From Pandoraea communis (lineage in GTDB: Bacteria > Pseudomonadota > Gammaproteobacteria > Burkholderiales > Burkholderiaceae), in the NCBI RefSeq assembly GCF_902459745.1, contig NZ_CABPSJ010000007.1, positions 124,001 through 188,000 of the forward strand: 64,000 bases of DNA, in the 5' to 3' direction. Under the pieces are notes generated by a model. That model made no database searches, was not told the DNA's origin, and was given only the letters and a program-made list of their open reading frames with translations. The position numbers and the translations under genes were made by a program. This document shows positions 1 to 64,000 of the stretch, piece after piece; positions within the stretch are counted from its first letter, which is position 1; each line of letters opens with the position of its first letter.

Positions 1-1002
1 GCGTTGCCTCGACAGGGTGGGCGCGGGATCTCCGAGCAAGACGTCTGGATGGCGGCCGATGCGTTGTTGATGGCCGGGCAGCGTCCGACGATCGAGCGCA
101 TTCGTCAGCAATTGGGCCGAGGGTCGCCGAATACCGTCAGCCCGTATCTCGACGGCTGGTTCGCCGGATTGGGCGCGCGCTTGCAGGGTGGCGCCAATGC
201 GGTCGCAGGATTGCCTGAGGGCGTGACGATGCCGGAGCCGGTGGCGCGTGCGGCGCTCGATTTGTGGGGGCTGGCCCTACAGGAAGGGCGTGTGGCATTG
301 GCGGAAGAAACCGCGAGTCGTCGCGCAGTGCTGGACGCGCGTGAGGCCGAGTTGGCAGCGGATCGCGAAGCATTGGAGCAGGCGCGCGCCGTACTCCACG
401 AGCGGATTGCGTCGGCGGAAACGGCGGCCGCCGATGCGCGTCAGGCAAGAGACGAAGCCCAGGCGCAGGCGCGCCGCGCGGAGACGTTGCTGATCGATGC
501 GCAAGCGGATGCCGTCGCGTCTCGACAGGCCGTGGCTTCGGCCCGAGACGCAGTGCAAGCGCTTCAGGACGAGCACGCCGCACACCGCGCCAATTGGGAT
601 GCGGAGCGCACCAAACTTGGGGAGCGAGCGGAGGCGAACGAGCATCGTTTGATGCTTGAGCTTGATGCTGCTCGCGAGTCCATCAAATCGTTGCAGCAGG
701 AGCGCAAGCAATCGCAACGTCAGTTGCAGGAGGCGGAGGCGGGGTTGGCGGCGATGAGCGAAGCGCAGCACGAGATGCGTGCGGCCAAGTCGTTGCAGGA
801 TGCCGTGATTGCGCGGTTGCGGGAGCAAGTTGCTGCGCAAGAGTCACTGGCGGCGACTTATCAGGCAATGCTGGCTGCGCCGCCTGCGCCGCCTGCGCCC
901 GGCGGCGTCGCCGGCCGAGCTACGCCGCCCGGCCGCAAACGTCGCGTGAGCAGCGCCGCCATGCCGGCGACCTCGGTGTTGCGCCGGCCACGGCGTACAT
1001 GA
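1..1002 (+). CDS. KfrA-like DNA-binding coiled-coil protein (5' end may lie outside window)
   Basis: Residues about 8-60 (GISEQDVWMAADALL, RPTIERIRQQLG, SPNTVSPYL) match the KfrA_N DNA-binding domain, a helix-turn-helix first described in plasmid partition-associated proteins. Residues about 95-285 are Ala/Glu/Gln/Arg-rich with heptad character and should form a long coiled coil; the tail is basic and Pro/Arg-rich. A TTG at base 4 can start the frame, but it is open from base 1, so the true start may be upstream. No parA/parB or replication gene is nearby, so this looks like a chromosomal stand-alone copy. The target sites are unknown. Confidence 0.8.
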   Translation, partial: ALPRQGGRGISEQDVWMAADALLMAGQRPTIERIRQQLGRGSPNTVSPYLDGWFAGLGARLQGGANAVAGLPEGVTMPEPVARAALDLWGLALQEGRVALAEETASRRAVLDAREAELAADREALEQARAVLHERIASAETAAADARQARDEAQAQARRAETLLIDAQADAVASRQAVASARDAVQALQDEHAAHRANWDAERTKLGERAEANEHRLMLELDAARESIKSLQQERKQSQRQLQEAEAGLAAMSEAQHEMRAAKSLQDAVIARLREQVAAQESLAATYQAMLAAPPAPPAPGGVAGRATPPGRKRRVSSAAMPATSVLRRPRRT

Positions 1003-1085
1003 GCGGTTCGGACGGAAGGCCGGACTTCCCCGTCACGCTGGTATTGACCCTCGCACGAATTCAGCGCGTCGACCGTGCTTCTCTC

Positions 1086-2627
1086 TCACCTCGTCAGCGC
1101 CAACGCTGGGCTATCCGATTGCCATCCACCGCCCAATGCGCGGAAGGTGGCGACGGCGGCGCGGGCGTTGTCGGCCTGCGCGAGCGCGTCGGCCTCGCGC
1201 ACCGACAATAGCTGGCGGTCCGCGTCGAGCACTTCGTAGAGGCTGACGGCGCCGCCGGTGTAGGCCTCTTGGGCGCTGTCGCGGGCGCGCGTCTGTGCGT
1301 CAACGGCGCTCGCCAGATCCTTGCGTTGCTGCTCAAGTTCGACAAGCGTGACGATCGCGTTTTCCACATCCTCCGTCGCGCGCAGCATCGACAGACGATA
1401 TTCCGCAAGCGCTTGCGCGTTCGCGCCGCGTGCCTGTGCAACCTCGGCATCGATCCGGCCGAAGTCGAACAATCGCCAGCGCAATCCCAGCGCGGCCAGC
1501 GGCTGGAACGTTGCCACACTCGGCACGCGTCCGCCAGCCAGCGTTTCGAAGCCCAACACGCCTGACAGCGACAGCTTGGGGTAATACTCCGCCAGCGAAG
1601 CACCGATGCGTTCGTTCGACGCAGCCAGTCGCCGTTCGGCTGCGATAACGTCGGGGCGGCGACGCAGCAGATCGGCCGGTGCGCTTGCGTCGCCGATGGC
1701 GGGGATCGTCAGCGGCCGGGCTTTCAGATCGTCGTCCTGCGTGGTGGCGCTCATGCGGCGCGCATAGGTGCCGGGGGCGGCGCCCATCAGCACATCGAGT
1801 CGATTGAGTTGTGTCTCGCGCTCGATACGCAGCGGCGGCAATGTGGTGCGTACCTGTGCGAGCAGGGCCTCGGACTGCGCCACTTCGCGGGCCGTTGCCA
1901 GACCATCCTTGAAGCGCAGACGGACGATCTCCATCAGCCGGGCGTCGGTCTCGATCTGGTCCTGGGCGATCGCCAACCGCCGCTGTGCCGCCCGCACCCG
2001 GAAATACGCATCGGCCGCTTCCGCGACGATGCTCACACGAACACCATCCTGTTGCGCCTGTGTGGCTTGCGCCAAAGCGCCCGCTGCCTGTGCCGAGCGT
2101 TGTAATCCGCCAAATAGATCCAGCTCCCAACTCGCTCCTGCCCCAATGTCGTAGTCCGTGAAGTTGCGGTTGTAGCCGGGTACCGTGCGCGCCACCGCGC
2201 CTAGTGGACTCTCCAGCGATTGATGCTCGCGCGTGACGCTGCCGTTCAGTGTCAGCGACGGCAATCGCTGCGCTCCCGCCGCGCGGGCCTGCGCCCGGGC
2301 TTGCGCCACGCGCGCTACCGCAGCCTGCAGATCGAGATTCTGCGCCAATGCCTGCTCGACGATGCGGGTCAGCACCGGGTCTTGAAAGCTTGTCCACCAC
2401 TTATCGAGTCGCACGGCCTCGGCGGCGTCGCCGACTGCGGCGTGATGCGCGGCGTCGCGTTGCGCTAACCAGTCGCTGCCCGCGAAATGTCCCGGCAAAT
2501 CGGCCTTCGGCGTCACATAGTCGGGGCCGACGGCGCAGCCCGCCAGGGCGCTGACACATAGCGCCAGCAAGGCATGGCGCAGGATCGGGGAGATGATTCC
2601 GGGCATCGTCAGCAGAGGGGAGTTCAT
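1086..2627 (-). CDS. Outer-membrane factor lipoprotein of an efflux system (NodT/OprM family)
   Basis: A 513-aa outer-membrane channel subunit. The N-terminus is a lipoprotein signal peptide with lipobox LAGC (lipidated Cys about 31), followed by CAVGPDYVTP, typical of NodT/OprM proteins. Two OEP repeats with long Ala/Gln-rich helices follow, including RRRPDVIAAERRLAASNERIG. It is divergent from the HlyD-MFS pair at 2745-5566 and most likely supplies its outer-membrane exit duct, completing an EmrAB-TolC-like tripartite pump. An ATG seven codons in is an alternative start. Substrate unknown. Confidence 0.9.
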   Translation of the reverse strand: MNSPLLTMPGIISPILRHALLALCVSALAGCAVGPDYVTPKADLPGHFAGSDWLAQRDAAHHAAVGDAAEAVRLDKWWTSFQDPVLTRIVEQALAQNLDLQAAVARVAQARAQARAAGAQRLPSLTLNGSVTREHQSLESPLGAVARTVPGYNRNFTDYDIGAGASWELDLFGGLQRSAQAAGALAQATQAQQDGVRVSIVAEAADAYFRVRAAQRRLAIAQDQIETDARLMEIVRLRFKDGLATAREVAQSEALLAQVRTTLPPLRIERETQLNRLDVLMGAAPGTYARRMSATTQDDDLKARPLTIPAIGDASAPADLLRRRPDVIAAERRLAASNERIGASLAEYYPKLSLSGVLGFETLAGGRVPSVATFQPLAALGLRWRLFDFGRIDAEVAQARGANAQALAEYRLSMLRATEDVENAIVTLVELEQQRKDLASAVDAQTRARDSAQEAYTGGAVSLYEVLDADRQLLSVREADALAQADNARAAVATFRALGGGWQSDSPALALTR

Positions 2628-2641
2628 GGAATTTAATTGGT

Positions 2642-2653
2642 AACTTGCAAGTT
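2642..2653. promoter_or_regulatory. Palindrome AACTTGCAAGTT in the divergent efflux promoter
   Basis: A perfect 12-bp palindrome in the 117-bp gap between the outer-membrane factor and hlyD genes, followed by a GTTG-N7-CAAC inverted pair and the repeat ACTTACTTAC. The gap is AT-rich relative to its flanks and must hold both promoters. The site could be bound by the HxlR-family protein encoded at 5779, whose relatives recognise ACTTAC-like sequences; that link is inference. Confidence 0.45.
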
Positions 2654-2744
2654 GATAGTCGCAACTCTATACTTACTTACATTATGAAAGCAACCCCTCG
2701 TTGCGCGTCTCATTACTCCCCCTAGAGCGAAGAAGGATCGACCG

Positions 2745-3887
2745 ATGACATCCCCGAGCACTCCCGCCCAGAACGCCAGCCAGACGGGCGGCCATTCCGA
2801 GAAGCGCGCGTTTTCGCGACGCCTTGCCGTGCGCGGCGCGTTGGTCGTCGTGGCGCTCGCGGCATTGGGTTATGGCACCTACTGGTGGACGACAGCGCGC
2901 TATCTTGAGTCGACGGACGACGCGTACGTCGGCGGCGACGTCACGGTGCTCGGGCCGAAGGTGCCCGGGTACATCGCGCAAGTCCTGGTGACCGACAATC
3001 AGTCGGTGCACGCTGGCGATGTGCTGGTGCGTCTCGACGATCGCGACTACCGCGCGGCGCTGGCGAAGGCCGAAGGTGCGGTCGCAGCGCAGCAGGCGCT
3101 GCTGGCCAATCTGGACGCCACTGCCCGGTTGCAGACGGCGGTCATCGCGCAAGCGCGTGCCAGCGTGGTGGCGGTGGCTGCGGATGCGCGTCGCGCGCAC
3201 GACGATCAGGTGCGTTATCAGGACCTGGTCGCCAAGTCGGCCGTGTCGGTGCAAAGCGCGCAGAGGGCGGACGCGGATTACAAGCAGATCGCGGCGAACC
3301 GCGATCGTGCCGAGGCGGGGGCCGTGGCGGCAGAGCGTCAGCTCGACGTCATCGCCACGCAGAAGCAGCAGGCGCAAGCCGCGCTGGCACAGGCAGTGGC
3401 CGAGCGCGATATTGCCAGGCTCAACCTCGAAGACACGGTGTTGCGGGCGCCGGTGGATGGCACCGTCGGCAACCGGCGTGCGCGGACCGGGGCTTATGCG
3501 CAGGCGGGCACGCAGTTGCTCGCCATCGTGCCCGCGCATGGTCTGTGGGTCGATGCGAACTTCAAGGAAGGGCAGGTCGCGCATCTGCGCGCCGGCATGC
3601 CGGTGAAGATCGAAGCTGACGTATTGCCGGGCCGGGTATTTCATGGGCGAGTGGCGAGCCTCGCGCCGGCTACCGGGGCGCAGTTCAGCGTGTTACCACC
3701 AGAGAACGCCACGGGCAACTTCACCAAGATCGTCCAGCGTGTGCCGGTTCGGGTGCAACTCGACGCCGCCGATGGCCGCCTGGGCACGTTGCGTCCCGGA
3801 CTGTCGGTGACGGCGGAAGTCGATGCGCGTGGCGACGGTAGCGACACGTCTTCCGCGCCCGGGGCGGCAAAGGTTGCCGCGCGATGA
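2745..3887 (+). CDS. HlyD/EmrA-family membrane fusion protein
   Basis: A 380-aa periplasmic adaptor. A basic N-terminus precedes one transmembrane helix (about residues 28-46), then the motif STDDAYVGGDVTVLGPKVPG characteristic of EmrA-type HlyD proteins, a coiled-coil hairpin (about 110-220) and a lipoyl/beta-barrel part. It starts at an ATG with AGAAGGA upstream. Its stop overlaps the MFS start by ATGA, so the two are translationally coupled. It would connect the MFS pump to the outer-membrane factor. Confidence 0.92.
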   Translation: MTSPSTPAQNASQTGGHSEKRAFSRRLAVRGALVVVALAALGYGTYWWTTARYLESTDDAYVGGDVTVLGPKVPGYIAQVLVTDNQSVHAGDVLVRLDDRDYRAALAKAEGAVAAQQALLANLDATARLQTAVIAQARASVVAVAADARRAHDDQVRYQDLVAKSAVSVQSAQRADADYKQIAANRDRAEAGAVAAERQLDVIATQKQQAQAALAQAVAERDIARLNLEDTVLRAPVDGTVGNRRARTGAYAQAGTQLLAIVPAHGLWVDANFKEGQVAHLRAGMPVKIEADVLPGRVFHGRVASLAPATGAQFSVLPPENATGNFTKIVQRVPVRVQLDAADGRLGTLRPGLSVTAEVDARGDGSDTSSAPGAAKVAAR

Positions 3888-5566
3888 GCGCCGCGCAAAC
3901 GGGGGCGGTGCAGCCGCTGCCTGCGGGCGAGGCGGGCGGTGCGAGGCCAGCCCATTCCGCCAACGATGAGCGAACGACCGGCGCGCTGCCCGCGCCTGGC
4001 GATGGCTACTCTGCCGACGCCATGTCGACGCAAGCGAAGGTCATCGCCTTCGCGACGATGGTGGTCGGCATGTTCATCGCATTGCTCGATATTCAGATCG
4101 TGTCGGCGTCGCTAAGAGACATTGGTGGCGGGCTGTCGGCCGGTGCCGATGAAACGGCGTGGGTCCAGACGAGCTACCTGATTGCCGAGATCATCGTGAT
4201 TCCGCTCTCGGGCTGGCTCTCGCGAGTGATGTCGACCCGCTGGATCTTCGCGGCGTCTGCGGCGGGCTTTACGGTGGCCAGCCTGCTGTGCGGTGCGGCG
4301 TGGAACATCCAGAGCATGATCGCGTTTCGCGCGTTGCAGGGATTCCTTGGCGGTTCGATGATTCCGCTGGTATTCACGACGGCCTTCGCCTTTTTCACCG
4401 GGCCGCAACGTGTGCTGGCCGCCGCAGTGGTCGGTGGCCTGTCGTCGCTCGCGCCGACCCTGGGGCCGACCATTGGCGGATGGATTACCGATAACTACTC
4501 GTGGCACTGGCTGTTCTTCGTCAACCTCGTGCCGGGCATTTTCGTGACGGTCACGGTGCCGCTGCTGGTGCGCATCGACCGTGCCGACTGGTCGCTGCTG
4601 CGCGGTGCGGACTATCTGGGCATCGTTCTCATGGCAGTCAGTCTCGGCTGCCTCGAGTACACACTGGAAGAAGGGCCGCGCTGGGATTGGTTCGGCGACA
4701 GCACGATTCGCACGACGGCATGGCTCGCCGGGCTCTGCATGATCGCGTTCCTCTGGCGCAGTCTCACGTTCGCAAGGCCCATCGTGGATCTCCGGGCACT
4801 GAAAGAGCGCAACTTCGCGTTAGGCTGCTTCTTCTCGTTCGCGACCGGCATCGGTATCTTCGCGACGATCTATCTCACGCCACTATTTCTCGGACGAGTG
4901 CGCGGATTTTCGGCGTTCGAGATCGGTATGGCCGTCTTTTCGACGGGCGTGTTCCAACTGATGTCGATCCCGATCTACGCGGCATTGGCCAATCGCATCG
5001 ATTTGCGCGTACTGATGATGCTCGGGCTAGGGGGCTTCGCCTTGTCGATGTGGCAGTTCGCACCGATTACCCACGACTGGGGCACTTGGCAACTCATGTT
5101 GCCGCAGGCATTGCGCGGTGCGGCGCAGCAGTTCGCCGTCGCTCCAATCGTCACGCTGACATTGGGGAGTCTTCCGCCCGCACGGCTGCGTCTGGCGTCG
5201 GGCCTGTTTAATCTGATGCGAAATCTCGGCGGTGCCATCGGCATCGCGGTGTGCACGACCGTGCTGAACGACCGGACGAATCTGCATTTCTTCCGGCTGG
5301 CCGAGCGCATGGGCGAGGGGAGTCCGGCGGTCGGGGCGTGGCTGGCGGGCGTTGGGGCGCGCATGAGTGCGGCGGGCCTCGATGCCCTCGATGTGCAAAC
5401 GGCGGCGCTGCGTCAGCTTTGGTTGTTGACGCTGCGTGAGGCACAAACGATCACGTTCGGCGACATTTACGGTGGATTGGGTCTGATCTTTCTTTGCGTG
5501 ACACTCATGGTGCCCCTGATGCGCCGGGTTGCACCTCCCAAAGCGCCGAGCGCCGACGCGCATTAA
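3884..5566 (+). CDS. DHA2-family MFS drug:proton antiporter (EmrB/QacA type)
   Basis: A 560-aa, about 14-helix transporter. After a roughly 45-residue hydrophilic N-terminus, the first helix carries the DHA2 signature (ALLDIQIVSASLRDIGGGL), then DETAWVQTSYLIAE and GWLSRVMSTRWIF (motif A region). GLSSLAPTLGPTIGGWI is the antiporter motif C region. The start is fixed by the 4-bp overlap with hlyD. It exports hydrophobic compounds through a tripartite complex; substrate not predictable. A hairpin spanning the stop codon (5552-5575) may end the operon. Confidence 0.92.
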   Translation: MSAAQTGAVQPLPAGEAGGARPAHSANDERTTGALPAPGDGYSADAMSTQAKVIAFATMVVGMFIALLDIQIVSASLRDIGGGLSAGADETAWVQTSYLIAEIIVIPLSGWLSRVMSTRWIFAASAAGFTVASLLCGAAWNIQSMIAFRALQGFLGGSMIPLVFTTAFAFFTGPQRVLAAAVVGGLSSLAPTLGPTIGGWITDNYSWHWLFFVNLVPGIFVTVTVPLLVRIDRADWSLLRGADYLGIVLMAVSLGCLEYTLEEGPRWDWFGDSTIRTTAWLAGLCMIAFLWRSLTFARPIVDLRALKERNFALGCFFSFATGIGIFATIYLTPLFLGRVRGFSAFEIGMAVFSTGVFQLMSIPIYAALANRIDLRVLMMLGLGGFALSMWQFAPITHDWGTWQLMLPQALRGAAQQFAVAPIVTLTLGSLPPARLRLASGLFNLMRNLGGAIGIAVCTTVLNDRTNLHFFRLAERMGEGSPAVGAWLAGVGARMSAAGLDALDVQTAALRQLWLLTLREAQTITFGDIYGGLGLIFLCVTLMVPLMRRVAPPKAPSADAH

Positions 5567-5575
5567 GGCGTCGGC
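5552..5575 (+). terminator. Possible terminator hairpin overlapping the MFS stop codon
   Basis: Perfect arms GCCGACGC and GCGTCGGC enclose an 8-nt loop containing the TAA stop. There is no U-tract, so intrinsic termination is uncertain. Confidence 0.3.
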
Positions 5576-5778
5576 AGCAGAATTCACTTCAGATAATTTG
5601 CGTGATGATTGATCGGTAAGTCATTGATTTTTATTGGGGTGCTGATTGGGTGCTTGCGCCATGTGTGGGAAATCGTGCTGCCGCGACACTGGCCGGCTTG
5701 CTTGCAGGTGTCGACGCGCTTATGCTCACTTGCATGGTAATAGGCAGCGTCGGCCCTCTCCGAACGCGAGGAGTCCTT

Positions 5779-6351
5779 ATGCAACGAAAGACATTCCGCG
5801 ACATGCAATGCCCTATCGCCCGCAGCCTTGAGCGCGTGGGCGAGTGGTGGAGCATTCTGATTCTGCGCGAGGCCGGCTACGGCACGACCCGCTTCGACGA
5901 TTTTCAGCGACGCCTCGATATTGCGCCGAACATGCTGACCCGCCGGTTGAACGCGTTGGTCGAAGAAGGGTTGCTGGCGCGACGGCAATATTGCGACCGG
6001 CCGCCACGCTTCGAATATGTGCTCACCGATGCCGGCAGAGATTTCCGGCCGGTGCTGTGGGCGTTGCTCGCATGGGGAAACCGGCACTTTGCACCGGAGG
6101 GCATTTCGGCTCTGCTGATTGACCGGGAGACGGGGGAGGTCGTCGAACCGGTCGTGATCGACGCGGTGACGGGGGTGCGGCTGGACCCGAAGCGTCACAT
6201 TCCGACGGCAGGGCCGGCGGCCAACGAAGGGATGCGCAAGCGGCTTGCCCGGGCGGCGGCCTTTGCGACCGGGGAGCCGTTTGACGAGGGCGCTGCGCCA
6301 GACGTGCCGGAAGCCGACGTCGAGACCACAGCCGAGACTGCCGGGCGCTGA
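5779..6351 (+). CDS. HxlR-family winged-helix transcriptional regulator
   Basis: A 190-aa regulator. Residues 1-105 carry the HxlR domain (CPIARSLERVGEWWSILILREA, GTTRFDDFQRRLDIAPNMLTRRLNALVEEGLL, YVLTDAGRDFRPVLWALLAWG). The ATG at 5779 was chosen because GCGAGGAG lies just upstream and family homology begins there; a longer frame back to 5650 is not needed. The C-terminal 80 residues form an extension of unclear role. It follows the efflux genes on the same strand and may control them. Confidence 0.85.
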   Translation: MQRKTFRDMQCPIARSLERVGEWWSILILREAGYGTTRFDDFQRRLDIAPNMLTRRLNALVEEGLLARRQYCDRPPRFEYVLTDAGRDFRPVLWALLAWGNRHFAPEGISALLIDRETGEVVEPVVIDAVTGVRLDPKRHIPTAGPAANEGMRKRLARAAAFATGEPFDEGAAPDVPEADVETTAETAGR

Positions 6352-6391
6352 AGCGGCGGTGACGGACGACAGGGCGCGTGACTCAGGCGAT

Positions 6392-8512
6392 TCAGGCCAT
6401 CGCCGGTGTGTCGGGTACCCCCGGCAATGACGCAAGCAGCCGGGCGAACGCATCGCCCGTGAGCGGTTTGCCAAGCAGGAAACCTTGCAGTTCGTCGCAA
6501 TCGAGTGTCTTGAGCGCCTCGCGCTGCGAGGCCGTCTCGACGCCCTCGGCCACCACGTCCATATCGAGCGAGTGCGCCAGCGCAATGATCGCCGACACGA
6601 CGGCGCTGCCTTCGTGGCCGCAGGTGTCGAGCCCGTTCGTGAAGAATCGGTCCATCTTCAACTGCTTGACGCGGAAGCGCTGCAAATACGCGAGACTCGA
6701 ATATCCCGTGCCGAAATCGTCAATCGCCACTTCGAAGCCGTGATCCTGAAACGCGCGGATCACGTCGATGGTGTGCTGGGCGTCGAACATTGCCACCGTC
6801 TCGGTGATTTCGAACATGAGCCGGTCGTGTGCGATTCCCACCTCGTTCACGATCTGAACAATGTTCTCCACCAGCGACGACTGCGCCATCTGGCGCGGTG
6901 AGAGGTTGATCGCGACCTTGACCGGGGGAAGACCGGCGGCGTCCCATTCCCTGATGTGCTGGCAGGTGGCGCGCACGACCCAATAGCCGATCTGGACGAT
7001 CTGGCCGGTGCGTTCCGCCACCGGTATGAAGTCGACCGGTTGCAGGTCTCCGAAGGTCGGATGCGCCAGACGCAGCAGCGCTTCGGCGCCAGCCAGTGCT
7101 TCGGTGTCGCCGCGGTATTTCGGCTGGAAGTGCAGTGAGAAATATTGTTCGTTCTGCGCGTCGTGCAGTGCCTGCTGGATTTCCCAGGTGCGTTGGGCGG
7201 CAGCATTCATGCGCGGCTCGAAGTAGCGGTAGATGCCGCGTCCGGCGCGCTTGGCTTCGTACATGGCGGTGTCGGCATGCTTGAGCAGCATGTCGATGCT
7301 GTCGCCATCTTCCGGGAAGAGGGCCACGCCAATGCTGGGCACGACGTGCAGCGATTGGTCGCCGACACGCAATCCGTCGCGCATATCGTCGAGCAGACGT
7401 TGTGCCACACGTCCTGCAACCTCCGGTGACGACAAAGACCCGAGCAACACGACGAACTCGTCGCCGCCCAGACGGGCAACCAGGTCGTCGCCGTTCACAT
7501 TCTTGCGAAGGCGCTTGGCGAAGGCGCGAAGGACGTCGTCGCCCACGTTGTGGCCGAGCGAATCGTTGATGGTCTTGAAGCCGTCCAGATCCATGAAGAG
7601 CACGGCGAAACGGCGCTGGTCGCGACGCGAGTTGATGAGCATGCGGGCTGCTGCGTCGTGCAGGGCGCGGCGGTTGGGCAGATCGGTCAACGCATCGTAA
7701 GTCGCCATGCGGGCGATCTGCGTGTTCAGTTGCAGCACGGAGTTGGCAAGGAAGCTGGTGCGGGCGTCGAGGCGCGAGACGAGCAACGTGGTGACGAGAA
7801 TCAGGAAGGTGAACAGACTGATGGTCGTCACCAGCCACGGCGAACTGACGCCGCCGGCTGCACCGCAAATGGCGCCCGGCGTAAAGTTGGCGGCCGCCAT
7901 GCCGGTGAAGTGCATCGCCGTGATGGCCCCCCCCATGACGACGGCGGCACCGACTCGCTTGGCCAAGACATAGCGCAGACTGCCGTCGCGCAGCGTCCGG
8001 GCGATCCACAGTGCGGCGGTGGCTGCGGCAATCGCGATCAGAATCGACGCCGCAAAGAGTCCCGGATCATATTCGATATCAGGATTCATTTTCATCGCTG
8101 CCATGCCGCTGTAGTGCATGGCAGCGATACCGAGGCCGAGCGTGATGCCGGCACAGCCCAGCCGCCACCTGGAACAGCGTTCATCGGCAATCAGCCAGAG
8201 CGCCGCCCAGGAAATGGCGATGGCAATGCCGAGAGAGCCTGCCGTGATGCCGGGGTCATAGCCCAGCGGGATGGTGGTCGTCGATGTCAGTGGCGACCAC
8301 GAGGGCGACAGCGACAAGGCAAGCATGCCGATGAAGTGCATGGACCAAATGCCGATACCCATGGCAGCAGCGCCCACGGCAAGCCACGCGTGACGCATGC
8401 CACGGTGAGTCAGGAGGTAGATGCGACCCGAAAGGTCGAGCGCCGTGAACGACGCGAGCACTGCAACCGCAAGCGATAACGCAACAAGCCAACCACTGTA
8501 CGAACTGGACAT
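6392..8512 (-). CDS. MHYT-GGDEF-EAL membrane cyclic-di-GMP signalling protein
   Basis: A 706-aa protein. The first 250 residues form about seven membrane helices with three MHYT-type motifs (MHFIGM, MHYSGM, MHFTGM), a proposed sensor of O2, NO or CO through metal. A GGDEF domain with intact LGGDEFVVL and an EAL domain with GAEALLRL and DDFGTGYSSL follow, so both diguanylate cyclase and phosphodiesterase activity are possible. The usual RxxD inhibitory site ahead of GGDEF reads NGDD, so product inhibition may be absent. It is convergent with the HxlR gene and has its own promoter region at 8513-8911. Confidence 0.93.
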   Translation of the reverse strand: MSSSYSGWLVALSLAVAVLASFTALDLSGRIYLLTHRGMRHAWLAVGAAAMGIGIWSMHFIGMLALSLSPSWSPLTSTTTIPLGYDPGITAGSLGIAIAISWAALWLIADERCSRWRLGCAGITLGLGIAAMHYSGMAAMKMNPDIEYDPGLFAASILIAIAAATAALWIARTLRDGSLRYVLAKRVGAAVVMGGAITAMHFTGMAAANFTPGAICGAAGGVSSPWLVTTISLFTFLILVTTLLVSRLDARTSFLANSVLQLNTQIARMATYDALTDLPNRRALHDAAARMLINSRRDQRRFAVLFMDLDGFKTINDSLGHNVGDDVLRAFAKRLRKNVNGDDLVARLGGDEFVVLLGSLSSPEVAGRVAQRLLDDMRDGLRVGDQSLHVVPSIGVALFPEDGDSIDMLLKHADTAMYEAKRAGRGIYRYFEPRMNAAAQRTWEIQQALHDAQNEQYFSLHFQPKYRGDTEALAGAEALLRLAHPTFGDLQPVDFIPVAERTGQIVQIGYWVVRATCQHIREWDAAGLPPVKVAINLSPRQMAQSSLVENIVQIVNEVGIAHDRLMFEITETVAMFDAQHTIDVIRAFQDHGFEVAIDDFGTGYSSLAYLQRFRVKQLKMDRFFTNGLDTCGHEGSAVVSAIIALAHSLDMDVVAEGVETASQREALKTLDCDELQGFLLGKPLTGDAFARLLASLPGVPDTPAMA

Positions 8513-8578
8513 ATGAAAACCAACCGAAAAGTCCCGCTTAACTGGTTATCGGCATGGGTGGCCAATAGTTGAGGGTGG

Positions 8579-8597
8579 TGTCGGAATTTTTCCGACA
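8579..8597. repeat. Perfect inverted repeat upstream of the MHYT gene
   Basis: TGTCGGAATTTTTCCGACA has 8-bp arms and a 3-nt centre, 67 bp upstream of the MHYT start. It lies in a 399-bp gap (8513-8911) shared with the divergent MscS gene, where I see no other gene. It could be an operator or a short hairpin. Confidence 0.45.
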
Positions 8598-8911
8598 ACG
8601 CACTGCGCCCAATGCGACGGGAGCCGGGAATCGGCCGATGTCCGCGCACATCGCGCCAATGCTCGACAGTGCTGATGCCATGGTGAATAATCCGTCCATA
8701 CCCGCTCCGGCGAACGTTCTCGGCGATGGGCGCCCTCGTGGCGTTTCGCGTGCAACGTGCCGGTGGCGACCCTTCGGACCACGAAATCGAGGGCACGAAC
8801 TAGGGAGCAGGCGGGGGAATAATACGGCAGCCCTCGATTTTGCCTGATTTCCGTCGGAATTCCTCGCACTGCGTCAATCTTGGTGGTCAATTTGCCCGCT
8901 GGAGCTGTGCT

Positions 8912-10681
8912 ATGCGCATTCGCATGTGGCTGTTGCAAGTGTTGGTGGTATGTGGAATGACAATGGCGCCGGGGCTTCCGGCGATGGCAGCAACGTCTGC
9001 CGCTTCTGCCTCGACCGGGGGCGCAGACTCGGCAAGCCGGGGCAGTAGCGCGTCAGGGGCGGTCTCCCCTGAGAGTGGCGCTTCTGCCACCGATGCTCAG
9101 GATGGCGTCGAACTGCGCTTCATGGACCGTCCCGTCGTGACGTTTCGCGGCGTCATCGGCGGCGCCACGCCGGCCGTGCGTGCGGCGCGGGCGCAGTCGG
9201 TGCTCGAGAGCCTGCCGACCAGCGCCTTCGACGCCCCGGTCGACGTGTTGCGGGCCTCGCTGGGCAGCGTCTCAGGTGTGGCCTTCCGCGTTCAGGACCG
9301 GATTCTTTTCGCGATGACCGCAGACGACCTCGCGCCGGGCGACCCGCGCACGCTCGACGCTGCCGCCGAGGACGCTCAAAAACGCCTGCAAGTGGCCTTC
9401 GCTGCCCGTCGCGAACAACTGCATTGGCCGACCATCCTGCGTGGTGTTGCCCTCAGCGCGCTCGCCCTGGTCGTGCTTGCGATGCTCCTGATCAGCATCG
9501 GCCGTATGCGGACCCGACTGGAGGTGCGCCTGCAAAGCGCCTTCGAGAAACGCATTTTGCAGCGCACTGCGCGCACTTTCGACTGGACCGGCTCGGCGGT
9601 CCACCTCGTCCATCAGATCGTTCAGATCGGCGCCGTGTGTCTGGCACTGGCCTTCGGCTATCTGTACCTGATTTTCGTGCTCATGCAGTTCCCGGCCAGT
9701 CAGCCGATGGCTGGGCGGCTATCGGCCTTTCTGTGGACGCTGGTCGACCGTTTCGGGATCGGGGTTGCCGCTTCCATCCCGGGGGTCATGACGGTCATCG
9801 TCATCTTTCTGCTGACACGCGCGCTGCAAAGCCTCATCAACAACGTGTTCGATGCGGTGCAGAGCGGGCGTCTGACCATTCCCGGCATGCATCCCGAGAC
9901 GGCCGGGGCCACGCGGCGTGTGGTCTCCGTGGTGTTGTGGGGGCTGGCGATCACCTTTGCCTATCCTTATATGCCGGGTGCACAGAGCGACGTCTTCAAG
10001 GGGCTGTCCGTGTTGCTGGGTCTGATGGTGACATTGGGCTCGAGCGGTATCGTCAACCAGTTGATGAGCGGGATGGTCGTGATCTACAGTCGTGCGCTGA
10101 AAAAGGGCGATCTTGTTTCGATCGGCGATGCGACGGGTGTGGTTGTGAGCGTCGATGCGCTCTCGGTGAAGATCGTCAATCTGGCGGAGCAGTCGCTGAC
10201 CATTCCGAACGCGGTGGTTGTCGCGTCGACGGTGCGTAATTTCTCGGCGCAGGGCCACGAGCGAGCCGTCGCCCTCAGCACGACGCTCACCATCGGCTAC
10301 GACACCCCGTGGCGGCAGGTTCATGCCATGCTGATCGAAGCCGCAGGACACACGCCGCAGGTCGCCCCCCAGCCGGCGCCGTATGTCCTGCAACGCGCCT
10401 TGTCGGACTTCTACGCCGAGTATGAGATCTTCGCCACGTTGCGAGACCCGTCAACACACTTTGCCGCGCTCTCGGCGCTGCACGAGAACATTCAGGACGT
10501 CTTCAACCGTTACGGCGTTCAGATCATGTCGCCGCACTTCCAAAAGCAACCGGATTCGTCGCTCACCATCCCTCCGGAACACTGGTATCCGGCACCTGCT
10601 CGCGCTCCGGCGGGCGAGCGTCCACCGGCGTCTGTGTCACCTGCTGCATCGCAAGAACAAGGAGCTGGTCATGCCCGCTAA
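8912..10681 (+). CDS. MscS-family mechanosensitive ion channel
   Basis: A 589-aa protein beginning at the ATG at 8912, which opens a clear signal peptide (MRIRMWLLQVLVVCGM... ending PAMAA) with GGAG 9 bp upstream. A periplasmic N-terminal region of about 150 residues precedes four or more membrane helices. The pore helix and beta domain show the MscS signature (GLMVTLGSSGIVNQLMSGMV, then RALKKGDLVSIGD and TIPNAVVVASTVRNFS). It should release solutes on hypo-osmotic shock. Its stop overlaps the next gene by 11 bp. Confidence 0.92.
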   Translation: MRIRMWLLQVLVVCGMTMAPGLPAMAATSAASASTGGADSASRGSSASGAVSPESGASATDAQDGVELRFMDRPVVTFRGVIGGATPAVRAARAQSVLESLPTSAFDAPVDVLRASLGSVSGVAFRVQDRILFAMTADDLAPGDPRTLDAAAEDAQKRLQVAFAARREQLHWPTILRGVALSALALVVLAMLLISIGRMRTRLEVRLQSAFEKRILQRTARTFDWTGSAVHLVHQIVQIGAVCLALAFGYLYLIFVLMQFPASQPMAGRLSAFLWTLVDRFGIGVAASIPGVMTVIVIFLLTRALQSLINNVFDAVQSGRLTIPGMHPETAGATRRVVSVVLWGLAITFAYPYMPGAQSDVFKGLSVLLGLMVTLGSSGIVNQLMSGMVVIYSRALKKGDLVSIGDATGVVVSVDALSVKIVNLAEQSLTIPNAVVVASTVRNFSAQGHERAVALSTTLTIGYDTPWRQVHAMLIEAAGHTPQVAPQPAPYVLQRALSDFYAEYEIFATLRDPSTHFAALSALHENIQDVFNRYGVQIMSPHFQKQPDSSLTIPPEHWYPAPARAPAGERPPASVSPAASQEQGAGHAR

Positions 10682-12176
10682 ATCGTTGCCTGCGTCTGCG
10701 TCGTCCAAAGTGAGTGCCACTGCGTCTTCTGCTTCCACGCCGTCGCTCGATGCCGATACGCTGCCCGTGCCGGTGGTGCCGTTTGAAACCCGTGTCGCCG
10801 TTGGACGAAAGCTGCGAGAGAAAACGCCTCGGGGCAGTCATGCCCGCCTCGGGAATACTGATCGGGACATCATCGAACTGCTGCGCACGAGCAGCGATGG
10901 GCGCGTTGGCGCGCTTGTTCCATTGCGCTATGGGCGCATGCTGGCCTCACCCTTTGCGTTCTACCGGGGCAGTGCCATCGTGCAGGCGCACGATCTTGCG
11001 GGCACCCCGAATACCGGCCTGACCATGCAGATTTGCGGAGACTGCCATCTGGCCAACTTCGGCGGGTTCGCCACGCCGGAGCGCACGCTGATCTTCGATC
11101 TGAACGATTTCGACGAGACCGCACCCGGCCCCTGGGAGTGGGATCTGAAGCGTCTATGCGCGAGCCTGGTGCTCGCCGCCCGGCAGTTCGGCTTTGGCGA
11201 CACCCTGGGTGTCGAGATGGTGCGTACTGCCGTGAACTCCTATGCGCGGCGTCTGGACGAGTACGCTCACATGCCGACCATCGCGCTATGGCATGAGCAA
11301 GTCACGTTCGAGCGCATGCTCGGCCTTGCCCAGACCGAGCGCGTGCGCGAGGGCGTCAAACGCGGCATTGCACGAGCAAGCGGGCGCACGCATGAAAACG
11401 TGTTGCCCAAGTTCGCCCAGCACGTCGGCGATCACTGGCAGATTCGCGACGCGCCGCCCACGGTCTTCCACGTCCACGGGGCGACGACGCTGTTCGGTCC
11501 GGAAGACGACTGGCTTGGGCTGGGCGACTGGCGCAAGCTGTTCGCCCCCGTGTACAAGAGCTATGTGGATTCGCTGTCACCCGATCGCGCCCGTATGCTG
11601 GCGAACTATACGCAGGAGGATCTGGCGTTCAAGGTCGTGGGCGTTGGCAGCGTCGGCACACGGTGTCTGGTGTTGCTCATGATGGATACCCATGAGCAAC
11701 CGCTGTTTCTGCAATTCAAGGAGGCGTCCAGGTCGGTCGTCTCGCGTTTCTTCAGGAACGTCACGCCCAAGCATGACGGACGCCGCGTGGTCGAAGGCCA
11801 GCGACTCATGCAGGCGGCGTCCGACGCCTTTCTCGGCTGGGGTTCCGGCCCGTTCGGCCGCTGCATTTACGGACGCCAACTACGCGATATGAAGATATCC
11901 GCGCAGTTCGAGCTGTTCCGGGCCGACGGTTTCCGGGAATATGCGGGCCTTTGCGGGTGGGTGCTGGCGCGTGCCCACGCCAAAGCCGGCGGGTGCGCCG
12001 CGGAGCTGGTCGGTTACGTGGGCAAGGGCATCCGTCTTGGTGAGGCGTTGACCCGTTACGCGACGGATTACGCCGATCAGGTCGAGCGCGATTACGAGGT
12101 GTTTCGCAAGGCGTGCCGCGACGGGCGGCTCGAAGCTCGCACCGATGCCGACATGGCCGCGGATTTCATGGCATGA
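10671..12176 (+). CDS. DUF2252 family protein
   Basis: A 501-aa protein of the uncharacterised DUF2252 family, which resembles kinase/phosphotransferase folds. Signature segments are RYGRMLASPFAFYRGSA, CGDCHLANFGGF, FDLNDFDETAPGPWEWDLKRL and a distal GWVLARAHAKAGG. The conserved D/N/H residues in GDCHLANFG and DLNDFDE are present. The start at 10671 follows AAGGAG and overlaps mscS, so translation is probably coupled. Residues 1-50 are Ser/Ala-rich and probably disordered. Function unknown. Confidence 0.88.
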   Translation: MPAKSLPASASSKVSATASSASTPSLDADTLPVPVVPFETRVAVGRKLREKTPRGSHARLGNTDRDIIELLRTSSDGRVGALVPLRYGRMLASPFAFYRGSAIVQAHDLAGTPNTGLTMQICGDCHLANFGGFATPERTLIFDLNDFDETAPGPWEWDLKRLCASLVLAARQFGFGDTLGVEMVRTAVNSYARRLDEYAHMPTIALWHEQVTFERMLGLAQTERVREGVKRGIARASGRTHENVLPKFAQHVGDHWQIRDAPPTVFHVHGATTLFGPEDDWLGLGDWRKLFAPVYKSYVDSLSPDRARMLANYTQEDLAFKVVGVGSVGTRCLVLLMMDTHEQPLFLQFKEASRSVVSRFFRNVTPKHDGRRVVEGQRLMQAASDAFLGWGSGPFGRCIYGRQLRDMKISAQFELFRADGFREYAGLCGWVLARAHAKAGGCAAELVGYVGKGIRLGEALTRYATDYADQVERDYEVFRKACRDGRLEARTDADMAADFMA

Positions 12177-12424
12177 AGGGGGGCATCCCGCCAAGGCACT
12201 CCGAGGACTGAGAGGAGGGCTTTGGCGCACGCCAATGCATCGGTGGCGAGCACGCGCCGCATTGGTGCCGCGACACGGTGCTAAACGGGTAATTCGTAGG
12301 AATTGTCCGATGTATTAGGCGGCATATGTACGTAATCCTCGTGCAGATGCCACGTTTCATCCTCGCAGATTGCTTTCGAAATTCACTGCAAGGCATTGAT
12401 TTTCATGTGAATTCTTAACGTGAG

Positions 12425-12444
12425 AATCGACGTCGAATCGACGT
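12425..12444. promoter_or_regulatory. Direct repeat in the 403-bp gap before the BON stress cluster
   Basis: AATCGACGT occurs twice with an 11-bp period, one helical turn, in the gap 12177-12579. That spacing suits a response-regulator dimer. I see no gene in this gap. The repeat lies about 140 bp upstream of the BON gene and may belong to its promoter. Confidence 0.35.
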
Positions 12445-12579
12445 TGTGCCGTTTGCCAGCGTCCGCCTACACATCTTTCAGATTTCGCCGATTCGCCGGA
12501 TGAAACCGGCTATCTACAATCAATTTCAACAAGACCGGTGCCAGTCGCAACAGCACGGACGGCAGTCGAGGAGGTTGGC

Positions 12580-13323
12580 ATGGCGAAGCGCATCCCCCCA
12601 ACGCGGAAGTCGTCGCAGGACCAGACGGCGGACACAGGGGAGCAGTACGAGCAGCACGCACTGACGCATGAAGACGGTGACGCCGAGACGATTGGCGCGC
12701 AGCCGCCGCCCGCCTCGGAAGGCGATGCGGATGCCCAAAAGCATGCAGCCCGGCAGTCGGCCACCCGTGGTGCACAGACGTTGCATGCGCAAAAGCAGAG
12801 CGACCCGGCATGGCTTGGTGCCTCTGACCCGGAGCGTCCGTCGCAGTCTTTGCGGGTCGATTGGCCGGAAGGCACGGAAGGGGTTGAGACGGTACGGAAC
12901 CCCCGAGACACCGAAGGCAAAACGATGTCAGGCGAGGCCGAGTGGGCCACAGGGAGCCGGGGCCGCGATGGCGACGAGCAAGGTCACGCGAATGCAGGCG
13001 TGCGGGGCAGGCCGCAAGAGACGGCAAACGCCACCGTCCATGCCCGCTCGCGTGGCCCGTCGTCTGCCGACGTCGCGGTTCGTAACGATGTCCGCGAGGC
13101 GTTGTCCGAAGCACGCGACCTCGAGGTATCGCATGTCGACGTCACGGTGGCTTCGGGACTGGTGTTGCTCACGGGTTATGTTCCCGAGCGCTGGATGAAG
13201 CATGTGGTGCAGACGGTCGTCTCGAAAGTCCCCGGTGTGAGCGGCGTGGACAACCGGTTACACGAGCGTCGCGATAAGGCGATGAGCCGTCCGGGCGAAA
13301 GTCAGGAAGGTCACAAGATATGA
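12580..13323 (+). CDS. BON domain protein with long acidic/disordered N-terminus
   Basis: A 247-aa protein. Residues 1-165 are low-complexity and charged. Residues about 168-240 form one BON domain (VRNDVREALSEARDLEVSHVDVTVASGLVLLTGYV, VVSKVPGVSGVDNRLHERRD), a phospholipid/membrane-binding fold of OsmY-like proteins. The ATG at 12580 follows GAGGAGG. No signal peptide is visible, unlike the next BON gene. It is the first gene of a stress-type cluster running to 14904. Confidence 0.8.
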   Translation: MAKRIPPTRKSSQDQTADTGEQYEQHALTHEDGDAETIGAQPPPASEGDADAQKHAARQSATRGAQTLHAQKQSDPAWLGASDPERPSQSLRVDWPEGTEGVETVRNPRDTEGKTMSGEAEWATGSRGRDGDEQGHANAGVRGRPQETANATVHARSRGPSSADVAVRNDVREALSEARDLEVSHVDVTVASGLVLLTGYVPERWMKHVVQTVVSKVPGVSGVDNRLHERRDKAMSRPGESQEGHKI

Positions 13324-13545
13324 CAGGTAACACTGCGGTACGGGACATCCGACCACCCGGCCCGTGTTGTCGAAAGACACACGCTTCGGGGGCTGGCGAA
13401 AAAGGCAGGATCGGGCATCTCCCAGCGAGGAGATGTGTCGCCAATGACCCGGTCGTCGCAGGGGCACCGCACGTGAGGCGTGCGAGAGGTGATGTCCAAG
13501 GCGGCAATGCCGCCGATGTGACGGCTAATTCTCGGGAGATCAACA

Positions 13546-13905
13546 ATGAAACAATCGAATCTGCTCAAACTTGTCATGGCCGGTGCACTTGCAACGACGG
13601 GCCTTGCCGCACACGCCCTCGATCAGGGCGGGATCATCAAGATCGCCGATAACGCAAGCGCCAGCGGCGTCATGAGCGATGCCGGCCGCAAGATCGACGA
13701 TTCGGCGCTTACCGCCAAGATCAAGGCTGAGCTACTCGCCAAGAAGGACGTGCCGTCGACCAAGATCCACGTGACTACGCGTCATGGTGTGGTGCATCTG
13801 ACCGGCTCGGTACCGCAGTCGGCGCAACGAACCCTCATTGTGGATACGGTCAAGGGCGTTGACGGTGTGGTCGACGTCAAGGACGACATCAAGGTAATGA
13901 AGTAA
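13546..13905 (+). CDS. Periplasmic BON domain protein (OsmY-like)
   Basis: A 119-aa protein with a Sec signal peptide (MKQSNLLKLVMAGALATTGLAAHA) and one BON domain (DSALTAKIKAELLAKKDVPSTKIHVTTRHGVVHLTGSV, VKGVDGVVDVKDDIKV). OsmY-type proteins act as periplasmic chaperones or membrane-binding factors in osmotic stress. The 222-bp gap upstream shows no other gene, so it may have its own promoter. It sits between the cytoplasmic-type BON protein and several very small stress-type genes. Confidence 0.88.
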   Translation: MKQSNLLKLVMAGALATTGLAAHALDQGGIIKIADNASASGVMSDAGRKIDDSALTAKIKAELLAKKDVPSTKIHVTTRHGVVHLTGSVPQSAQRTLIVDTVKGVDGVVDVKDDIKVMK

Positions 13906-13972
13906 CTCGGATTTCGTCATGTCGAGGGCGTGTGTTCTCACGCCTCGACGTCACTGGACGAAGGAGACCATC

Positions 13973-14104
13973 ATGATGGGCATCGAGAAGGATGCGCTCA
14001 GAAAGGCGCCAGGATTCGACAAAGATTGCTGGCCGAGTATGGCCGACCTGCATTGGGCCGAGCAGGTGCATACGTATTACACCGTCGACCCGTATTGGCA
14101 TTGA
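13973..14104 (+). CDS. Small hypothetical protein (43 aa)
   Basis: ATG with an AAGGAGA Shine-Dalgarno 5-6 bp upstream encodes 43 residues rich in Trp, Tyr and His, ending YYTVDPYWH. It starts 67 bp after the osmY-like gene on the same strand. Support is the strong ribosome site and cluster position; no family recognised. The second codon is also ATG and could be the start. Confidence 0.5.
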   Translation: MMGIEKDALRKAPGFDKDCWPSMADLHWAEQVHTYYTVDPYWH

Positions 14105-14123
14105 GCCGCGAGAGACCTCGTTC

Positions 14124-14306
14124 ATGCCGAGCCCAATTGAAATCTGCCGGCTGACGCGGGCTCCTCGCCTGTATGCGCACCTGCCTGAGCCTTACGACCC
14201 AGGCAAGCCGCCTGGGATACCGCCGCCGAAGTTGCCGCCTCCCGATGAGGACGAACCGACGCCGGTCCCCCCGCCTGACAAACCACTGGACCCTCCAGTG
14301 GAATAA
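14124..14306 (+). CDS. Small proline-rich hypothetical protein (60 aa)
   Basis: A 60-aa reading frame starting 19 bp after the previous small gene, with GAGAGA upstream. The second half is strongly proline-rich (PGKPPGIPPPKLPPPDEDE then PVPPPDKPLDPP) and acidic, suggesting an extended disordered peptide. No signal peptide or known domain. The regular Pro periodicity and position in a small-gene cluster argue it is real, but expression is unproven. Confidence 0.45.
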   Translation: MPSPIEICRLTRAPRLYAHLPEPYDPGKPPGIPPPKLPPPDEDEPTPVPPPDKPLDPPVE

Positions 14307-14404
14307 CTGCCGCTTACGTTGCCGGTGTAAGTGGCAATGTGCGGATCATGACCGTTCAGGCGTGCTCGCACGATTAGCGGCCGGATCGGCAAGGGAGGAG
14401 AGTC

Positions 14405-14560
14405 ATGCTTGGCACCATCTTGTTGATTGTTTTGATTCTGTTGTTGATCGGCGCGATACCCGCGTGGCCGCATAGTCGCGGATGGGGCTACTACCCGTCC
14501 GGTGGCATCGGACTGGTGGTGATAATCGTGCTGGTACTTTTGCTCTTGGGGCGTATCTGA
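14405..14560 (+). CDS. DUF3309 family small membrane protein
   Basis: A 51-aa protein. Two hydrophobic helices (LGTILLIVLILLLIGAIP and GGIGLVVIIVLVLLLLG) flank the conserved core PAWPHSRGWGYYPSGG, the hallmark of DUF3309. It starts at an ATG after GGGAGGAG. Function is unknown; members are common near stress and BON genes in proteobacteria. It would sit in the inner membrane as a helical hairpin. Confidence 0.85.
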   Translation: MLGTILLIVLILLLIGAIPAWPHSRGWGYYPSGGIGLVVIIVLVLLLLGRI

Positions 14561-14661
14561 CGCCGGCGGCGCTGTGCCTGGCGCAATCCGCCGGTATGAC
14601 CGAAGTTTTACCAACGGTTCCCACCTGACATCGGGCGGGCCGTGTGCAAGGAGACACCACC

Positions 14662-14904
14662 ATGCCTTATCGTCAGACTCACGATCTACCGGCAAGCGTC
14701 AAGGATCACTTGCCGGCGCATGCACAGGAGATTTACCTCGAGGCGTTCAATTCTGCCTGGGATGAGTACCGCGATCCCGGCGAACGTCGTGGTCATGAAT
14801 CGCGGGAAGAGACTGCACACAAAGTTGCCTGGGCCGCCGTGAAGAAGACCTACGAAAAGGATGAAAAGTCCGGTCAATGGGACACGAAGAAGTCGCACCA
14901 CTGA
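14662..14904 (+). CDS. ChaB family protein
   Basis: An 80-aa protein matching the ChaB family (DLPASVKDHLPAHAQEIYLEAFNSAW, then ETAHKVAWAAVKKTYEK). ChaB was named as a putative regulator of the ChaA cation antiporter, though its real role is poorly defined. The ATG at 14662 has AAGGAGA upstream. It closes the cluster; the next 452 bp (14905-15356) hold a terminator and no recognisable gene. Confidence 0.88.
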   Translation: MPYRQTHDLPASVKDHLPAHAQEIYLEAFNSAWDEYRDPGERRGHESREETAHKVAWAAVKKTYEKDEKSGQWDTKKSHH

Positions 14905-15036
14905 TCGACAATTCGGGGAACGGCGCGGATGCGAAGGCGATATCCATTGTCAGCCGTGCACAGGAAAGACGCCGTTCACCGCCGACCCCCAGTACAGTTG
15001 CCGCCGGTCCCCGCGTCCGGAGTGCAACCGTAGATT

Positions 15037-15066
15037 ACCGGCCCACCTACTTGGGCCGGTTTTTTT
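15037..15066 (+). terminator. Rho-independent terminator after the stress cluster
   Basis: Arms ACCGGCCCA and TGGGCCGGT with a 6-nt loop are followed directly by T7. This is a strong intrinsic terminator on the plus strand, 133 bp after chaB. Confidence 0.85.
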
Positions 15067-15356
15067 ATGGGCGCGTTGGAAAGGTGCGCCCGGCGTTGTC
15101 GTTGCAGACATATTGCAACGCAAGGCACGAACTGCCGTTTCGAGTGAAATCTTACGCAATGGTGAGGTTTTGATGATGTTGCGTTGCGGCGCATGCGCTG
15201 CAGGAGTAATCGGGTTGGCGTAAAATCGCCATCCTTGAACGGGGCTGCCTCGATGGATCGACATCGCCAGAATATGCAGCGCCCGATGCCGTTTTCCTTT
15301 GTCGCTGGTCGTTGCGTATACCTTCAGTCCCGCACCGGCTGTCATTCCGAATTCCG

Positions 15357-16571
15357 ATGAGTGCCCCCCAAGTCCTGCCTGCTGAGGCTGCCGAAGCCTT
15401 GCCTCAGTCGTCCATTCCCGTCTGGCTCTCGTTCGTGGCGCTTGCCATGGGCGGCTTCGGTATCGGAACGGGCGAGTTCGTCATCATGGGTTTGCTGCCC
15501 GATGTTGCCCATGGTCTGAACATCACGATTCCGCAAGCTGGCCATGCGATCAGCACCTATGCACTGGGTGTCGTGATCGGTGCACCGTTGCTCGCCGTGC
15601 TTGGCGTGCGTCTGCCGCGTCGCGCCTTTCTGATCGCGCTCATGGCGATGTTTGCCATCGGTAATCTGGCGAGCGCGCTTGCCCCGAGCTACATTGCACT
15701 GATTGTGTTGCGTTTCCTGAGCGGTTTGCCGCACGGCACCTATTTCGGTGTCGCCGCGCTGGTCGGGGCGTCGCTCGTGCCGCCACATCGGCGCGTGCAT
15801 GCCGTGGGGCAGGTCATGCTGGGTCTGACGCTCGCCACGCTTTTCGGTGTGCCATTGGCCGCGGGTCTTGGTCAGTGGCTTGGCTGGCGTGCGGCGTTTG
15901 TGCTCGTCGGCATCATTGGTACGATCACGGCTGTCATGGTGTGGCGCTGGGTGCCGAATGCCCCGGCACCTCACGGTGCAAGCCCATTGCGCGAATTGAA
16001 TGCGCTACGCAACTCGCAGGTGTGGCTTACGTTGGGTATCGGTGCGATCGGCTTCGGTGGCATGTTCGCGGTGTTCAGCTATATCAAGCCGACGCTTATG
16101 CAAGTGGCCGGTGTTCCCGAAGCCTGGGTGCCGTTCTACCTTGCGCTGTTTGGCGTTGGTATGGTGGCAGGCACCATCGTGGGGCCGCGTCTGGTGGCGG
16201 CCGCCTCACTCATGCGGGCCATCGGCGGCACGCTGATCTGGTCGGCGTTCCTGCTCGGGGCGTTCACGTTCACGGCGTCGAACCCGTGGCTGGCCGGCAT
16301 TAACGTGCTTGCCATCGGCACCATCATCATCATCGGCCCGGCTTTGCAGATTCGACTGATGGATGTTGCAGGGGAAGCGCAGACACTAGCGGCGGCGCTC
16401 AATCATTCGGCGTTCAATATGGCCAACGCCGCTGGCGCCTGGCTCGGCGGCGTGGCGATTTCTGCAGGCTACGGCTGGACGTCGACCGGTTGGGTCGGTG
16501 TTCTGCTGTCCTGCGCCGGTATGGCGATGTTCCTCTGGGCGCGGCACGACGCCCGCCGGAAGGCCCGGTAA
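15357..16571 (+). CDS. MFS transporter, DHA1 family (AraJ/SotB-like exporter)
   Basis: A 404-aa, 12-helix transporter with the DHA1 sugar/drug exporter signature GFGIGTGEFVIMGLLPDVA in helix 1, ALGVVIGAPLLAVLGVRLPRR (motif A) and FLSGLPHGTYFGVAALV. Relatives export arabinose, purines or drugs; substrate unknown. The ATG at 15357 is preferred over an upstream frame back to 15312. Its last 34 codons are antisense to the convergent MATE gene. Confidence 0.9.
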   Translation: MSAPQVLPAEAAEALPQSSIPVWLSFVALAMGGFGIGTGEFVIMGLLPDVAHGLNITIPQAGHAISTYALGVVIGAPLLAVLGVRLPRRAFLIALMAMFAIGNLASALAPSYIALIVLRFLSGLPHGTYFGVAALVGASLVPPHRRVHAVGQVMLGLTLATLFGVPLAAGLGQWLGWRAAFVLVGIIGTITAVMVWRWVPNAPAPHGASPLRELNALRNSQVWLTLGIGAIGFGGMFAVFSYIKPTLMQVAGVPEAWVPFYLALFGVGMVAGTIVGPRLVAAASLMRAIGGTLIWSAFLLGAFTFTASNPWLAGINVLAIGTIIIIGPALQIRLMDVAGEAQTLAAALNHSAFNMANAAGAWLGGVAISAGYGWTSTGWVGVLLSCAGMAMFLWARHDARRKAR

Positions 16572-17926
16572 CACAGGCCCTGCATTGCCCACATGGCGAT
16601 GAACGCGAGCGGATACGCCCACCAGATTCCAGTGAGTCCGGCGATCCGCTCGAAGCCCCATGCAGCGGGCACTTCGATGCCCAGTAGTCCGGCAACGCCC
16701 AGAAGCATGGGTATCCATACCTTTCCGCTCGCGCGCATGGCGCCGACCATGATCGCTGTCATCCCCATGAACAGTGTGCTCCAGGCCACGATATAGAGCA
16801 GATGGGTGGCAAGCGTCAGCACGTCCGGGTCGGTCAGAAACCCGCGCATGATCGTCGGAGCCGCCAGACACACCAGGACGATCAGACTCCCCGTCAATCC
16901 CAGATTGCAGAGAAAGCCGGTACGTACGATGGCGCCGACGCGTTCGCTGCGGCCCGCGCCGATGGCGTGTGCACACAGAATCGATGCGGTGACGCCAAGC
17001 GTCATCACGGGAAGCTGCAACCAGCTCATCACTTGCGTGACCGCCCCGTAGGCTGCCGTGGCGTTCGCGCCGTGGCGATTGACCATGCCGAGCAATGCCA
17101 TCTCGGCGATGGCCATCGTAAGCATCTGCATAGCAGCCGGGACGCCGATGCGCAGAATGCCACGCGCCAGCGCCGGGTTCCAGCGAACGGCACGCCACAA
17201 CGCTTGATCGGGCGCGAGCGGGTGTCCTTGACGACGCCAGCAGGCCGCCATCCACAACAGCGCAATGCTGAATGCGAGCAGTGTCGAGGCGGCGGCGCTG
17301 GCTACGCCGAGCCGGGGAAACGGTCCCCAGCCAAAGATGAACGCCGGCGTGAAACCAAGCGAAAGCAACGTGGCAATCAGCAGGGTGAAGAGCGGTGAGA
17401 CGGCGTCGCCCGTACCACGGCTCATGGATGTCGTCAGCCAGAGCAGGAACACGATCGGCATGCCGACAAGCATCCAGCGCGCGTAAAGGGTTGCGGCATC
17501 GAACACGCTCGCGGGTGTACCGAGCCCGCGCATGAGCGGCTCGGCGAACAGACCGCCGAGCACGCTGATGACGACACCTGCCACGAACATCATCATGAGG
17601 GCCGTGCCTGCGATGTTCCGCACCCGGATCAGATCCCGCGCGCCCCATGCCTGCCCGATCATCACCGTCGCGCCAGCAGACAGCCCGATCACGACAGCGA
17701 GCAGAAAGAAGAAAACGGGAAAGAATGCCGAGACCGCAGCGATAGCGTCGGTGCCGATGAGATGGCCGAGATATATGCCGTCGACGGTGCCCGCAATGGA
17801 CTGAAGCGCGTTGGTCAGCATCATCGGCCCGGCAATCATGAGCCATGTGCGCCAGAGCGGGCGGGGCGGCGCGGGTGGAGCGGGTGGAGTGGGTGGAGTG
17901 GGTGGCGCGGAAGTGGGTTGCGTCAT
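16469..17926 (-). CDS. MATE family efflux transporter
   Basis: A 485-aa, 12-helix exporter of the MATE/NorM family (PMMLTNALQSIAGTVDGIYLGHLIG, GTGDAVSPLFTLLIATLLSL, WMAACWRRQG between halves). It should use H+ or Na+ to extrude drugs. The ATG at 17926 opens a tract coded by a 9-bp tandem repeat (PPTPPTPPAPPAPP) before helix 1. The last roughly 30 codons run antisense into the MFS gene, giving a 103-bp 3' overlap; this tail is probably not needed for transport. Earlier in-frame starts (17962, 17992) cannot be excluded. Confidence 0.9.
   Translation of the reverse strand: MTQPTSAPPTPPTPPAPPAPPRPLWRTWLMIAGPMMLTNALQSIAGTVDGIYLGHLIGTDAIAAVSAFFPVFFFLLAVVIGLSAGATVMIGQAWGARDLIRVRNIAGTALMMMFVAGVVISVLGGLFAEPLMRGLGTPASVFDAATLYARWMLVGMPIVFLLWLTTSMSRGTGDAVSPLFTLLIATLLSLGFTPAFIFGWGPFPRLGVASAAASTLLAFSIALLWMAACWRRQGHPLAPDQALWRAVRWNPALARGILRIGVPAAMQMLTMAIAEMALLGMVNRHGANATAAYGAVTQVMSWLQLPVMTLGVTASILCAHAIGAGRSERVGAIVRTGFLCNLGLTGSLIVLVCLAAPTIMRGFLTDPDVLTLATHLLYIVAWSTLFMGMTAIMVGAMRASGKVWIPMLLGVAGLLGIEVPAAWGFERIAGLTGIWWAYPLAFIAMWAMQGLCYRAFRRASCRAQRNIAIPAQDSRTPTQPVDVQP
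17871..17906. repeat. Four-copy 9-bp tandem repeat in the MATE gene
   Basis: Four adjacent units of GYGGGTGGM, differing at two positions, encode a Pro/Thr/Ala-rich N-terminal tract on the minus strand. Copy-number change would keep the reading frame. Confidence 0.75.
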
Positions 17927-18047
17927 GGTGTGAAGTTCTTGGTCGGGTTGTGAACGGGGCATATGCGAAGCTGCGGCAAAAGCAACAGGCAAAGCGGTGC
18001 CCGTCCGGTGCGGCGGTCCGCCCGGTGAGCATGGAAATCAGGGAGTC

Positions 18048-18066
18048 GGGGCGCTGCGCGCGCCCC
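18048..18066 (-). terminator. GC-rich hairpin after the DUF2239 gene
   Basis: Arms GGGGCGC and GCGCCCC with a 5-nt loop lie 35 bp past the DUF2239 stop. There is no U-tract, so it may be a weak terminator or an mRNA-end stabiliser. Confidence 0.3.
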
Positions 18067-18100
18067 TGTTTAGCGGGTCTTAAACGGTCCCATAGTTGCC

Positions 18101-18703
18101 TTATGCGGCGTCGTCGGCCAGATCGTCCGTGGATGTCAGTCGCAGCAAATGCGTGCGTACGTCTTCGGGCCAACCGGCAATTCGTGCGCCAAGCGCGTCG
18201 AGATCCTGCGCAAAGAGGGCACGCGACGCTTCTTCGAAGTCGGGCAGATCACCTGCAATAGTCGACATGAAGTGATAGGCCCGCTCCTGTGCGCGGCGCA
18301 GCAGATCCCGTCCGGCATGCTTGCGGCGTGCTTCGTCCACCAGCTTGCGCAAGACGACGGATGCGCCGCCAGGCTGCGCGGCCAGCCAATCCCAATGACG
18401 CGGCAACAAGGTGACTTCACGCGCCACGACGCCAAGCTTGGGGCGGCCTCGTCCTTTGACGGCAGGCACATCGGATGCAGCGACGGCTGCGGCCGATGCG
18501 GGGTATCTCGCCCGTATGTCGGCGGCCGAGCCGCGCACATCGACGTCGCGCGTGTCTCCGGTCAGGTTGTCGAAAATCAGCACCGAGGCGTGCGGGTCGG
18601 CAATCATCGCCTGCTGATAGGCGATGGCCGCGTCGGCGAGCGAGCCCGACGCGATACGACGCATGTCGCGAAAGACGGTATATCCAAGGGAATTGGCAAG
18701 CAC
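18101..18703 (-). CDS. DUF2239 family protein
   Basis: A 200-aa protein of the uncharacterised DUF2239 family. Conserved segments include SVLIFDNLTGDTRDVDVRG, RGRPKLGVVAREVTLLPRHWDWLAAQPGGAS and LRRAQERAYHFMSTIAGDLPDFEEASRALFA. The central REVTLLPRHWDWL pattern is seen in several DUF2239 members and in some ribbon-helix-helix-like proteins. No signal peptide or membrane helix. Two tandem palindromic sites lie 41-88 bp upstream, so it is probably tightly regulated. Confidence 0.85.
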   Translation of the reverse strand: MLANSLGYTVFRDMRRIASGSLADAAIAYQQAMIADPHASVLIFDNLTGDTRDVDVRGSAADIRARYPASAAAVAASDVPAVKGRGRPKLGVVAREVTLLPRHWDWLAAQPGGASVVLRKLVDEARRKHAGRDLLRRAQERAYHFMSTIAGDLPDFEEASRALFAQDLDALGARIAGWPEDVRTHLLRLTSTDDLADDAA

Positions 18704-18743
18704 AGCAGACTCCGGTAGCGATAGGCGTATGTCGGTACCGGCG

Positions 18744-18791
18744 AATATTACCCGGATGTTATTCGAATTTCAATATTATCCGGGTAATATT
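18744..18791. promoter_or_regulatory. Tandem palindromic operators upstream of DUF2239
   Basis: Two 20-bp sites repeat in the same orientation with a 28-bp period: AATATTACCCGGATGTTATT at 18744 and the perfect 7-6-7 palindrome AATATTATCCGGGTAATATT at 18772. Together they also form a perfect 14-bp inverted repeat with a 20-nt spacer. They fill the gap between hipA's 3' end and the DUF2239 start and should cover its promoter. The binding protein is unknown. Confidence 0.7.
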
Positions 18792-18825
18792 TTCTGTGGA
18801 GAGGCGCGCCAGGTGCGGGTGGAAT

Positions 18826-20121
18826 TCAGGCTGTGAGGGCGACACCGCCGTTCAGGCGTTCAAGCACGGTGGCGCGCACGGCTTTCGGTGCTTCGCCGAG
18901 CAGCGCAGGCCACTTGGCCTGCGCCTCGCGGACGGTCTCCCGTGCGATGGTCGTCAACCGGCTGACGCGAAGGAGTCCGGCGCCCCGGAGCAAACCTTCC
19001 AGGGCGTTCCAGTCGAAGGCGCGCAGTGTTTTGTCGATGGCCCGGTTCACCCCGTAGTGCGATTCGGGGACATCGAGGAAGAAGGCGGCGACGCACACCG
19101 GGTCGTACACCGGCGCCAATTGCGGCGTATGGGCGTCGGGATAGGTCAGCGCCCAGTTCTTGAGGTGGGCGTCGGTATTGCCGAGCAGGATGAAAGCGAT
19201 CAGGCGGCGCAGGAACTCGCGCACGTCGCGCACCGGCTCGCCGGACAGTTGGTCGAGCACTCGCAGCATGGTCGTGTAGTCGGTATCGAGCCCGCGCCCG
19301 TACTTGCTGCGCGGTGGGTATTGCAGCACTTGTGCGAATTCCTCCATGTGCACGCGGCGTCCGTTGGGCAGACGGTCGAAGCGGGGGACGGCGAGGATAT
19401 GTTCGAACGGCACCTGCTCAGGCAAGTCGGCATCGCGTCGCGAGATGATCTCTGCCTTCGCGCAATCCAGATCGAGGGCTTCGCATAGCCGATAGCCCGT
19501 GAATTCGTTTTCGACCAGATCCGGGTGACGTGTGGTCGGCAGCTTGAGAATGACCGAGCCCGCGCGTCCCTGGCGTTTGACGATATAGCGCCGGCCGTCA
19601 CGAATGGCGGAGAACTTGGTGACCACGCCGGGCAGCGAGGCAGCGTCTTCCACCGGTGTGTCGACGAAACCCGGCTCCACCATTTCGAGACCAAGGGCCG
19701 TGTGCCAGCGGTGGACAACGTCCGGAACGCCTTCTCGTGCCGGCACGGGTTCGACTTCGAGCGCGCCCATCAAATCGTGACCGGCCGCGGCGAGCAGCTC
19801 GAACTCGTCGTCCGGGCTGCAACGGCGCTCGGCGGCGAGGCGTTCGCGGTTATGGCCTTCCGGCAGCAGATTCTCGAAATAGACCGGCCAGCGGCCGTCG
19901 GTGCGCACCAGACGAGCATCTTGCGGCGACGCGAGAATCTCCCGTGTCGCGGCCTCGTTGGCGCCGCGATAGGCCAGCGAGAGCACCGGACGCCGGGCAT
20001 CGGCGATGTAATCCTCGTCGAACGACATGCGCAGAATGTCACCGTATTGCGAGAGATAGCCGATGGCGCGACGCGTCCCGTCGGGCATGTGCAGATAGGC
20101 GCGCAGATATTTGATGTTCAT
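18826..20121 (-). CDS. hipA: HipA-family serine/threonine kinase toxin
   Basis: A 431-aa toxin. The N-terminal HipA_N/couple_hipA part (residues 1-120: RRAIGYLSQYGDILRMSFDEDY, PVYFENLLPEG) precedes the kinase core: YIVKRQGRAGSVILKLPT (ATP-binding Lys), VPRFDRLPNGRRVHMEEFAQVL, GNTDAHLKNWAL (catalytic Asp, Asn) and YDPVCV (DFG-like metal site). All catalytic motifs are intact and the length is near E. coli HipA (440 aa). HipA kinases phosphorylate tRNA synthetases and induce dormancy. It starts 27 bp after hipB, the canonical antitoxin-first order. Confidence 0.9.
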   Translation of the reverse strand: MNIKYLRAYLHMPDGTRRAIGYLSQYGDILRMSFDEDYIADARRPVLSLAYRGANEAATREILASPQDARLVRTDGRWPVYFENLLPEGHNRERLAAERRCSPDDEFELLAAAGHDLMGALEVEPVPAREGVPDVVHRWHTALGLEMVEPGFVDTPVEDAASLPGVVTKFSAIRDGRRYIVKRQGRAGSVILKLPTTRHPDLVENEFTGYRLCEALDLDCAKAEIISRRDADLPEQVPFEHILAVPRFDRLPNGRRVHMEEFAQVLQYPPRSKYGRGLDTDYTTMLRVLDQLSGEPVRDVREFLRRLIAFILLGNTDAHLKNWALTYPDAHTPQLAPVYDPVCVAAFFLDVPESHYGVNRAIDKTLRAFDWNALEGLLRGAGLLRVSRLTTIARETVREAQAKWPALLGEAPKAVRATVLERLNGGVALTA

Positions 20122-20148
20122 GGACAGAGATCCGGGGGCCTGGGCGGT

Positions 20149-20445
20149 TTAGCGGGCGAGCGTCTCGACGATGGAGGGCGGGGCGGAAACACCGCTGGGT
20201 TGCGCGAGGTATTTACCGCCGGAGCGAAGAAACGACTCGACTTCCTGCCGCAAACTGGCCGGCACGAGCATGGGCTCGAGTCCGAGGGCGCGCGCTGTTT
20301 CCAGCACGGTCGACATGCGCGGGTCGAGTGCGCCGGACTCCATTTTTTGTACCGTCATGCGAGACAGCCCGGCGCGATCGGCCAGCTCCGCTTGCGTCAT
20401 GGCGGCTTCCTTGCGTGCCGCCACCAGCGATTCCATGAAGCTCAT
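20149..20445 (-). CDS. hipB: HipB-type XRE antitoxin
   Basis: A 98-aa helix-turn-helix protein (AAMTQAELADRAGLSRMTVQKMESGALDPRMSTVLETARALGL, residues about 14-56) with a C-terminal tail ending FLRSGGKYLAQP...SIVETLAR. The first gene of the hipBA operon, it should neutralise HipA and repress the operon through inverted repeats upstream (20470-20488). Confidence 0.88.
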   Translation of the reverse strand: MSFMESLVAARKEAAMTQAELADRAGLSRMTVQKMESGALDPRMSTVLETARALGLEPMLVPASLRQEVESFLRSGGKYLAQPSGVSAPPSIVETLAR

Positions 20446-20469
20446 AATGATGTGCTTTTATCGGAAAAT

Positions 20470-20488
20470 GATGCTTTATCTTAGCATC
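20470..20488. promoter_or_regulatory. Candidate HipB operator
   Basis: Inverted repeat GATGCT-N7-AGCATC, 25 bp upstream of the hipB start. HipB-type regulators bind short palindromes with a similar spacer; assignment to HipB is inference. Confidence 0.5.
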
Positions 20489-20508
20489 TCGCCAGGCAAT
20501 TTTCCATG

Positions 20509-20532
20509 AAAAGCTAATGAAAATTAGCTTTT
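20509..20532. repeat. AT-rich perfect inverted repeat between arfB and hipB
   Basis: Arms AAAAGCTAAT and ATTAGCTTTT surround 4 nt, 28 bp past the arfB stop and 64 bp before hipB. It may be a second HipB site or mark the end of the arfB transcript. A U-tract after the hairpin is missing on the minus strand. Confidence 0.55.
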
Positions 20533-20559
20533 GTGAAAAAAAGATAATTGTACTTATCT

Positions 20560-20976
20560 CTAATCTTCGCGACCGGAGAAGATCTTCCCTCGTGACGCCT
20601 TGACGCGAGAGCGGCCCTGCTTGGCATCCCGGCGGCGCATCTGGCTGCCGAGGGTGGGGCGGGTCGGAACGCGGCGGCGAGGCGGGACGGCTGCAGCATC
20701 GACCAGCGCTTGCAGGCGCGCAAGTGCATCGGCCCGGTTGAGTTCCTGTGACCGATGTTGCTGTGCCTTGATGACGACGATGCCGTCCTGAGTGATGCGG
20801 TGATCCGGCCGGGAGAGCAGGCGGAATTTGACATCGTCAGGCAACGACGAGCGCATCACATCGAAGCGGAGATGGATGGCGCTGGAAACTTTGTTGACGT
20901 TCTGACCACCGGCACCCTGCGCGCGCATGGCGGTGAGTTCGATGTCTTCGGGGGCGATAAGAATGCGACGGTTCAT
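20560..20976 (-). CDS. arfB: Alternative ribosome-rescue factor ArfB (peptidyl-tRNA hydrolase)
   Basis: A 138-aa protein with the release-factor catalytic loop AQGAGGQNVNKVSSAIHLRFD (GGQ about residues 23-25), a QHRSQELNRADALARL helix and the basic C-terminal tail (RRRDAKQGRSRVKASRGKI) that senses an empty mRNA channel. It hydrolyses peptidyl-tRNA on stalled ribosomes. Length and architecture match E. coli YaeJ/ArfB (140 aa). It is monocistronic or reads into hipBA. Confidence 0.95.
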   Translation of the reverse strand: MNRRILIAPEDIELTAMRAQGAGGQNVNKVSSAIHLRFDVMRSSLPDDVKFRLLSRPDHRITQDGIVVIKAQQHRSQELNRADALARLQALVDAAAVPPRRRVPTRPTLGSQMRRRDAKQGRSRVKASRGKIFSGRED

Positions 20977-21093
20977 GCGACAAGGATAACGTTCTCGCCG
21001 TCCAGCCTACAAGCGCGCCCGACCCAGGGCGCCGGAAGGCGCGTCCGACGCCATCAGACCCACGTCCCATCGGTAGCCGGATAGTGATTCGGA

Positions 21094-21114
21094 ATGCAAA
21101 TCGTCGATTTGCAT
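21094..21114. promoter_or_regulatory. Perfect 10-1-10 palindrome upstream of arfB
   Basis: ATGCAAATCG, one T, then CGATTTGCAT. It lies 118 bp upstream of arfB in the 532-bp gap 20977-21508, which otherwise holds an orphan terminator and no recognisable protein gene. It is an unusually perfect operator-like site for an unknown regulator. Confidence 0.5.
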
Positions 21115-21390
21115 ACGCCTCATCCGAACGGATTAAGAATTACTTGAATATCCTGAGTAATTTCGTAACAACTTGTGTCGTCCTTTGGCGATGAGGCGAT
21201 TCTATTTCAGCGTCGAGCCGGGAAAATGGTTGATCTACATCAAGACACGCGGCTTTTCTTTCCCATGGATAGGGCAATCAGAGGTGTCATAAGGAAATTC
21301 TCAAGGCGCATTTGAATAGTGTATGACGACGCCGACGCCTGATATGTAACTCATAATTACATTGCAATTTGAAATATTTTGTTACTATCC

Positions 21391-21412
21391 AACCCGAAAC
21401 ATTCGGGTTTTT
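21391..21412 (+). terminator. Orphan rho-independent terminator in an intergenic region
   Basis: AACCCGAA-ACA-TTCGGGTT followed by TTT on the plus strand, 97 bp before the next plus-strand gene. No plus-strand gene ends upstream within 6 kb, so it may terminate a small RNA or act as a leader attenuator. Confidence 0.55.
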
Positions 21413-21508
21413 ACCGAGCCATGTCGGGACCGACGTGTTTCTTTGGATAATTAACTAATTGCGATCCTGATGCAGGAATCGCATTCGTCGATAACAAAGG
21501 GATTCACC

Positions 21509-22120
21509 ATGAAGCTTACGCAAGCCATGATTCTTGCCGGACTGTTGTCGCTTGGTACGGTGGCGCATGCGCAGGATGCGGCGCGACCGGCGCCGATCGT
21601 GAAGGGTGGCATAGTCGAATTCGGTACGACGTTGCTCGGCGTCGACGCCAAGAACCGCACTATTCAAGTGGCCGACGACCACGGCAAGCCTGTGACTTTA
21701 GTGGTCGGGCCGGAGGTGCGCAACTTCGATCAGATGCGCAAGGGCGACAAGGTAGTTGTGGCGTATGAGCGTTCTGTGGCCATTTCCGTCGCACCGGGCG
21801 ACGGCATTCGCAGCCGGGTTGTCACGGAAGCGGCCGATCGTGCCGCACTGGGACAGCGTCCGGCGGCCGACGCCGCACGAAACCTGAAAGTCGTCGCTAC
21901 CGTCCAGCGTATCGACCGCAATTCAAATGTCGTGACGCTGCGTGGACCGTCGCGCACCGTCGACATTGCTGTCAGCGATCCGAAGTTGCTCGAAGGCGTG
22001 AAGGTCGGCGATTCCGTCACGGTGAACTACACCGAGGCAGTTGCGATCGCCGTCACGCAGGATCCGGCTGCCAAGCGTAAGTGGGTGCCGCCGGTTCCTG
22101 CGCCGGCACCGAAGCCCTGA
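21509..22120 (+). CDS. Hypothetical periplasmic protein with two beta-rich repeats
   Basis: A 203-aa protein with a Sec signal peptide (MKLTQAMILAGLLSLGTVAHA) and ATG after AAAGGGA. The mature part has two similar halves: AKNRTIQVADDHGKPVTLVVGPEVRNFDQMRKGDKVVVAYERSVAISV and RNSNVVTLRGPSRTVDIAVSDPKLLEGVKVGDSVTVNYTEAVAIAV. Each resembles a small OB-like beta domain with a GD-hairpin. The C-terminus is Pro/Ala-rich. No specific family or function is assigned. Confidence 0.8.
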   Translation: MKLTQAMILAGLLSLGTVAHAQDAARPAPIVKGGIVEFGTTLLGVDAKNRTIQVADDHGKPVTLVVGPEVRNFDQMRKGDKVVVAYERSVAISVAPGDGIRSRVVTEAADRAALGQRPAADAARNLKVVATVQRIDRNSNVVTLRGPSRTVDIAVSDPKLLEGVKVGDSVTVNYTEAVAIAVTQDPAAKRKWVPPVPAPAPKP

Positions 22121-22249
22121 GTTGAACAAGGGGATTGTCTGACGCACGATGCGTCCGCTGTCGCCTTGACCGCAGCGTTGCCGACGTCGCCAGTCATGGC
22201 GCGTCGGCACGCGCCGCCCGCCGGATACGGCAAGCAACCGGAGATCGCG

Positions 22250-22822
22250 ATGGCACGTTCCGCCTTGAAGTTCGACGATGCAACCTACGCTGCCTTGCTC
22301 GCGGCTGCGCGGGATGCCGACGCGGCTCATCCTCACGACAATCCCGCCTTTCTCGATGCATTTTTCGTAGAGGCATGGAAAGTCACACACCGCATTTATG
22401 GCGCGCAGACATACCTGCGCTTCATTGCGCAGGCGGGTGTCACACGTCGCCCGAGTGCCAGTACGGTGCAGAAAGCCATCGTACGTGCCCGGGCGGTGTA
22501 CGAAGTGCCGGCCGTCCCGTCGCTTGGATCACTGCTGTCAGCCGGCCAGTCTGCGTGGGCACAGAAGCTTGAACAGAATCTGGCGAGTGCCTTGACGTTG
22601 TTCCACACGATACCGGGGGCTCACAATCCGGCCACCGATGCCGTGACCGATGCTGCAGACGCCATGCGGCGAGTGCAGGATCTCGAGCGTGAGAATCTCG
22701 AGCTGCGTGCACGTCTTGCACAGATGACCGTCGCGGCGGCGTATGCGCGCGAAGCGCTGACGGTTTTCGCGCCCCAAGCCATTCAGCAAGTTGTCGGGGC
22801 TCAAGGGCGTCAGGGCGTCTGA
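22250..22822 (+). CDS. Hypothetical protein with C-terminal coiled coil
   Basis: A 190-aa protein starting at the ATG at 22250 (GGAG 6 bp upstream); an in-frame ATG at 22196 is possible. Residues about 25-75 (FLDAFFVEAWKVTHRIYGAQTYLRFIAQAGVTRRPSASTVQKAIVRA) look helical, loosely like KfrA-type N-terminal DNA-binding regions. MRRVQDLERENLELRARLAQM is a coiled coil. No signal peptide. It overlaps the convergent sensor kinase by 13 bp. Function not recognised. Confidence 0.65.
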   Translation: MARSALKFDDATYAALLAAARDADAAHPHDNPAFLDAFFVEAWKVTHRIYGAQTYLRFIAQAGVTRRPSASTVQKAIVRARAVYEVPAVPSLGSLLSAGQSAWAQKLEQNLASALTLFHTIPGAHNPATDAVTDAADAMRRVQDLERENLELRARLAQMTVAAAYAREALTVFAPQAIQQVVGAQGRQGV

Positions 22823-24273
22823 CGCACGAAGGAAGACGACGGTGCCGTTGCGCCGTCGTGGCTCTGAGACGGTTCGGCATCGAAGGGGGGTGTGCCGGCT
22901 TTCCGGCCGGTGGACACCGAGAAACCGAATGTGTTGAGTCCATCTTTGCTGCGGGCCCAGACGGTGCCGCCGTGCATTTCGGCAATCGCCTTGACGATGG
23001 CCAGCCCCAATCCATGATTCTCGCGGCTGTTCGTGCGCGACGGCTCTGCCCGGTAGAAGCGATCGAACAAGTGCCGCAGCACGTCGGGCGAAATTGGCCT
23101 GCCGGGGTTGGTGACTTCGATGTTCACCTGACGGGCGTCATCCGCTTTGGACGAGATCCGGACGTCGATATTGGCGCCTGACGCACAATGCTCGACGGCG
23201 TTCATCACCAGATTGGCCAGCGCGCGCCCGAACAGCGCCTTGTTCACGTGCGCGACGGCGCTGCCATGCAGACGGGCCGTCGCATGGGCTTCTTCCAGCG
23301 GAATCTCCAGAAACTCCAGCGTGTGCACAGCTTCACTGGAGAGCGACACGGCCGTGAGCCCTGTCGCGCGCTCACCCTGATCGGCGCGCGAGAGGAACAG
23401 CATGTCGTTGATGATCGTGCGCATGCGGCCCAACTCTTCCAGATTCGATTGCAGTAACGCGCGCAAATCCTCAACGGGTCGCTCGCGCGTGAGCGCCACC
23501 TCCGTTTGCCCGATCAGGATGGTTACCGGTGTACGCAGCTCGTGCGCCACGTCGGCATTGAACGACTCCAGCCGCTCATACGCGCTGTCGAGCCGGGCCA
23601 GCGCGCCATTGAACGAGTGCGTCAAATCGTCGAGTTCGACAGGCAACGAGCGTGTATCGAGCCGCTGCGATCGGTTGTCGGGGCTGATTTCGGAGGCTTC
23701 TCGTGTGAGCCGCGTGAGTGGCGCCAGGCCCAGACGCGTTACGGAATAGCTAAGCAGCAGCACGCCAAGACTGCCGAGGGCGGAGAGCGCCGCGAGGCCC
23801 AGGCCGAAGGCGCGCAGCGTGCGTTCGTTCGGCGAATAGCTGGCGGCAACCTGCAGGGCGACGGCCGGCCGCGAGCCATAGGGCGGCAGGATTTCGCGTG
23901 TGGTCAGCATGTCGTCGCCGCCGCTGTCGGGTGTTAACCGCACGTAGCCGTTGGACAGGCGTTTGACGAACATGCCGCTCACCGGCGTGCCGAACGTGTA
24001 TTTCGGGTCGTCGCTCGTCACGGCGTAGGTCGTGGTGCCGTCGCGCGGTGTCATGTCGCTGAGTTTTTCGCGAGCAATCTGCCACTTCTCCGGTGTGCCG
24101 CCGTGATAGACGATGATGTGGGCGATCTGTGCGCGGTCGTCGAGCGACTCGCGCAGATGCCGCTCCAGTTGCACGCGCAGCATCAGGTAAAGGGCGGCGC
24201 CTACCAGCGCGAACACCGACAGCGCCACAACGGCGAACATGGCGGCGAGGCGGCGGGAGATCGAATGTGTCAT
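22810..24273 (-). CDS. Sensor histidine kinase (CusS/heavy-metal sensor type)
   Basis: A 487-aa kinase with two membrane helices (about 10-35 and 165-190) enclosing a periplasmic sensor, then HAMP, the H-box ADVAHELRTPVTILIGQTEVAL, N-box NLVMNAVEHC and ATP lid GLGLAIVKAI. The layout fits heavy-metal sensor kinases of the CusS/IrlS group. A GTG four codons earlier (24285) is an alternative start. It is the last gene of the RND operon and would phosphorylate the regulator encoded just upstream. Confidence 0.92.
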   Translation of the reverse strand: MTHSISRRLAAMFAVVALSVFALVGAALYLMLRVQLERHLRESLDDRAQIAHIIVYHGGTPEKWQIAREKLSDMTPRDGTTTYAVTSDDPKYTFGTPVSGMFVKRLSNGYVRLTPDSGGDDMLTTREILPPYGSRPAVALQVAASYSPNERTLRAFGLGLAALSALGSLGVLLLSYSVTRLGLAPLTRLTREASEISPDNRSQRLDTRSLPVELDDLTHSFNGALARLDSAYERLESFNADVAHELRTPVTILIGQTEVALTRERPVEDLRALLQSNLEELGRMRTIINDMLFLSRADQGERATGLTAVSLSSEAVHTLEFLEIPLEEAHATARLHGSAVAHVNKALFGRALANLVMNAVEHCASGANIDVRISSKADDARQVNIEVTNPGRPISPDVLRHLFDRFYRAEPSRTNSRENHGLGLAIVKAIAEMHGGTVWARSKDGLNTFGFSVSTGRKAGTPPFDAEPSQSHDGATAPSSSFVRQTP

Positions 24274-24294
24274 GACGACGCTCACGCGCGGCGC

Positions 24295-24969
24295 TCAGGC
24301 CTCGCGCACCTCAAGCACATAGCCCATGCCGCGCACCGTGTGCAGCAGCTTGGTATGGAACGGCCCGTCGAGCTTGGCGCGCAGCCGCTTGATGGCGGTC
24401 TCGACAACGTTCGTGTGGCTGTCGAAATTGACGTCCCAGACCAGCTCGGTGATGGCGGTCTTGGACAGGATGTCGCCCTGCCGGCGAGCAAGCACCGAGA
24501 GCAACTGAAATTCCTTGGCGGTGAGGTCGAGCCGCTGACCGTCGCGTGTGGCCCGGCGGCCGATCAGGTCGACGTATAGGTCGCCGACCGAAATCAGCGT
24601 CGACTCCTGTACGCGCGTGCGGCGGGCGAGGGCGTGCAGACGCTCCACCAGCTCAATGAACGAAAAGGGCTTGGTCAGATAGTCGTCTGCGCCCTCGCGC
24701 AGGCCGCGCACGCGGTCGTTCACATGATCGCGGGCCGTGAGCATGATGACGGGTGTCGACTTGCGCTCGCGCAGCGAGCCGAGCACGGCGAAACCGTCAC
24801 GCTTGGGCAGCATGACATCGAGCACGATCACGTCGTAGTCGAACTCCAGCGCCAGATGCGTGCCTTCCTCGCCATCGAGCGCTACGTCGACCACCCAGCC
24901 TTGCTCGGTCAGCCCGGCGCGCAGATAGTCCACTACCTTGTGTTCGTCTTCAACGATCAGTACTTTCAT
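24295..24969 (-). CDS. OmpR-family response regulator (CusR/CopR-like)
   Basis: A 224-aa regulator. The receiver domain has acidic pocket EDE, phosphoacceptor Asp in VIVLDVMLPKRDG, Thr in MLTARD and Lys in LTKPFSF. The C-terminal winged helix includes LTAKEFQLLSVLARRQGDILSKTAI and NVVETAIKRLRAKLD. It lies 9 bp after the outer-membrane factor gene, so pump and regulator are co-transcribed. Direct repeats at 31119-31140 are a plausible target. Confidence 0.93.
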   Translation of the reverse strand: MKVLIVEDEHKVVDYLRAGLTEQGWVVDVALDGEEGTHLALEFDYDVIVLDVMLPKRDGFAVLGSLRERKSTPVIMLTARDHVNDRVRGLREGADDYLTKPFSFIELVERLHALARRTRVQESTLISVGDLYVDLIGRRATRDGQRLDLTAKEFQLLSVLARRQGDILSKTAITELVWDVNFDSHTNVVETAIKRLRAKLDGPFHTKLLHTVRGMGYVLEVREA

Positions 24970-24978
24970 GTCGCCACC

Positions 24979-26448
24979 TCATCTTTGCGCATTATACGAG
25001 TCAGAGGATGTGTCCGATGGCGGTAGCCAGCCGCCGCCCAGCGCCTTCACCAGTGCGACCGACAAGACGAGTTGCTGGCCGCGAATCTGAACGTCCTGCC
25101 GCTCGCTCGCCAGCAGCCCTTGCTGCGCCGTGATGACACTCAGGTACGCCGTGAGTCCCCCCGAATAGCGGTCGTTGGCCAGACTCAGGAGCCGCTGGCC
25201 GTCGACGACCGCCGCATGCGATTCGCGCGCGGCCGCGTCGAGCACCGACAAACCGGCTACGCCGTCTTGCACCTGCTGGAACGCGGTGAGCACCGTCTGC
25301 CGGTAGTTTGCTTCCACGGCACGGTATCCCGCACTCGCGAAGTCGACGCCGGCTTGACGCCGTCCGCCATCGAAGATCGCTTGCGTTGCGAGCGTGCCCA
25401 CGGTCCACAGCAGACTCGGCGCAGACAGCAAGTTGGCGAATTCCGTGCTTTGCCAGCCAATGCCGGGGTTGAGCGTCAGACTGGGGAAGAATGCGGCCTT
25501 GGCCACCCCGATCTGTGCATTCGCGGCCGCCATGCCGCGCTCGGCCGACGCCACATCCGGACGGCGTTGCAGGATATCGCTCGGCACGCCGAGCGGAATC
25601 GGCGGCAGCGTGCCCGACAACGCACCGGCCGGCACCGAGAACGCGGGGGCGGGCATCCCGACGAGCGCGGCAATCGCATGCTCGTATTGGTCGCGTTGTT
25701 GATGCAGCAGGCGCGCCTGCACTCGGGTGGTGTCGAGTTCCGATTGTTGCTGGAGAACATCCAGACCCGAAACGGCGCCGAGATCATGCTGTGCGCTCAC
25801 GTAGTCGAGTGCCTTTTGTTGCAGCGTGACCGATTCATCGAGCACCCGGATTTCGGCGTCGAGGGTGCGCAACTGGAAATAGGCGGTGGCGAGTTGTGTC
25901 GTGAGCACCAGGCGAGCGTTGGCCAGATCGTCGGCGGCCTGTTCGGCAGAGGCGCGTGCGCCTTCGACCTGACGGCGGATGCGGCCGAACAGGTCGGTGT
26001 CGTAGCTCACGCCGAGGCCGGCCTGCACGTTGTTCTGCACGGTGGACATGCTGGACGACGAGTAGCTCGTGACCGGACGGTTTGCCGAGATGCGCTGACG
26101 GGCCAGACCGAACGACGCATCGACTTCCGGAAGCCGTTGGGCCGAGATGCCGGACAGCGTCGCTTGCGCCTGATCGTAATGCGCTACGGCAGCAGCAAGT
26201 GTCTGGTTCTGTGCGAGCGCCTGCGTTTCAAGCGCGTCGAGCGCGGGCGCCTGGAACCCCTTCCACCAATCGGGCTGCAATGGCGCGTGCGACGGTTGCG
26301 CGAGCCGCCAGTATCCGTCGGTCTTCCAGCCGGGCGGGGTCGAGACTTCGGGGCGGCGATAGTCCGGGCCGACGGCGCAGGCCCCGAGCAGTGCGGTGAC
26401 GGCGAGCAGCGTTGCGCCGAGACGCGCGTTGCGCACGGACGTGTTCAC
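24979..26448 (-). CDS. RND efflux outer-membrane factor lipoprotein (NodT family)
   Basis: A 489-aa outer-membrane channel with lipobox LLGAC (Cys about 24), CAVGPDYRRPEVSTP, two OEP repeats and the motif LQRRPDVASAERGMAAANAQIGVAKAAFFPSLTL. Its ATG overlaps the adaptor stop (ATGA). It is the exit duct of the RND pump and only distantly similar to the factor at 1086-2627. Confidence 0.92.
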   Translation of the reverse strand: MNTSVRNARLGATLLAVTALLGACAVGPDYRRPEVSTPPGWKTDGYWRLAQPSHAPLQPDWWKGFQAPALDALETQALAQNQTLAAAVAHYDQAQATLSGISAQRLPEVDASFGLARQRISANRPVTSYSSSSMSTVQNNVQAGLGVSYDTDLFGRIRRQVEGARASAEQAADDLANARLVLTTQLATAYFQLRTLDAEIRVLDESVTLQQKALDYVSAQHDLGAVSGLDVLQQQSELDTTRVQARLLHQQRDQYEHAIAALVGMPAPAFSVPAGALSGTLPPIPLGVPSDILQRRPDVASAERGMAAANAQIGVAKAAFFPSLTLNPGIGWQSTEFANLLSAPSLLWTVGTLATQAIFDGGRRQAGVDFASAGYRAVEANYRQTVLTAFQQVQDGVAGLSVLDAAARESHAAVVDGQRLLSLANDRYSGGLTAYLSVITAQQGLLASERQDVQIRGQQLVLSVALVKALGGGWLPPSDTSSDSYNAQR

Positions 26449-27701
26449 GACTGGGCTCCTTGCGGCTTGCCGCCCGCCTTGGCGCCGCCCTTGATCTCGA
26501 GAGCCTTGGCCAGCACATGGTCGCCGTCGTCGATCGAGTCGCTCGGGTTGACGATGACGCGGTCGGTTGCCGACACCCCATCGGCCAGTTCCAGCGCCTG
26601 TCCGAGATCCTGCGCGATGACGATCTTATGAAGATGAACGACGCCCTGATCGTCCACGACCGCCACGCGGGGGCCTTCTGCACGGAACAGCAGCGCATTG
26701 GATGGCACGCTCAGATGCGCCTGTACGGCGCTGGGCAGCGCCAGTTGCACGTAGGCGCCCGGGCGCAGCTTGCCGTCTGGATTCGGCAGGGCGGCTTCGA
26801 TTTGCAGCGAGCGGGTTGCCACGTCGATTGCGCCGGACACGTGCGTGATCTTGCCCTGGAAGTGCTCGCCGGGCAGTTCGGCCTGTGTCACCACGACGGG
26901 CTGCCCCACGTTCACGCCTTGTGCGTAAGCCTGCGGCACCTGAACGTATACGCGCAGCGGGTCCGTCTGCGCGAGCGAGAACAGCGCACGGCTGTTCCCG
27001 CTGCCCGCATCGATCAGGTCGCCGACGTCGACATTGCGCTGCGTGATCACGCCGTCGAAGGGCGCGACGATCCGCTTGAACGATTCGAGTTGCTGAAGTC
27101 GTTTGACATTGGCATCGGCCGCCGCCAGATTGGCGATGCCCTGCGTGTAGGTACTCTGACGCTCGTCGAGTTCTTGCTGAGAGACGGCGTCGCGCTGACG
27201 CAGTTGCTGCCAGCGTTCGAGCGACGATTTGGCGAGGCCCAGGCTTGCGCTGATCTGGTTGCGCTGCGCAACGGCCTGTGCGAGTTCCTGATCGATTTCC
27301 GGGGTATCGAGATCGGCCAGTAACTGACCTTGCTTCACGCGGGCACCGATGTCGACATAGCGATGCAGCAGATAGCCGGTCGCCCGCGCGTAGATGGGCG
27401 ACTCGACCGCGCCGCGCAACGTGGCGGGCAGCAGGGTTTCGCTCGCTTGGGTGACCTGCGGCATGACGACACTCACATACTGCCGGGCATTCTCGGCCGT
27501 TGCGCTGGCGACTTCGCGGCGTTGGAGTGCGTTGGAAAGGGTCGTGCGCGCCGCGCCCGCGACCAGCAGTACGGCCACCACGATCAGCATGAGCTTTGCG
27601 CGCCGGAATTCGCCGCGGCGCGGCGGCAACTGCCGGCCGTTGGCGGGATCGTGCTCGGGAATGGCCAGTTCGGCGTGATGTTTCTCGGTCATGTCGTTCA
27701 A
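26445..27701 (-). CDS. RND efflux periplasmic adaptor (MFP)
   Basis: A 418-aa adaptor. A membrane anchor (about residues 36-55, LMLIVVAVLLVAGAA) is followed by a biotinyl-lipoyl half (ESPIYARATGYLLHRYVDIGARVKQGQLLADLDTPEID), a helical hairpin and a beta-barrel half (FDGVITQRNVDVGDLIDAGS). It lies 48 bp after the pump gene and overlaps the outer-membrane factor. Substrate is probably shared with the HAE1-type pump. Confidence 0.92.
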   Translation of the reverse strand: MNDMTEKHHAELAIPEHDPANGRQLPPRRGEFRRAKLMLIVVAVLLVAGAARTTLSNALQRREVASATAENARQYVSVVMPQVTQASETLLPATLRGAVESPIYARATGYLLHRYVDIGARVKQGQLLADLDTPEIDQELAQAVAQRNQISASLGLAKSSLERWQQLRQRDAVSQQELDERQSTYTQGIANLAAADANVKRLQQLESFKRIVAPFDGVITQRNVDVGDLIDAGSGNSRALFSLAQTDPLRVYVQVPQAYAQGVNVGQPVVVTQAELPGEHFQGKITHVSGAIDVATRSLQIEAALPNPDGKLRPGAYVQLALPSAVQAHLSVPSNALLFRAEGPRVAVVDDQGVVHLHKIVIAQDLGQALELADGVSATDRVIVNPSDSIDDGDHVLAKALEIKGGAKAGGKPQGAQS

Positions 27702-27749
27702 CCCGTCAAGACTTGGTATCTGGTGTGGGGGAAAGCCGGTCGCGGCGTG

Positions 27750-30700
27750 TCATGCGTTGCCATTGCCGCCGTCGCCGTCGTTGTCCTTCGGAATGGGGGG
27801 GGGCGGCGAATGCCCAGCCGGGCGCTCACGCCGGGTGGCATCCTGTTCGGCCCTGCGTGCCTGTCTCTGCGCGAGCCGTGTGTGGATGCCGGCGAAAACC
27901 AGTGGCACGAAGAACAGCGTCGAGACCGTGGCAAACAGCAGCCCGCCGATCACCGCGCGGCCCAGCGGCGCGTTCTGCTCGGCGCCTTCGCCCAATCCGA
28001 GTGCCATCGGCACCATGCCGATAATCATCGCGAGCGCGGTCATCAACACCGGACGAATCCGGCTCGCGCCCGCTTCGAGCGCGGCCTTGAGCGGCGCCAT
28101 GCCGGCTTCCATACGTTGCCGTGCAAACGCCACCACAAGAATGCTGTTGGCCGTCGCCACGCCCATCGTCATGATGGCCCCCGTGAGCGCAGGCACCGAG
28201 AGCCGTGTACCGGAGAGGAAGAGCATCCAGACGATGCCCGCGAGTGCGGCGGGCAGGGCGCTCACAATGATGAGCGGGTCGACCCACGACTGGAAGTTCA
28301 CGACGATCAGCAGATAGACCAGCACGATGGCCATCGCCACGCCGACGCCCAGCCCGAGGTAGGAGCTTTGCATCGTGCTGACCTGACCGCGCACGGTGAT
28401 CTGGCTGCCACGCGGCAAATCCTTGCGGGCTTGCGCGACGAGCTTGTCGATGTCGCCTGCCACGCTGCCCAGATCCCGGCCTTCCACGCTCACGAAGATG
28501 TCGATCACCGGGCGGATGTTGTAGTGACTGACCACGGCGAACTGTTGCTTCGGCTCGACCTTCACGAAGTTGGCAAGCAGTTGCGGTTGACCGTTGTTGG
28601 CGGTGCCTGCCACCGGCAGGCGCAGCAGGTCGTCGATGGAACTGATGCGGTACTGCGGCGATTGCACCGACAGGCTGTACTCCACGCCGTTCTGGTTGTT
28701 GAACCAGAAGCCCGGCGACGTTTGCGAACTGCCCGAGAGCGAAATCAGCACGTTCTGGGCGACCGCGTTGGCGTTCAGATTCAATTGCTGCAAACGCGTG
28801 CGATCCATGTTCAGGTGCAGCGTTGGGGCGTTCACCCGTTGCTGGATATGCGTGTCGACAGTGCCTGGCACTTGCCGCACCTGTTTGAGCAGCTTCGTGG
28901 CGACATCGAAGTTCGCCAGTTGCTGGTTGCCGCTGATCTGGATGTCGATAGCGGCAGGCAGGCCAAAGTTGAGAATCTGCGTGACGATGTCAGCGGGCTG
29001 GAAGAAGAACTCCACGCCGGGGAAGCGCTGCGGCAGCACGGCGCGCAGTTTGTCGACGTAACTCGCGCTGGGATGATGATCCGGGCTCAGTGCGATTTGA
29101 ATCTCGCCGTCGAGCGTGCCGATGGTGCCGGCATTGCTGTACGACAGGTTGATGCCGCTGTAAGGCAGGCCGAGGTTGTCGAGTATCGTCTCGAGTTCGT
29201 TGGCGGGTACCACCTCGCGCACGACCTTCTCGACTTCATCGGCCAGACGCGCCGTTTCCTCGATGCGCGTTCCGGTGGGCGCGCGCATGTGCATGCGGAT
29301 GTCGCCCGCGTCCACTGTCGGGAAGAAGTCTGCGCCCAGGGCGAACACCAGCCCCATCGACAGTACGCAGAAGGCCAGGAAGCCGGTGGCGAAGACGCGC
29401 CGGCGTACGAGCAACATCGAGAGCACGACGATGTAGGCGGCGCGCATGCGCTCGAAGCCGGCGTCGAAGCGCAGGTAGATGCGGCGCAACGCACCGGGCT
29501 TCGCATTCGGGTCGGCCTGATGGGCATGGCCCATGAGCAGCATGGCGAGCGTGGGCACCAGCGTGCGCGAGAGGATGTACGACGCCAGCATCGCGAACAC
29601 GACCGCCTCGGCGAGCGGTACGAACAGGTAACGCGCCACGCCCGTCAGGAAGAACATTGGCACGAACACGATACAGATACACAGCGTCGAGACGAGTGCG
29701 GGGACGGCGATTTCGCCTGCGCCGTCGAGAATCGCCTCGTGCAACGGGGTTCCCATGTGCAGATGGCGCTCGATGTTCTCGATGGTTACGGTCGCGTCGT
29801 CGACCAGAATACCCACCGCGAGCGCCAGCCCGCCGAGCGTCATGATGTTGATCGTCTGGCCCAACGCATGCAGCGCGAGCAGCGACGAGAGGATCGAGAG
29901 CGGAATCGAGATGGCGATGATGCAGGTGCTGCGCCAGTTGCCGAGGAACAGCAAAATCATGGCCGCCGTAAGCGCAGCAGCGATCAACGCCTCGTGAATC
30001 ACGCCTTGCACGGCGGCCTTCACGAAGACCGACTGATCGAACAGCGCCGAGATATGCAGATCCGGCGGTAGCGCGGCACGTGCCTCGGGCAGTATCGCTT
30101 TGAGCGAGTCGACCACAGACAGCGTGGAGGCGTCGCCCGTCTTCATGATCGACATCAGCACGCCGCGCTGGCCGTTCTGACGCACGATGTTGGTCTGCGG
30201 CGAGAAGCCCGTGCGCACGTGTGCGACTTCACGCAAATAGGTGGTGGCGCCGCCGACAGTGCGCACCGGGATGCTGTTCAGCCCCTCGACCGTCGGGGGA
30301 GAACCATTCATGTCGACCGTGTACTCGCGCGGGCCGATCTTCGCCGTACCGGTCGGCAAGATCAGGTTCTGGGCGTTGACGGCGGCGACGACGTCCTGCG
30401 CTGTCAATCCCTTGGCGAGCAGGGCACGCGTATCGATATCCACCGAAATCAGTCGTGTCTTGCCGCCATACGGATAGGGCACGGCAGCGCCGGGGATCGT
30501 GACCAGTTGCGGGCGCAGGAAGTTGAGCGCCGTGTCGTTGAGCGCCGGCTCCGACAGACTCGGGCTCGACAGACCGAGCTGCATCACCGGGATCGACGAG
30601 GCCGAGTAGCTGATGACGAGCGGCGGCGTCGCCCCCGGCGGCATCTGCTTGACCTGCGCCTGTTCGACCGCAACGACCTGAGCGATGGCGGTCTGGATGT

Positions 30701-31001
30701 TGGCCGTGGGCTGCAGGAAAATCTTGATGATGCCGATGCCCGGCAACGATTGCGACTCGATGTGCTCGATGTTGTTGACGGTCGTCGTCAGCCCGCGTTC
30801 GTTACCGGAGATCATCCGGTCGGCAATGTCCTGTGCGGACAGACCGTTGTAAGTCCAGATGACGCTGATCACCGGGATATTGATTTCCGGCAGCACGTCG
30901 ACCGGCGTGCGCATGAGCGCGAGCGGCGTGGCGAGCAGGATCAGAATGGCCATCACGATGAACGTGTATGGCCGCTTGAGCGCAACGTTGACAATCCACA
31001 T
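27750..31001 (-). CDS. RND efflux inner-membrane pump (AcrB/HAE1 family)
   Basis: A 1083-aa proton-driven pump with 12 helices and two large periplasmic loops (PEINIPVISVIWTYNGLSAQDI near the N-terminus). Helix 4 keeps the proton-relay Asp pair (LAVGILVDDATVTIENIERH). Helix 10 reads GVATANSILVVAFARQ, lacking the Lys of AcrB (GLSAKNAILIVEFAK), a variation known in some RND subfamilies. The C-terminal tail is basic and Gly-rich. First gene of a five-gene operon with adaptor, outer-membrane factor and two-component system. Despite the metal-type kinase, the pump resembles multidrug rather than metal (HME) pumps. Confidence 0.93.
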   Translation of the reverse strand: MWIVNVALKRPYTFIVMAILILLATPLALMRTPVDVLPEINIPVISVIWTYNGLSAQDIADRMISGNERGLTTTVNNIEHIESQSLPGIGIIKIFLQPTANIQTAIAQVVAVEQAQVKQMPPGATPPLVISYSASSIPVMQLGLSSPSLSEPALNDTALNFLRPQLVTIPGAAVPYPYGGKTRLISVDIDTRALLAKGLTAQDVVAAVNAQNLILPTGTAKIGPREYTVDMNGSPPTVEGLNSIPVRTVGGATTYLREVAHVRTGFSPQTNIVRQNGQRGVLMSIMKTGDASTLSVVDSLKAILPEARAALPPDLHISALFDQSVFVKAAVQGVIHEALIAAALTAAMILLFLGNWRSTCIIAISIPLSILSSLLALHALGQTINIMTLGGLALAVGILVDDATVTIENIERHLHMGTPLHEAILDGAGEIAVPALVSTLCICIVFVPMFFLTGVARYLFVPLAEAVVFAMLASYILSRTLVPTLAMLLMGHAHQADPNAKPGALRRIYLRFDAGFERMRAAYIVVLSMLLVRRRVFATGFLAFCVLSMGLVFALGADFFPTVDAGDIRMHMRAPTGTRIEETARLADEVEKVVREVVPANELETILDNLGLPYSGINLSYSNAGTIGTLDGEIQIALSPDHHPSASYVDKLRAVLPQRFPGVEFFFQPADIVTQILNFGLPAAIDIQISGNQQLANFDVATKLLKQVRQVPGTVDTHIQQRVNAPTLHLNMDRTRLQQLNLNANAVAQNVLISLSGSSQTSPGFWFNNQNGVEYSLSVQSPQYRISSIDDLLRLPVAGTANNGQPQLLANFVKVEPKQQFAVVSHYNIRPVIDIFVSVEGRDLGSVAGDIDKLVAQARKDLPRGSQITVRGQVSTMQSSYLGLGVGVAMAIVLVYLLIVVNFQSWVDPLIIVSALPAALAGIVWMLFLSGTRLSVPALTGAIMTMGVATANSILVVAFARQRMEAGMAPLKAALEAGASRIRPVLMTALAMIIGMVPMALGLGEGAEQNAPLGRAVIGGLLFATVSTLFFVPLVFAGIHTRLAQRQARRAEQDATRRERPAGHSPPPPIPKDNDGDGGNGNA

Positions 31002-31118
31002 GATTCAGACGCGCTCGGGCGCAATCGCAGGCGTACGGAGAGGGGGCCGTCCGGCACGCGCACCACCGTGCGGTACTGGTATCGGAAGGAACGCCGCCAT
31101 GGTAGGGGCGCACGCCCA

Positions 31119-31140
31119 ACGCCAAAATGACGCCAAAATG
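31119..31140. promoter_or_regulatory. 11-bp tandem direct repeat upstream of the RND operon
   Basis: ACGCCAAAATG occurs twice head to tail, 118-139 bp upstream of the pump start, and is followed by the palindrome CGCCA-AAA-TGGCG. OmpR-family regulators bind direct repeats one helical turn apart, so the operon's own regulator is a candidate. The gap (31002-31348) also holds the DyP promoter, with a TTGACA at 31249; I see no other gene in it. Confidence 0.5.
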
Positions 31141-31348
31141 GCGGAATTGCCATAATCGGTGAAATTCGCCGCAAAGCCGCACCGTATAAGGCTTTGCTCG
31201 CCCGTTCGGCGACGGGAGTGGCATATTACGGCGTGTTGCGTTATAAAGTTGACACACCAAAAGTCGCCGCCCGATAGCCTATGGCCTGCCGTTCCCGCCG
31301 AGGTTGAGGTCAGCGACGTCGAGAACCTCAGCCCCACGCAGGAAAGCA

Positions 31349-32467
31349 ATGACCGAACGTCCGACGTCTCCCCCAGAACCTCAGCCCGTCTCGGGCACCG
31401 TTACCCGAAGCGCTATTTTTCTCGTGGCTACCGTGCGGGATGACGAAGCCGCGCACGCGCGCGTGCGCGACTGGTGCGCCGATGCTGCCGCCTATGCCCG
31501 CTCGGTCGGCAAGCGTGTGCCGTCCGGCAATTTGTCGTGTGTAGTCGGCTTCAGCGACAACGCATGGGATCGCCTGTTCGGCGGCCCGCGTCCGGCTGAA
31601 CTGCATCCGTTCCGTGAGTTCGGCTCGGGCAAGCGACATGCCCCGGCCACGCCCGGCGATCTGCTGTTGCACATCCGCGCCGAGCAGATGGATCTGTGCT
31701 TCGATCTCGCGACGCTCATGCTGGGTAAGCTGGGCGACGCCGTAAGCGTCGTCGACGAGGTCCATGGCTTCCGCTATTTCGACATGCGCAGCATGGTCGG
31801 CTTCGTCGACGGCACCGAGAACCCGGAGGGCGACGAGGCGCTCGAGTTCACCGTGATGGGCGACGAAGACCCCGAATTTGCAGGCGGCAGCTACGTGCTC
31901 GTGCAGAAGTATCTGCATGACATGACGGGCTGGAACGCGTTGCCGGTCGAGGCGCAGGAGCGCATCATCGGTCGCACCAAGCTCTCCGACGTCGAACTCG
32001 ACGAGGGCGTGAAGCCCAGTTGGTCGCACAGCGCGCTGACCACGCTCGAGGAAGACGGCAAGGAAATCAAGATTCTGCGTGACAACATGCCGTTCGGCCG
32101 CCCCGGTTCGGCCGAGTTCGGCACCTACTTCATCGGCTATGCCCGCTCCCCGGCACCGATCGAGCAGATGCTCGAGAACATGTTTGTGGGGCGTCCGCCC
32201 GGTAACTACGATCGTCTGCTCGACTACAGCCGCGCCGTGACCGGCGGACTGTTCTTCGTGCCGTCGGCACCGCTGCTCGAAGCGCTCGCCGAGCGCGAGG
32301 CGCCGGTGGCCGCCGCCGGGGCGGCGGCGATCAAGACCCTGATCGATGCGACGTCGACGGCCACGCCGGTTGTCGATGCCACGGTATCGTCTCTCACCTC
32401 ACCCAGCGCTGCCCCCGCAGAGGGCTCGCTGCAAATCGGATCGCTTAAAGGAGTTTCTCAGGCATGA
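31349..32467 (+). CDS. DyP-type peroxidase, encapsulin cargo
   Basis: A 372-aa heme peroxidase. The DyP motif GFVDGTENP holds the distal Asp (D154). R244 (ILRDNMPFG) is the distal Arg and H227 (PSWSHSA) the likely heme ligand, all matching bacterial class B DyP enzymes that oxidise dyes and lignin-type phenols with H2O2. After the domain comes an Ala/Thr/Ser-rich linker (about 325-357) and the C-terminal tail GSLQIGSLKG, the classical encapsulation peptide. ATG at 31349 has AGGAAAG upstream. The last codons overlap the encapsulin start by 4 bp, so cargo and shell are co-translated. Confidence 0.95.
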   Translation: MTERPTSPPEPQPVSGTVTRSAIFLVATVRDDEAAHARVRDWCADAAAYARSVGKRVPSGNLSCVVGFSDNAWDRLFGGPRPAELHPFREFGSGKRHAPATPGDLLLHIRAEQMDLCFDLATLMLGKLGDAVSVVDEVHGFRYFDMRSMVGFVDGTENPEGDEALEFTVMGDEDPEFAGGSYVLVQKYLHDMTGWNALPVEAQERIIGRTKLSDVELDEGVKPSWSHSALTTLEEDGKEIKILRDNMPFGRPGSAEFGTYFIGYARSPAPIEQMLENMFVGRPPGNYDRLLDYSRAVTGGLFFVPSAPLLEALAEREAPVAAAGAAAIKTLIDATSTATPVVDATVSSLTSPSAAPAEGSLQIGSLKGVSQA

Positions 32468-33294
32468 ATAACCTGCATCGCGAACTGGCCCCCATTTCGA
32501 GCGCCGCGTGGGCGCAAATCGAAGAAGAGGTGGCCCGCACGTTCAAGCGTACGGTTGCCGGCCGTCGTGTGGTCGACGTCAAGGGACCGGGTGGTCTGGC
32601 GCTCGCCGGTGTTGGCACCGGTCATCAGAAGGCGATCGACGCGCCGTTCGACGGCGTGGGGGCTCGTCAGCGTGAAGTGATGCCGCTCGTAGCGCTGCGT
32701 GTGCCGTTCGAGCTGTCGCGTGAGGCGATCGACGATGTCGAGCGCGGCGCCAACGACTCCGACTGGCAACCCGCCAAGGATGCCGCCATCAAGCTGGCCT
32801 ATGCAGAAGATCGCGCGATTTTCGATGGCTACAAGGCGGCGCACATCACGGGCGTGCGCGAAGGCACCTCGAATCCGGTGTTACCGCTGCCTGCCAACAT
32901 CGCCGATTACCCGACCGTCATTGCCAAGGCGCTGGAGCAATTGCGCCTTGAGGGGGTCGACGGTCCGTACAGCGTGCTGCTGGGCGCCGACGCCTACACG
33001 GCGGTGACCGAGGCGAACGACCAGGGCTATCCGATTCTCGAGCACATCGGGCACATCGTGAGCGGCGAGATCATCTGGGCGCCTGCCATCGACGGTGGCT
33101 GCATCCTCTCCACTCGCGGCGGCGACTACGAGATGCATATCGGTCAGGACGTCTCGATCGGCTACCTCGACCACACGGCGACTACGGTTCGTCTGTACCT
33201 CGAAGAGACCTTCACCTTCCTGATGCTGACCGCCGAAGCGGGTGTTTCGGTCGGTCCGGCCAAGCCGGCAGACGGCAAGAAGAAGTCGAAGTAA
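32464..33294 (+). CDS. Family 1 encapsulin nanocompartment shell protein
   Basis: A 276-aa HK97-fold shell protein (linocin_M18/CFP29 family). Diagnostic segments are MNNLHRELAPISSAAWAQIEEEVARTFK (N-terminal helix that binds cargo peptides), ALRVPFELSREAIDDVERGANDSDW, LGADAYTAV and FTFLMLTAEAGV. Such subunits self-assemble into icosahedral cages. The cargo is clearly the DyP peroxidase encoded immediately upstream and overlapping it. A Lys-rich tail (KKKSK) ends the protein. The operon is closed by a strong terminator. Confidence 0.96.
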   Translation: MNNLHRELAPISSAAWAQIEEEVARTFKRTVAGRRVVDVKGPGGLALAGVGTGHQKAIDAPFDGVGARQREVMPLVALRVPFELSREAIDDVERGANDSDWQPAKDAAIKLAYAEDRAIFDGYKAAHITGVREGTSNPVLPLPANIADYPTVIAKALEQLRLEGVDGPYSVLLGADAYTAVTEANDQGYPILEHIGHIVSGEIIWAPAIDGGCILSTRGGDYEMHIGQDVSIGYLDHTATTVRLYLEETFTFLMLTAEAGVSVGPAKPADGKKKSK

Positions 33295-33320
33295 GTCGTA
33301 CAAGTCCCTGACGGGAAAAG

Positions 33321-33361
33321 AAAAACGGCTGAGGGCAAGACATTGCCACCAGCCGTTTTTT
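33321..33361. terminator. Bidirectional terminator between encapsulin and arnT
   Basis: Arms AAAAACGGCTG and CAGCCGTTTTT with an inner GGCAA/TTGCC pairing. T-runs on both strands suit termination of both the encapsulin operon and the convergent arnT gene. Confidence 0.88.
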
Positions 33362-33377
33362 CATGGATGCTGCCGCG

Positions 33378-35093
33378 TCAGTTGGCGGCGGGAGACGGTC
33401 CGGCCGTCGGCTTCTCGATGATGACGCGACGGTCGTCGCGGGCGATGACCTTCATCGGCAGGCCGAGCGTTTCGAGCACCGTGAACTTTTCCGGATCGAC
33501 CAGCGCAAGCGCCTTGGGGGCGGCAACCCAGACTTCGGCGAACTTATCGAGCGTCGGGATCCAGCTATCCGGCGCTTGCGAGATGCCGAACTCCAGTTCG
33601 TCCTGCACCGCCACCATCGTCATGGGCTGACGCAGGTAGTAGGGCATCGTGTGATCGAGCGTGCCGACCGAGTAGAACGGCGTGTCCGGTCCGAGACGAT
33701 CCATTTCCGCGCGTACCGCCGGCACCAGATCGATCCCTGAACTCGCGCGTCCGAAGGCTTCGTGTCCCGTGCCGCCGATCATCGTGAAGGCCAGCCACGT
33801 GCCTGCAAACGCGATGAGCGCCTGTTTCGTGCTGCGCTGGCTCAGCCAGCGGGTGATACCGATGCCGATCAGCCCGACGAAGCTCGCCGCGTACAGATAG
33901 TACGAGAACGCGCGGTAGGCTTCCACCGGATTACGGCTATCCGAGTGATGCGACAGGAAGACCAGGCAGGTAACGATCGTCGCGACGAACAATGCGGCGG
34001 ACACGATGAGATGCTTGCGCAGCGACTCGCGCGAGAGGCTCGCAATGCCCAGCCCGATGAGTAGCGCGATGGCAGGCACGATCGGCAGCACGTACGAAAT
34101 GAGCTTCGAGTGCGACAGGGAGAAGAAGCAGAAGATGAAGACGGCCCAGACCGTGGTCATCAGCACCGGCCGGAAGCCGTTGGCCTGACGGGGGACGGCA
34201 CGCACGGCAGAAAAGGCGCGCGGGATCATCGACAGCCACGGCAGGAAACCGACAATCAGCACCGGCACGAAATACCAGAGTGCGCCGGGGCGATGATGAT
34301 CCGGTTTCAGGAAGCGGTTGAAGTGTTCGTTGATGAAAAAGAAATCGAAGAACGACGGGTTACGTGCCATCACGGCAGCGAACCACGGCACCGTCACGGC
34401 GAGCAGCACGATCAGCCCGCTCACGATGTGCAGGCGCTTCCACAATGCCCAGTCGCGTGAAATCAGCGTGTAGATCACGAGCACGGCACCGGGCAACACC
34501 ACGCCGATCAGCCCTTTGCTCAGAATCGACAGGCCCATCGCTGCCCAGCACAGCCACATCCAGTTGCGGGTTTGCGTGTCGGTCAGGCCGGGACGTTGTG
34601 CGAGCAGCAGCGAGCACAGCACGAGCGTCATCATGAACGACAGGCCCATGTCGAGCACGTTGAAATGACCGAGCAGGCTCCACAGCGGGGCGCTTGCCAG
34701 CGTCAACGCGGCGAAGAAGCCCGCGCGCGCGCCGAACACGCGCCGCCCGGTGTACCCGACGAGCAGCACGCCGCCGAAACCGGTCAGCGCTGTCCACAGG
34801 CGTGCCTGCCAGTCGCCGAGACCGAAGATCATGAACGTCAGCGCGTTCATCCATGTCTGAAGCGGGGGTTTCTCGAAGTACAAATAGCCGTTGTAGCGCG
34901 GCGTGACCCAGTCGCCTGTGGCCAGCATTTCGCGCGCCATCTCGGCGTAGCGGCCTTCGTCGCTCGGGATCAGATGGCGCAGGTTCAATACGCCAAACCA
35001 AACCAGGGCGAACACGGCAAGCAGCCACAGCAGGGCGGCGGGAGAGATCGGCCAGGGTTCCAACTCGGCGTCACGTTGAGGGCGTGTGGACAT
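33378..35093 (-). CDS. arnT: ArnT-like lipid A aminoarabinose transferase (GT83/PMT family)
   Basis: A 571-aa integral membrane glycosyltransferase. The catalytic loop LIPSDEGRYAEMAREMLATGDW carries the acidic pair of the PMT/ArnT family, followed by RYNGYLYFEKPPLQTWMNAL and about 12 membrane helices, then a periplasmic C-terminal domain. ArnT moves 4-amino-4-deoxy-L-arabinose from undecaprenyl phosphate to lipid A, giving polymyxin resistance. It lies 60 bp after a PmrB/QseC-like kinase on the same strand. Other arn genes are not in the window, so a related sugar specificity is possible. Confidence 0.85.
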   Translation of the reverse strand: MSTRPQRDAELEPWPISPAALLWLLAVFALVWFGVLNLRHLIPSDEGRYAEMAREMLATGDWVTPRYNGYLYFEKPPLQTWMNALTFMIFGLGDWQARLWTALTGFGGVLLVGYTGRRVFGARAGFFAALTLASAPLWSLLGHFNVLDMGLSFMMTLVLCSLLLAQRPGLTDTQTRNWMWLCWAAMGLSILSKGLIGVVLPGAVLVIYTLISRDWALWKRLHIVSGLIVLLAVTVPWFAAVMARNPSFFDFFFINEHFNRFLKPDHHRPGALWYFVPVLIVGFLPWLSMIPRAFSAVRAVPRQANGFRPVLMTTVWAVFIFCFFSLSHSKLISYVLPIVPAIALLIGLGIASLSRESLRKHLIVSAALFVATIVTCLVFLSHHSDSRNPVEAYRAFSYYLYAASFVGLIGIGITRWLSQRSTKQALIAFAGTWLAFTMIGGTGHEAFGRASSGIDLVPAVRAEMDRLGPDTPFYSVGTLDHTMPYYLRQPMTMVAVQDELEFGISQAPDSWIPTLDKFAEVWVAAPKALALVDPEKFTVLETLGLPMKVIARDDRRVIIEKPTAGPSPAAN

Positions 35094-35153
35094 GAATGCG
35101 AGGCTTCCGGTCTTGATGAATAGGGTGAGAGTGATGAATCTGGCGAAGGACGG

Positions 35154-36515
35154 TCAGGCGCTGGTGTCAGGTCTGGCGTCGGGGTTGGGCAGCGTGACGC
35201 GGACGTGAAGGCCGCGTGGCGGTGTCAGGCTAGCATCCTTCAGGGTGACCTGGCCGCCGAGGCGGTCGACGATCGCCCGGACGATGGCCAGACCCAGTCC
35301 GGTGCCTTCGCCGCCATGTTCTCGGGATTCGCGTTGCTCGCTCGCCCGGTAAAACGCGTCGAACACTCGCTCGCGCTTGTCGGCGTCGATCCCTGGGCCC
35401 GAGTCGATCACATCGATAGCCACGTCGGCGCCAGTGGCCGACACGCGTACTGACACGGTGCCGCCCGCAGGCGTATAACGCACGGCGTTGCCGACAATAT
35501 TACTCAACAGCGTGACGATATCGCGTTTCGATCCCGTCACGCGCAAGCCGGAGCGACCGGGGACGCTCGAGGACGCATCGACCAGATCGAGCACGATCTG
35601 TTTGCGATCGGCCAGTACGAACACATCTTCTAGGGCTTCATGCACGGCGGGCAGCAGCGCGAGCGGCGTTGCCGCCACTGTCGGCGCGCTCTGCGCTCTG
35701 GCGAGGGTCAGCAACTGTTCGATCAGCGTGCGCGTGCGTTGCAAGCCGCTCTTGAGCTTGGTGAAGCGATTCCGTGTTTCGGTATCCAGGTCTGCCGGGG
35801 CGAGCGCCCGATCGAGGTTCTCGGATTGAATCACCAATGCCGTCACGGGCGAGCGCAATTCGTGGGCCGCGTCGGCGACGAACCGGCGCTGCTCGTCGAG
35901 CGCCTTGGCCAGTCTGGCCAGCAAACGGTTGATCGATATGATGAACGGTTCGATTTCCGTTGGCGCTCCTTGGGTATCGAGGGCATGCAAATCGGTATCG
36001 CGCCGGGTGTCGATCTCGTCGGCAAGCCGCTGCACCGGCCGCCACGCCCGACGCACTGTCACGACGATGGCGCCGATCAACAGCGGTACGAAGCCGACGA
36101 AGGGCAGTGCGGTGCGTAGCCCGCTGTTACGGGCGATCTCGTTGCGGCCTTCCGTCGGCTGGGCGACGACGATGCGAAGTTCCGGGGCAATGGTGCGCAC
36201 GAACGCGCGCCATGTGTGCTCGCCTGTGCTGAGCGTGTGAAAGCCGTCCGCCAGCGTGACCGGAAAGGTGCCGCCCAGGCGCTGAACCGTGAGGCGGTAG
36301 TCGTGATCCTGAATCGGCAGGCCGTGCATGGCGCTGTCGGCGGCGGCCAGATTGCGCGTATCCACGAGTGCAGCGAGTTGCAGCAGTTGGTCGTCCTGAA
36401 AGCGGTAGGCCTCGCGAAAGGCCGCCCAGTAGGAAACGAAGCCCGCGACGATGGCCAATCCCAGCGCGCAGGCCGAGAGCGTAACCACCAGCCGGGACTG
36501 AAGCGAGCGCATCAT
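35154..36515 (-). CDS. Sensor histidine kinase (QseC/PmrB-like)
   Basis: A 453-aa kinase. Two membrane helices (about 10-30 and 150-170) flank a periplasmic sensor of about 110 residues. The H-box is VADAAHELRSPVTALVIQSE, then NIVGNAVRYT, DSGPGIDAD and GTGLGLAIVRAI, all intact. The start at 36515 overlaps the regulator stop (ATGA). Partner of the QseB/PmrA-like regulator, with arnT downstream. Confidence 0.92.
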   Translation of the reverse strand: MMRSLQSRLVVTLSACALGLAIVAGFVSYWAAFREAYRFQDDQLLQLAALVDTRNLAAADSAMHGLPIQDHDYRLTVQRLGGTFPVTLADGFHTLSTGEHTWRAFVRTIAPELRIVVAQPTEGRNEIARNSGLRTALPFVGFVPLLIGAIVVTVRRAWRPVQRLADEIDTRRDTDLHALDTQGAPTEIEPFIISINRLLARLAKALDEQRRFVADAAHELRSPVTALVIQSENLDRALAPADLDTETRNRFTKLKSGLQRTRTLIEQLLTLARAQSAPTVAATPLALLPAVHEALEDVFVLADRKQIVLDLVDASSSVPGRSGLRVTGSKRDIVTLLSNIVGNAVRYTPAGGTVSVRVSATGADVAIDVIDSGPGIDADKRERVFDAFYRASEQRESREHGGEGTGLGLAIVRAIVDRLGGQVTLKDASLTPPRGLHVRVTLPNPDARPDTSA

Positions 36516-37171
36516 GCCTTCGGCACCAGCCAGCCTGCGCCACGGATATTGCGGATGACGTCCGCGCCGAGCTTCTTGCGAATCGAGTGGATCAGGAAGT
36601 CGATCATATTGCTCTCGATCTCTTCGCCCCAGCCGTACAGACGATGTTCCAGCGCATCGCGCGAGAGGATCGTGCCGGGGCGCAGCATCAGCGCATGCAG
36701 CAGGGCGTATTCGCGCGCCGAGAGCACGCAACTGTTCTCACCGTAGGTCGCCTGATGGGTGGCGGGATCGAGCGAGAGCGCGCCATTGGTCAGCACCGGT
36801 ACCGCCACGCCCGCCTGTCTGCGGATCACCGCGCGCATGCGTGCAAGTAGTTCACCGACTTCAAAAGGCTTGACGACGAAGTCGTCCGCCCCGAGATCGA
36901 GACCCTGAATAATGTCTTCGGCCCCATCGCGGGCCGTCACGACGATGATCGGTGTGCGCCCGCCAGCACCGCGGTGGGCACGCAGCACCTCCCAGCCGTC
37001 TCGTCCCGGCAGGCCGAGGTCGAGCAGCATGAGGTCGTAGGCGTGAGCGGCGAGTGCCGCTAGTGCGGCGTCGCCGTCACGGCACCAGTCGGCTGCATAC
37101 GAGGCGTCCTTGAGCGCCTGCATCATGGCCTCGCCAATCATGGTGTCGTCTTCTACGAGCAATATCCGCAT
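36512..37171 (-). CDS. OmpR-family response regulator (QseB/PmrA-like)
   Basis: A 219-aa regulator. Receiver: EDD acidic pair, phospho-Asp in LMLLDLGLPGRDGWEVL, VTARD and VVKPFEVGELLARMRAVIRR. The winged helix shows SAREYALLHALMLRPGTILSRDALEHRLYGWGEEIESNMIDFLIHSIRKKLG, very close to QseB/PmrA proteins. First gene of regulator-kinase-arnT. A PmrA-box-like repeat lies about 92-111 bp upstream, suggesting autoregulation. Confidence 0.92.
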   Translation of the reverse strand: MRILLVEDDTMIGEAMMQALKDASYAADWCRDGDAALAALAAHAYDLMLLDLGLPGRDGWEVLRAHRGAGGRTPIIVVTARDGAEDIIQGLDLGADDFVVKPFEVGELLARMRAVIRRQAGVAVPVLTNGALSLDPATHQATYGENSCVLSAREYALLHALMLRPGTILSRDALEHRLYGWGEEIESNMIDFLIHSIRKKLGADVIRNIRGAGWLVPKA

Positions 37172-37262
37172 GGTTTTCCAAACGTTCTCCGGCGTGGCCG
37201 CAAAGGCGCCCGCCCAATACCCTGCCAGTCACAAAGGATGGCACGGGCGCACGATAGCGCGC

Positions 37263-37282
37263 GAAACTTAGGAGAAACTTAG
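37263..37282. promoter_or_regulatory. PmrA-box-like direct repeat
   Basis: GAAACTTAG occurs twice with an 11-bp period, giving CTTAG-N6-CTTAG, close to the PmrA/QseB consensus CTTAAG-N5-CTTAAG. It lies upstream of the response regulator in the 369-bp gap 37172-37540, which contains no other gene besides the metE terminator. Confidence 0.55.
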
Positions 37283-37462
37283 TTTGCGACGATGTGTGTC
37301 CGCGCGACTATGCCATGGAAAGCCGCTGTGAATCAACGACTTAGCAAGGTTTTTTCATGTGGCGCGAAAAATAGGTGCCTGATGCCATTTGGGCGTCGGC
37401 TGACACCAGTGGCGGCGCCTGAGCGTGGGATGTGAAGCCAAATGAGGCGACGCAACGCAAAC

Positions 37463-37482
37463 GGGCCGGCAATTGCCGGCCC
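37463..37482 (-). terminator. Likely metE terminator hairpin
   Basis: Perfect GGGCCGGC-AATT-GCCGGCCC, followed on the minus strand by GTTTG, 59 bp after the metE stop. Confidence 0.6.
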
Positions 37483-37540
37483 ATCCACTTTCACGATGAC
37501 TTGGCGGCGGACCTGTCGGCACCGCGCGCCGCTCGCAGGC

Positions 37541-39829
37541 TTACTGGGCGCGCAGCGTTTTCGCGGCGGCGACCATATTCTGCAGCGCCGGGATGACTTC
37601 GGCCCACTGACGCGTTTTCAGGCCGCAGTCCGGGTTGACCCACAGACGCTTGGCCGGAATGCGTTCGGCGGCCTTCTGCATGAGCGACACGATGTGCGCT
37701 TGCGTCGGAATGTTCGGCGAGTGAATGTCGTACACACCCGGTCCGATCTCGTTCGGGTACTGGAACGAGTCGAACGCATCGAGCAATTCCATATCGGAGC
37801 GCGAGGTCTCGATGGTGATCACGTCGGCATCCATGCCGGCGATAGCCGCGATGATGTCGTTGAACTCCGAATAGCACATGTGCGTATGGATCTGCGTGTC
37901 GTCCTGCACGCCGTTCGCGGTGATACGAAACGACTCGACAGCCCAGTCCAGATACGTCTGCCATTGGGCGCGGCGCAGCGGCAGCCCTTCGCGCAGGGCG
38001 GCTTCGTCGATCTGAATGACCCGCACACCGGCACGTTCCAGATCCAGCACTTCTTCGCGAATCGCCAACGCGAGTTGGAAGCACGACACCGAGCGGGGTT
38101 GATCGTCGCGCACGAACGACCAGTTCAGGATCGTGACCGGGCCGGTCAGCATACCTTTCATCGGTTTGCGGGTCAGCGACTGCGCGTACTTGATCCACTC
38201 GACGGTCATGGCATTCGGACGGCTGATGTCGCCGAACATGATCGGCGGCTTCACACAACGCGAACCGTACGATTGCACCCAACCGAACTGGCTGAAGGCG
38301 TAACCTTCGAGCTGCTCGCCGAAGTATTCGACCATGTCGTTGCGCTCGGCTTCGCCGTGCACGAGCACGTCCAGCCCCAGCGCTTCCTGTTCACGCACGC
38401 TGCGAGCGATTTCGGCTTGCATGGCGGCGACGTAACCGGCCTGATCCAGCTCGCCGGCCTTGAACTGGCTGCGGGCGGTGCGGATTTCGGCGGTTTGAGG
38501 GAACGAGCCGATTGTCGTGGTCGGGTAGAGCGGCAGGTTCAGTGCAGCGGCTTGCTTCTCGGCACGCGCCGCGTACGGGGCCTGACGGCGGCCCAGCGAG
38601 GCTTCGATTTTTGCCACGGCAGCCTTGACGGCCGGGTTGTGCACGCGCGGCGACGCACGGCGGCTGGCGATGGCGGCGGCGTTGGCCGCCAACTCGGCGC
38701 CGACCGCCTCACGCCCTTCGTTGAGGGCACGGGCCACCACGTTCACTTCGGCCAGCTTTTGCTTGGCGAAGGCCAGCCAGGACTTGATTTCGGCGTCGAG
38801 CTTCTGCTCGTTGTCCAGATCGACCGGCACGTGCAGCAGCGAGCACGACGGTGCAATCCACAGGCGATCGCCCAGCGTCCTGGCAATCGGTTCGAGCCAG
38901 TCGAGCACCGCGGCCAGATCCGCTTTCCAGATGTTGCGGCCGTTGACTACGCCCAGCGACACTACGCGGTCGGCCGGCAGTGCGGCGATGACCTTCGCGA
39001 CTTCCGTCTGGGCATTGACGGCATCCAGATGCAGCCCGTCGACCGGCAGACGGCAGGCCAGCAGCAGGTTGTCTTGCAGTTCACCGAAGTATGTGGCGAG
39101 CAGACGTTTGACCGGCACGGCGGCGAGGGCGGCGTAGGCCGTCTCGAAGGCCTTTTGCCATTCGGTGCCGAGTTCGGTGACGAGGATCGGCTCGTCGATC
39201 TGCACCCATTCCACGCCCTGTGCGGCGAGGGTTTCGAGCAGCTTCACGTAGACCGGCAGCAGACGCGGCAGGAGGGTGAGCTTGTCGCTGTCGTCCTTGG
39301 CCTTGCCGAGCCACAGATACGTGACCGGGCCGATGATGACCGGCTTGGCTTTCACGCCGGCAGCGCGGGCTTCGGCGAGTTGCTCGACCAGACGCGAAGC
39401 GTCGAGCGAAAAGGCTGTTGCCGCTGAGAACTCCGGGACGATGTAGTGGTAGTTGGTATCGAACCACTTGGTCATCTCACCGGCAGCTACACCGCCGCAG
39501 CAGCCGGCGTGCGCTTCAGCGCTTTGCGCCGAACGGCCACGGGCCACGCGGAAGTAGTTGTCTAGCCCGTCGCCATGGAAACCCTGCACGCGCTCGGGCA
39601 GGTTGCCCAGCGTGAAGCTCATGTCGAGGACTTGATCGTAGTAGGCGAAATCGCCGGCCGGGACCAGATCCAGTGCTGCCTGATCCTGCCAGTGACGCAG
39701 ACGCAGCGAGGCGCCGAGCGCTTTCAACTCGTCGCGCGACGTTTGTCCCTTCCAGTACGCTTCCTGACCGAACTTCAACTCACGCTTCGCGCCGACGCGC
39801 GGGAATCCCAGGTTATGTGTCTTTGCCAT
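37541..39829 (-). CDS. metE: Cobalamin-independent methionine synthase
   Basis: A 762-aa enzyme (5-methyltetrahydropteroyltriglutamate-homocysteine methyltransferase) catalysing the last step of methionine synthesis. N-terminal [23 protein letters not shown] and C-terminal zinc ligands (His and Cys in HMCYSEFND, Glu in [12 protein letters not shown], Cys in NPDCGLKTR) are intact. The ATG at 39829 matches the conserved N-terminus; a longer frame to 39880 is not needed. A 13-bp inverted repeat upstream is a candidate regulatory site. Confidence 0.97.
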
Positions 39830-39891
39830 GTTCTCTAATGACGCTTGCCGCCAGATGAATGAAACAGTGACAACGATCATAGAGACTTCGA

Positions 39892-39943
39892 TTCATGAAT
39901 GAAAATGGTCTTATTTGCGATTAACGTTAATTTCATTCATGAA
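39892..39943. promoter_or_regulatory. Long-spaced inverted repeat upstream of metE
   Basis: Perfect 13-bp arms TTCATGAATGAAA (39892) and TTTCATTCATGAA (39931) with a 26-nt spacer holding the palindrome TTAACGTTAA. A third half-copy TGAATGAAA is at 39856. The TGAA/TTCA half-sites resemble those of MetR, the usual LysR-type activator of metE; no metR gene is in the window. Confidence 0.6.
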
Positions 39944-40048
39944 GACGGGCGGTCGACAGGCAAGTGATGAAGTCTGCAGCCGTCGTGATACGCTCATGCG
40001 ACGCTGCGGCACATGTGTCCGCCAGCCCAATCGCCCTCGTCAATATCC

Positions 40049-40642
40049 ATGAAAAAAAGAGAATTCCTCGCCGGTGCGGCTGCACTCGGCGCGTCGGTGC
40101 CGGTGTTTGCCAAGACGGCGAGTGCTGCGGGATCGCTCGCCACCACGCCGCTCGTCACGATCAGCGGTGCCATCCGGCAGCACAATCGCGGGCCCGTCGA
40201 TCCGGCACTTGACCAGCTTTTCCATAAGCAACTGGTGCAGTTCGACGCCGCGTATGCGTTCGATTACGGCATGCTGGCGCGAATGCCGGCGCAGACGATC
40301 CGTCCCACACTGGAATACGACGCACGGCCGCATACGCTGCGCGGGCCGCGTCTGATCGATGTGCTCACGCAGGCGGGAGTGCCTGGCAATCCGCTGACAC
40401 AGGTGCTGTTGCGTGCCATCGACGGGTATGTGGTTGCCACCACGCTCGGGCAGATTCGGGAGTATCGGTTCTTGCTTGCGACGCATCTTGACGACAAGCC
40501 GCTCCCGCTCGGCGGCCTTGGGCCACTGTGGGCAGTCTATGAGCCGGCGCAGATTCCGGCGCTCGCGGGCAAGGCGCTCAAGGAGCAGTTCACCCTTTGC
40601 CCGTGGGGCGTTTATTACATTCAGGTCAACGCCGTGTCCTGA
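40049..40642 (+). CDS. Small secreted molybdopterin-fold oxidoreductase-like protein
   Basis: A 197-aa protein with an N-terminal signal (MKKREFLAGAAALGASVPVFA). The body resembles the oxidoreductase molybdopterin-binding fold (LRGPRLIDVLTQAGVPGN, LLRAIDGYVVATTLGQIREYRFLLATHLDDKPLP, LGPLWAVYEPAQIPALAG, LCPWGVYYIQV). The usual Cys ligand to Mo is not in its expected place, so cofactor binding is doubtful. Divergent from metE. It probably acts in the periplasm; function unknown. Confidence 0.75.
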   Translation: MKKREFLAGAAALGASVPVFAKTASAAGSLATTPLVTISGAIRQHNRGPVDPALDQLFHKQLVQFDAAYAFDYGMLARMPAQTIRPTLEYDARPHTLRGPRLIDVLTQAGVPGNPLTQVLLRAIDGYVVATTLGQIREYRFLLATHLDDKPLPLGGLGPLWAVYEPAQIPALAGKALKEQFTLCPWGVYYIQVNAVS

Positions 40643-40882
40643 ACCGGCGGTCGTTGTTGAATGTCACGTCGAGCGTAACGAATCATCCTGTCGTATGAAG
40701 TCGTGCACTTGGCCAAGCCGTTGCTGCACACCCTTCCCGATGGGGAAGTCGCATGACCCGGCTTCGTTTCGCTATTGCGCATCTGTTTGCCGTGATGCTT
40801 GTGTCAGCAGCAGCTTGCGCGTTAACGCCCAGTCTCGCCGTGCTCGTTCGCCGGTTGCTTTTTTTCAGCCGAGGGAGAGCGT

Positions 40883-43078
40883 TCAACGCGGTGTCGTGCG
40901 CCCGGCCGTGGGCTTCTGCGGTGTCCCCGGTTTGGCCGGAATAGCCAGGGGTGGCCGGGCGATGGCCTGAAACGGTCCCGCACGGCCGGGCAGTTTGATC
41001 GGATCGAGTTCGTCGACGTCTTCATGCAGGATGCGCCGGATCTCGAGAATCGCTTGCGGCGTTTCCTGCACGCTATGCCCCGCGACGATCACACGTTCCG
41101 ACTGCGCACCCGCCAGATGAGCGCTCGTATAGGGCACCACGCCGTCGCTCGATTCGTCCAGCGGCCCTGTGGGGGTACGTCGCGCAATGATCGAGTGATA
41201 TTGCACTGACGGCGATATCTTCAGCCCGGCGGCCGCGACCACATACGGATCGTTATCCCGCAACTGATCGACGCTGTTCGGCACGTAACGCGTCGTGCCC
41301 TCGGATGGGCTGTCCTCGGAGCCGGTCGCGAAGTGCAGCACGTCGTCGAGGCCCGAGAGTAGTGTGACAGGCAGCTTGATGAGGTTGGAAATCCAGCGTC
41401 CCAGCCGGTTGCGCGCGAAGGGCGTGCCGCGATGCGGCGCGGCGATGAAAATGGCGCGCTCGAACTGCGGCACGGGTTTGAACTGGAGCAGCGGATCGAG
41501 CCGGTTTCGGGCGCGTTCAAGCTGATCTTCGTCGAGGTGGTAATCGCTCTGGAACGTCGACCACAGCTCGTCGTCTGCGCTCGACACCATCAACCGGGCG
41601 ATCACGCCGCCCATGCTGTGACCGACGACCACGGCATCGTGCGACGCGGCAGACTGGCTGTCCGGATCGAAATGCTTCAGCGTGGCTAGGAAGGCGTTAC
41701 GGATCGCCATCGCATTCACGAGAATCGGCGAGTTCGTCGGGTAGTACACCTGCCAGATCTGAAAGCGCTCGCGCAGCGTGGCGTCGCCCTGAATCTCGTT
41801 GGCCAGATTCACCCAGGCCTCCGGACTGCTTGCCAGCCCGTGCAGCATCAGAATGACGCGGCGCCCCGGATCGAACGGCTGCATCAGGTAGATATGCGGA
41901 CGCACAATCCCCCGCTCACGGCCGAACAACGTCAGTAACGATTGCTTTGCAAATCCTGAGCGCGCCAGCCACAGCCCATACCCAGCGGTGAAGTTGCCCG
42001 CAAGCGGCACCGTCTGAGCGTTCAACTCGACAGACGACTGCCGGTACGGGTCATAGACGACGAGTGTGGCGACGCGCGTGGTCAGGACTTCGTCGAGCGA
42101 GGTGCCGTCGAAGCGCAGCAGCAGCGTGAGCGACGGCGATGGCATTTCGCTGAACACTGGTCCCGCATTGGGATCGACGGCACGGCGAAAGTCACGCGAT
42201 GCGCGGCTCTCGCGCTGGTTGCGGGCACCGCTGCTTTGCTCGTCGGAAGGCAAATAGACGTTGTCGTTATCGGGGCCTGTCGACGCGTCGCCACGCGGTG
42301 CCGGGGTGCGGCCGACCGAAGACAGGGCGTCTGCGGCCGATTTGTCGTCGAGCACGGCGACCAGTTCTGCGCCGAAGCCGTCACGCCGATATGGGCTACG
42401 CAGGCCCGCGAACGACAGGGTGGACGCAGGCAAGACCTCGCGCGGCCGGATTCGCTCGTTGGCAAAGCGCACGCTGCTGACGTCGACCGGCAGTGTCCAT
42501 CCGGCGATTTGGTCCTTGCCTGTTTGCTGCACGCGGCGGAAGAGAGCGACGGAGAATGTCTGTACCGCGTAGTTGTAGTAGTCGCGTACCTGTGTCTGAC
42601 GGTCCTCGAAGGCTCGCTCGCTCGACGGCTGGTCCCCATAGAAGAGGTAGGCATACGCATAGCGGGCCGTGCGCAGCCAGAGATCGAACTGGGCGTCGTT
42701 CCACTGTTTTTCGCCGGCGGGCGTTTGTGCAATGGCGAGTTGCATCGACATCTCGGCCATGGCTGCCAAACGCCGGTCGACGTCAATTTCCTTGGCACGG
42801 CCCAGCGCGTCGATACAGTCGAGTGATGGCTTGGTGCAGATCGTTTCATCGAGGCCCGCGACACGAATCACATCGTCGGTCGATGTACTGAGCTTGCCCG
42901 TGGACAGAATGTCGCCGCGCTTCATGGCGATGTACTGTTCCGGGCCGAGCGAACGAACTTCGACCATCGCGCAGCCCGACAGGCCCGTCAGCCATACGGC
43001 GGCAGCGAGCATTGCCGCTTGCCGGATTCGGCGTTGCCACGCGCCTTGCGCAGACGCACACATTGCCGGGCGCATCAT
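40883..43078 (-). CDS. Lipoprotein alpha/beta-hydrolase (GHSMGG serine esterase type)
   Basis: A 731-aa protein. Signal with lipobox LSGC (Cys about 36) anchors it to a membrane. After a roughly 400-residue N-terminal region unlike known enzymes comes an alpha/beta-hydrolase core: ILMLHGLASSPEAWVNL (oxyanion region), VVVGHSMGGVIARLM (nucleophile Ser), SSDGVVPYTSAHL (likely Asp) and AGHSVQETP (likely His). Probably a lipase/esterase at the cell envelope. Its ATG overlaps the DUF4105 stop. Confidence 0.85.
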   Translation of the reverse strand: MMRPAMCASAQGAWQRRIRQAAMLAAAVWLTGLSGCAMVEVRSLGPEQYIAMKRGDILSTGKLSTSTDDVIRVAGLDETICTKPSLDCIDALGRAKEIDVDRRLAAMAEMSMQLAIAQTPAGEKQWNDAQFDLWLRTARYAYAYLFYGDQPSSERAFEDRQTQVRDYYNYAVQTFSVALFRRVQQTGKDQIAGWTLPVDVSSVRFANERIRPREVLPASTLSFAGLRSPYRRDGFGAELVAVLDDKSAADALSSVGRTPAPRGDASTGPDNDNVYLPSDEQSSGARNQRESRASRDFRRAVDPNAGPVFSEMPSPSLTLLLRFDGTSLDEVLTTRVATLVVYDPYRQSSVELNAQTVPLAGNFTAGYGLWLARSGFAKQSLLTLFGRERGIVRPHIYLMQPFDPGRRVILMLHGLASSPEAWVNLANEIQGDATLRERFQIWQVYYPTNSPILVNAMAIRNAFLATLKHFDPDSQSAASHDAVVVGHSMGGVIARLMVSSADDELWSTFQSDYHLDEDQLERARNRLDPLLQFKPVPQFERAIFIAAPHRGTPFARNRLGRWISNLIKLPVTLLSGLDDVLHFATGSEDSPSEGTTRYVPNSVDQLRDNDPYVVAAAGLKISPSVQYHSIIARRTPTGPLDESSDGVVPYTSAHLAGAQSERVIVAGHSVQETPQAILEIRRILHEDVDELDPIKLPGRAGPFQAIARPPLAIPAKPGTPQKPTAGRTTPR

Positions 43079-44148
43079 GGCGTCACCTTCGGATCGTCGC
43101 CGGGCACGCCTTGGCGGATCAATGTCGAGAAGTCGGGCGAGTCGCCGGCAGCCAGCGCACGGGCGACGAAATTGCCGTGCTCATACAGTTGCGCATAGGT
43201 GAATCCCGGTGTGAGACCGCCCTGATCGTAGGCATATTCCGCGAAATAGCCGGACAGCAGCAGACGGTAGTCGAGGGGAAGCCCCGGCGAGATGATGCGT
43301 GCCAGTTCGAACACAATGGTCGTGCAATTGCTCGTGAGCGTGTTGTACCAGGCCGGTTCGCGGTGCAGCTCGCGCGCCCGTTCCAGATAACCGAGAAATA
43401 CCTCGCGCAACTGTTTGGGCGGGATATTCATGCGGTACAGATAGACCGTTTCGCCACGCACGTTGCTACGCACGCGCAGAATGTCGCGCTCGTCGGCGGC
43501 GACCAGTGTGGCCTCGAAGTCCTTGAAGAAGCCGCCGACCGCCGAGAACTTCTGGCCTCGCTTCTTGCGAATCTCGATGGAGAACACAACGCGCTTGCCA
43601 TCCGAAAAACCGAACGACACCAGCGTGTGGGCGATCGCGGGGCCCATCCAGTAGGACAACACGAGATCGGCACTCACGAGCTTGTCGAGGTCGTATTCGC
43701 GCGTCTCCCAGCGAGGGGTGAAGTCGGTCTCGGTGCGCCACTCGAAATTGCGCACGTTGTGCAGCGTGATGCGCGAGCCGTCCTGCTGCGCGTCGAGCAA
43801 TTGGGCGACATCGGCTGCCCAGTCGCGTTCGTTGGATGGCTTGATCGACTGCCACCAGCCGAGCAGAAGCACCATCGCCACGAGGAAACCAAGCGGCCAC
43901 CCCCTGAGCGGGACACCGGCCTGCACGCGCAGCAGTGCGACGATCGCCGCGATGCCGAGTGCGGCCCACAGGGCGATGACGAGATACCTGACAAGCACCG
44001 GGCCCGGGCAGCGATAGGCGAGGGCCATGCCCCCCCAGGCGCACGCTCCCAGCACGACGACGGCGAGAAACGCGCGCAGCGCATAGACGTACCACGCGAA
44101 GTGAGGGCCGGCGAGCGCGTCGCCAGCGTGAGATTGCAGTTGCTCCAT
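43075..44148 (-). CDS. DUF4105 membrane protein
   Basis: A 357-aa protein. About three membrane helices lie in the first 100 residues (FAWYVYALRAFLAVVVLGACAWGGM, YLVIALWAALGIAAIVALL, GFLVAMVLLLGWW). The DUF4105 domain then includes NFEWRTETDFTPRWETREYDLDKL, AHTLVSFGF, RGETVYLYRMN and the conserved Asn/Cys motif WYNTLTSNCTTIVFEL, a possible NlpC/P60-like catalytic Cys. Translationally coupled to the downstream lipoprotein hydrolase. Confidence 0.88.
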   Translation of the reverse strand: MEQLQSHAGDALAGPHFAWYVYALRAFLAVVVLGACAWGGMALAYRCPGPVLVRYLVIALWAALGIAAIVALLRVQAGVPLRGWPLGFLVAMVLLLGWWQSIKPSNERDWAADVAQLLDAQQDGSRITLHNVRNFEWRTETDFTPRWETREYDLDKLVSADLVLSYWMGPAIAHTLVSFGFSDGKRVVFSIEIRKKRGQKFSAVGGFFKDFEATLVAADERDILRVRSNVRGETVYLYRMNIPPKQLREVFLGYLERARELHREPAWYNTLTSNCTTIVFELARIISPGLPLDYRLLLSGYFAEYAYDQGGLTPGFTYAQLYEHGNFVARALAAGDSPDFSTLIRQGVPGDDPKVTP

Positions 44149-44560
44149 GATCCGCAGAATTCAGACGCCGTGCGCTGCTATGCGCAGGGCAGAGGGGCGT
44201 CGTCCATACTGCCTCGGTCGACTCCCCATTTTTTCAAGTTCAGCGCCGAAGAATACCAGCAGACCGGCCCCCAGGACTTCTAATCACTCGCGCCACTCGG
44301 GCGAGTTCAATGGTGCGTAGCCAACCGTGCGTTGTATAAGCGGGGCGGAAAGCTATGGCGTGTTGCCTGCTTTGGGGCGTGTGGACGCGGTGCCGACGCA
44401 CGTGAAGGCTTGCCGCGACACGGAAAATCGAAGGAGACGTTATTGACTGGAAGGGGCTTGGCGGGTCGAGGGGACGATGGACGTCCCCCCTGTTACATCG
44501 TGTTGCCCGAGCGTGCAGGATAGGGCCGAGCGGCACGGTTCGGCGCTGCCTCGGGCGGGG
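44149..44560. other. Intergenic region without a recognisable gene
   Basis: 412 bp between the DUF4105 start and the sterol-desaturase 3' end. A hairpin GGGGACG-ATGGA-CGTCCCC at 44470-44488 may mark the end of the desaturase transcript. Short reading frames on both strands lack good ribosome sites or family resemblance. Confidence 0.5.
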
Positions 44561-45553
44561 TCAAAGCGCCGGACGGCGAGGTGCGAGACGGCGGGCGATG
44601 CGCCCGAATGCGCGCACCTGTTGTGCGACGATGCCCTGGCCATACCGGCGCGAACGGCCTTCCGGTGCCGGGAGCTGGTCGCGAATGCCGGTCGGCTCCA
44701 CGGCGCGTTCCCACGACGCCGTGCGGAACAGGATGTCCCACCATGGGACCAGCACACCGAAGTTGCAGCCGTAGCGGGTGCCTTCGTGTCCGTAGCCGAT
44801 CGCGTGATGGCGGCGGTGGAAGTTCGGGCTCACGATCAGGCGTTCGAGTACCGGGCCGAACGGCAGGCGAGCGTTGACGTGCTGCACGCTTTGCAGGAAG
44901 TTGCTCACGGCCACGAGCACGACGTACTGCGCGGGCTGTACGCCGATGAAGAGCGCAATGGCGGCGAAGAACCCGGCCTGCATGATGTTGTCGAGGAAGT
45001 GGTTGCGGTCATCGCACCACAGCGACATCTGCTGCTGGCTGTGATGCACCGCGTGCAATTCCCACCACACGCCGAAGCGGTGCTGCCAGCGGTGATACCA
45101 GTAGCCGGCAAAGTCGAGCACGATCAGATACATCAGGAACGACACCAGCGGCTGATCCGTCACGCCCGGGTACAGTCCGTCGAGATCAATGCTCGGCAGA
45201 CCGTGAATCACCATCTGACTCTGCAACGCGCTGAAGACCGGTTGCAACACCACAAAGAACAGGAGATTCAGGATGCCAAGCTTGGCGATCCAGGTGTAGA
45301 TCACGTCGGCGCGAACCTGACGGCGGTCCTGCCACCGTTCGACCGGGCGCAGCGCCTCAAGCGGGCGCAGCAGCGCGTACGTCACGCCAATCTGCACGAC
45401 GCCGATGAGCACCCAGTACAGGGCGTCATAGATGTCGTCGGCATAGCCCATCAGGCTGAAATGGAACAGCAGCGGCTGCACCACATCCACGTAGATGAGC
45501 GTTTGTGCGGCGGAGATACCGCTGTCGACGAAATTGAGGATTTCCTGAATCAT
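44561..45553 (-). CDS. Sterol desaturase/fatty acid hydroxylase superfamily protein
   Basis: A 330-aa membrane di-iron enzyme. Histidine boxes HRWQH, HAVHHS and HRRHH are present with about five helices (LLFHFSLMGYADDIYDALYWVLIG, LLFFVVLQPVF, FLMYLIVLDFAGYWYHRW). Superfamily members hydroxylate or desaturate lipids using O2. It lies 12 bp after the beta-propeller gene, so the two form an operon. The substrate is unknown; bacterial homologues often act on lipids rather than sterols. Confidence 0.9.
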   Translation of the reverse strand: MIQEILNFVDSGISAAQTLIYVDVVQPLLFHFSLMGYADDIYDALYWVLIGVVQIGVTYALLRPLEALRPVERWQDRRQVRADVIYTWIAKLGILNLLFFVVLQPVFSALQSQMVIHGLPSIDLDGLYPGVTDQPLVSFLMYLIVLDFAGYWYHRWQHRFGVWWELHAVHHSQQQMSLWCDDRNHFLDNIMQAGFFAAIALFIGVQPAQYVVLVAVSNFLQSVQHVNARLPFGPVLERLIVSPNFHRRHHAIGYGHEGTRYGCNFGVLVPWWDILFRTASWERAVEPTGIRDQLPAPEGRSRRYGQGIVAQQVRAFGRIARRLAPRRPAL

Positions 45554-45565
45554 CTGGTGGCCTTG

Positions 45566-46597
45566 TCAGTCCGGATTCGGCGAGAGTATGGGGGCTCGGT
45601 CGGCAAAGAAGATGCCGTGCGGCGACCGGTTGACGGTGATGCGGTCGACCAGTTGACGCGTCGTCAGGTCGATCACGCCAACGTGCCGTGCAAACCGGAA
45701 CGTCACCCAAAGATAGCGCTTGTCGGCGGACAATTCCATGTCATCCGGCCCCGGCATCAGACCGGTGATGTCGGCGACCTTGGTGAGCGACTCGTAATCC
45801 AGAATGCTGATCGTGCTCTCGACGCGGTTGCTCACCGCAATGTGACGGCCATCGGAGAGCGAACGGAAGTTGTGTGCGCCGCGGCCCGTCTGGATACGCT
45901 TGACGACCTTCTGCGCGCGCCAGTCGACCACGGCGACGTCGTCTTCGCCAGTCATGCCGACCAGCAGGTACTTGTCGCCCGGCGTCATCCACAGACCCGC
46001 AGGGGTCTTGCCAACCGGCATGCGCCATTTGATCGTTTGCGTCGCAAGGTCGATGGCCGCAAGTTCGCCTGAATCCTGCAGCGTGACGAATACCGTCTTG
46101 CTGTCGGACGAGAACGTCATGTGGCTGGGCGTTTTGGCCAGCGGAATACGCTTGGCGACCACAACGTTTTCACCGTCGTAACGATAGACGTCGACCCGGT
46201 CCAGACGCAGCGCCGCCGTCACGAACCATTTGCGATCGGGCGAGAAGCCGAGTTGGTAGGGGTCCTCGATGTCGGCGACCTGGCGTTGCAGCTTGCCAGT
46301 GTTGGGATCGAGGAACATCAGACTGTTCGACACCGAGTTCGCCACGATCAGAGAGCGCTTGTCGGGCGTAATCATCAGGTGATGCGGCTCTTTGCCCGTC
46401 GGCATCGTGCCAACAACCTTGTGCGTTGCCTGATCGATGAGCGAAAGCTGAGCGGCGCCGGAATCGAGCACGATCACGGTGCCCGCATGGGCGGTGGAAA
46501 ACGGGAGGACACCGGCGACCAGCGCGGACAGCGTTGCAAGGGTGCGAACACGGCCGGTCAGCCAGGAAAGCCGGGAGAGCTTGGAAGAAAACACCAT
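45566..46597 (-). CDS. Periplasmic YVTN/YncE-like beta-propeller protein
   Basis: A 343-aa protein with a signal peptide ending STAHA, then repeated blades with the pattern GxxPxxxxxSPDxxxxxVxxxxxxxxxxxD (GKEPHHLMITPDKRSLIVANSVSNSL, FSPDRKWFVTAAL, GKTPAGLWMTPGDKYLLVG, GLMPGPDDMELSADKRYLWVTF). It forms a seven-bladed propeller of the YVTN family. No enzymatic residues are obvious; probably a binding or scaffold protein acting with the adjacent membrane hydroxylase. Confidence 0.88.
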   Translation of the reverse strand: MVFSSKLSRLSWLTGRVRTLATLSALVAGVLPFSTAHAGTVIVLDSGAAQLSLIDQATHKVVGTMPTGKEPHHLMITPDKRSLIVANSVSNSLMFLDPNTGKLQRQVADIEDPYQLGFSPDRKWFVTAALRLDRVDVYRYDGENVVVAKRIPLAKTPSHMTFSSDSKTVFVTLQDSGELAAIDLATQTIKWRMPVGKTPAGLWMTPGDKYLLVGMTGEDDVAVVDWRAQKVVKRIQTGRGAHNFRSLSDGRHIAVSNRVESTISILDYESLTKVADITGLMPGPDDMELSADKRYLWVTFRFARHVGVIDLTTRQLVDRITVNRSPHGIFFADRAPILSPNPD

Positions 46598-46751
46598 GAA
46601 TGCCTAGGGTGGGGCGAAAAACGGTGACGCATGCCGGTAAGCCGTACGCCGATTCTTTCGTTAAACGCGCCACATACCTGGTCCGTTGACAAAAAATGGG
46701 ACGAAATGACCGCCAGGCCGATATGAGCGACGTGTGTCGGGCGTTCGGCCG

Positions 46752-47333
46752 TCAGACGGCGTTTTGGGCCGGTGTGCCGTCTCCGGCAGCCTTGCCGTCC
46801 CAGTGTTCCAGCAGGGCCAGCGCGTCTCGTGTCCAGTCCAGCCACCCCTGTTCATAGCGCACCCCCAGCAGGAGGATGTGCCGTTGCAGCGCGGCGTCGC
46901 GCGTGGGCGTTTCGCCCTGCGGAAAATCGCGGGCCTCTATGGCCCGGTAGGCCGCAAGCTTTTGCGCGTGAAGCGCCGCCCGGCGCCGCAGTTCGGGTTG
47001 CAGACCGAGCGGCCCGATGGCGGCGTCTGCACGCAGCCGAACCATGAGGTCGTCGCGAAGGTCGGAGGGCGCCGTTGGGGTGGCCGCCCAGGCGAGCAGT
47101 TCGTCACGGCCGGCGTCGAGCACGCGATAAACACGTTTGCGGGTGCGTCCCCCATCGGGGGCGGCCATGGAGTCGATCCAGCCAGCTGCCTCCATACGCG
47201 CCAGCTCGCGGTAGATCTGTTGATGCGTGGCGTGCCAGAAAAAGCCGATCGATTTGTCGAAGCGGCGGGCAAGGTCATACCCCGAAGAGGATTTCTCCAG
47301 CAGCGAGGTCATCAAGGCGTGGGCGAGCGGCAT
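46752..47333 (-). CDS. PadR-family transcriptional regulator
   Basis: A 193-aa repressor. The PadR winged helix is ALMTSLLEKSSSGYDLARRFDKSIGFFWHATHQQIYRELARMEAAGWI, and the C-terminal region (about 95-185) is the helical dimerisation domain. The ATG at 47333 matches the family start; the frame open to 47519 would run through the operators. Divergent from the fadH-like gene across two near-identical palindromes it most likely binds. Confidence 0.92.
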   Translation of the reverse strand: MPLAHALMTSLLEKSSSGYDLARRFDKSIGFFWHATHQQIYRELARMEAAGWIDSMAAPDGGRTRKRVYRVLDAGRDELLAWAATPTAPSDLRDDLMVRLRADAAIGPLGLQPELRRRAALHAQKLAAYRAIEARDFPQGETPTRDAALQRHILLLGVRYEQGWLDWTRDALALLEHWDGKAAGDGTPAQNAV

Positions 47334-47356
47334 GACCGGTAGTCTAGGGACTCTAA

Positions 47357-49543
<2,187 letters not shown>

Positions 49544-49580
49544 GCCCGTGAGCGAGGTCCGGAAGGGGTAGCCGGTGTGC

Positions 49581-49755
49581 GACAATGGCACCGCTTTGGC
49601 CCGGACGGTCTGTCCGCGCCGAAGCGAAGCCAAAGCGTATGTGCCTTGTGCCAGGCACAACGTGTCCGTGGTGCGCTGCGGTGTGCTGCCATTACGGTGG
49701 CATCCGTCGCGGTCGCAGTAGGAGCCTGTACCGTGTGGCCGACGGTGCCATTGTC
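49581..49755 (+). other. Structured leader with 13-bp closing inverted repeat
   Basis: GACAATGGCACCG (49581-49593) pairs perfectly with CGGTGCCATTGTC (49743-49755). Between them lie nested pairings: CTTTGGC/GCCAAAG (49594 and 49630), CGGAC/GTCCG (49602-49616), TTGTGC/GCACAA (49646-49660) and TGCCA/TGGCA (49687-49702). The element ends at the start of the GGDEF gene and spans its ribosome site. It could be a regulatory RNA or a small MITE-like element with terminal repeats. Confidence 0.5.
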
Positions 49756-51532
49756 AATGAAGCACAAGTTACTTTCGGCCATCTCGCTCAACGGCCGCCT
49801 GCAGTTGCAGAACCTTTCCGTCGTCTCGGTCGTCGTTATTCTATGCAGCAGCCTGCTCATCTGGGCCTGGGGAAGTTACCGGGGCGCCGCTGATGCCTCG
49901 GTTGCGCTGGATGCGCTGCGCGCCACGTTACAGGCGATGGAGAAAGCGTCTGCCGAGCGCGGCCCGGCCAATGCCGTGCTGGGCGCCGATCTTCCGCTGC
50001 CGAACGAATCCGTCATCGCGCTGCGCAATGCACGCGAGGCGACCAACGCGCGTCTGCAGGAGTTGCTTTCCGCGCTCTCCTCTGACGCGTGCGATCAATG
50101 TGCCGGCGGTTTGCATGCCGTCGAGCGCGCCCGGCTCGATCTCGCCGCAGCCAGTGCCAACGTCGATCTGTTGGTACAGCGCCCGCGCGAAATGCGCAGC
50201 GACGCAGCCGTGCGCGACGCCGTCGACCGCATGATGCGAGTCATCGCGGATTTCAGCCCGGTGGCATCGTCGCGGATCGACGTGATTTCGCGAGGTGCGC
50301 CCAGTGCGCTGAACTACATCATCCTTGCCCGTCTGGCAGCGGATTTACGTGAATATGCCGGCCAACTGGGCTCGGACTTTACCGCTACGCTCACCACTGG
50401 CGAGACCCTCACCGAAGCGGATCAGCGCACGATCGAGAGAACGCTCGGCCGCATCGACCAACTGCGCGAGATGATCGCCTCGCGGATGGTCACGCCCCCG
50501 GAGCTCGGCCCCGAGACGCTCAAAGCACTGAACGCGCAGTATTTTGCGACGGGGTTGCATTACGTGGCGCTCGTGCGCACGCTGACCAGTCAGCCTCGGC
50601 CGCCCTCGATTACGACGGCGGAGTTTGCGCGCAACTATGTGCCGACGATGCGTGCGATCACCGATTTTCGTGACAGCATGCTGAACTTGGCCGCGCAGCA
50701 AGTCGAGGCGCGCCGCTCGAGTGCGCTCAAGTGGCTTATCGTCATCGCACTGGCCGAGGTCGCGCTGGTGCTCCTGATGTACTTTGCGTGGCGCGATTTT
50801 CGTCGCGGCGTGGTGCAACCGTTCGAGGAGGCGACACGCTTTGTCGATGCGCTTGCCCAAGGCGATCTCAAGGCGCCTTTGCCTGACGAAGGCATGCCGA
50901 TGCGCCACCCGCAGGTGCGCGCCGTGTTCGATACGTTGCGCGTCTTGAAGCAGAACACCATTGAGTTGGTGCAGTTGCGTCGCGAGCATGCACGTCTGGC
51001 GGGCGAACTGGAGATGTATACCGACACCGATCCGCTGACGCGCCTGATGAACTGGCGGGCGTTCGAGCGGCAGGCGCGGGCGCTGTGTGCGATGCCGTCG
51101 CCGGGGCGGGTGGCGTTGATCAAGTTCGATGTCGACAACTTTTCACAGATCAACGCGACCTGGGGGCACGCCGTGGGCGACGAAGTGCTGTGCCGCGTCG
51201 GCGCTGTCTGCCTGAATACGTCCCAGCCCGGCGACGTGGTCGGGCGGTTGGGTGCGGATGCCTTCGTGATCCTCGCTCGCGTGCTCGACGGCTCGCGCGC
51301 GCAGCAATTCGCCGAACTGCTGCGCGGGCGCATCGAAGCCACGGCATTGACCTTGCCGAATGGCGAAGTCCTGCCGTTGACGGCGAGCTTCGGTATTGCA
51401 ATGGACAACGGGGTTACGTTCGATGCGAATGGCGTGCCGACCGGCGAGCCGATCAACGTCTCGGCCCTCCTGAGTCAGGCGGAGCGTCAGCTCAACGCCG
51501 CGCGGCAAGCGCGGCGTCACGTCATCGAGTAA
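49733..51532 (+). CDS. Membrane GGDEF-domain protein with degenerate active site
   Basis: A 599-aa protein. The GTG at 49733 has AGGAG 8 bp upstream; ATG at 49757 is the alternative but lacks a ribosome site. Helices at about 27-52 and 340-360 flank a roughly 290-residue periplasmic sensor. The GGDEF domain keeps the metal Asp (FDVDNFSQINATWGHAVGDEVL), but the signature reads RLGADAFVIL instead of GGDEF, so diguanylate cyclase activity is probably lost. It may bind nucleotides or act as a receptor. Confidence 0.88.
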   Translation: MWPTVPLSMKHKLLSAISLNGRLQLQNLSVVSVVVILCSSLLIWAWGSYRGAADASVALDALRATLQAMEKASAERGPANAVLGADLPLPNESVIALRNAREATNARLQELLSALSSDACDQCAGGLHAVERARLDLAAASANVDLLVQRPREMRSDAAVRDAVDRMMRVIADFSPVASSRIDVISRGAPSALNYIILARLAADLREYAGQLGSDFTATLTTGETLTEADQRTIERTLGRIDQLREMIASRMVTPPELGPETLKALNAQYFATGLHYVALVRTLTSQPRPPSITTAEFARNYVPTMRAITDFRDSMLNLAAQQVEARRSSALKWLIVIALAEVALVLLMYFAWRDFRRGVVQPFEEATRFVDALAQGDLKAPLPDEGMPMRHPQVRAVFDTLRVLKQNTIELVQLRREHARLAGELEMYTDTDPLTRLMNWRAFERQARALCAMPSPGRVALIKFDVDNFSQINATWGHAVGDEVLCRVGAVCLNTSQPGDVVGRLGADAFVILARVLDGSRAQQFAELLRGRIEATALTLPNGEVLPLTASFGIAMDNGVTFDANGVPTGEPINVSALLSQAERQLNAARQARRHVIE

Positions 51533-51539
51533 GCCGCGA

Positions 51540-53015
51540 TCAAGGCCACCGCGGCGTGGCCGTGCCCAGCGCCATCGCCGGTAGGGCCCAGTCGACAGGC
51601 GTGCCCGCGATCGACATTGGCGTCGCCACACGCCGCACCGGTCCCCACGACGTATCTTCGATACGGGCGGACAGATCGTCCGGCGTTTCCGCAGCGAGCG
51701 GCGAGGGCGCGGGGTCGGGCGTGCGATGCGTCACGAGCAAACGCGCGGTCCGGGCCAGCGAGGCACGCACGGTGCTGCCGGCGTGTTGCGTCTGGCGAAG
51801 CGCCAGGGCATGAACTGCCGCTGCCGCCATGAGATACCCCGTGGCGTAGTCGATGCCTTGCCCCGGCAACGGCACCGGCCTCGGCATACCTGTTACCCGC
51901 ATCCCTGCGTCAGCGATCCCGGTGCTCATCTGCACCAGACTGTCGAAACCGCGTCTTGCCTGCCAGGGGCCTTGCCAACCGTAGGCATCGAGCGAGACAT
52001 CGATCAGCATCGGATTGAGTTCGCGACGCCGAGCCGCCCCGAGGCCGAGAGAGTCGAGCGCATTGGGGCGATAGCCGTGAACGACGATGTCCGCCTCACG
52101 CAGCAGGGTTTCGAGCACCGCGCGGCCGTCGGCTTGTCTCAGGTCGAGACGCGCGCAGCGCTTGCCGAGCACCACTTCCGGCACGGTGCCGGGCTCGTCC
52201 CAATCGGGCGGATCGATGCGCAATACCTGCGCGCCGAACCCTGCGAGAAAGCGCGTTGCCGTCGGCCCCGCGAGAATGCGCGTGAGATCTAGCACGCGAA
52301 TACCGCTGAGCGGGCGTTCCGCCATCGGCTTCCATCCGGCGATGTCGCGTGGTGTGCCAGCCGCCGATCCCGCGTCGAACGTCTGCCAATGCAATAAGGG
52401 TTCACGGGCCACGGCTTCGCCTTGGGGATGGGTGTCCCACTGCGCGATCGTGCGCATGGCAGCGGCACATCCTCCTTGCGCCACAACGGCGGTCTCCAGG
52501 GCATCGGCCTGCCAGCCGGCCACTTCACGTGCCACCGTGTCGCGATCTGCCTCGACTCCAAGCACGGCAAGGGCGGCGGCTCGGTGATGAGGTGCATTGG
52601 TGTGCAGACGAATCCAGCCATCGGACGTGCGGTAGTCGCCCGCAATCGGGTCCCACATCGGTGGCGACGACCATCCCTGCGCACGCAGTGACGTTTGAAA
52701 CCAGAACGACGCCAGTCGCCGGTCGACGTTGACCGCCGGTATCGCTGCGTGAGCCGCGAGCCCGTAATCGCCCGCCGTGCCGGTCGTGAGGCCTGCGACG
52801 GCGAGCGTCGCACTGGCGATGGCTGCCGTGGCGAAATCGGTATACGGAAAGGCGCACGGCAACGCGCCACTGCCGCTGATCGTCAGGTTGTCGGGGGCAG
52901 CGAGGGACGTGGTGGCGTGTGCAGCGATCGCCAAACGCATGTCGTCCAGATAGGACGTGACGAAATGGGGGGCGTCGGCGAGCGGCACTGCACGCCCGGA
53001 AACAGTGGAGTGCAT
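51540..53015 (-). CDS. Class III (CaiB/BaiF) CoA-transferase with unusual half-domain order
   Basis: A 491-aa protein. The canonical family N-terminal half (LSGIRVLDLTRILAGPTATRFLAGFGAQVLRIDPP, then GKRCARLDLRQ) begins only at residue 236 and runs to DYATGYLMAAAAVHALALRQ. Residues 55-215 look like the later half (YTDFATAAIASATLAVAGL, GDYRTSDGWIRLHTN), which normally follows. This suggests circular permutation or fusion. Divergent from the HTH-citrate synthase across a palindromic gap. Probably an acyl-CoA:carboxylate CoA-transferase; substrates unknown. Confidence 0.85.
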   Translation of the reverse strand: MHSTVSGRAVPLADAPHFVTSYLDDMRLAIAAHATTSLAAPDNLTISGSGALPCAFPYTDFATAAIASATLAVAGLTTGTAGDYGLAAHAAIPAVNVDRRLASFWFQTSLRAQGWSSPPMWDPIAGDYRTSDGWIRLHTNAPHHRAAALAVLGVEADRDTVAREVAGWQADALETAVVAQGGCAAAMRTIAQWDTHPQGEAVAREPLLHWQTFDAGSAAGTPRDIAGWKPMAERPLSGIRVLDLTRILAGPTATRFLAGFGAQVLRIDPPDWDEPGTVPEVVLGKRCARLDLRQADGRAVLETLLREADIVVHGYRPNALDSLGLGAARRRELNPMLIDVSLDAYGWQGPWQARRGFDSLVQMSTGIADAGMRVTGMPRPVPLPGQGIDYATGYLMAAAAVHALALRQTQHAGSTVRASLARTARLLVTHRTPDPAPSPLAAETPDDLSARIEDTSWGPVRRVATPMSIAGTPVDWALPAMALGTATPRWP

Positions 53016-53108
53016 AGGAAGTCCTTGAACGATTCGATACGTGACATCGCACTGAGTCGCGATGCGAGACTGCCGGCGCGTTGAAGCTTATGCCGATGGA
53101 TTTTATTG

Positions 53109-53131
53109 TCAATATTGATTAACTTAATCAA
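53109..53131. promoter_or_regulatory. Palindromic operator between CoA-transferase and HTH-citrate synthase
   Basis: TTGATTAACTTAATCAA (perfect 8-1-8) overlaps TCAATATTGA (perfect 10-bp palindrome). It lies about 30 bp upstream of the HTH-citrate synthase in an AT-rich part of the 145-bp divergent gap and is a likely target for its DNA-binding domain. Confidence 0.6.
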
Positions 53132-53160
53132 GTTGTTGGTTCATCCCCCCTTGGTCACAC

Positions 53161-54378
53161 ATGTCGAACGCCATGAATTACTTCACTGCCACGCAGGCCG
53201 CCGAGCGTCTCGGCGTGTCGCTGCAAACGCTCTACGCTTACGTGAGCCGCGGATTGCTGCATGCGGAACCGGGAAAGACGCATCGCGAACGCCGCTATCG
53301 GGTAGCCGACGTCGAGCGGCTGGCCGCGCAGCGCACGCGAGGGCGCAAACCGAAAGAGGTGGCCAAGGCGGCACTGGATTGGGGGATGCCGGTGTTGGAG
53401 TCTTCGATTACGTTGATCGAAGACGGCCGCTGCTACTACCGGGGGCGCGACGCCCTGGCGATGGCCGAAACGGCGTCGGTCGAAGCGACGGCGGCGTGGC
53501 TGTGGCAATGCGACGAGGCGTCGGCCTTCGTGGCAGACGACGATCGCCAACGCCACCTCGGCGATTGGCCGGTGCTGCTTCTTGAGCGCTATCGCGCACG
53601 GCGCGCGGAGGAGGCGTTGTTGCCCACGTTTGCCGTGGCGAGCGATGACGCATCGACCGCCATCTGGCAGCGTGATCCGGTACGCGTCGCACAGGGAAAT
53701 GCCGCCCTGTTGCGTCTGATGACCGCCTGTCTGCTGGGCACCTTACCCAGCGATGCCCCCATTCACCAACAATGTGCCCAAGCGTGGGAGGTGCAAGATG
53801 CCGAGGGTGCCGACCTCATCCGCATGGCGCTGGTGCTGTGTGCCGACCATGAGTTGAACGCTTCGAGTTTCACGGCACGTTGCGTCGCGTCGACCGGCGC
53901 GAGTTTGCGTGCGGCGGTTATTGCAGGGTTGTCGGCGCTGACGGGTGGCCGTCATGGTGGCACGACCGCCCGCAATGAAGCGATGTGGGACGAAGTCGGT
54001 GAAACGGACGTGGCCGCACGCATGCGCGAGCGGCTCGCTCGCGGCGAAAAGCTGCCGGGCTTCGGACACCACCTGTATCCGGCGGGCGATGTTCGTGCGA
54101 GCGCGATGCTTGATCGGGTGTTGCCTGCGCATCCGGCCTGGCAGACGATGATCGACGCCGCCGATGCGCTCGTCGGGCAACGTCCGTCGCTCGACTTTGC
54201 GCTCGTGGCGGTGCGGCGTCACCTCAATCTGCCGGTAGGTGCGGCGTTCGGCTTGTTTGCACTGGGCCGCACCATCGGCTGGATCGCGCATGCAATGGAG
54301 CAGCGCGAGAGTACGCAACTGATTCGACCGCGTGCGGCGTATGTCGGCGCGCGGCCGACGGCATTCCCACCGGCATGA
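53161..54378 (+). CDS. Citrate synthase-like enzyme fused to an N-terminal helix-turn-helix
   Basis: A 405-aa fusion. Residues about 7-58 are an excisionase/MerR-type HTH (FTATQAAERLGVSLQTLYAYVSRGLL, RRYRVADVERLAAQRTRGRKP). The rest is citrate synthase: DHELNASSFTARCVAST, GGRHGGT (H265), GFGHHLY (H303) and LDFALVAV (D345), so all three catalytic residues are kept. It may both make or sense a citrate-type CoA condensation product and regulate transcription. Divergent from the CoA-transferase, its probable target and metabolic partner. Confidence 0.88.
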   Translation: MSNAMNYFTATQAAERLGVSLQTLYAYVSRGLLHAEPGKTHRERRYRVADVERLAAQRTRGRKPKEVAKAALDWGMPVLESSITLIEDGRCYYRGRDALAMAETASVEATAAWLWQCDEASAFVADDDRQRHLGDWPVLLLERYRARRAEEALLPTFAVASDDASTAIWQRDPVRVAQGNAALLRLMTACLLGTLPSDAPIHQQCAQAWEVQDAEGADLIRMALVLCADHELNASSFTARCVASTGASLRAAVIAGLSALTGGRHGGTTARNEAMWDEVGETDVAARMRERLARGEKLPGFGHHLYPAGDVRASAMLDRVLPAHPAWQTMIDAADALVGQRPSLDFALVAVRRHLNLPVGAAFGLFALGRTIGWIAHAMEQRESTQLIRPRAAYVGARPTAFPPA

Positions 54379-54400
54379 ACGCCCGGATGCGCGGCACGGG

Positions 54401-55939
54401 TCATCCGCGCGTGCGGCGTCCGAAGACAAGGCGGTCGCCAGCCCAGACAAGCACCATCGTGGCCCCCATCAGCGGGAAGAGGCCGCCGAGCGCGAACATG
54501 CCGATCGTCCATCCGCGCATGGGCGGTCGTGCTTGCGGGCGAGACGGTGCGCCGAGCGAACGGGCGGGGCGACGCATCCACCACATGACGGCGCCGGTGG
54601 CGGCCATCGCGAACAATCCCATGGAAATCAACGCACACAGCCATTGATTGGCAACGCCGAAGTACTTGCCCATGTGCAGCGAGGTTCCATACGAGATCGC
54701 TTGCGCAACGGCGCCGTAGGCGGTGTAGTCGATGTCCTGCAAGACCTTGCCGCTGTACTGATCGATGTGCAACGTCCGTTCGTCTCGCGGGTCTGCCGGG
54801 AAGTAGGACACGGTGTAGACGCCGTCCGGGCGCGACGGCACGACAAGGCTGTAGCCGCTCTGAACGCCATGCCGTGCCGCAATGGCCATGATGTCGTCGA
54901 CCGGCAACGCCCCTTGGGCGTACAGGCTGGCGGGCGACATGCCCATGCTGCCCATGCCTTCGTGGCCTTCATGCCCGGTGTGTTCGTTGGCATCGCCGTG
55001 CGTCATTCCGGTCATTGACGCCATGTCGTTCATCCCTGGCGCCGACGAGGTTTTCGACGCAGGCGGTAGCGCGGAAACGGGGACCGTCGTATTGCCGACC
55101 GCCCACGGAATTTGCGCGATGGGCAGGTCATCCATCTTCATCGGCTTGGCCGGGAGTTGCGAGCGCACCAGCGCTTCGCCCCAGGCACCCGCCGGAGAGC
55201 CCATGCCGGCTTTCGTCGCCAGCGCCTTGAACTGTGCGCCCCACGAGCCGGACCACGGCAGCCCGGTCAGCACGAAGGCGAGTCCGCCGGCCGCCAGCCA
55301 GAAGCCGGCCACACCGTGCAGATTGCGCAGCAGCGCGCGTCCACGCAATGGCAGACGCGGGCGCAATGCAGTCGCCCATGTCGCGCCGGCACGTGGCCAC
55401 CACAATGCGAGCCCGGTCGCGAGCATAACCAGCGTCCAGCAACCTGCCAGTTCCATGAGCCATTCGCCCGGCTTGCCCAGCATGAGCGATCGGTGGAGCG
55501 CGCGAGCCTGCTTCATCAGCCGACGCTCGACGCTCAGCGTGCCAAGCACCGTGCCCGTGTACGGGTTCACGTAGATACTTTCCCGTTCGCCATTGGACAG
55601 GCGAAAGATGAATTCGGCACTGCGCTTCGGGTCACGATTGACTTCGACGGAACTGATCTTCGAGCCGGCGGGCAGCGATGCCGCCGCGCGATCCATCAAT
55701 GCCTGTTCGCTCAGCCGGGGGGACGTGGACGCTGCCACGACCATCCGGTCGTGATACAGCCACGGCTCGATTTGGGGCTGAAAGACGTAGAGGGTTCCGG
55801 TGATTGCGAGCACCATGAGCCAGGGCATGACGAACAGCCCCGCGTAGAAATGCCAGCGCCAGAGGGTTCGGTACTGCCCGGCGCTGGTGGCCGATTGCGC
55901 TTCGCGCGTCCGGGGCGTCTGGGAATAGGGGATCTGCAT
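54401..55939 (-). CDS. PepSY-associated membrane protein with metal-binding loop
   Basis: A 512-aa PepSY_TM (PiuB-like) protein with four membrane helices (LWRWHFYAGLFVMPWLMVLAITGTLYVF first) and periplasmic PepSY domains (EQALMDRAAASLPAGSKISSVEV, SVERRLMKQARALHRSLMLG). A His/Met-rich stretch at about 320-355 (MNDMASMTGMTHGD then HTGHEGHEGMGSMGMS) suggests copper or other soft-metal binding. Relatives act as ferric-siderophore reductases or metal-linked redox proteins. ATG at 55939 chosen. Follows a DUF2946 gene on the same strand. Confidence 0.88.
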   Translation of the reverse strand: MQIPYSQTPRTREAQSATSAGQYRTLWRWHFYAGLFVMPWLMVLAITGTLYVFQPQIEPWLYHDRMVVAASTSPRLSEQALMDRAAASLPAGSKISSVEVNRDPKRSAEFIFRLSNGERESIYVNPYTGTVLGTLSVERRLMKQARALHRSLMLGKPGEWLMELAGCWTLVMLATGLALWWPRAGATWATALRPRLPLRGRALLRNLHGVAGFWLAAGGLAFVLTGLPWSGSWGAQFKALATKAGMGSPAGAWGEALVRSQLPAKPMKMDDLPIAQIPWAVGNTTVPVSALPPASKTSSAPGMNDMASMTGMTHGDANEHTGHEGHEGMGSMGMSPASLYAQGALPVDDIMAIAARHGVQSGYSLVVPSRPDGVYTVSYFPADPRDERTLHIDQYSGKVLQDIDYTAYGAVAQAISYGTSLHMGKYFGVANQWLCALISMGLFAMAATGAVMWWMRRPARSLGAPSRPQARPPMRGWTIGMFALGGLFPLMGATMVLVWAGDRLVFGRRTRG

Positions 55940-56071
55940 AGGGCAACGATTCCGTCTCGTGTCGCCGCTGCGGCGCGCGCCGGCCGACATCGTGAAGTGC
56001 GGCGGACATGCGGCGCGAGTAATGAACGACGCCGTCACCGGTAGCGGCGAGGCATCGGACTGAACGCGAGA

Positions 56072-56500
56072 TCAGGAAGCGGCAGGTGGCGCGCGCGCAG
56101 GCGGCGTGTAGGCGAGTTGAGCGTTGGCCGGGCGCGTGTGGGCGGCCGGCCCCGCTCGGGCAATCCATGCGAACGATACCGCGCCGGTGAGTGCGGGCAT
56201 GGCGAGCGGCGGGTGATTGGCAAGCAGCGAACAGTAGCCGCAAACGTCGCCCCGATTGTCGTATGACCCGTGAGACATGGATGCGCCGTGCATCCCTTCG
56301 CCGTCGTGCGCGCGTGTCGTCGGGGCAAGCGCCATCGCGGGCGCCATCCCGTCGACCGTACAAAACGCGGCGTTCAGCATTCGTGCTTGTTCCGCGCGGT
56401 GTGCGGCTAGCACCTGACTGACGGCGGGCATGCAAATCGCAAGCCACATGGCGGCGAGGCCGAGCCATGCGAATAGGCGTTTGCGTGCGGTGAAAGACAT
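56072..56500 (-). CDS. DUF2946 family protein
   Basis: A 142-aa exported protein. An N-terminal hydrophobic segment (LFAWLGLAAMWLAICMPAVSQVLA) precedes the DUF2946 core CGYCSLLANHPPLAMPAL, with a Met/His-rich loop (HDGEGMHGASMSHGSYDN). DUF2946 members cluster with copper and PepSY genes in proteobacteria. 132 bp upstream of the PepSY gene on the same strand, so likely one operon. The conserved CxxC and HDGEGMHG suggest metal binding. Confidence 0.85.
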   Translation of the reverse strand: MSFTARKRLFAWLGLAAMWLAICMPAVSQVLAAHRAEQARMLNAAFCTVDGMAPAMALAPTTRAHDGEGMHGASMSHGSYDNRGDVCGYCSLLANHPPLAMPALTGAVSFAWIARAGPAAHTRPANAQLAYTPPARAPPAAS

Positions 56501-56804
56501 GCGTCAGGAGCGGTTGTCGCGCGAGAGAAGCCGGAATGCTATCACGCGGCCCTCAACGCGAGCGCGCGCGACGGGTGTTGACGGGGGAACCAACGCAGGG
56601 CAGGCGGCTGCCCGTCCTTCGGGATGAGGGTTTTTTGAATCCGTATGTGTCACTTCTCGGGACAGATACATTCAGACATCAATGACGGCGCTCGCGCAGA
56701 TATAACGGTGGGCAAGCGTCCGGTCGGCATTGAATTGGCCCCTGGCGTCTTGGCACAACGTCCCGGTACATCCGCCGGTACGTCACTCACAGAGGACAAC
56801 AGTC
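56501..56804. other. Divergent intergenic region
   Basis: 304 bp between the DUF2946 gene and the Tat hydrolase. It contains a hairpin GGGCAG-GCGG-CTGCCC at 56598-56613 with T6 at 56631-56636 and no gene I can support. Confidence 0.4.
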
Positions 56805-57827
56805 ATGTCGGAACCGGTCAATCTTCGCCGTCGTCGCCTTCTTGGCACCACGCTCGCGGGTGTCACCCTCGCCGAACTCGGGCTGCCGCCACTGGCGCAT
56901 GCCGCATCGCCGTCCGTTGGCGGATATACGTCGTTCGAAACCCTTCGTCAGATCGAGGCGGGCGACCTGAACGTCGGGTATGCGCAGGCCGGGCCGAAGG
57001 ACGGCAAGGTGGTCATTCTGCTGCACGGCTGGCCGTACGACATCTACAGCTACGTCGACGTAGCGCCGCAACTGGCTGGGGCCGGCTACCGCGTGATCGT
57101 TCCGTATCTGCGCGGTTACGGCACGACGCGGTTGCTCTCGGCCGCGACACCGCGTAACGGTCAGCAGGCCGTGGTGGCCGCCGACATCATCGCGCTCATG
57201 GACGCGCTGAAGATCGATCAGGCGATTCTTGGCGGCTACGACTGGGGCGCGCGAACGGCGAACATCCTGGCCGCTATCTGGCCGGAGCGCGTAAAGGCGT
57301 TGGTGTCCGTGAGCGGCTATCTCATCGGCAGTCAGGAAGCGAACCGTCAGCCGCTGCCACCGCCGGCGGAGTTGCAATGGTGGTATCAGTACTACTTTGC
57401 GACGGAGCGTGGCGCGAAAGGCTACGCGGCCAACACCGATGCGTTCAACAAGCTCATCTGGCAGCTTGCTTCGCCGCAGTGGCATTTCGACGACGCGACT
57501 TATGCGCGTTCGGCAGCGGCGTTCCACAACCCCGATCACGTGGCCATCGTGATTCACAACTACCGTTGGCGTCTGGGGCTGGCGCAAGGCGAGTCGCGCT
57601 TCGATGCGCTCGAGCAGCGTCTGGCCGCCGCGCCGACCATCTCCGTACCGACGATCACGATGGAAGGTGACGCGAATGGCGCCCCGCATCCCGCACCGGC
57701 GGCATACGCGAAGAAGTTCACCGGGAAGTATCTGCATCGCGATATCGGTGGTGGCGTCGGCCACAACCTGCCGCAGGAAGCGCCGAAGGCGTTCGCCGAT
57801 GCCATTCTGGAAGTGGTTACGCTCTGA
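56805..57827 (+). CDS. Alpha/beta-hydrolase with Tat-type signal (epoxide hydrolase/dehalogenase-like)
   Basis: A 340-aa protein. The N-terminus NLRRRRLLGTTLAGVTL is a twin-arginine signal. The catalytic core has ILLHGWPYDIYSYVDVAPQL, the nucleophile elbow ILGGYDWGARTANIL with Asp rather than Ser, and VGHNLPQEAPKAF with the His, as in epoxide hydrolases and haloalkane dehalogenases. PTITMEGDANGAPHPAP may carry the acidic residue. Exported to the periplasm. Substrate unknown. Confidence 0.88.
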   Translation: MSEPVNLRRRRLLGTTLAGVTLAELGLPPLAHAASPSVGGYTSFETLRQIEAGDLNVGYAQAGPKDGKVVILLHGWPYDIYSYVDVAPQLAGAGYRVIVPYLRGYGTTRLLSAATPRNGQQAVVAADIIALMDALKIDQAILGGYDWGARTANILAAIWPERVKALVSVSGYLIGSQEANRQPLPPPAELQWWYQYYFATERGAKGYAANTDAFNKLIWQLASPQWHFDDATYARSAAAFHNPDHVAIVIHNYRWRLGLAQGESRFDALEQRLAAAPTISVPTITMEGDANGAPHPAPAAYAKKFTGKYLHRDIGGGVGHNLPQEAPKAFADAILEVVTL

Positions 57828-57880
57828 TATGCGCTGAACGGCCAGCGTCACTGCGACCACACGCTCGCCGCATCGAGCGC

Positions 57881-58780
57881 TCACTCGACGCGGCGCACGC
57901 GAACCCGCAGCCAGACCATCGCCGCCGTGGCAATGGCCGTCGCGAGCATCGACTGCCAGATGGCGTGTGTAGCGGCCCATGTCCCGACGAATGCGCCCGC
58001 AAACACGAAAATCGTGACCCATTCGAGCACCTTGTCGAGCCGGTTCGGATCGCGATAGCGATGAGATTCGGCGGGGTGTTGCGAGTCGGGCGATATGGCC
58101 GCAGCGTATCGATTGCGTGGCGCACGTGGCGCACAGGCGGGAAATGCTTCCACCAGGGATTGGCTGGGCCACGGATTGACTTCGGCGCCGGGGGCACCCA
58201 TGCCGGTAGTCCGCCAGACGGTATCGGTGTCGGCCGCTCGTTTCAGACGCTCGATTTCTTCCGACAGGTCGGCATGTACGCGTGTGCCGTGATCCAGCGC
58301 GGTGATCTGCTCAAGCTCCGTCACCAACCTCTCGGTGGCGTCTGTGACATCGGGCAGTCCGCTGGTACGAACGAGAATGAAGGGGCCGTAGGCCGTCGCG
58401 ATGTAGTCGACGAACGCGTCATAGATCGGGCGAAAACGTTCGCCGACGAGTTCGATCAGGTGATCGCGCCGCCGGGTCGTGCGTGCGAGCGCGAGCGCTT
58501 TTGTCGTCACCAGATAGGGATATTTCGCGTCCCTTTCGGCTTGCGTGGCGGTTTTCAGAAACGCTTCGCGCGCCAGCGCCGCGTCGTCGGGATCGAAATC
58601 GTCGATGACGTAGGCGAAGTGAATATCGTCCGCAGCAAATAATGCGCGCCAGAAGAGCGGGATATGGGCGTTTGCCTCCAACGAGGGGCCATCGGCGGAA
58701 AAGTACGTCTTCAATTCGCCCTTACGGCCCTCCGGCATGCGTGGCCAGGGCGGACTCTCGAGGAAGACCGGATGTGACAT
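57881..58780 (-). CDS. Hypothetical protein with C-terminal membrane helices
   Basis: A 299-aa protein; ATG at 58780 was chosen because AAGG lies upstream, though the frame is open to 58933. The N-terminal 235 residues are soluble (LFWRALFAADDIHFAYVIDDFDPDDAALAREAFLKTA, LVGERFRPIYDAFVDYIATAYGPFILVRTSGLPDV). Two helices near the C-terminus (LEWVTIFVFAGAFVGTWAATHA, MLATAIATAAMVWLRV) anchor it. No known family. Downstream of acr3 on the same strand, but its role in arsenic handling is unproven. Confidence 0.65.
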   Translation of the reverse strand: MSHPVFLESPPWPRMPEGRKGELKTYFSADGPSLEANAHIPLFWRALFAADDIHFAYVIDDFDPDDAALAREAFLKTATQAERDAKYPYLVTTKALALARTTRRRDHLIELVGERFRPIYDAFVDYIATAYGPFILVRTSGLPDVTDATERLVTELEQITALDHGTRVHADLSEEIERLKRAADTDTVWRTTGMGAPGAEVNPWPSQSLVEAFPACAPRAPRNRYAAAISPDSQHPAESHRYRDPNRLDKVLEWVTIFVFAGAFVGTWAATHAIWQSMLATAIATAAMVWLRVRVRRVE

Positions 58781-58877
58781 TTCTTGAGCCTTCAACTGAG
58801 TTGGACGGCGCCATCGAGCGTTCGCCCGCCAAACCGGGTGGGCCGGGAAATTCTGGCGCAATAAGCGGATTCTGTCA

Positions 58878-59969
58878 TTACGAAACGTCTCTAGCCTCGT
58901 ACCATCCTTTCGTTCGATTGACGACACGGACAACGACGAGCATTAACGGGACTTCGACCAGCACCCCCACAACGGTGGCGAGTGCGGCGCCCGAGCGCAG
59001 GCCGAAGACGCTGATGGCTGTGGCGACCGCCAATTCGAAGAAGTTGCTCGCGGCAATCAGGCTCGACGGTCCGGCCACACAATGCGCAACGCCGAGTCTT
59101 CGATTCAACGCGTACGCGAGCCCGGCGTTGATCGTCACCTGTACGACGATAGGAATGGCGAGCAGTCCGATGACGAGAGGCTGTTCGATCATCACATCTG
59201 CCTGAAAGGCGAAAAGCAGCACCAGCGTGGCAAGCAAGGCGCCCATGGAGTAGGGCGAAGCGGCTGAGGCCGCCTTGGCGAGCGCATTCTGGCTGTGCCC
59301 GAGTAGTACGCGGCGCAGGCCTTGTGCAATCGCAACGGGAATGAGGATGTAGACGACGACCGACACAAGCAACGTTTCCCACGGCACGCTGATGGCCGAA
59401 ACGCCGAGCAAAAGCGCCACGATGGGGGCGAAGGCGACCACCATGATGGCGTCGTTCAGCGCGACTTGCGAGAGCGTGAAATAAGCATCGCCCTTGCACA
59501 GTTGAGACCATACGAACACCATCGCCGTACACGGTGCAGCGGCGAGCAGAATCAGTCCTGCAATGTAGCTGTCCAACTGCGCTGCGGGCAGCCATCCGGC
59601 AAACCAATGGCGCACGAACAGCCACGCCAGCAATGCCATCGAGAACGGCTTGACCAGCCAGTTCACCACAAGGGTCACGCCAACACCACGCCAATGTTCG
59701 GCGACACGGCCCAGGGCGCCGAAATCGATCTTCACGAGCATCGGGACGATCATGGCCCATATCAGCACGGCGACGACGATATTGACGCGAGCGACTTCGA
59801 ACCGTGAGACAAGCCCGATGTAGGTCGGCGCGACGTGTCCGACGAGCACCCCGGCGACCATACAGAGCAGTACCCAGATGGATAGGTACCGCTCGAAAGC
59901 GCCCATGATCGCTGCCTTTTCGGACCTCGCCGTTGACGGATCGGCGTCGGGAAGCGAACTGGTCATCAT
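58878..59969 (-). CDS. acr3: ACR3-family arsenite efflux permease
   Basis: A 363-aa, 10-helix arsenite antiporter. Key ACR3 residues are present: the essential Cys in APCTAMVFVWSQL (helix 4) and the Glu in NFFELAVATAI (helix 9). Its ATG overlaps the arsC stop by ATGA, fixing the start. It exports As(OH)3 after ArsC reduces arsenate. Transcribed from the arsR-arsC divergent promoter. Confidence 0.94.
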   Translation of the reverse strand: MMTSSLPDADPSTARSEKAAIMGAFERYLSIWVLLCMVAGVLVGHVAPTYIGLVSRFEVARVNIVVAVLIWAMIVPMLVKIDFGALGRVAEHWRGVGVTLVVNWLVKPFSMALLAWLFVRHWFAGWLPAAQLDSYIAGLILLAAAPCTAMVFVWSQLCKGDAYFTLSQVALNDAIMVVAFAPIVALLLGVSAISVPWETLLVSVVVYILIPVAIAQGLRRVLLGHSQNALAKAASAASPYSMGALLATLVLLFAFQADVMIEQPLVIGLLAIPIVVQVTINAGLAYALNRRLGVAHCVAGPSSLIAASNFFELAVATAISVFGLRSGAALATVVGVLVEVPLMLVVVRVVNRTKGWYEARDVS

Positions 59970-60487
59970 GCCTCCTTGGCGCGAAGCCGGTTGCCGATCT
60001 CCTGAAGTTGCTGCTGTGCCGCAACCGGGTCGAGCTTTTCCAAGGGAAGATCCAGAAACAACTCGATGCGCGCGCGAAGTTGCAGATAGGTCTGGACAAA
60101 CGCTTTGCGAATGCCGTCGGGCGTTCCCTGCGTTTGCGAAGGGTCGGGCACACCCCAATGGGCTTTGGCCGGATGGCCGGGCCAGATGGGGCAGGTCTCG
60201 CCGGCCGCGTTGTCGCAAACGGTGAAGATGAAATCGATACGCGGTGCACCGGGCTGCGCGAATTCGTCCCACGACTTGCTGCGAAGCGCCGACGTGTCTG
60301 TTCCGCGCGACGCCAGCAATTCGAGTGCATAAGGGTTGGGGTGACCGGACGGCTGGCTGCCCGCGCTGAAGGCGACGAACCGGTTTGCACCCAGGTCATT
60401 GAGAATGGCTTCGGCGAGGAGAGAGCGGGCCGAGTTGTGTGTGCAAAGGAACAGCACATGGCGCTTGGCGGTATCTGCTTGTATCAT
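59966..60487 (-). CDS. arsC: Arsenate reductase ArsC (low-molecular-weight phosphatase type)
   Basis: A 173-aa enzyme reducing arsenate to arsenite. The P-loop CTHNSARS (Cys15-X5-Arg21) is followed by redox Cys91 and Cys99 (FTVCDNAAGETCPIWPG), typical of thioredoxin-coupled ArsC. Asp in VPDPSQ is the general acid. ATG at 60487 is preferred; the frame extends to 60556 across the arsR promoter. First gene of arsC-acr3. Confidence 0.94.
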   Translation of the reverse strand: MIQADTAKRHVLFLCTHNSARSLLAEAILNDLGANRFVAFSAGSQPSGHPNPYALELLASRGTDTSALRSKSWDEFAQPGAPRIDFIFTVCDNAAGETCPIWPGHPAKAHWGVPDPSQTQGTPDGIRKAFVQTYLQLRARIELFLDLPLEKLDPVAAQQQLQEIGNRLRAKEA

Positions 60488-60496
60488 GGCGCAAAG

Positions 60497-60512
60497 ATTC
60501 CAGAAATATCGA
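60497..60512. promoter_or_regulatory. ArsR operator in the arsC/arsR divergent promoter
   Basis: TTCCAGAAATATCGAA, an inverted repeat TTC-N10-GAA, matches the site at 61690-61705 at 13 of 16 positions. It lies 9 bp from arsC and 38 bp from arsR, so it can control both. Confidence 0.65.
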
Positions 60513-60550
60513 AATAACGAGTCCGTGTTGATCACGGGGCAATCGACGAC

Positions 60551-60886
60551 ATGCAAACCACCCTGAACGATACCGACGCCGTCAAGGCCCTAGCCGCATT
60601 GGCACAAGGCAATCGACTTGCCGTGTTCCGGTTGCTGGTTGTCACCGGCCCCGAAGGGCTTAGCGTCGGCAACATCGCCGAGACGCTCGGGCTTGCTAAC
60701 GCCACCCTGTCTTTCCATCTGAAGGAACTCGCCAACGCGGGCTTGATCTCGTCCCGACAGGAAGGGCGGTACATCTACTACGCGGCGGCCATCGACAAGA
60801 TGAATGCGCTGATCGGTTTTCTCACCGAAAACTGCTGTCAGGGCGTGCCCGGGCTGTGCAATCCGGCGGCGTCTCGGAAGTGCTGA
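60551..60886 (+). CDS. arsR: ArsR/SmtB-family arsenic-responsive repressor
   Basis: A 111-aa winged-helix repressor ([51 protein letters not shown]). Instead of the E. coli CVCDL helix-3 site, metal-binding Cys residues lie at the C-terminus: C95, C96 and C103 ([11 protein letters not shown]), like the Acidithiobacillus-type ArsR. As(III) binding would release DNA. Divergent from arsC-acr3, with which it shares an operator. Its 3' end overlaps convergent arsH by 49 bp. Confidence 0.95.
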
Positions 60887-61662
60887 GTCGCCGGGTTTGT
60901 CTGCCGCGATTTCACGTCTGACGCTGCGCCGATAGCAATGGCGGACAAGTCGTCGGTCGCGGCGTCGAGTGGCGTATCGGCCTCGGCGCGTTCGCTGTAG
61001 CGGTCGACCAGATAGTCGCTCTTCCCGCGCAGCAACAATGTGAACTTGATCAACTCTTCCATCACATCCACGACGCGGTCGTAATAAGCGGACGGCTTCA
61101 TCCGGCCGGCCTCGTCGAATTCCTGAAAGGCCTTCGCGACCGATGACTGGTTCGGGATCGTGAACATCCGCATCCATCGGCCAAGCTGACGTAACTGATT
61201 CACCGAATTGAAGGATTGAGAACCGCCGCTGACCTGCATGACCGCAAGCGTGCGGCCTTGCGTCGGACGGATGCCGCCCATCGAGAGAGGAAGATGATCG
61301 ATCTGCGTCTTCATGACGGCAGAAATCGTTCCGTGCCGCTCGGGACTGCACCAGACCTGCCCCTCGGACCACAGCGACAACTCGCGCAGTGCCTTGACCT
61401 TTGGGTGCGCGTCGCCATCGATTTCATCAGGCATCGGCAGGCCGCGAGGGTCGAAGATGCGCACTTCGGCCCCCATCCGCTCCAGCAGTCGCGCCGCTTC
61501 CTCGGTCAGCAACCGGGAGTAGGAGCGCTCGCGCAGCGAGCCATATAGAAGCAGGATGCGAGCGGGTGCCGCGTCGGCCATGCCGAGCCGGGATGCAATG
61601 CAGGCGTCGAAATACCGGGGCTTCACGGCAGGGAGGGTGGGTTGCGGCGAGACGGCAGGCAC
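60838..61662 (-). CDS. arsH: ArsH NADPH-dependent flavoprotein
   Basis: A 274-aa flavodoxin-fold oxidoreductase ([25 protein letters not shown] loop, then [45 protein letters not shown]). ArsH oxidises trivalent organoarsenicals and reduces quinones/H2O2. I place the start at GTG 61662, because a promoter sits just upstream and would exclude the GTG at 61728. ATG at 61581 is a further alternative. C-terminal about 35 residues exceed the usual length and run antisense to arsR. Confidence 0.9.
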
Positions 61663-61689
61663 GAAGGTTCTAGATTTTGGTTTTGATAT

Positions 61690-61723
61690 TTCCAATAATA
61701 TGGAATATTTGAATGACACGCAA
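61690..61723 (-). promoter_or_regulatory. arsH promoter with ArsR operator
   Basis: Minus-strand -35 TTGCGT (61718-61723), 17-bp spacer, -10 TATTAT (61695-61700), with the operator TTCCAATAATATGGAA (61690-61705) covering the -10. Matches the arsC/arsR operator at 13 of 16 positions. Confidence 0.65.
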
Positions 61724-61883
61724 GCCACCCTTTGAGAGGGTAGGGACTTTCATCGGCGGGCGCCTGTGAATGGTGCGCAGGCCTTGCATTGGTGCGAAAC
61801 GTGCCCCATGGGAATGGCACGCTCGACGCCCGGTCGTGCACGCTTTCGGCGCAATACCGAGGTGGCGCCTTTGGCCACGGGCG

Positions 61884-61926
61884 TTGGCACGAAACTTGAA
61901 TCGATCCACGCACGCTTGTACACAAG
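61884..61926 (+). promoter_or_regulatory. Sigma-54-type promoter and GntR operator before the BCCP-GntR operon
   Basis: TTGGCACG-AAAC-TTGA (61884-61899) fits the sigma-54 -24/-12 consensus TGGCACG-N4-TTGC except its last base. CTTGTACACAAG (61915-61926), a 12-bp palindrome with one central mismatch pair, sits just after the expected transcription start. The same pairing occurs at 63381-63415. Confidence 0.6.
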
Positions 61927-61933
61927 AAGGCGT

Positions 61934-62134
61934 ACGGCGGATATCACGGGGAACGTCTGGAAGCTGCTTGCGCAGCAGGGCGAGAAGGTCAGTGCGGGGG
62001 ATCCCTTGTTAATACTGGAAGCGATGAAGATGGAATTTCAGATAGCAGCACCTCATGACGGCGTGGCCGGATCGTTCCATTGCCGTCCGGGCATGATGAT
62101 CAGTGCGGGAGATCCGCTGGTGTCGCTGGTATGA
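61934..62134 (+). CDS. Biotin carboxyl carrier (BCCP-like) domain protein, start codon uncertain
   Basis: A 66-residue biotinyl domain (ITGNVWKLLAQQGEKVSAGDPLLILEAMKMEFQIAAPHDG), with the biotin Lys in EAMKME. Homologues begin MA(E/D)I..TGNVWK, but here the matching codon is ACG at 61934 after AAGAAGG. In-frame TTG at 61916 lies inside the operator and near the likely transcription start. So this uses a rare start or is damaged. It overlaps gntR by ATGA. It would serve a biotin-dependent urea-type carboxylase together with allophanate hydrolase downstream. Confidence 0.7.
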   Translation, partial: TADITGNVWKLLAQQGEKVSAGDPLLILEAMKMEFQIAAPHDGVAGSFHCRPGMMISAGDPLVSLV

Positions 62135-62916
62135 AGACTGCCGCTATCGACGTTGTCGAACCGGCCGGCACGCATTCGCCGGAACTTGGCCCGGCGAGTA
62201 GCGCCGGTTCGCTGGCCGCCCAGATTTACGCCAGACTCAAGGCCGACATCTTTGACTTTCGTCTGCTGCCGGGAGACCGCTTCAGCGAGGGCGACGTGGC
62301 GACCCGAATGCAGGTCAGCCGTACGCCCGTTCGGCAGGCGTTGTTCTGGCTGCAACGCGAGGGCTATGTCGAAGTTCACTTCAAGAGCGGCTGGCAGGTG
62401 CGTGAATTCGACTTCAAGTACTTCGAAGACCTTTATGAAATCCGCATCATGATGGAGTCGGCGGCCATCGTCCGTCTGGTCAGCGAGGACGCCGTCGATG
62501 CGCTGATGCCGTTACGCGAGATATGGTGTGTGGCGCCGGCGCAGCGCGAGTCTGAGCCCGCGAAGGTCGCGGCCTTCGATGAAGCATTTCACGCGGGGTT
62601 GATTGCGGCGACCGGAAATCTGGAGATGGTCAGGATGCATTTCGATGTCACCGAGCGAATCCGCATCATCCGGCGGCTGGACTTCACCAAGGCGCCTCGC
62701 GTGGTGGCGACGTACGAAGAGCACGCCGCGATTCTTGACGCCATTCACACCCGAGACGTGGGTCTGGCGCAGGCGAGAATCGAGGCACATATCAAGCAGA
62801 GTCAGGCCGAAGTCCAGCAGATCACGTTGCATATGCTTCACTCGGCACGAGAGCGATTCGACTCGTTGGCCAGACGCGATCTCGTGTCTAGCCGCTTCCC
62901 AAGACCGTTGAAATGA
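62131..62916 (+). CDS. GntR-family (FCD) transcriptional regulator
   Basis: A 261-aa regulator. The winged HTH (LAAQIYARLKADIFDFRLLPGDRFSEGDVATRMQVSRTPVRQALFWLQREGYV, about 32-90) precedes an all-helical FCD ligand domain (EDLYEIRIMMESAAIVRLV, DEAFHAGLIAATGNLEMVRMHFDVTERIRI). Start at 62131 overlaps the BCCP stop, so they are coupled. Likely operators CTTGTA-NN-CAAG precede this operon and the allophanate hydrolase gene. Confidence 0.92.
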   Translation: MKTAAIDVVEPAGTHSPELGPASSAGSLAAQIYARLKADIFDFRLLPGDRFSEGDVATRMQVSRTPVRQALFWLQREGYVEVHFKSGWQVREFDFKYFEDLYEIRIMMESAAIVRLVSEDAVDALMPLREIWCVAPAQRESEPAKVAAFDEAFHAGLIAATGNLEMVRMHFDVTERIRIIRRLDFTKAPRVVATYEEHAAILDAIHTRDVGLAQARIEAHIKQSQAEVQQITLHMLHSARERFDSLARRDLVSSRFPRPLK

Positions 62917-63016
62917 AAGAAGCTGCCCGAGAGGGTGGCTTCTGGTACGGCGCTGGCGATGCCATGGCCTTATGGTCTGGGACATGATTGATCGCCGCAT
63001 GAGTCGCTGTACTTGA

Positions 63017-63163
63017 AAACGAGGCGAGGTCATTCTCGTGATGGACAACCTGTGCGTGCATCACACCAAGCCGGTCAAGGCGCGGCTGGCGTCCAACAAA
63101 GCGCTTGCCTAGGTGTCCTACCTGCCCATCTACAGCCCCGAGCTCAACCCCGCCCCTTCATAA
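63017..63163 (+). pseudogene. IS630-family transposase remnant
   Basis: The frame reads GEVILVMDNLCVHHTKPVKARLASNKALA, stop (63110-63112), VSYLPIYSPELNP, the DDE-Asp and YSPDLNP region of IS630 transposases. Only about 48 codons remain, with an internal stop, no other element parts and no clear terminal repeats. It lies in the 520-bp gap between gntR and allophanate hydrolase (62917-63436). Confidence 0.8.
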
Positions 63164-63380
63164 GCAGCATTCATTGCCCCTCACCATGAAAGGGCGCAGC
63201 GCTGCAATGCACCAAAGCAAAGCACGCTGCTCCCTTCCTGTTTGCCCCGAAATCGCGCGTGGCCACAAACGAGCATGGCAACTCGAACTGGCCCCCGATG
63301 ACTGTTAACTGTCATTCAAATATTTGATTTATAAAAATATTGTCGCATTTTTCCACTTGCTTGGATCTTGAGCCGCGATG

Positions 63381-63422
63381 TTGGCACGCTCTTTGCTTTT
63401 TATCTTGTATCCAAGTTTGGAT
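63381..63422 (+). promoter_or_regulatory. Sigma-54 promoter and GntR operator before allophanate hydrolase
   Basis: TTGGCACG-CTCT-TTGCT (63381-63397) is a perfect sigma-54 -24/-12 match. CTTGTATCCAAG (63404-63415) overlaps the expected start site, and ATCCAA-GT-TTGGAT (63409-63422) is a nested palindrome. Indicates nitrogen-dependent transcription. Confidence 0.75.
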
Positions 63423-63436
63423 TTATGCGGAGCACT

Positions 63437-64000
63437 ATGCACTCACAAATCGCAATGCCCGAACTCCCCGACCATGACACCGCGTGGATCTCCCGTTTCG
63501 AGCCACCGGTCGTGGCGCTATCTCCCTCGGATTCCGCGCCCCTGGCCGGCCTGAGTTTCGCTGCCAAGGACAACATTGACGTCGCCGGCGTGGCCACCAC
63601 GGCAGCGTGCCCGGCATTCGCCTATATCCCGGACCAGCACGCGACGGTAATTGAACGGCTACTCAACGCGGGCGCGACGCTGACGGGAAAGACCAACCTG
63701 GACCAGCTTGCCTGCGGGCTCAACGGTACACGCTCACCCTATGGTGTCGTGCAAAACGCATTCAATGCCGCCTATGTCAGTGGCGGATCGAGTTCCGGTT
63801 CGGCCCGGGCTGTCGCCATGGGTGAAGTCGATTTCGCACTGGGCACGGACACGGCAGGCTCAGGGCGCGTTCCTGCGGGCCTCAACAACATCGTCGGTCT
63901 GAAACCGAGCAAAGGATTGATTTCTGCGCACGGCGTATTCCCGGCCGCGCAGAGCGTGGACTGCGTGTCGATTCTCGCGACAACGGTGGCAACGGCCGTG
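63437..64000 (+). CDS. Allophanate hydrolase/amidase (AtzF-like), 3' end outside window
   Basis: The first 188 codons of an amidase-signature enzyme. The catalytic triad regions are visible: [10 protein letters not shown] (Lys), [12 protein letters not shown] and [13 protein letters not shown] (Ser, cis-Ser). [23 protein letters not shown] and [18 protein letters not shown] are characteristic of allophanate hydrolases (urea amidolyase, AtzF). It would split allophanate to ammonia and CO2. Start 63437 follows GGAG; in-frame ATG at 63425 is an alternative. Confidence 0.85.

Follow-up and report, generated by a model that had tools for sequence, protein, structure and literature searches.

A probable two-gene family 1 DyP-encapsulin operon on a Pandoraea chromosome and its pairing in related genomes

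Positions 31349–33294 of the window, the 64,000 nt stretch of Pandoraea communis DNA analyzed here, very probably represent a two-gene family 1 DyP-encapsulin operon on the Pandoraea chromosome, with the DyP caged; we place the probability of this reading at about 95%. The profile scores are far above their cut-offs and chance is excluded for both gene assignments. The preliminary description proposed a family 1 encapsulin with a DyP cargo, and profile searches, solved relatives and the pairing of the two genes in related genomes all support this. The two genes with their overlap, the catalytic and peptide-site residues, the loading peptide and the pairing in other genomes are observed directly. 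Co-transcription, cargo loading and shell assembly are predicted from the gene arrangement and conserved residues, and the type of substrate that the DyP would use is deduced in the same way. The whole genome from which the window comes has one shell match and one DyP match.

The upstream gene (31349–32467, plus strand) encodes the cargo, a DyP-type heme peroxidase. Its frame runs from an ATG at 31349 to a stop at 32467 and translates to 372 aa (39.9 kDa); a purine-rich AGGAAAG is found shortly 5' of the start. The assignment is based on the translation, Pfam, NCBIfam and an alignment with PDB 8u4z. The protein scores 119.4 bits with Pfam Dyp_perox_N (cut-off 20.4), 196.5 bits with Dyp_perox_C (cut-off 20) and 289.6 bits with the NCBIfam family Dyp_perox_fam, TIGR01413 (cut-off 100.5). 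It does not reach the cut-off of the EfeB/deferrochelatase equivalog TIGR01412, which represents the Tat-exported DyPs (52.4 versus 428 bits). The catalytic Asp, proximal His and distal Arg are D154, H227 and R244, exactly the numbers given previously. In the Klebsiella DyP the proximal heme ligand is His225 and the distal residue Arg242 (PMC10960027); H227 and R244 align with these, with an offset of two. The spacing of the three residues is identical in 24 of 24 DyP loci from the genus. A strict D/H/R pattern is found in 76 of the best 80 named loci, and three of the four misses carry the residues on inspection; the fourth (L063) has no DyP beside its shell gene.

The peroxidase fold is followed by a low-complexity Ala/Ser/Thr/Pro linker (32294–32422, plus strand, approximately residues 316–358, the boundary being approximate), and then by the cargo-loading or targeting peptide GSLQIGSLKG (32423–32452, plus strand, residues 359–368) and a terminal VSQA. 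The linker and peptide had been noted at the DyP C-terminus before, and the peptide agrees with the published DyP loading consensus, GSLxIGSLK (PMC10960027). A search of the window's genome for a second cargo used a degenerate DNA pattern for G-S/T-L-x-I/V-G-S/T-L-K/R-G, which weaker peptides would escape, and found two genomic places, one of which is the DyP. The second, on contig C1, was rejected as a cargo: its stop-to-stop frame spans about 34 residues, and no frame of at least 100 aa has the motif near its end.

The downstream gene (32464–33294, plus strand) encodes a full-length family 1 encapsulin shell protein of 276 aa. Its start overlaps the DyP stop by 4 bp in the sequence ATGA (32464–32467, plus strand), in agreement with the earlier account. 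The protein scores 316 bits over the whole Pfam Linocin_M18 profile (cut-off 24.3) and 341 bits with NF041155, the NCBIfam model of the family 1 encapsulin shell (cut-off 100). In Klebsiella the loading peptide contacts shell residues Arg34, Asp38 and Asp229 (PMC10960027), and this published peptide-binding site is conserved in the window protein as R34, D38 and D229. The best 80 named loci have R34 and D38 in all 80 cases; position 229 is D in 77 and E in 2, and the pattern did not pick up the equivalent in one. Next to its shell gene the locus thus encodes a cargo that carries a C-terminal targeting peptide, the arrangement that marks family 1 encapsulins, and the overlap favors co-production of DyP and shell.

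Alignments with solved relatives extend over almost the entire length. The best solved matches of the DyP are 9e5e_B (427 bits) and 8u4z (419 bits). Those of the shell are 9e5e_A (364.6 bits) and 8u50 (360.5 bits, ungapped over 266 residues); 9e4r is also among the best solved encapsulin relatives. By analogy, an icosahedral T=1 shell of about 24 nm enclosing the cargo is expected. Particles larger than T=1 would be unlikely, because the best-matching solved shells include that of Klebsiella pneumoniae, a T=1 shell built of 60 subunits and 24 nm across that holds on average 12 DyP per shell (PMC10960027).

The same gene pair is found in many related genomes, where the preliminary description had suggested looking for it. 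Of the 32 genomes sampled in the genus, 24 have both the shell and the DyP, and the other 8 lack both genes. The pair is therefore dispensable in its role. The genus DyPs occur as one match per genome and are 84–100% identical to the window DyP. The nearest named loci are from Pandoraea, and the shell of P. horticolens shows 100% identity (rounded). In the family sample the shell is present in 99 of 299 genomes and some DyP match in 159; all 99 shell-bearing genomes are among the 159, as determined by cross-reading the two lists by eye. Three family genomes (G135, G142 and G221) have a normal shell and also a short match to the shell C-terminus on another contig; these short matches are perhaps remnants or diverged relatives.

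Among the best 80 named loci, which were picked by likeness to the window shell and are not a random sample, 79 have an upstream DyP on the same strand with a loading peptide. The junction between the two genes is mostly an 8-bp overlap (58 loci) compared with 4 bp in the window; a 4-bp overlap occurs in 15 loci and a 1-bp gap in 2. Four Burkholderia loci have DyP and shell 443–1027 bp apart. These four loci, together with the unpaired shell at L063, show that tight pairing is not universal.

The spaced Burkholderia loci (L070, L077, L079 and L081) represent an insertion between cargo and shell with both left intact. Three of them (L070, L077 and L079) have an opposite-strand gene between DyP and shell, at about 4160–4850 on the minus strand; that of L079 has a weak match to a GIY-YIG nuclease (20.7 bits; cut-off 22.6). 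L063 (4938–5801, Neisseriaceae bacterium JH1-16) is a second shell gene with no adjacent DyP and with an isochorismatase-like gene downstream. The same genome also has a normal pair (L059) and one close DyP, and the L063 shell is possibly served by a distant cargo or by another one.

A working scheme for the pair can be drawn from the relatives. The DyP would be made first, bind heme and probably form a hexamer, as its relatives do. The GSLQIGSLKG peptide would then dock in a conserved groove facing the shell interior, again as in the relatives, and assembly of a 24-nm T=1 cage from about 60 shell subunits would enclose one or two DyP hexamers. The shell pores would admit peroxide and small substrates, and the DyP would reduce the peroxide while oxidizing a small reductant. 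Heme binding and peroxide-dependent oxidation by the window DyP are presumed by analogy. The most likely role, a looser deduction, would be defense against peroxide and reactive aromatics.

Proteomic data from Pandoraea sp. ISTKB bear on this role. A 40.8 kDa DyP-type peroxidase, the one DyP-type of that genome, was identified there from 15 unique peptides and was more abundant on kraft lignin, with a log2 value of 1.43 (PMC5987411). It is probably the caged DyP, because those genomes of the genus that have a DyP carry it once and with a shell. The lignin response fits either defense during growth on aromatics or the oxidation of small phenols. The same machine could thus have the oxidation of lignin-derived aromatics as its main role rather than peroxide defense, and the increase on kraft lignin favors this alternative. 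However, the enzyme would be inside the cell and inside a shell, and the five-fold pore of the Klebsiella shell is 9 Å wide (PMC10960027), so that polymeric lignin cannot enter the shell and would be out of reach. Kraft lignin also raised glutathione and peroxide defense proteins in ISTKB (PMC5987411). Some antioxidant proteins of this strain went down on lignin (PMC5987411), and the change is therefore not a simple stress signature. A main role in lignin-derived aromatic oxidation appears somewhat unlikely, and defense against peroxide and reactive aromatics is preferred.

A different question is whether the enzyme depends on the cage. The family sample includes 33 genomes with a DyP match of 65–80% identity and no shell match, where "shell-less" denotes no match to the window shell at E 0.001, a threshold that a very different encapsulin would escape. 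Catalytic D, H and R are kept in all 32 readable DyPs of this set: the strict pattern is found in 20 of the 33 loci, of the 13 misses, 12 have all three residues and the other, L160, is without an intact frame. The enzyme can therefore do without a shell, and published relatives show activity in the free form (PMC10960027). These data favor a DyP that is mainly a free cytoplasmic enzyme, with a shell that is optional or for special conditions only. The C-terminal tails argue against this. Loading peptides are absent from the shell-less DyPs (0 of 32 readable, 33 fetched), and the 31 with a parsed tail end 10–31 residues past the last conserved strand, with no linker. Linker and peptide are found in 79 of the best 80 shell loci compared with none of the 32, and so it is for the shell that the tail is maintained. 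Co-production is also favored by the overlap of the two genes. A mainly free enzyme is improbable on this evidence, and the caged DyP is retained as the reading for the window.

A DyP tree calculated with the tail excluded shows how the loading peptide is distributed. The "peptide" label needs 8 changes on the tree, of which the starred branches force 2, compared with approximately 27 when labels are shuffled. The tree is a quick one of 109 of 113 loci (L063, L073, L160 and L162 were dropped), with 42 of 105 inner branches weakly supported and unevenly drawn rows, and the figure of 8 is a rough one. With about eight state changes of the loading peptide, two or more of which have good support, caged and free DyP forms seem to interconvert. 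There is an evenly balanced case that DyP caging in the Burkholderiaceae is switchable, with linker, peptide and shell gained and lost together repeatedly and the whole unit cleanly lost at one conserved Pandoraea site. If this is true, close relatives with and without a cage constitute a natural experiment on the purpose of the cage in DyP encapsulins.

The Pandoraea site is defined by its flanking genes, both outside the system. On the left is a divergent gene for an RND transporter of the AcrB family (27750–31001, minus strand). It scores 659.9 bits with ACR_tran, is separated from the DyP start by 347 bp and is adjoined by an HlyD-type gene (26445–27701). The pair was previously said to be divergent from an RND efflux operon, and this arrangement matches. 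On the right is a convergent arnT-like glycosyltransferase gene (33378–35093, minus strand), a neighbor that is also present at the empty sites described below. The genome has a second arnT-like gene at G000 C3:707393–709066, which is 64% identical to the first. These neighbors also bear on the suggestion that the shell is a phage capsid remnant with an accidental DyP neighbor, a negligible possibility: the HK97 fold is common to encapsulins and phage capsids (PMC8346489), but the 341 bits scored with the family 1 shell model exceed its cut-off of 100 more than threefold, the best solved relatives are encapsulins, no phage gene is present among the scanned neighbors (RND, HlyD and arnT-like), 24 of the 32 genomes of the genus retain the pair, and the DyP bears a loading peptide.

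In two shell-less genomes, G010 and G008, the RND gene is next to the arnT-like gene with no DyP or shell gene between them. Their DNA matches the window up to position 31240 and again from 33310–33312, and in place of the intervening sequence, about 2.07 kb in the window, the two empty sites have 17 and 10 bases. G029, also shell-less, keeps an arnT-like copy, and its RND neighbor is gone too. A tree of arnT-like proteins groups G008, G010 and G029 together (support 99), next to a shell-bearing genome (95), which fits a single loss of the pair as read from this one gene tree, whose root is unsure. Besides the window, the tree includes 29 of the 31 remaining genus genomes (all but G023 and G025); its rows G028, G017 and G030 are distant, with long branches, and are probably paralogous. 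With 24 genus genomes that have the pair, 8 that do not, two of these 8 with closed-up flanks, and the close tailless DyPs of shell-less family members, comparisons could probe the benefit of the cage to the peroxidase.

The empty sites also help to assign the non-coding sequences. A hairpin at 33320–33361 has a delta G of -26.9 kcal/mol and a z of -6.4, and 0 of 200 shuffles were as low; an A-run precedes it and a T-run trails it. A simple terminator scan gave no entry for this hairpin, probably because inner loops break the rules of the scan. It persists at both empty sites, with z values of -6.6 and -3.3 and 0 and 1 of 200 shuffles as low, and there it follows an A-rich sequence, the orientation expected of a terminator for the minus-strand arnT-like gene. 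The retention at empty sites, together with the A-run and T-run, points to a hairpin that is probably a shared, bidirectional terminator, belonging jointly to the DyP-shell operon and the convergent arnT-like gene. The strong terminator reported previously after the shell gene is thus present as a strong hairpin, but it is probably not the operon's alone.

Upstream of the DyP gene, a block at 31241–31281 (plus strand) is well conserved in 23 aligned shell-bearing Pandoraea loci and is missing at both empty sites (L163 and L164). The alignment comprises 23 of the 24 genus loci, the start pattern having missed L113. The block behaves as expected of a DyP promoter region and is a candidate for it, with no promoter assigned. 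The promoter consensus scan upstream of the DyP gave a single weak plus-strand site at 31127–31156. TTGACA at 31249 was considered as a promoter element and rejected; it differs in several genus loci and is without a good second hexamer. At 31219–31240 there is a GTGGCATATTACGG-type block that is kept in shell-bearing Pandoraea and at both empty sites, and it is therefore more likely in the control region of the RND gene.

Compared with known systems, the window pair is a textbook DyP-encapsulin pair and an ordinary member of a well-studied class. That family 1 DyP encapsulins are known elsewhere was stated in the preliminary description; a 2021 survey counts 1,505 DyP systems, including 519 from Proteobacteria (PMC8346489), and the pair is therefore not unusual. 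No paper devoted to a Pandoraea DyP-encapsulin pair was found in the open-access literature, exclusive of survey supplements, where the pair may be listed, and the passages of PMC8197335 and PMC6733911 that were seen hold no link between Pandoraea and an encapsulin. The pair thus adds one more apparently undescribed member to a large known class. The Klebsiella pneumoniae DyP encapsulin (PDB 8u4z, 8u50 and 8u51) has two core genes in the same order as the window. Its loading peptide is GSLNIGSLK compared with GSLQIGSLK, and the equivalents of R34/D38/D229 and H225/R242 are common to both. The surroundings differ: the Klebsiella operon is surrounded by transposases, preceded by a formate dehydrogenase gene and followed by an rpoH-like gene (PMC10960027), whereas the window pair is flanked by the RND transporter and arnT-like genes at one conserved site in the genus. 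The widespread enterobacterial peroxidase encapsulin (PMC12140327), which PDB 9e5e and 9e4r probably represent, gives the best solved match of both proteins. Its T=1 shell is DyP-loaded; its operon is transposon-associated and has formate dehydrogenase and rpoH-like genes, none of which are beside the window pair. The pairs of Paraburkholderia, Burkholderia and Alcaligenaceae resemble the window pair in having the DyP followed by the shell, with the loading peptide present.
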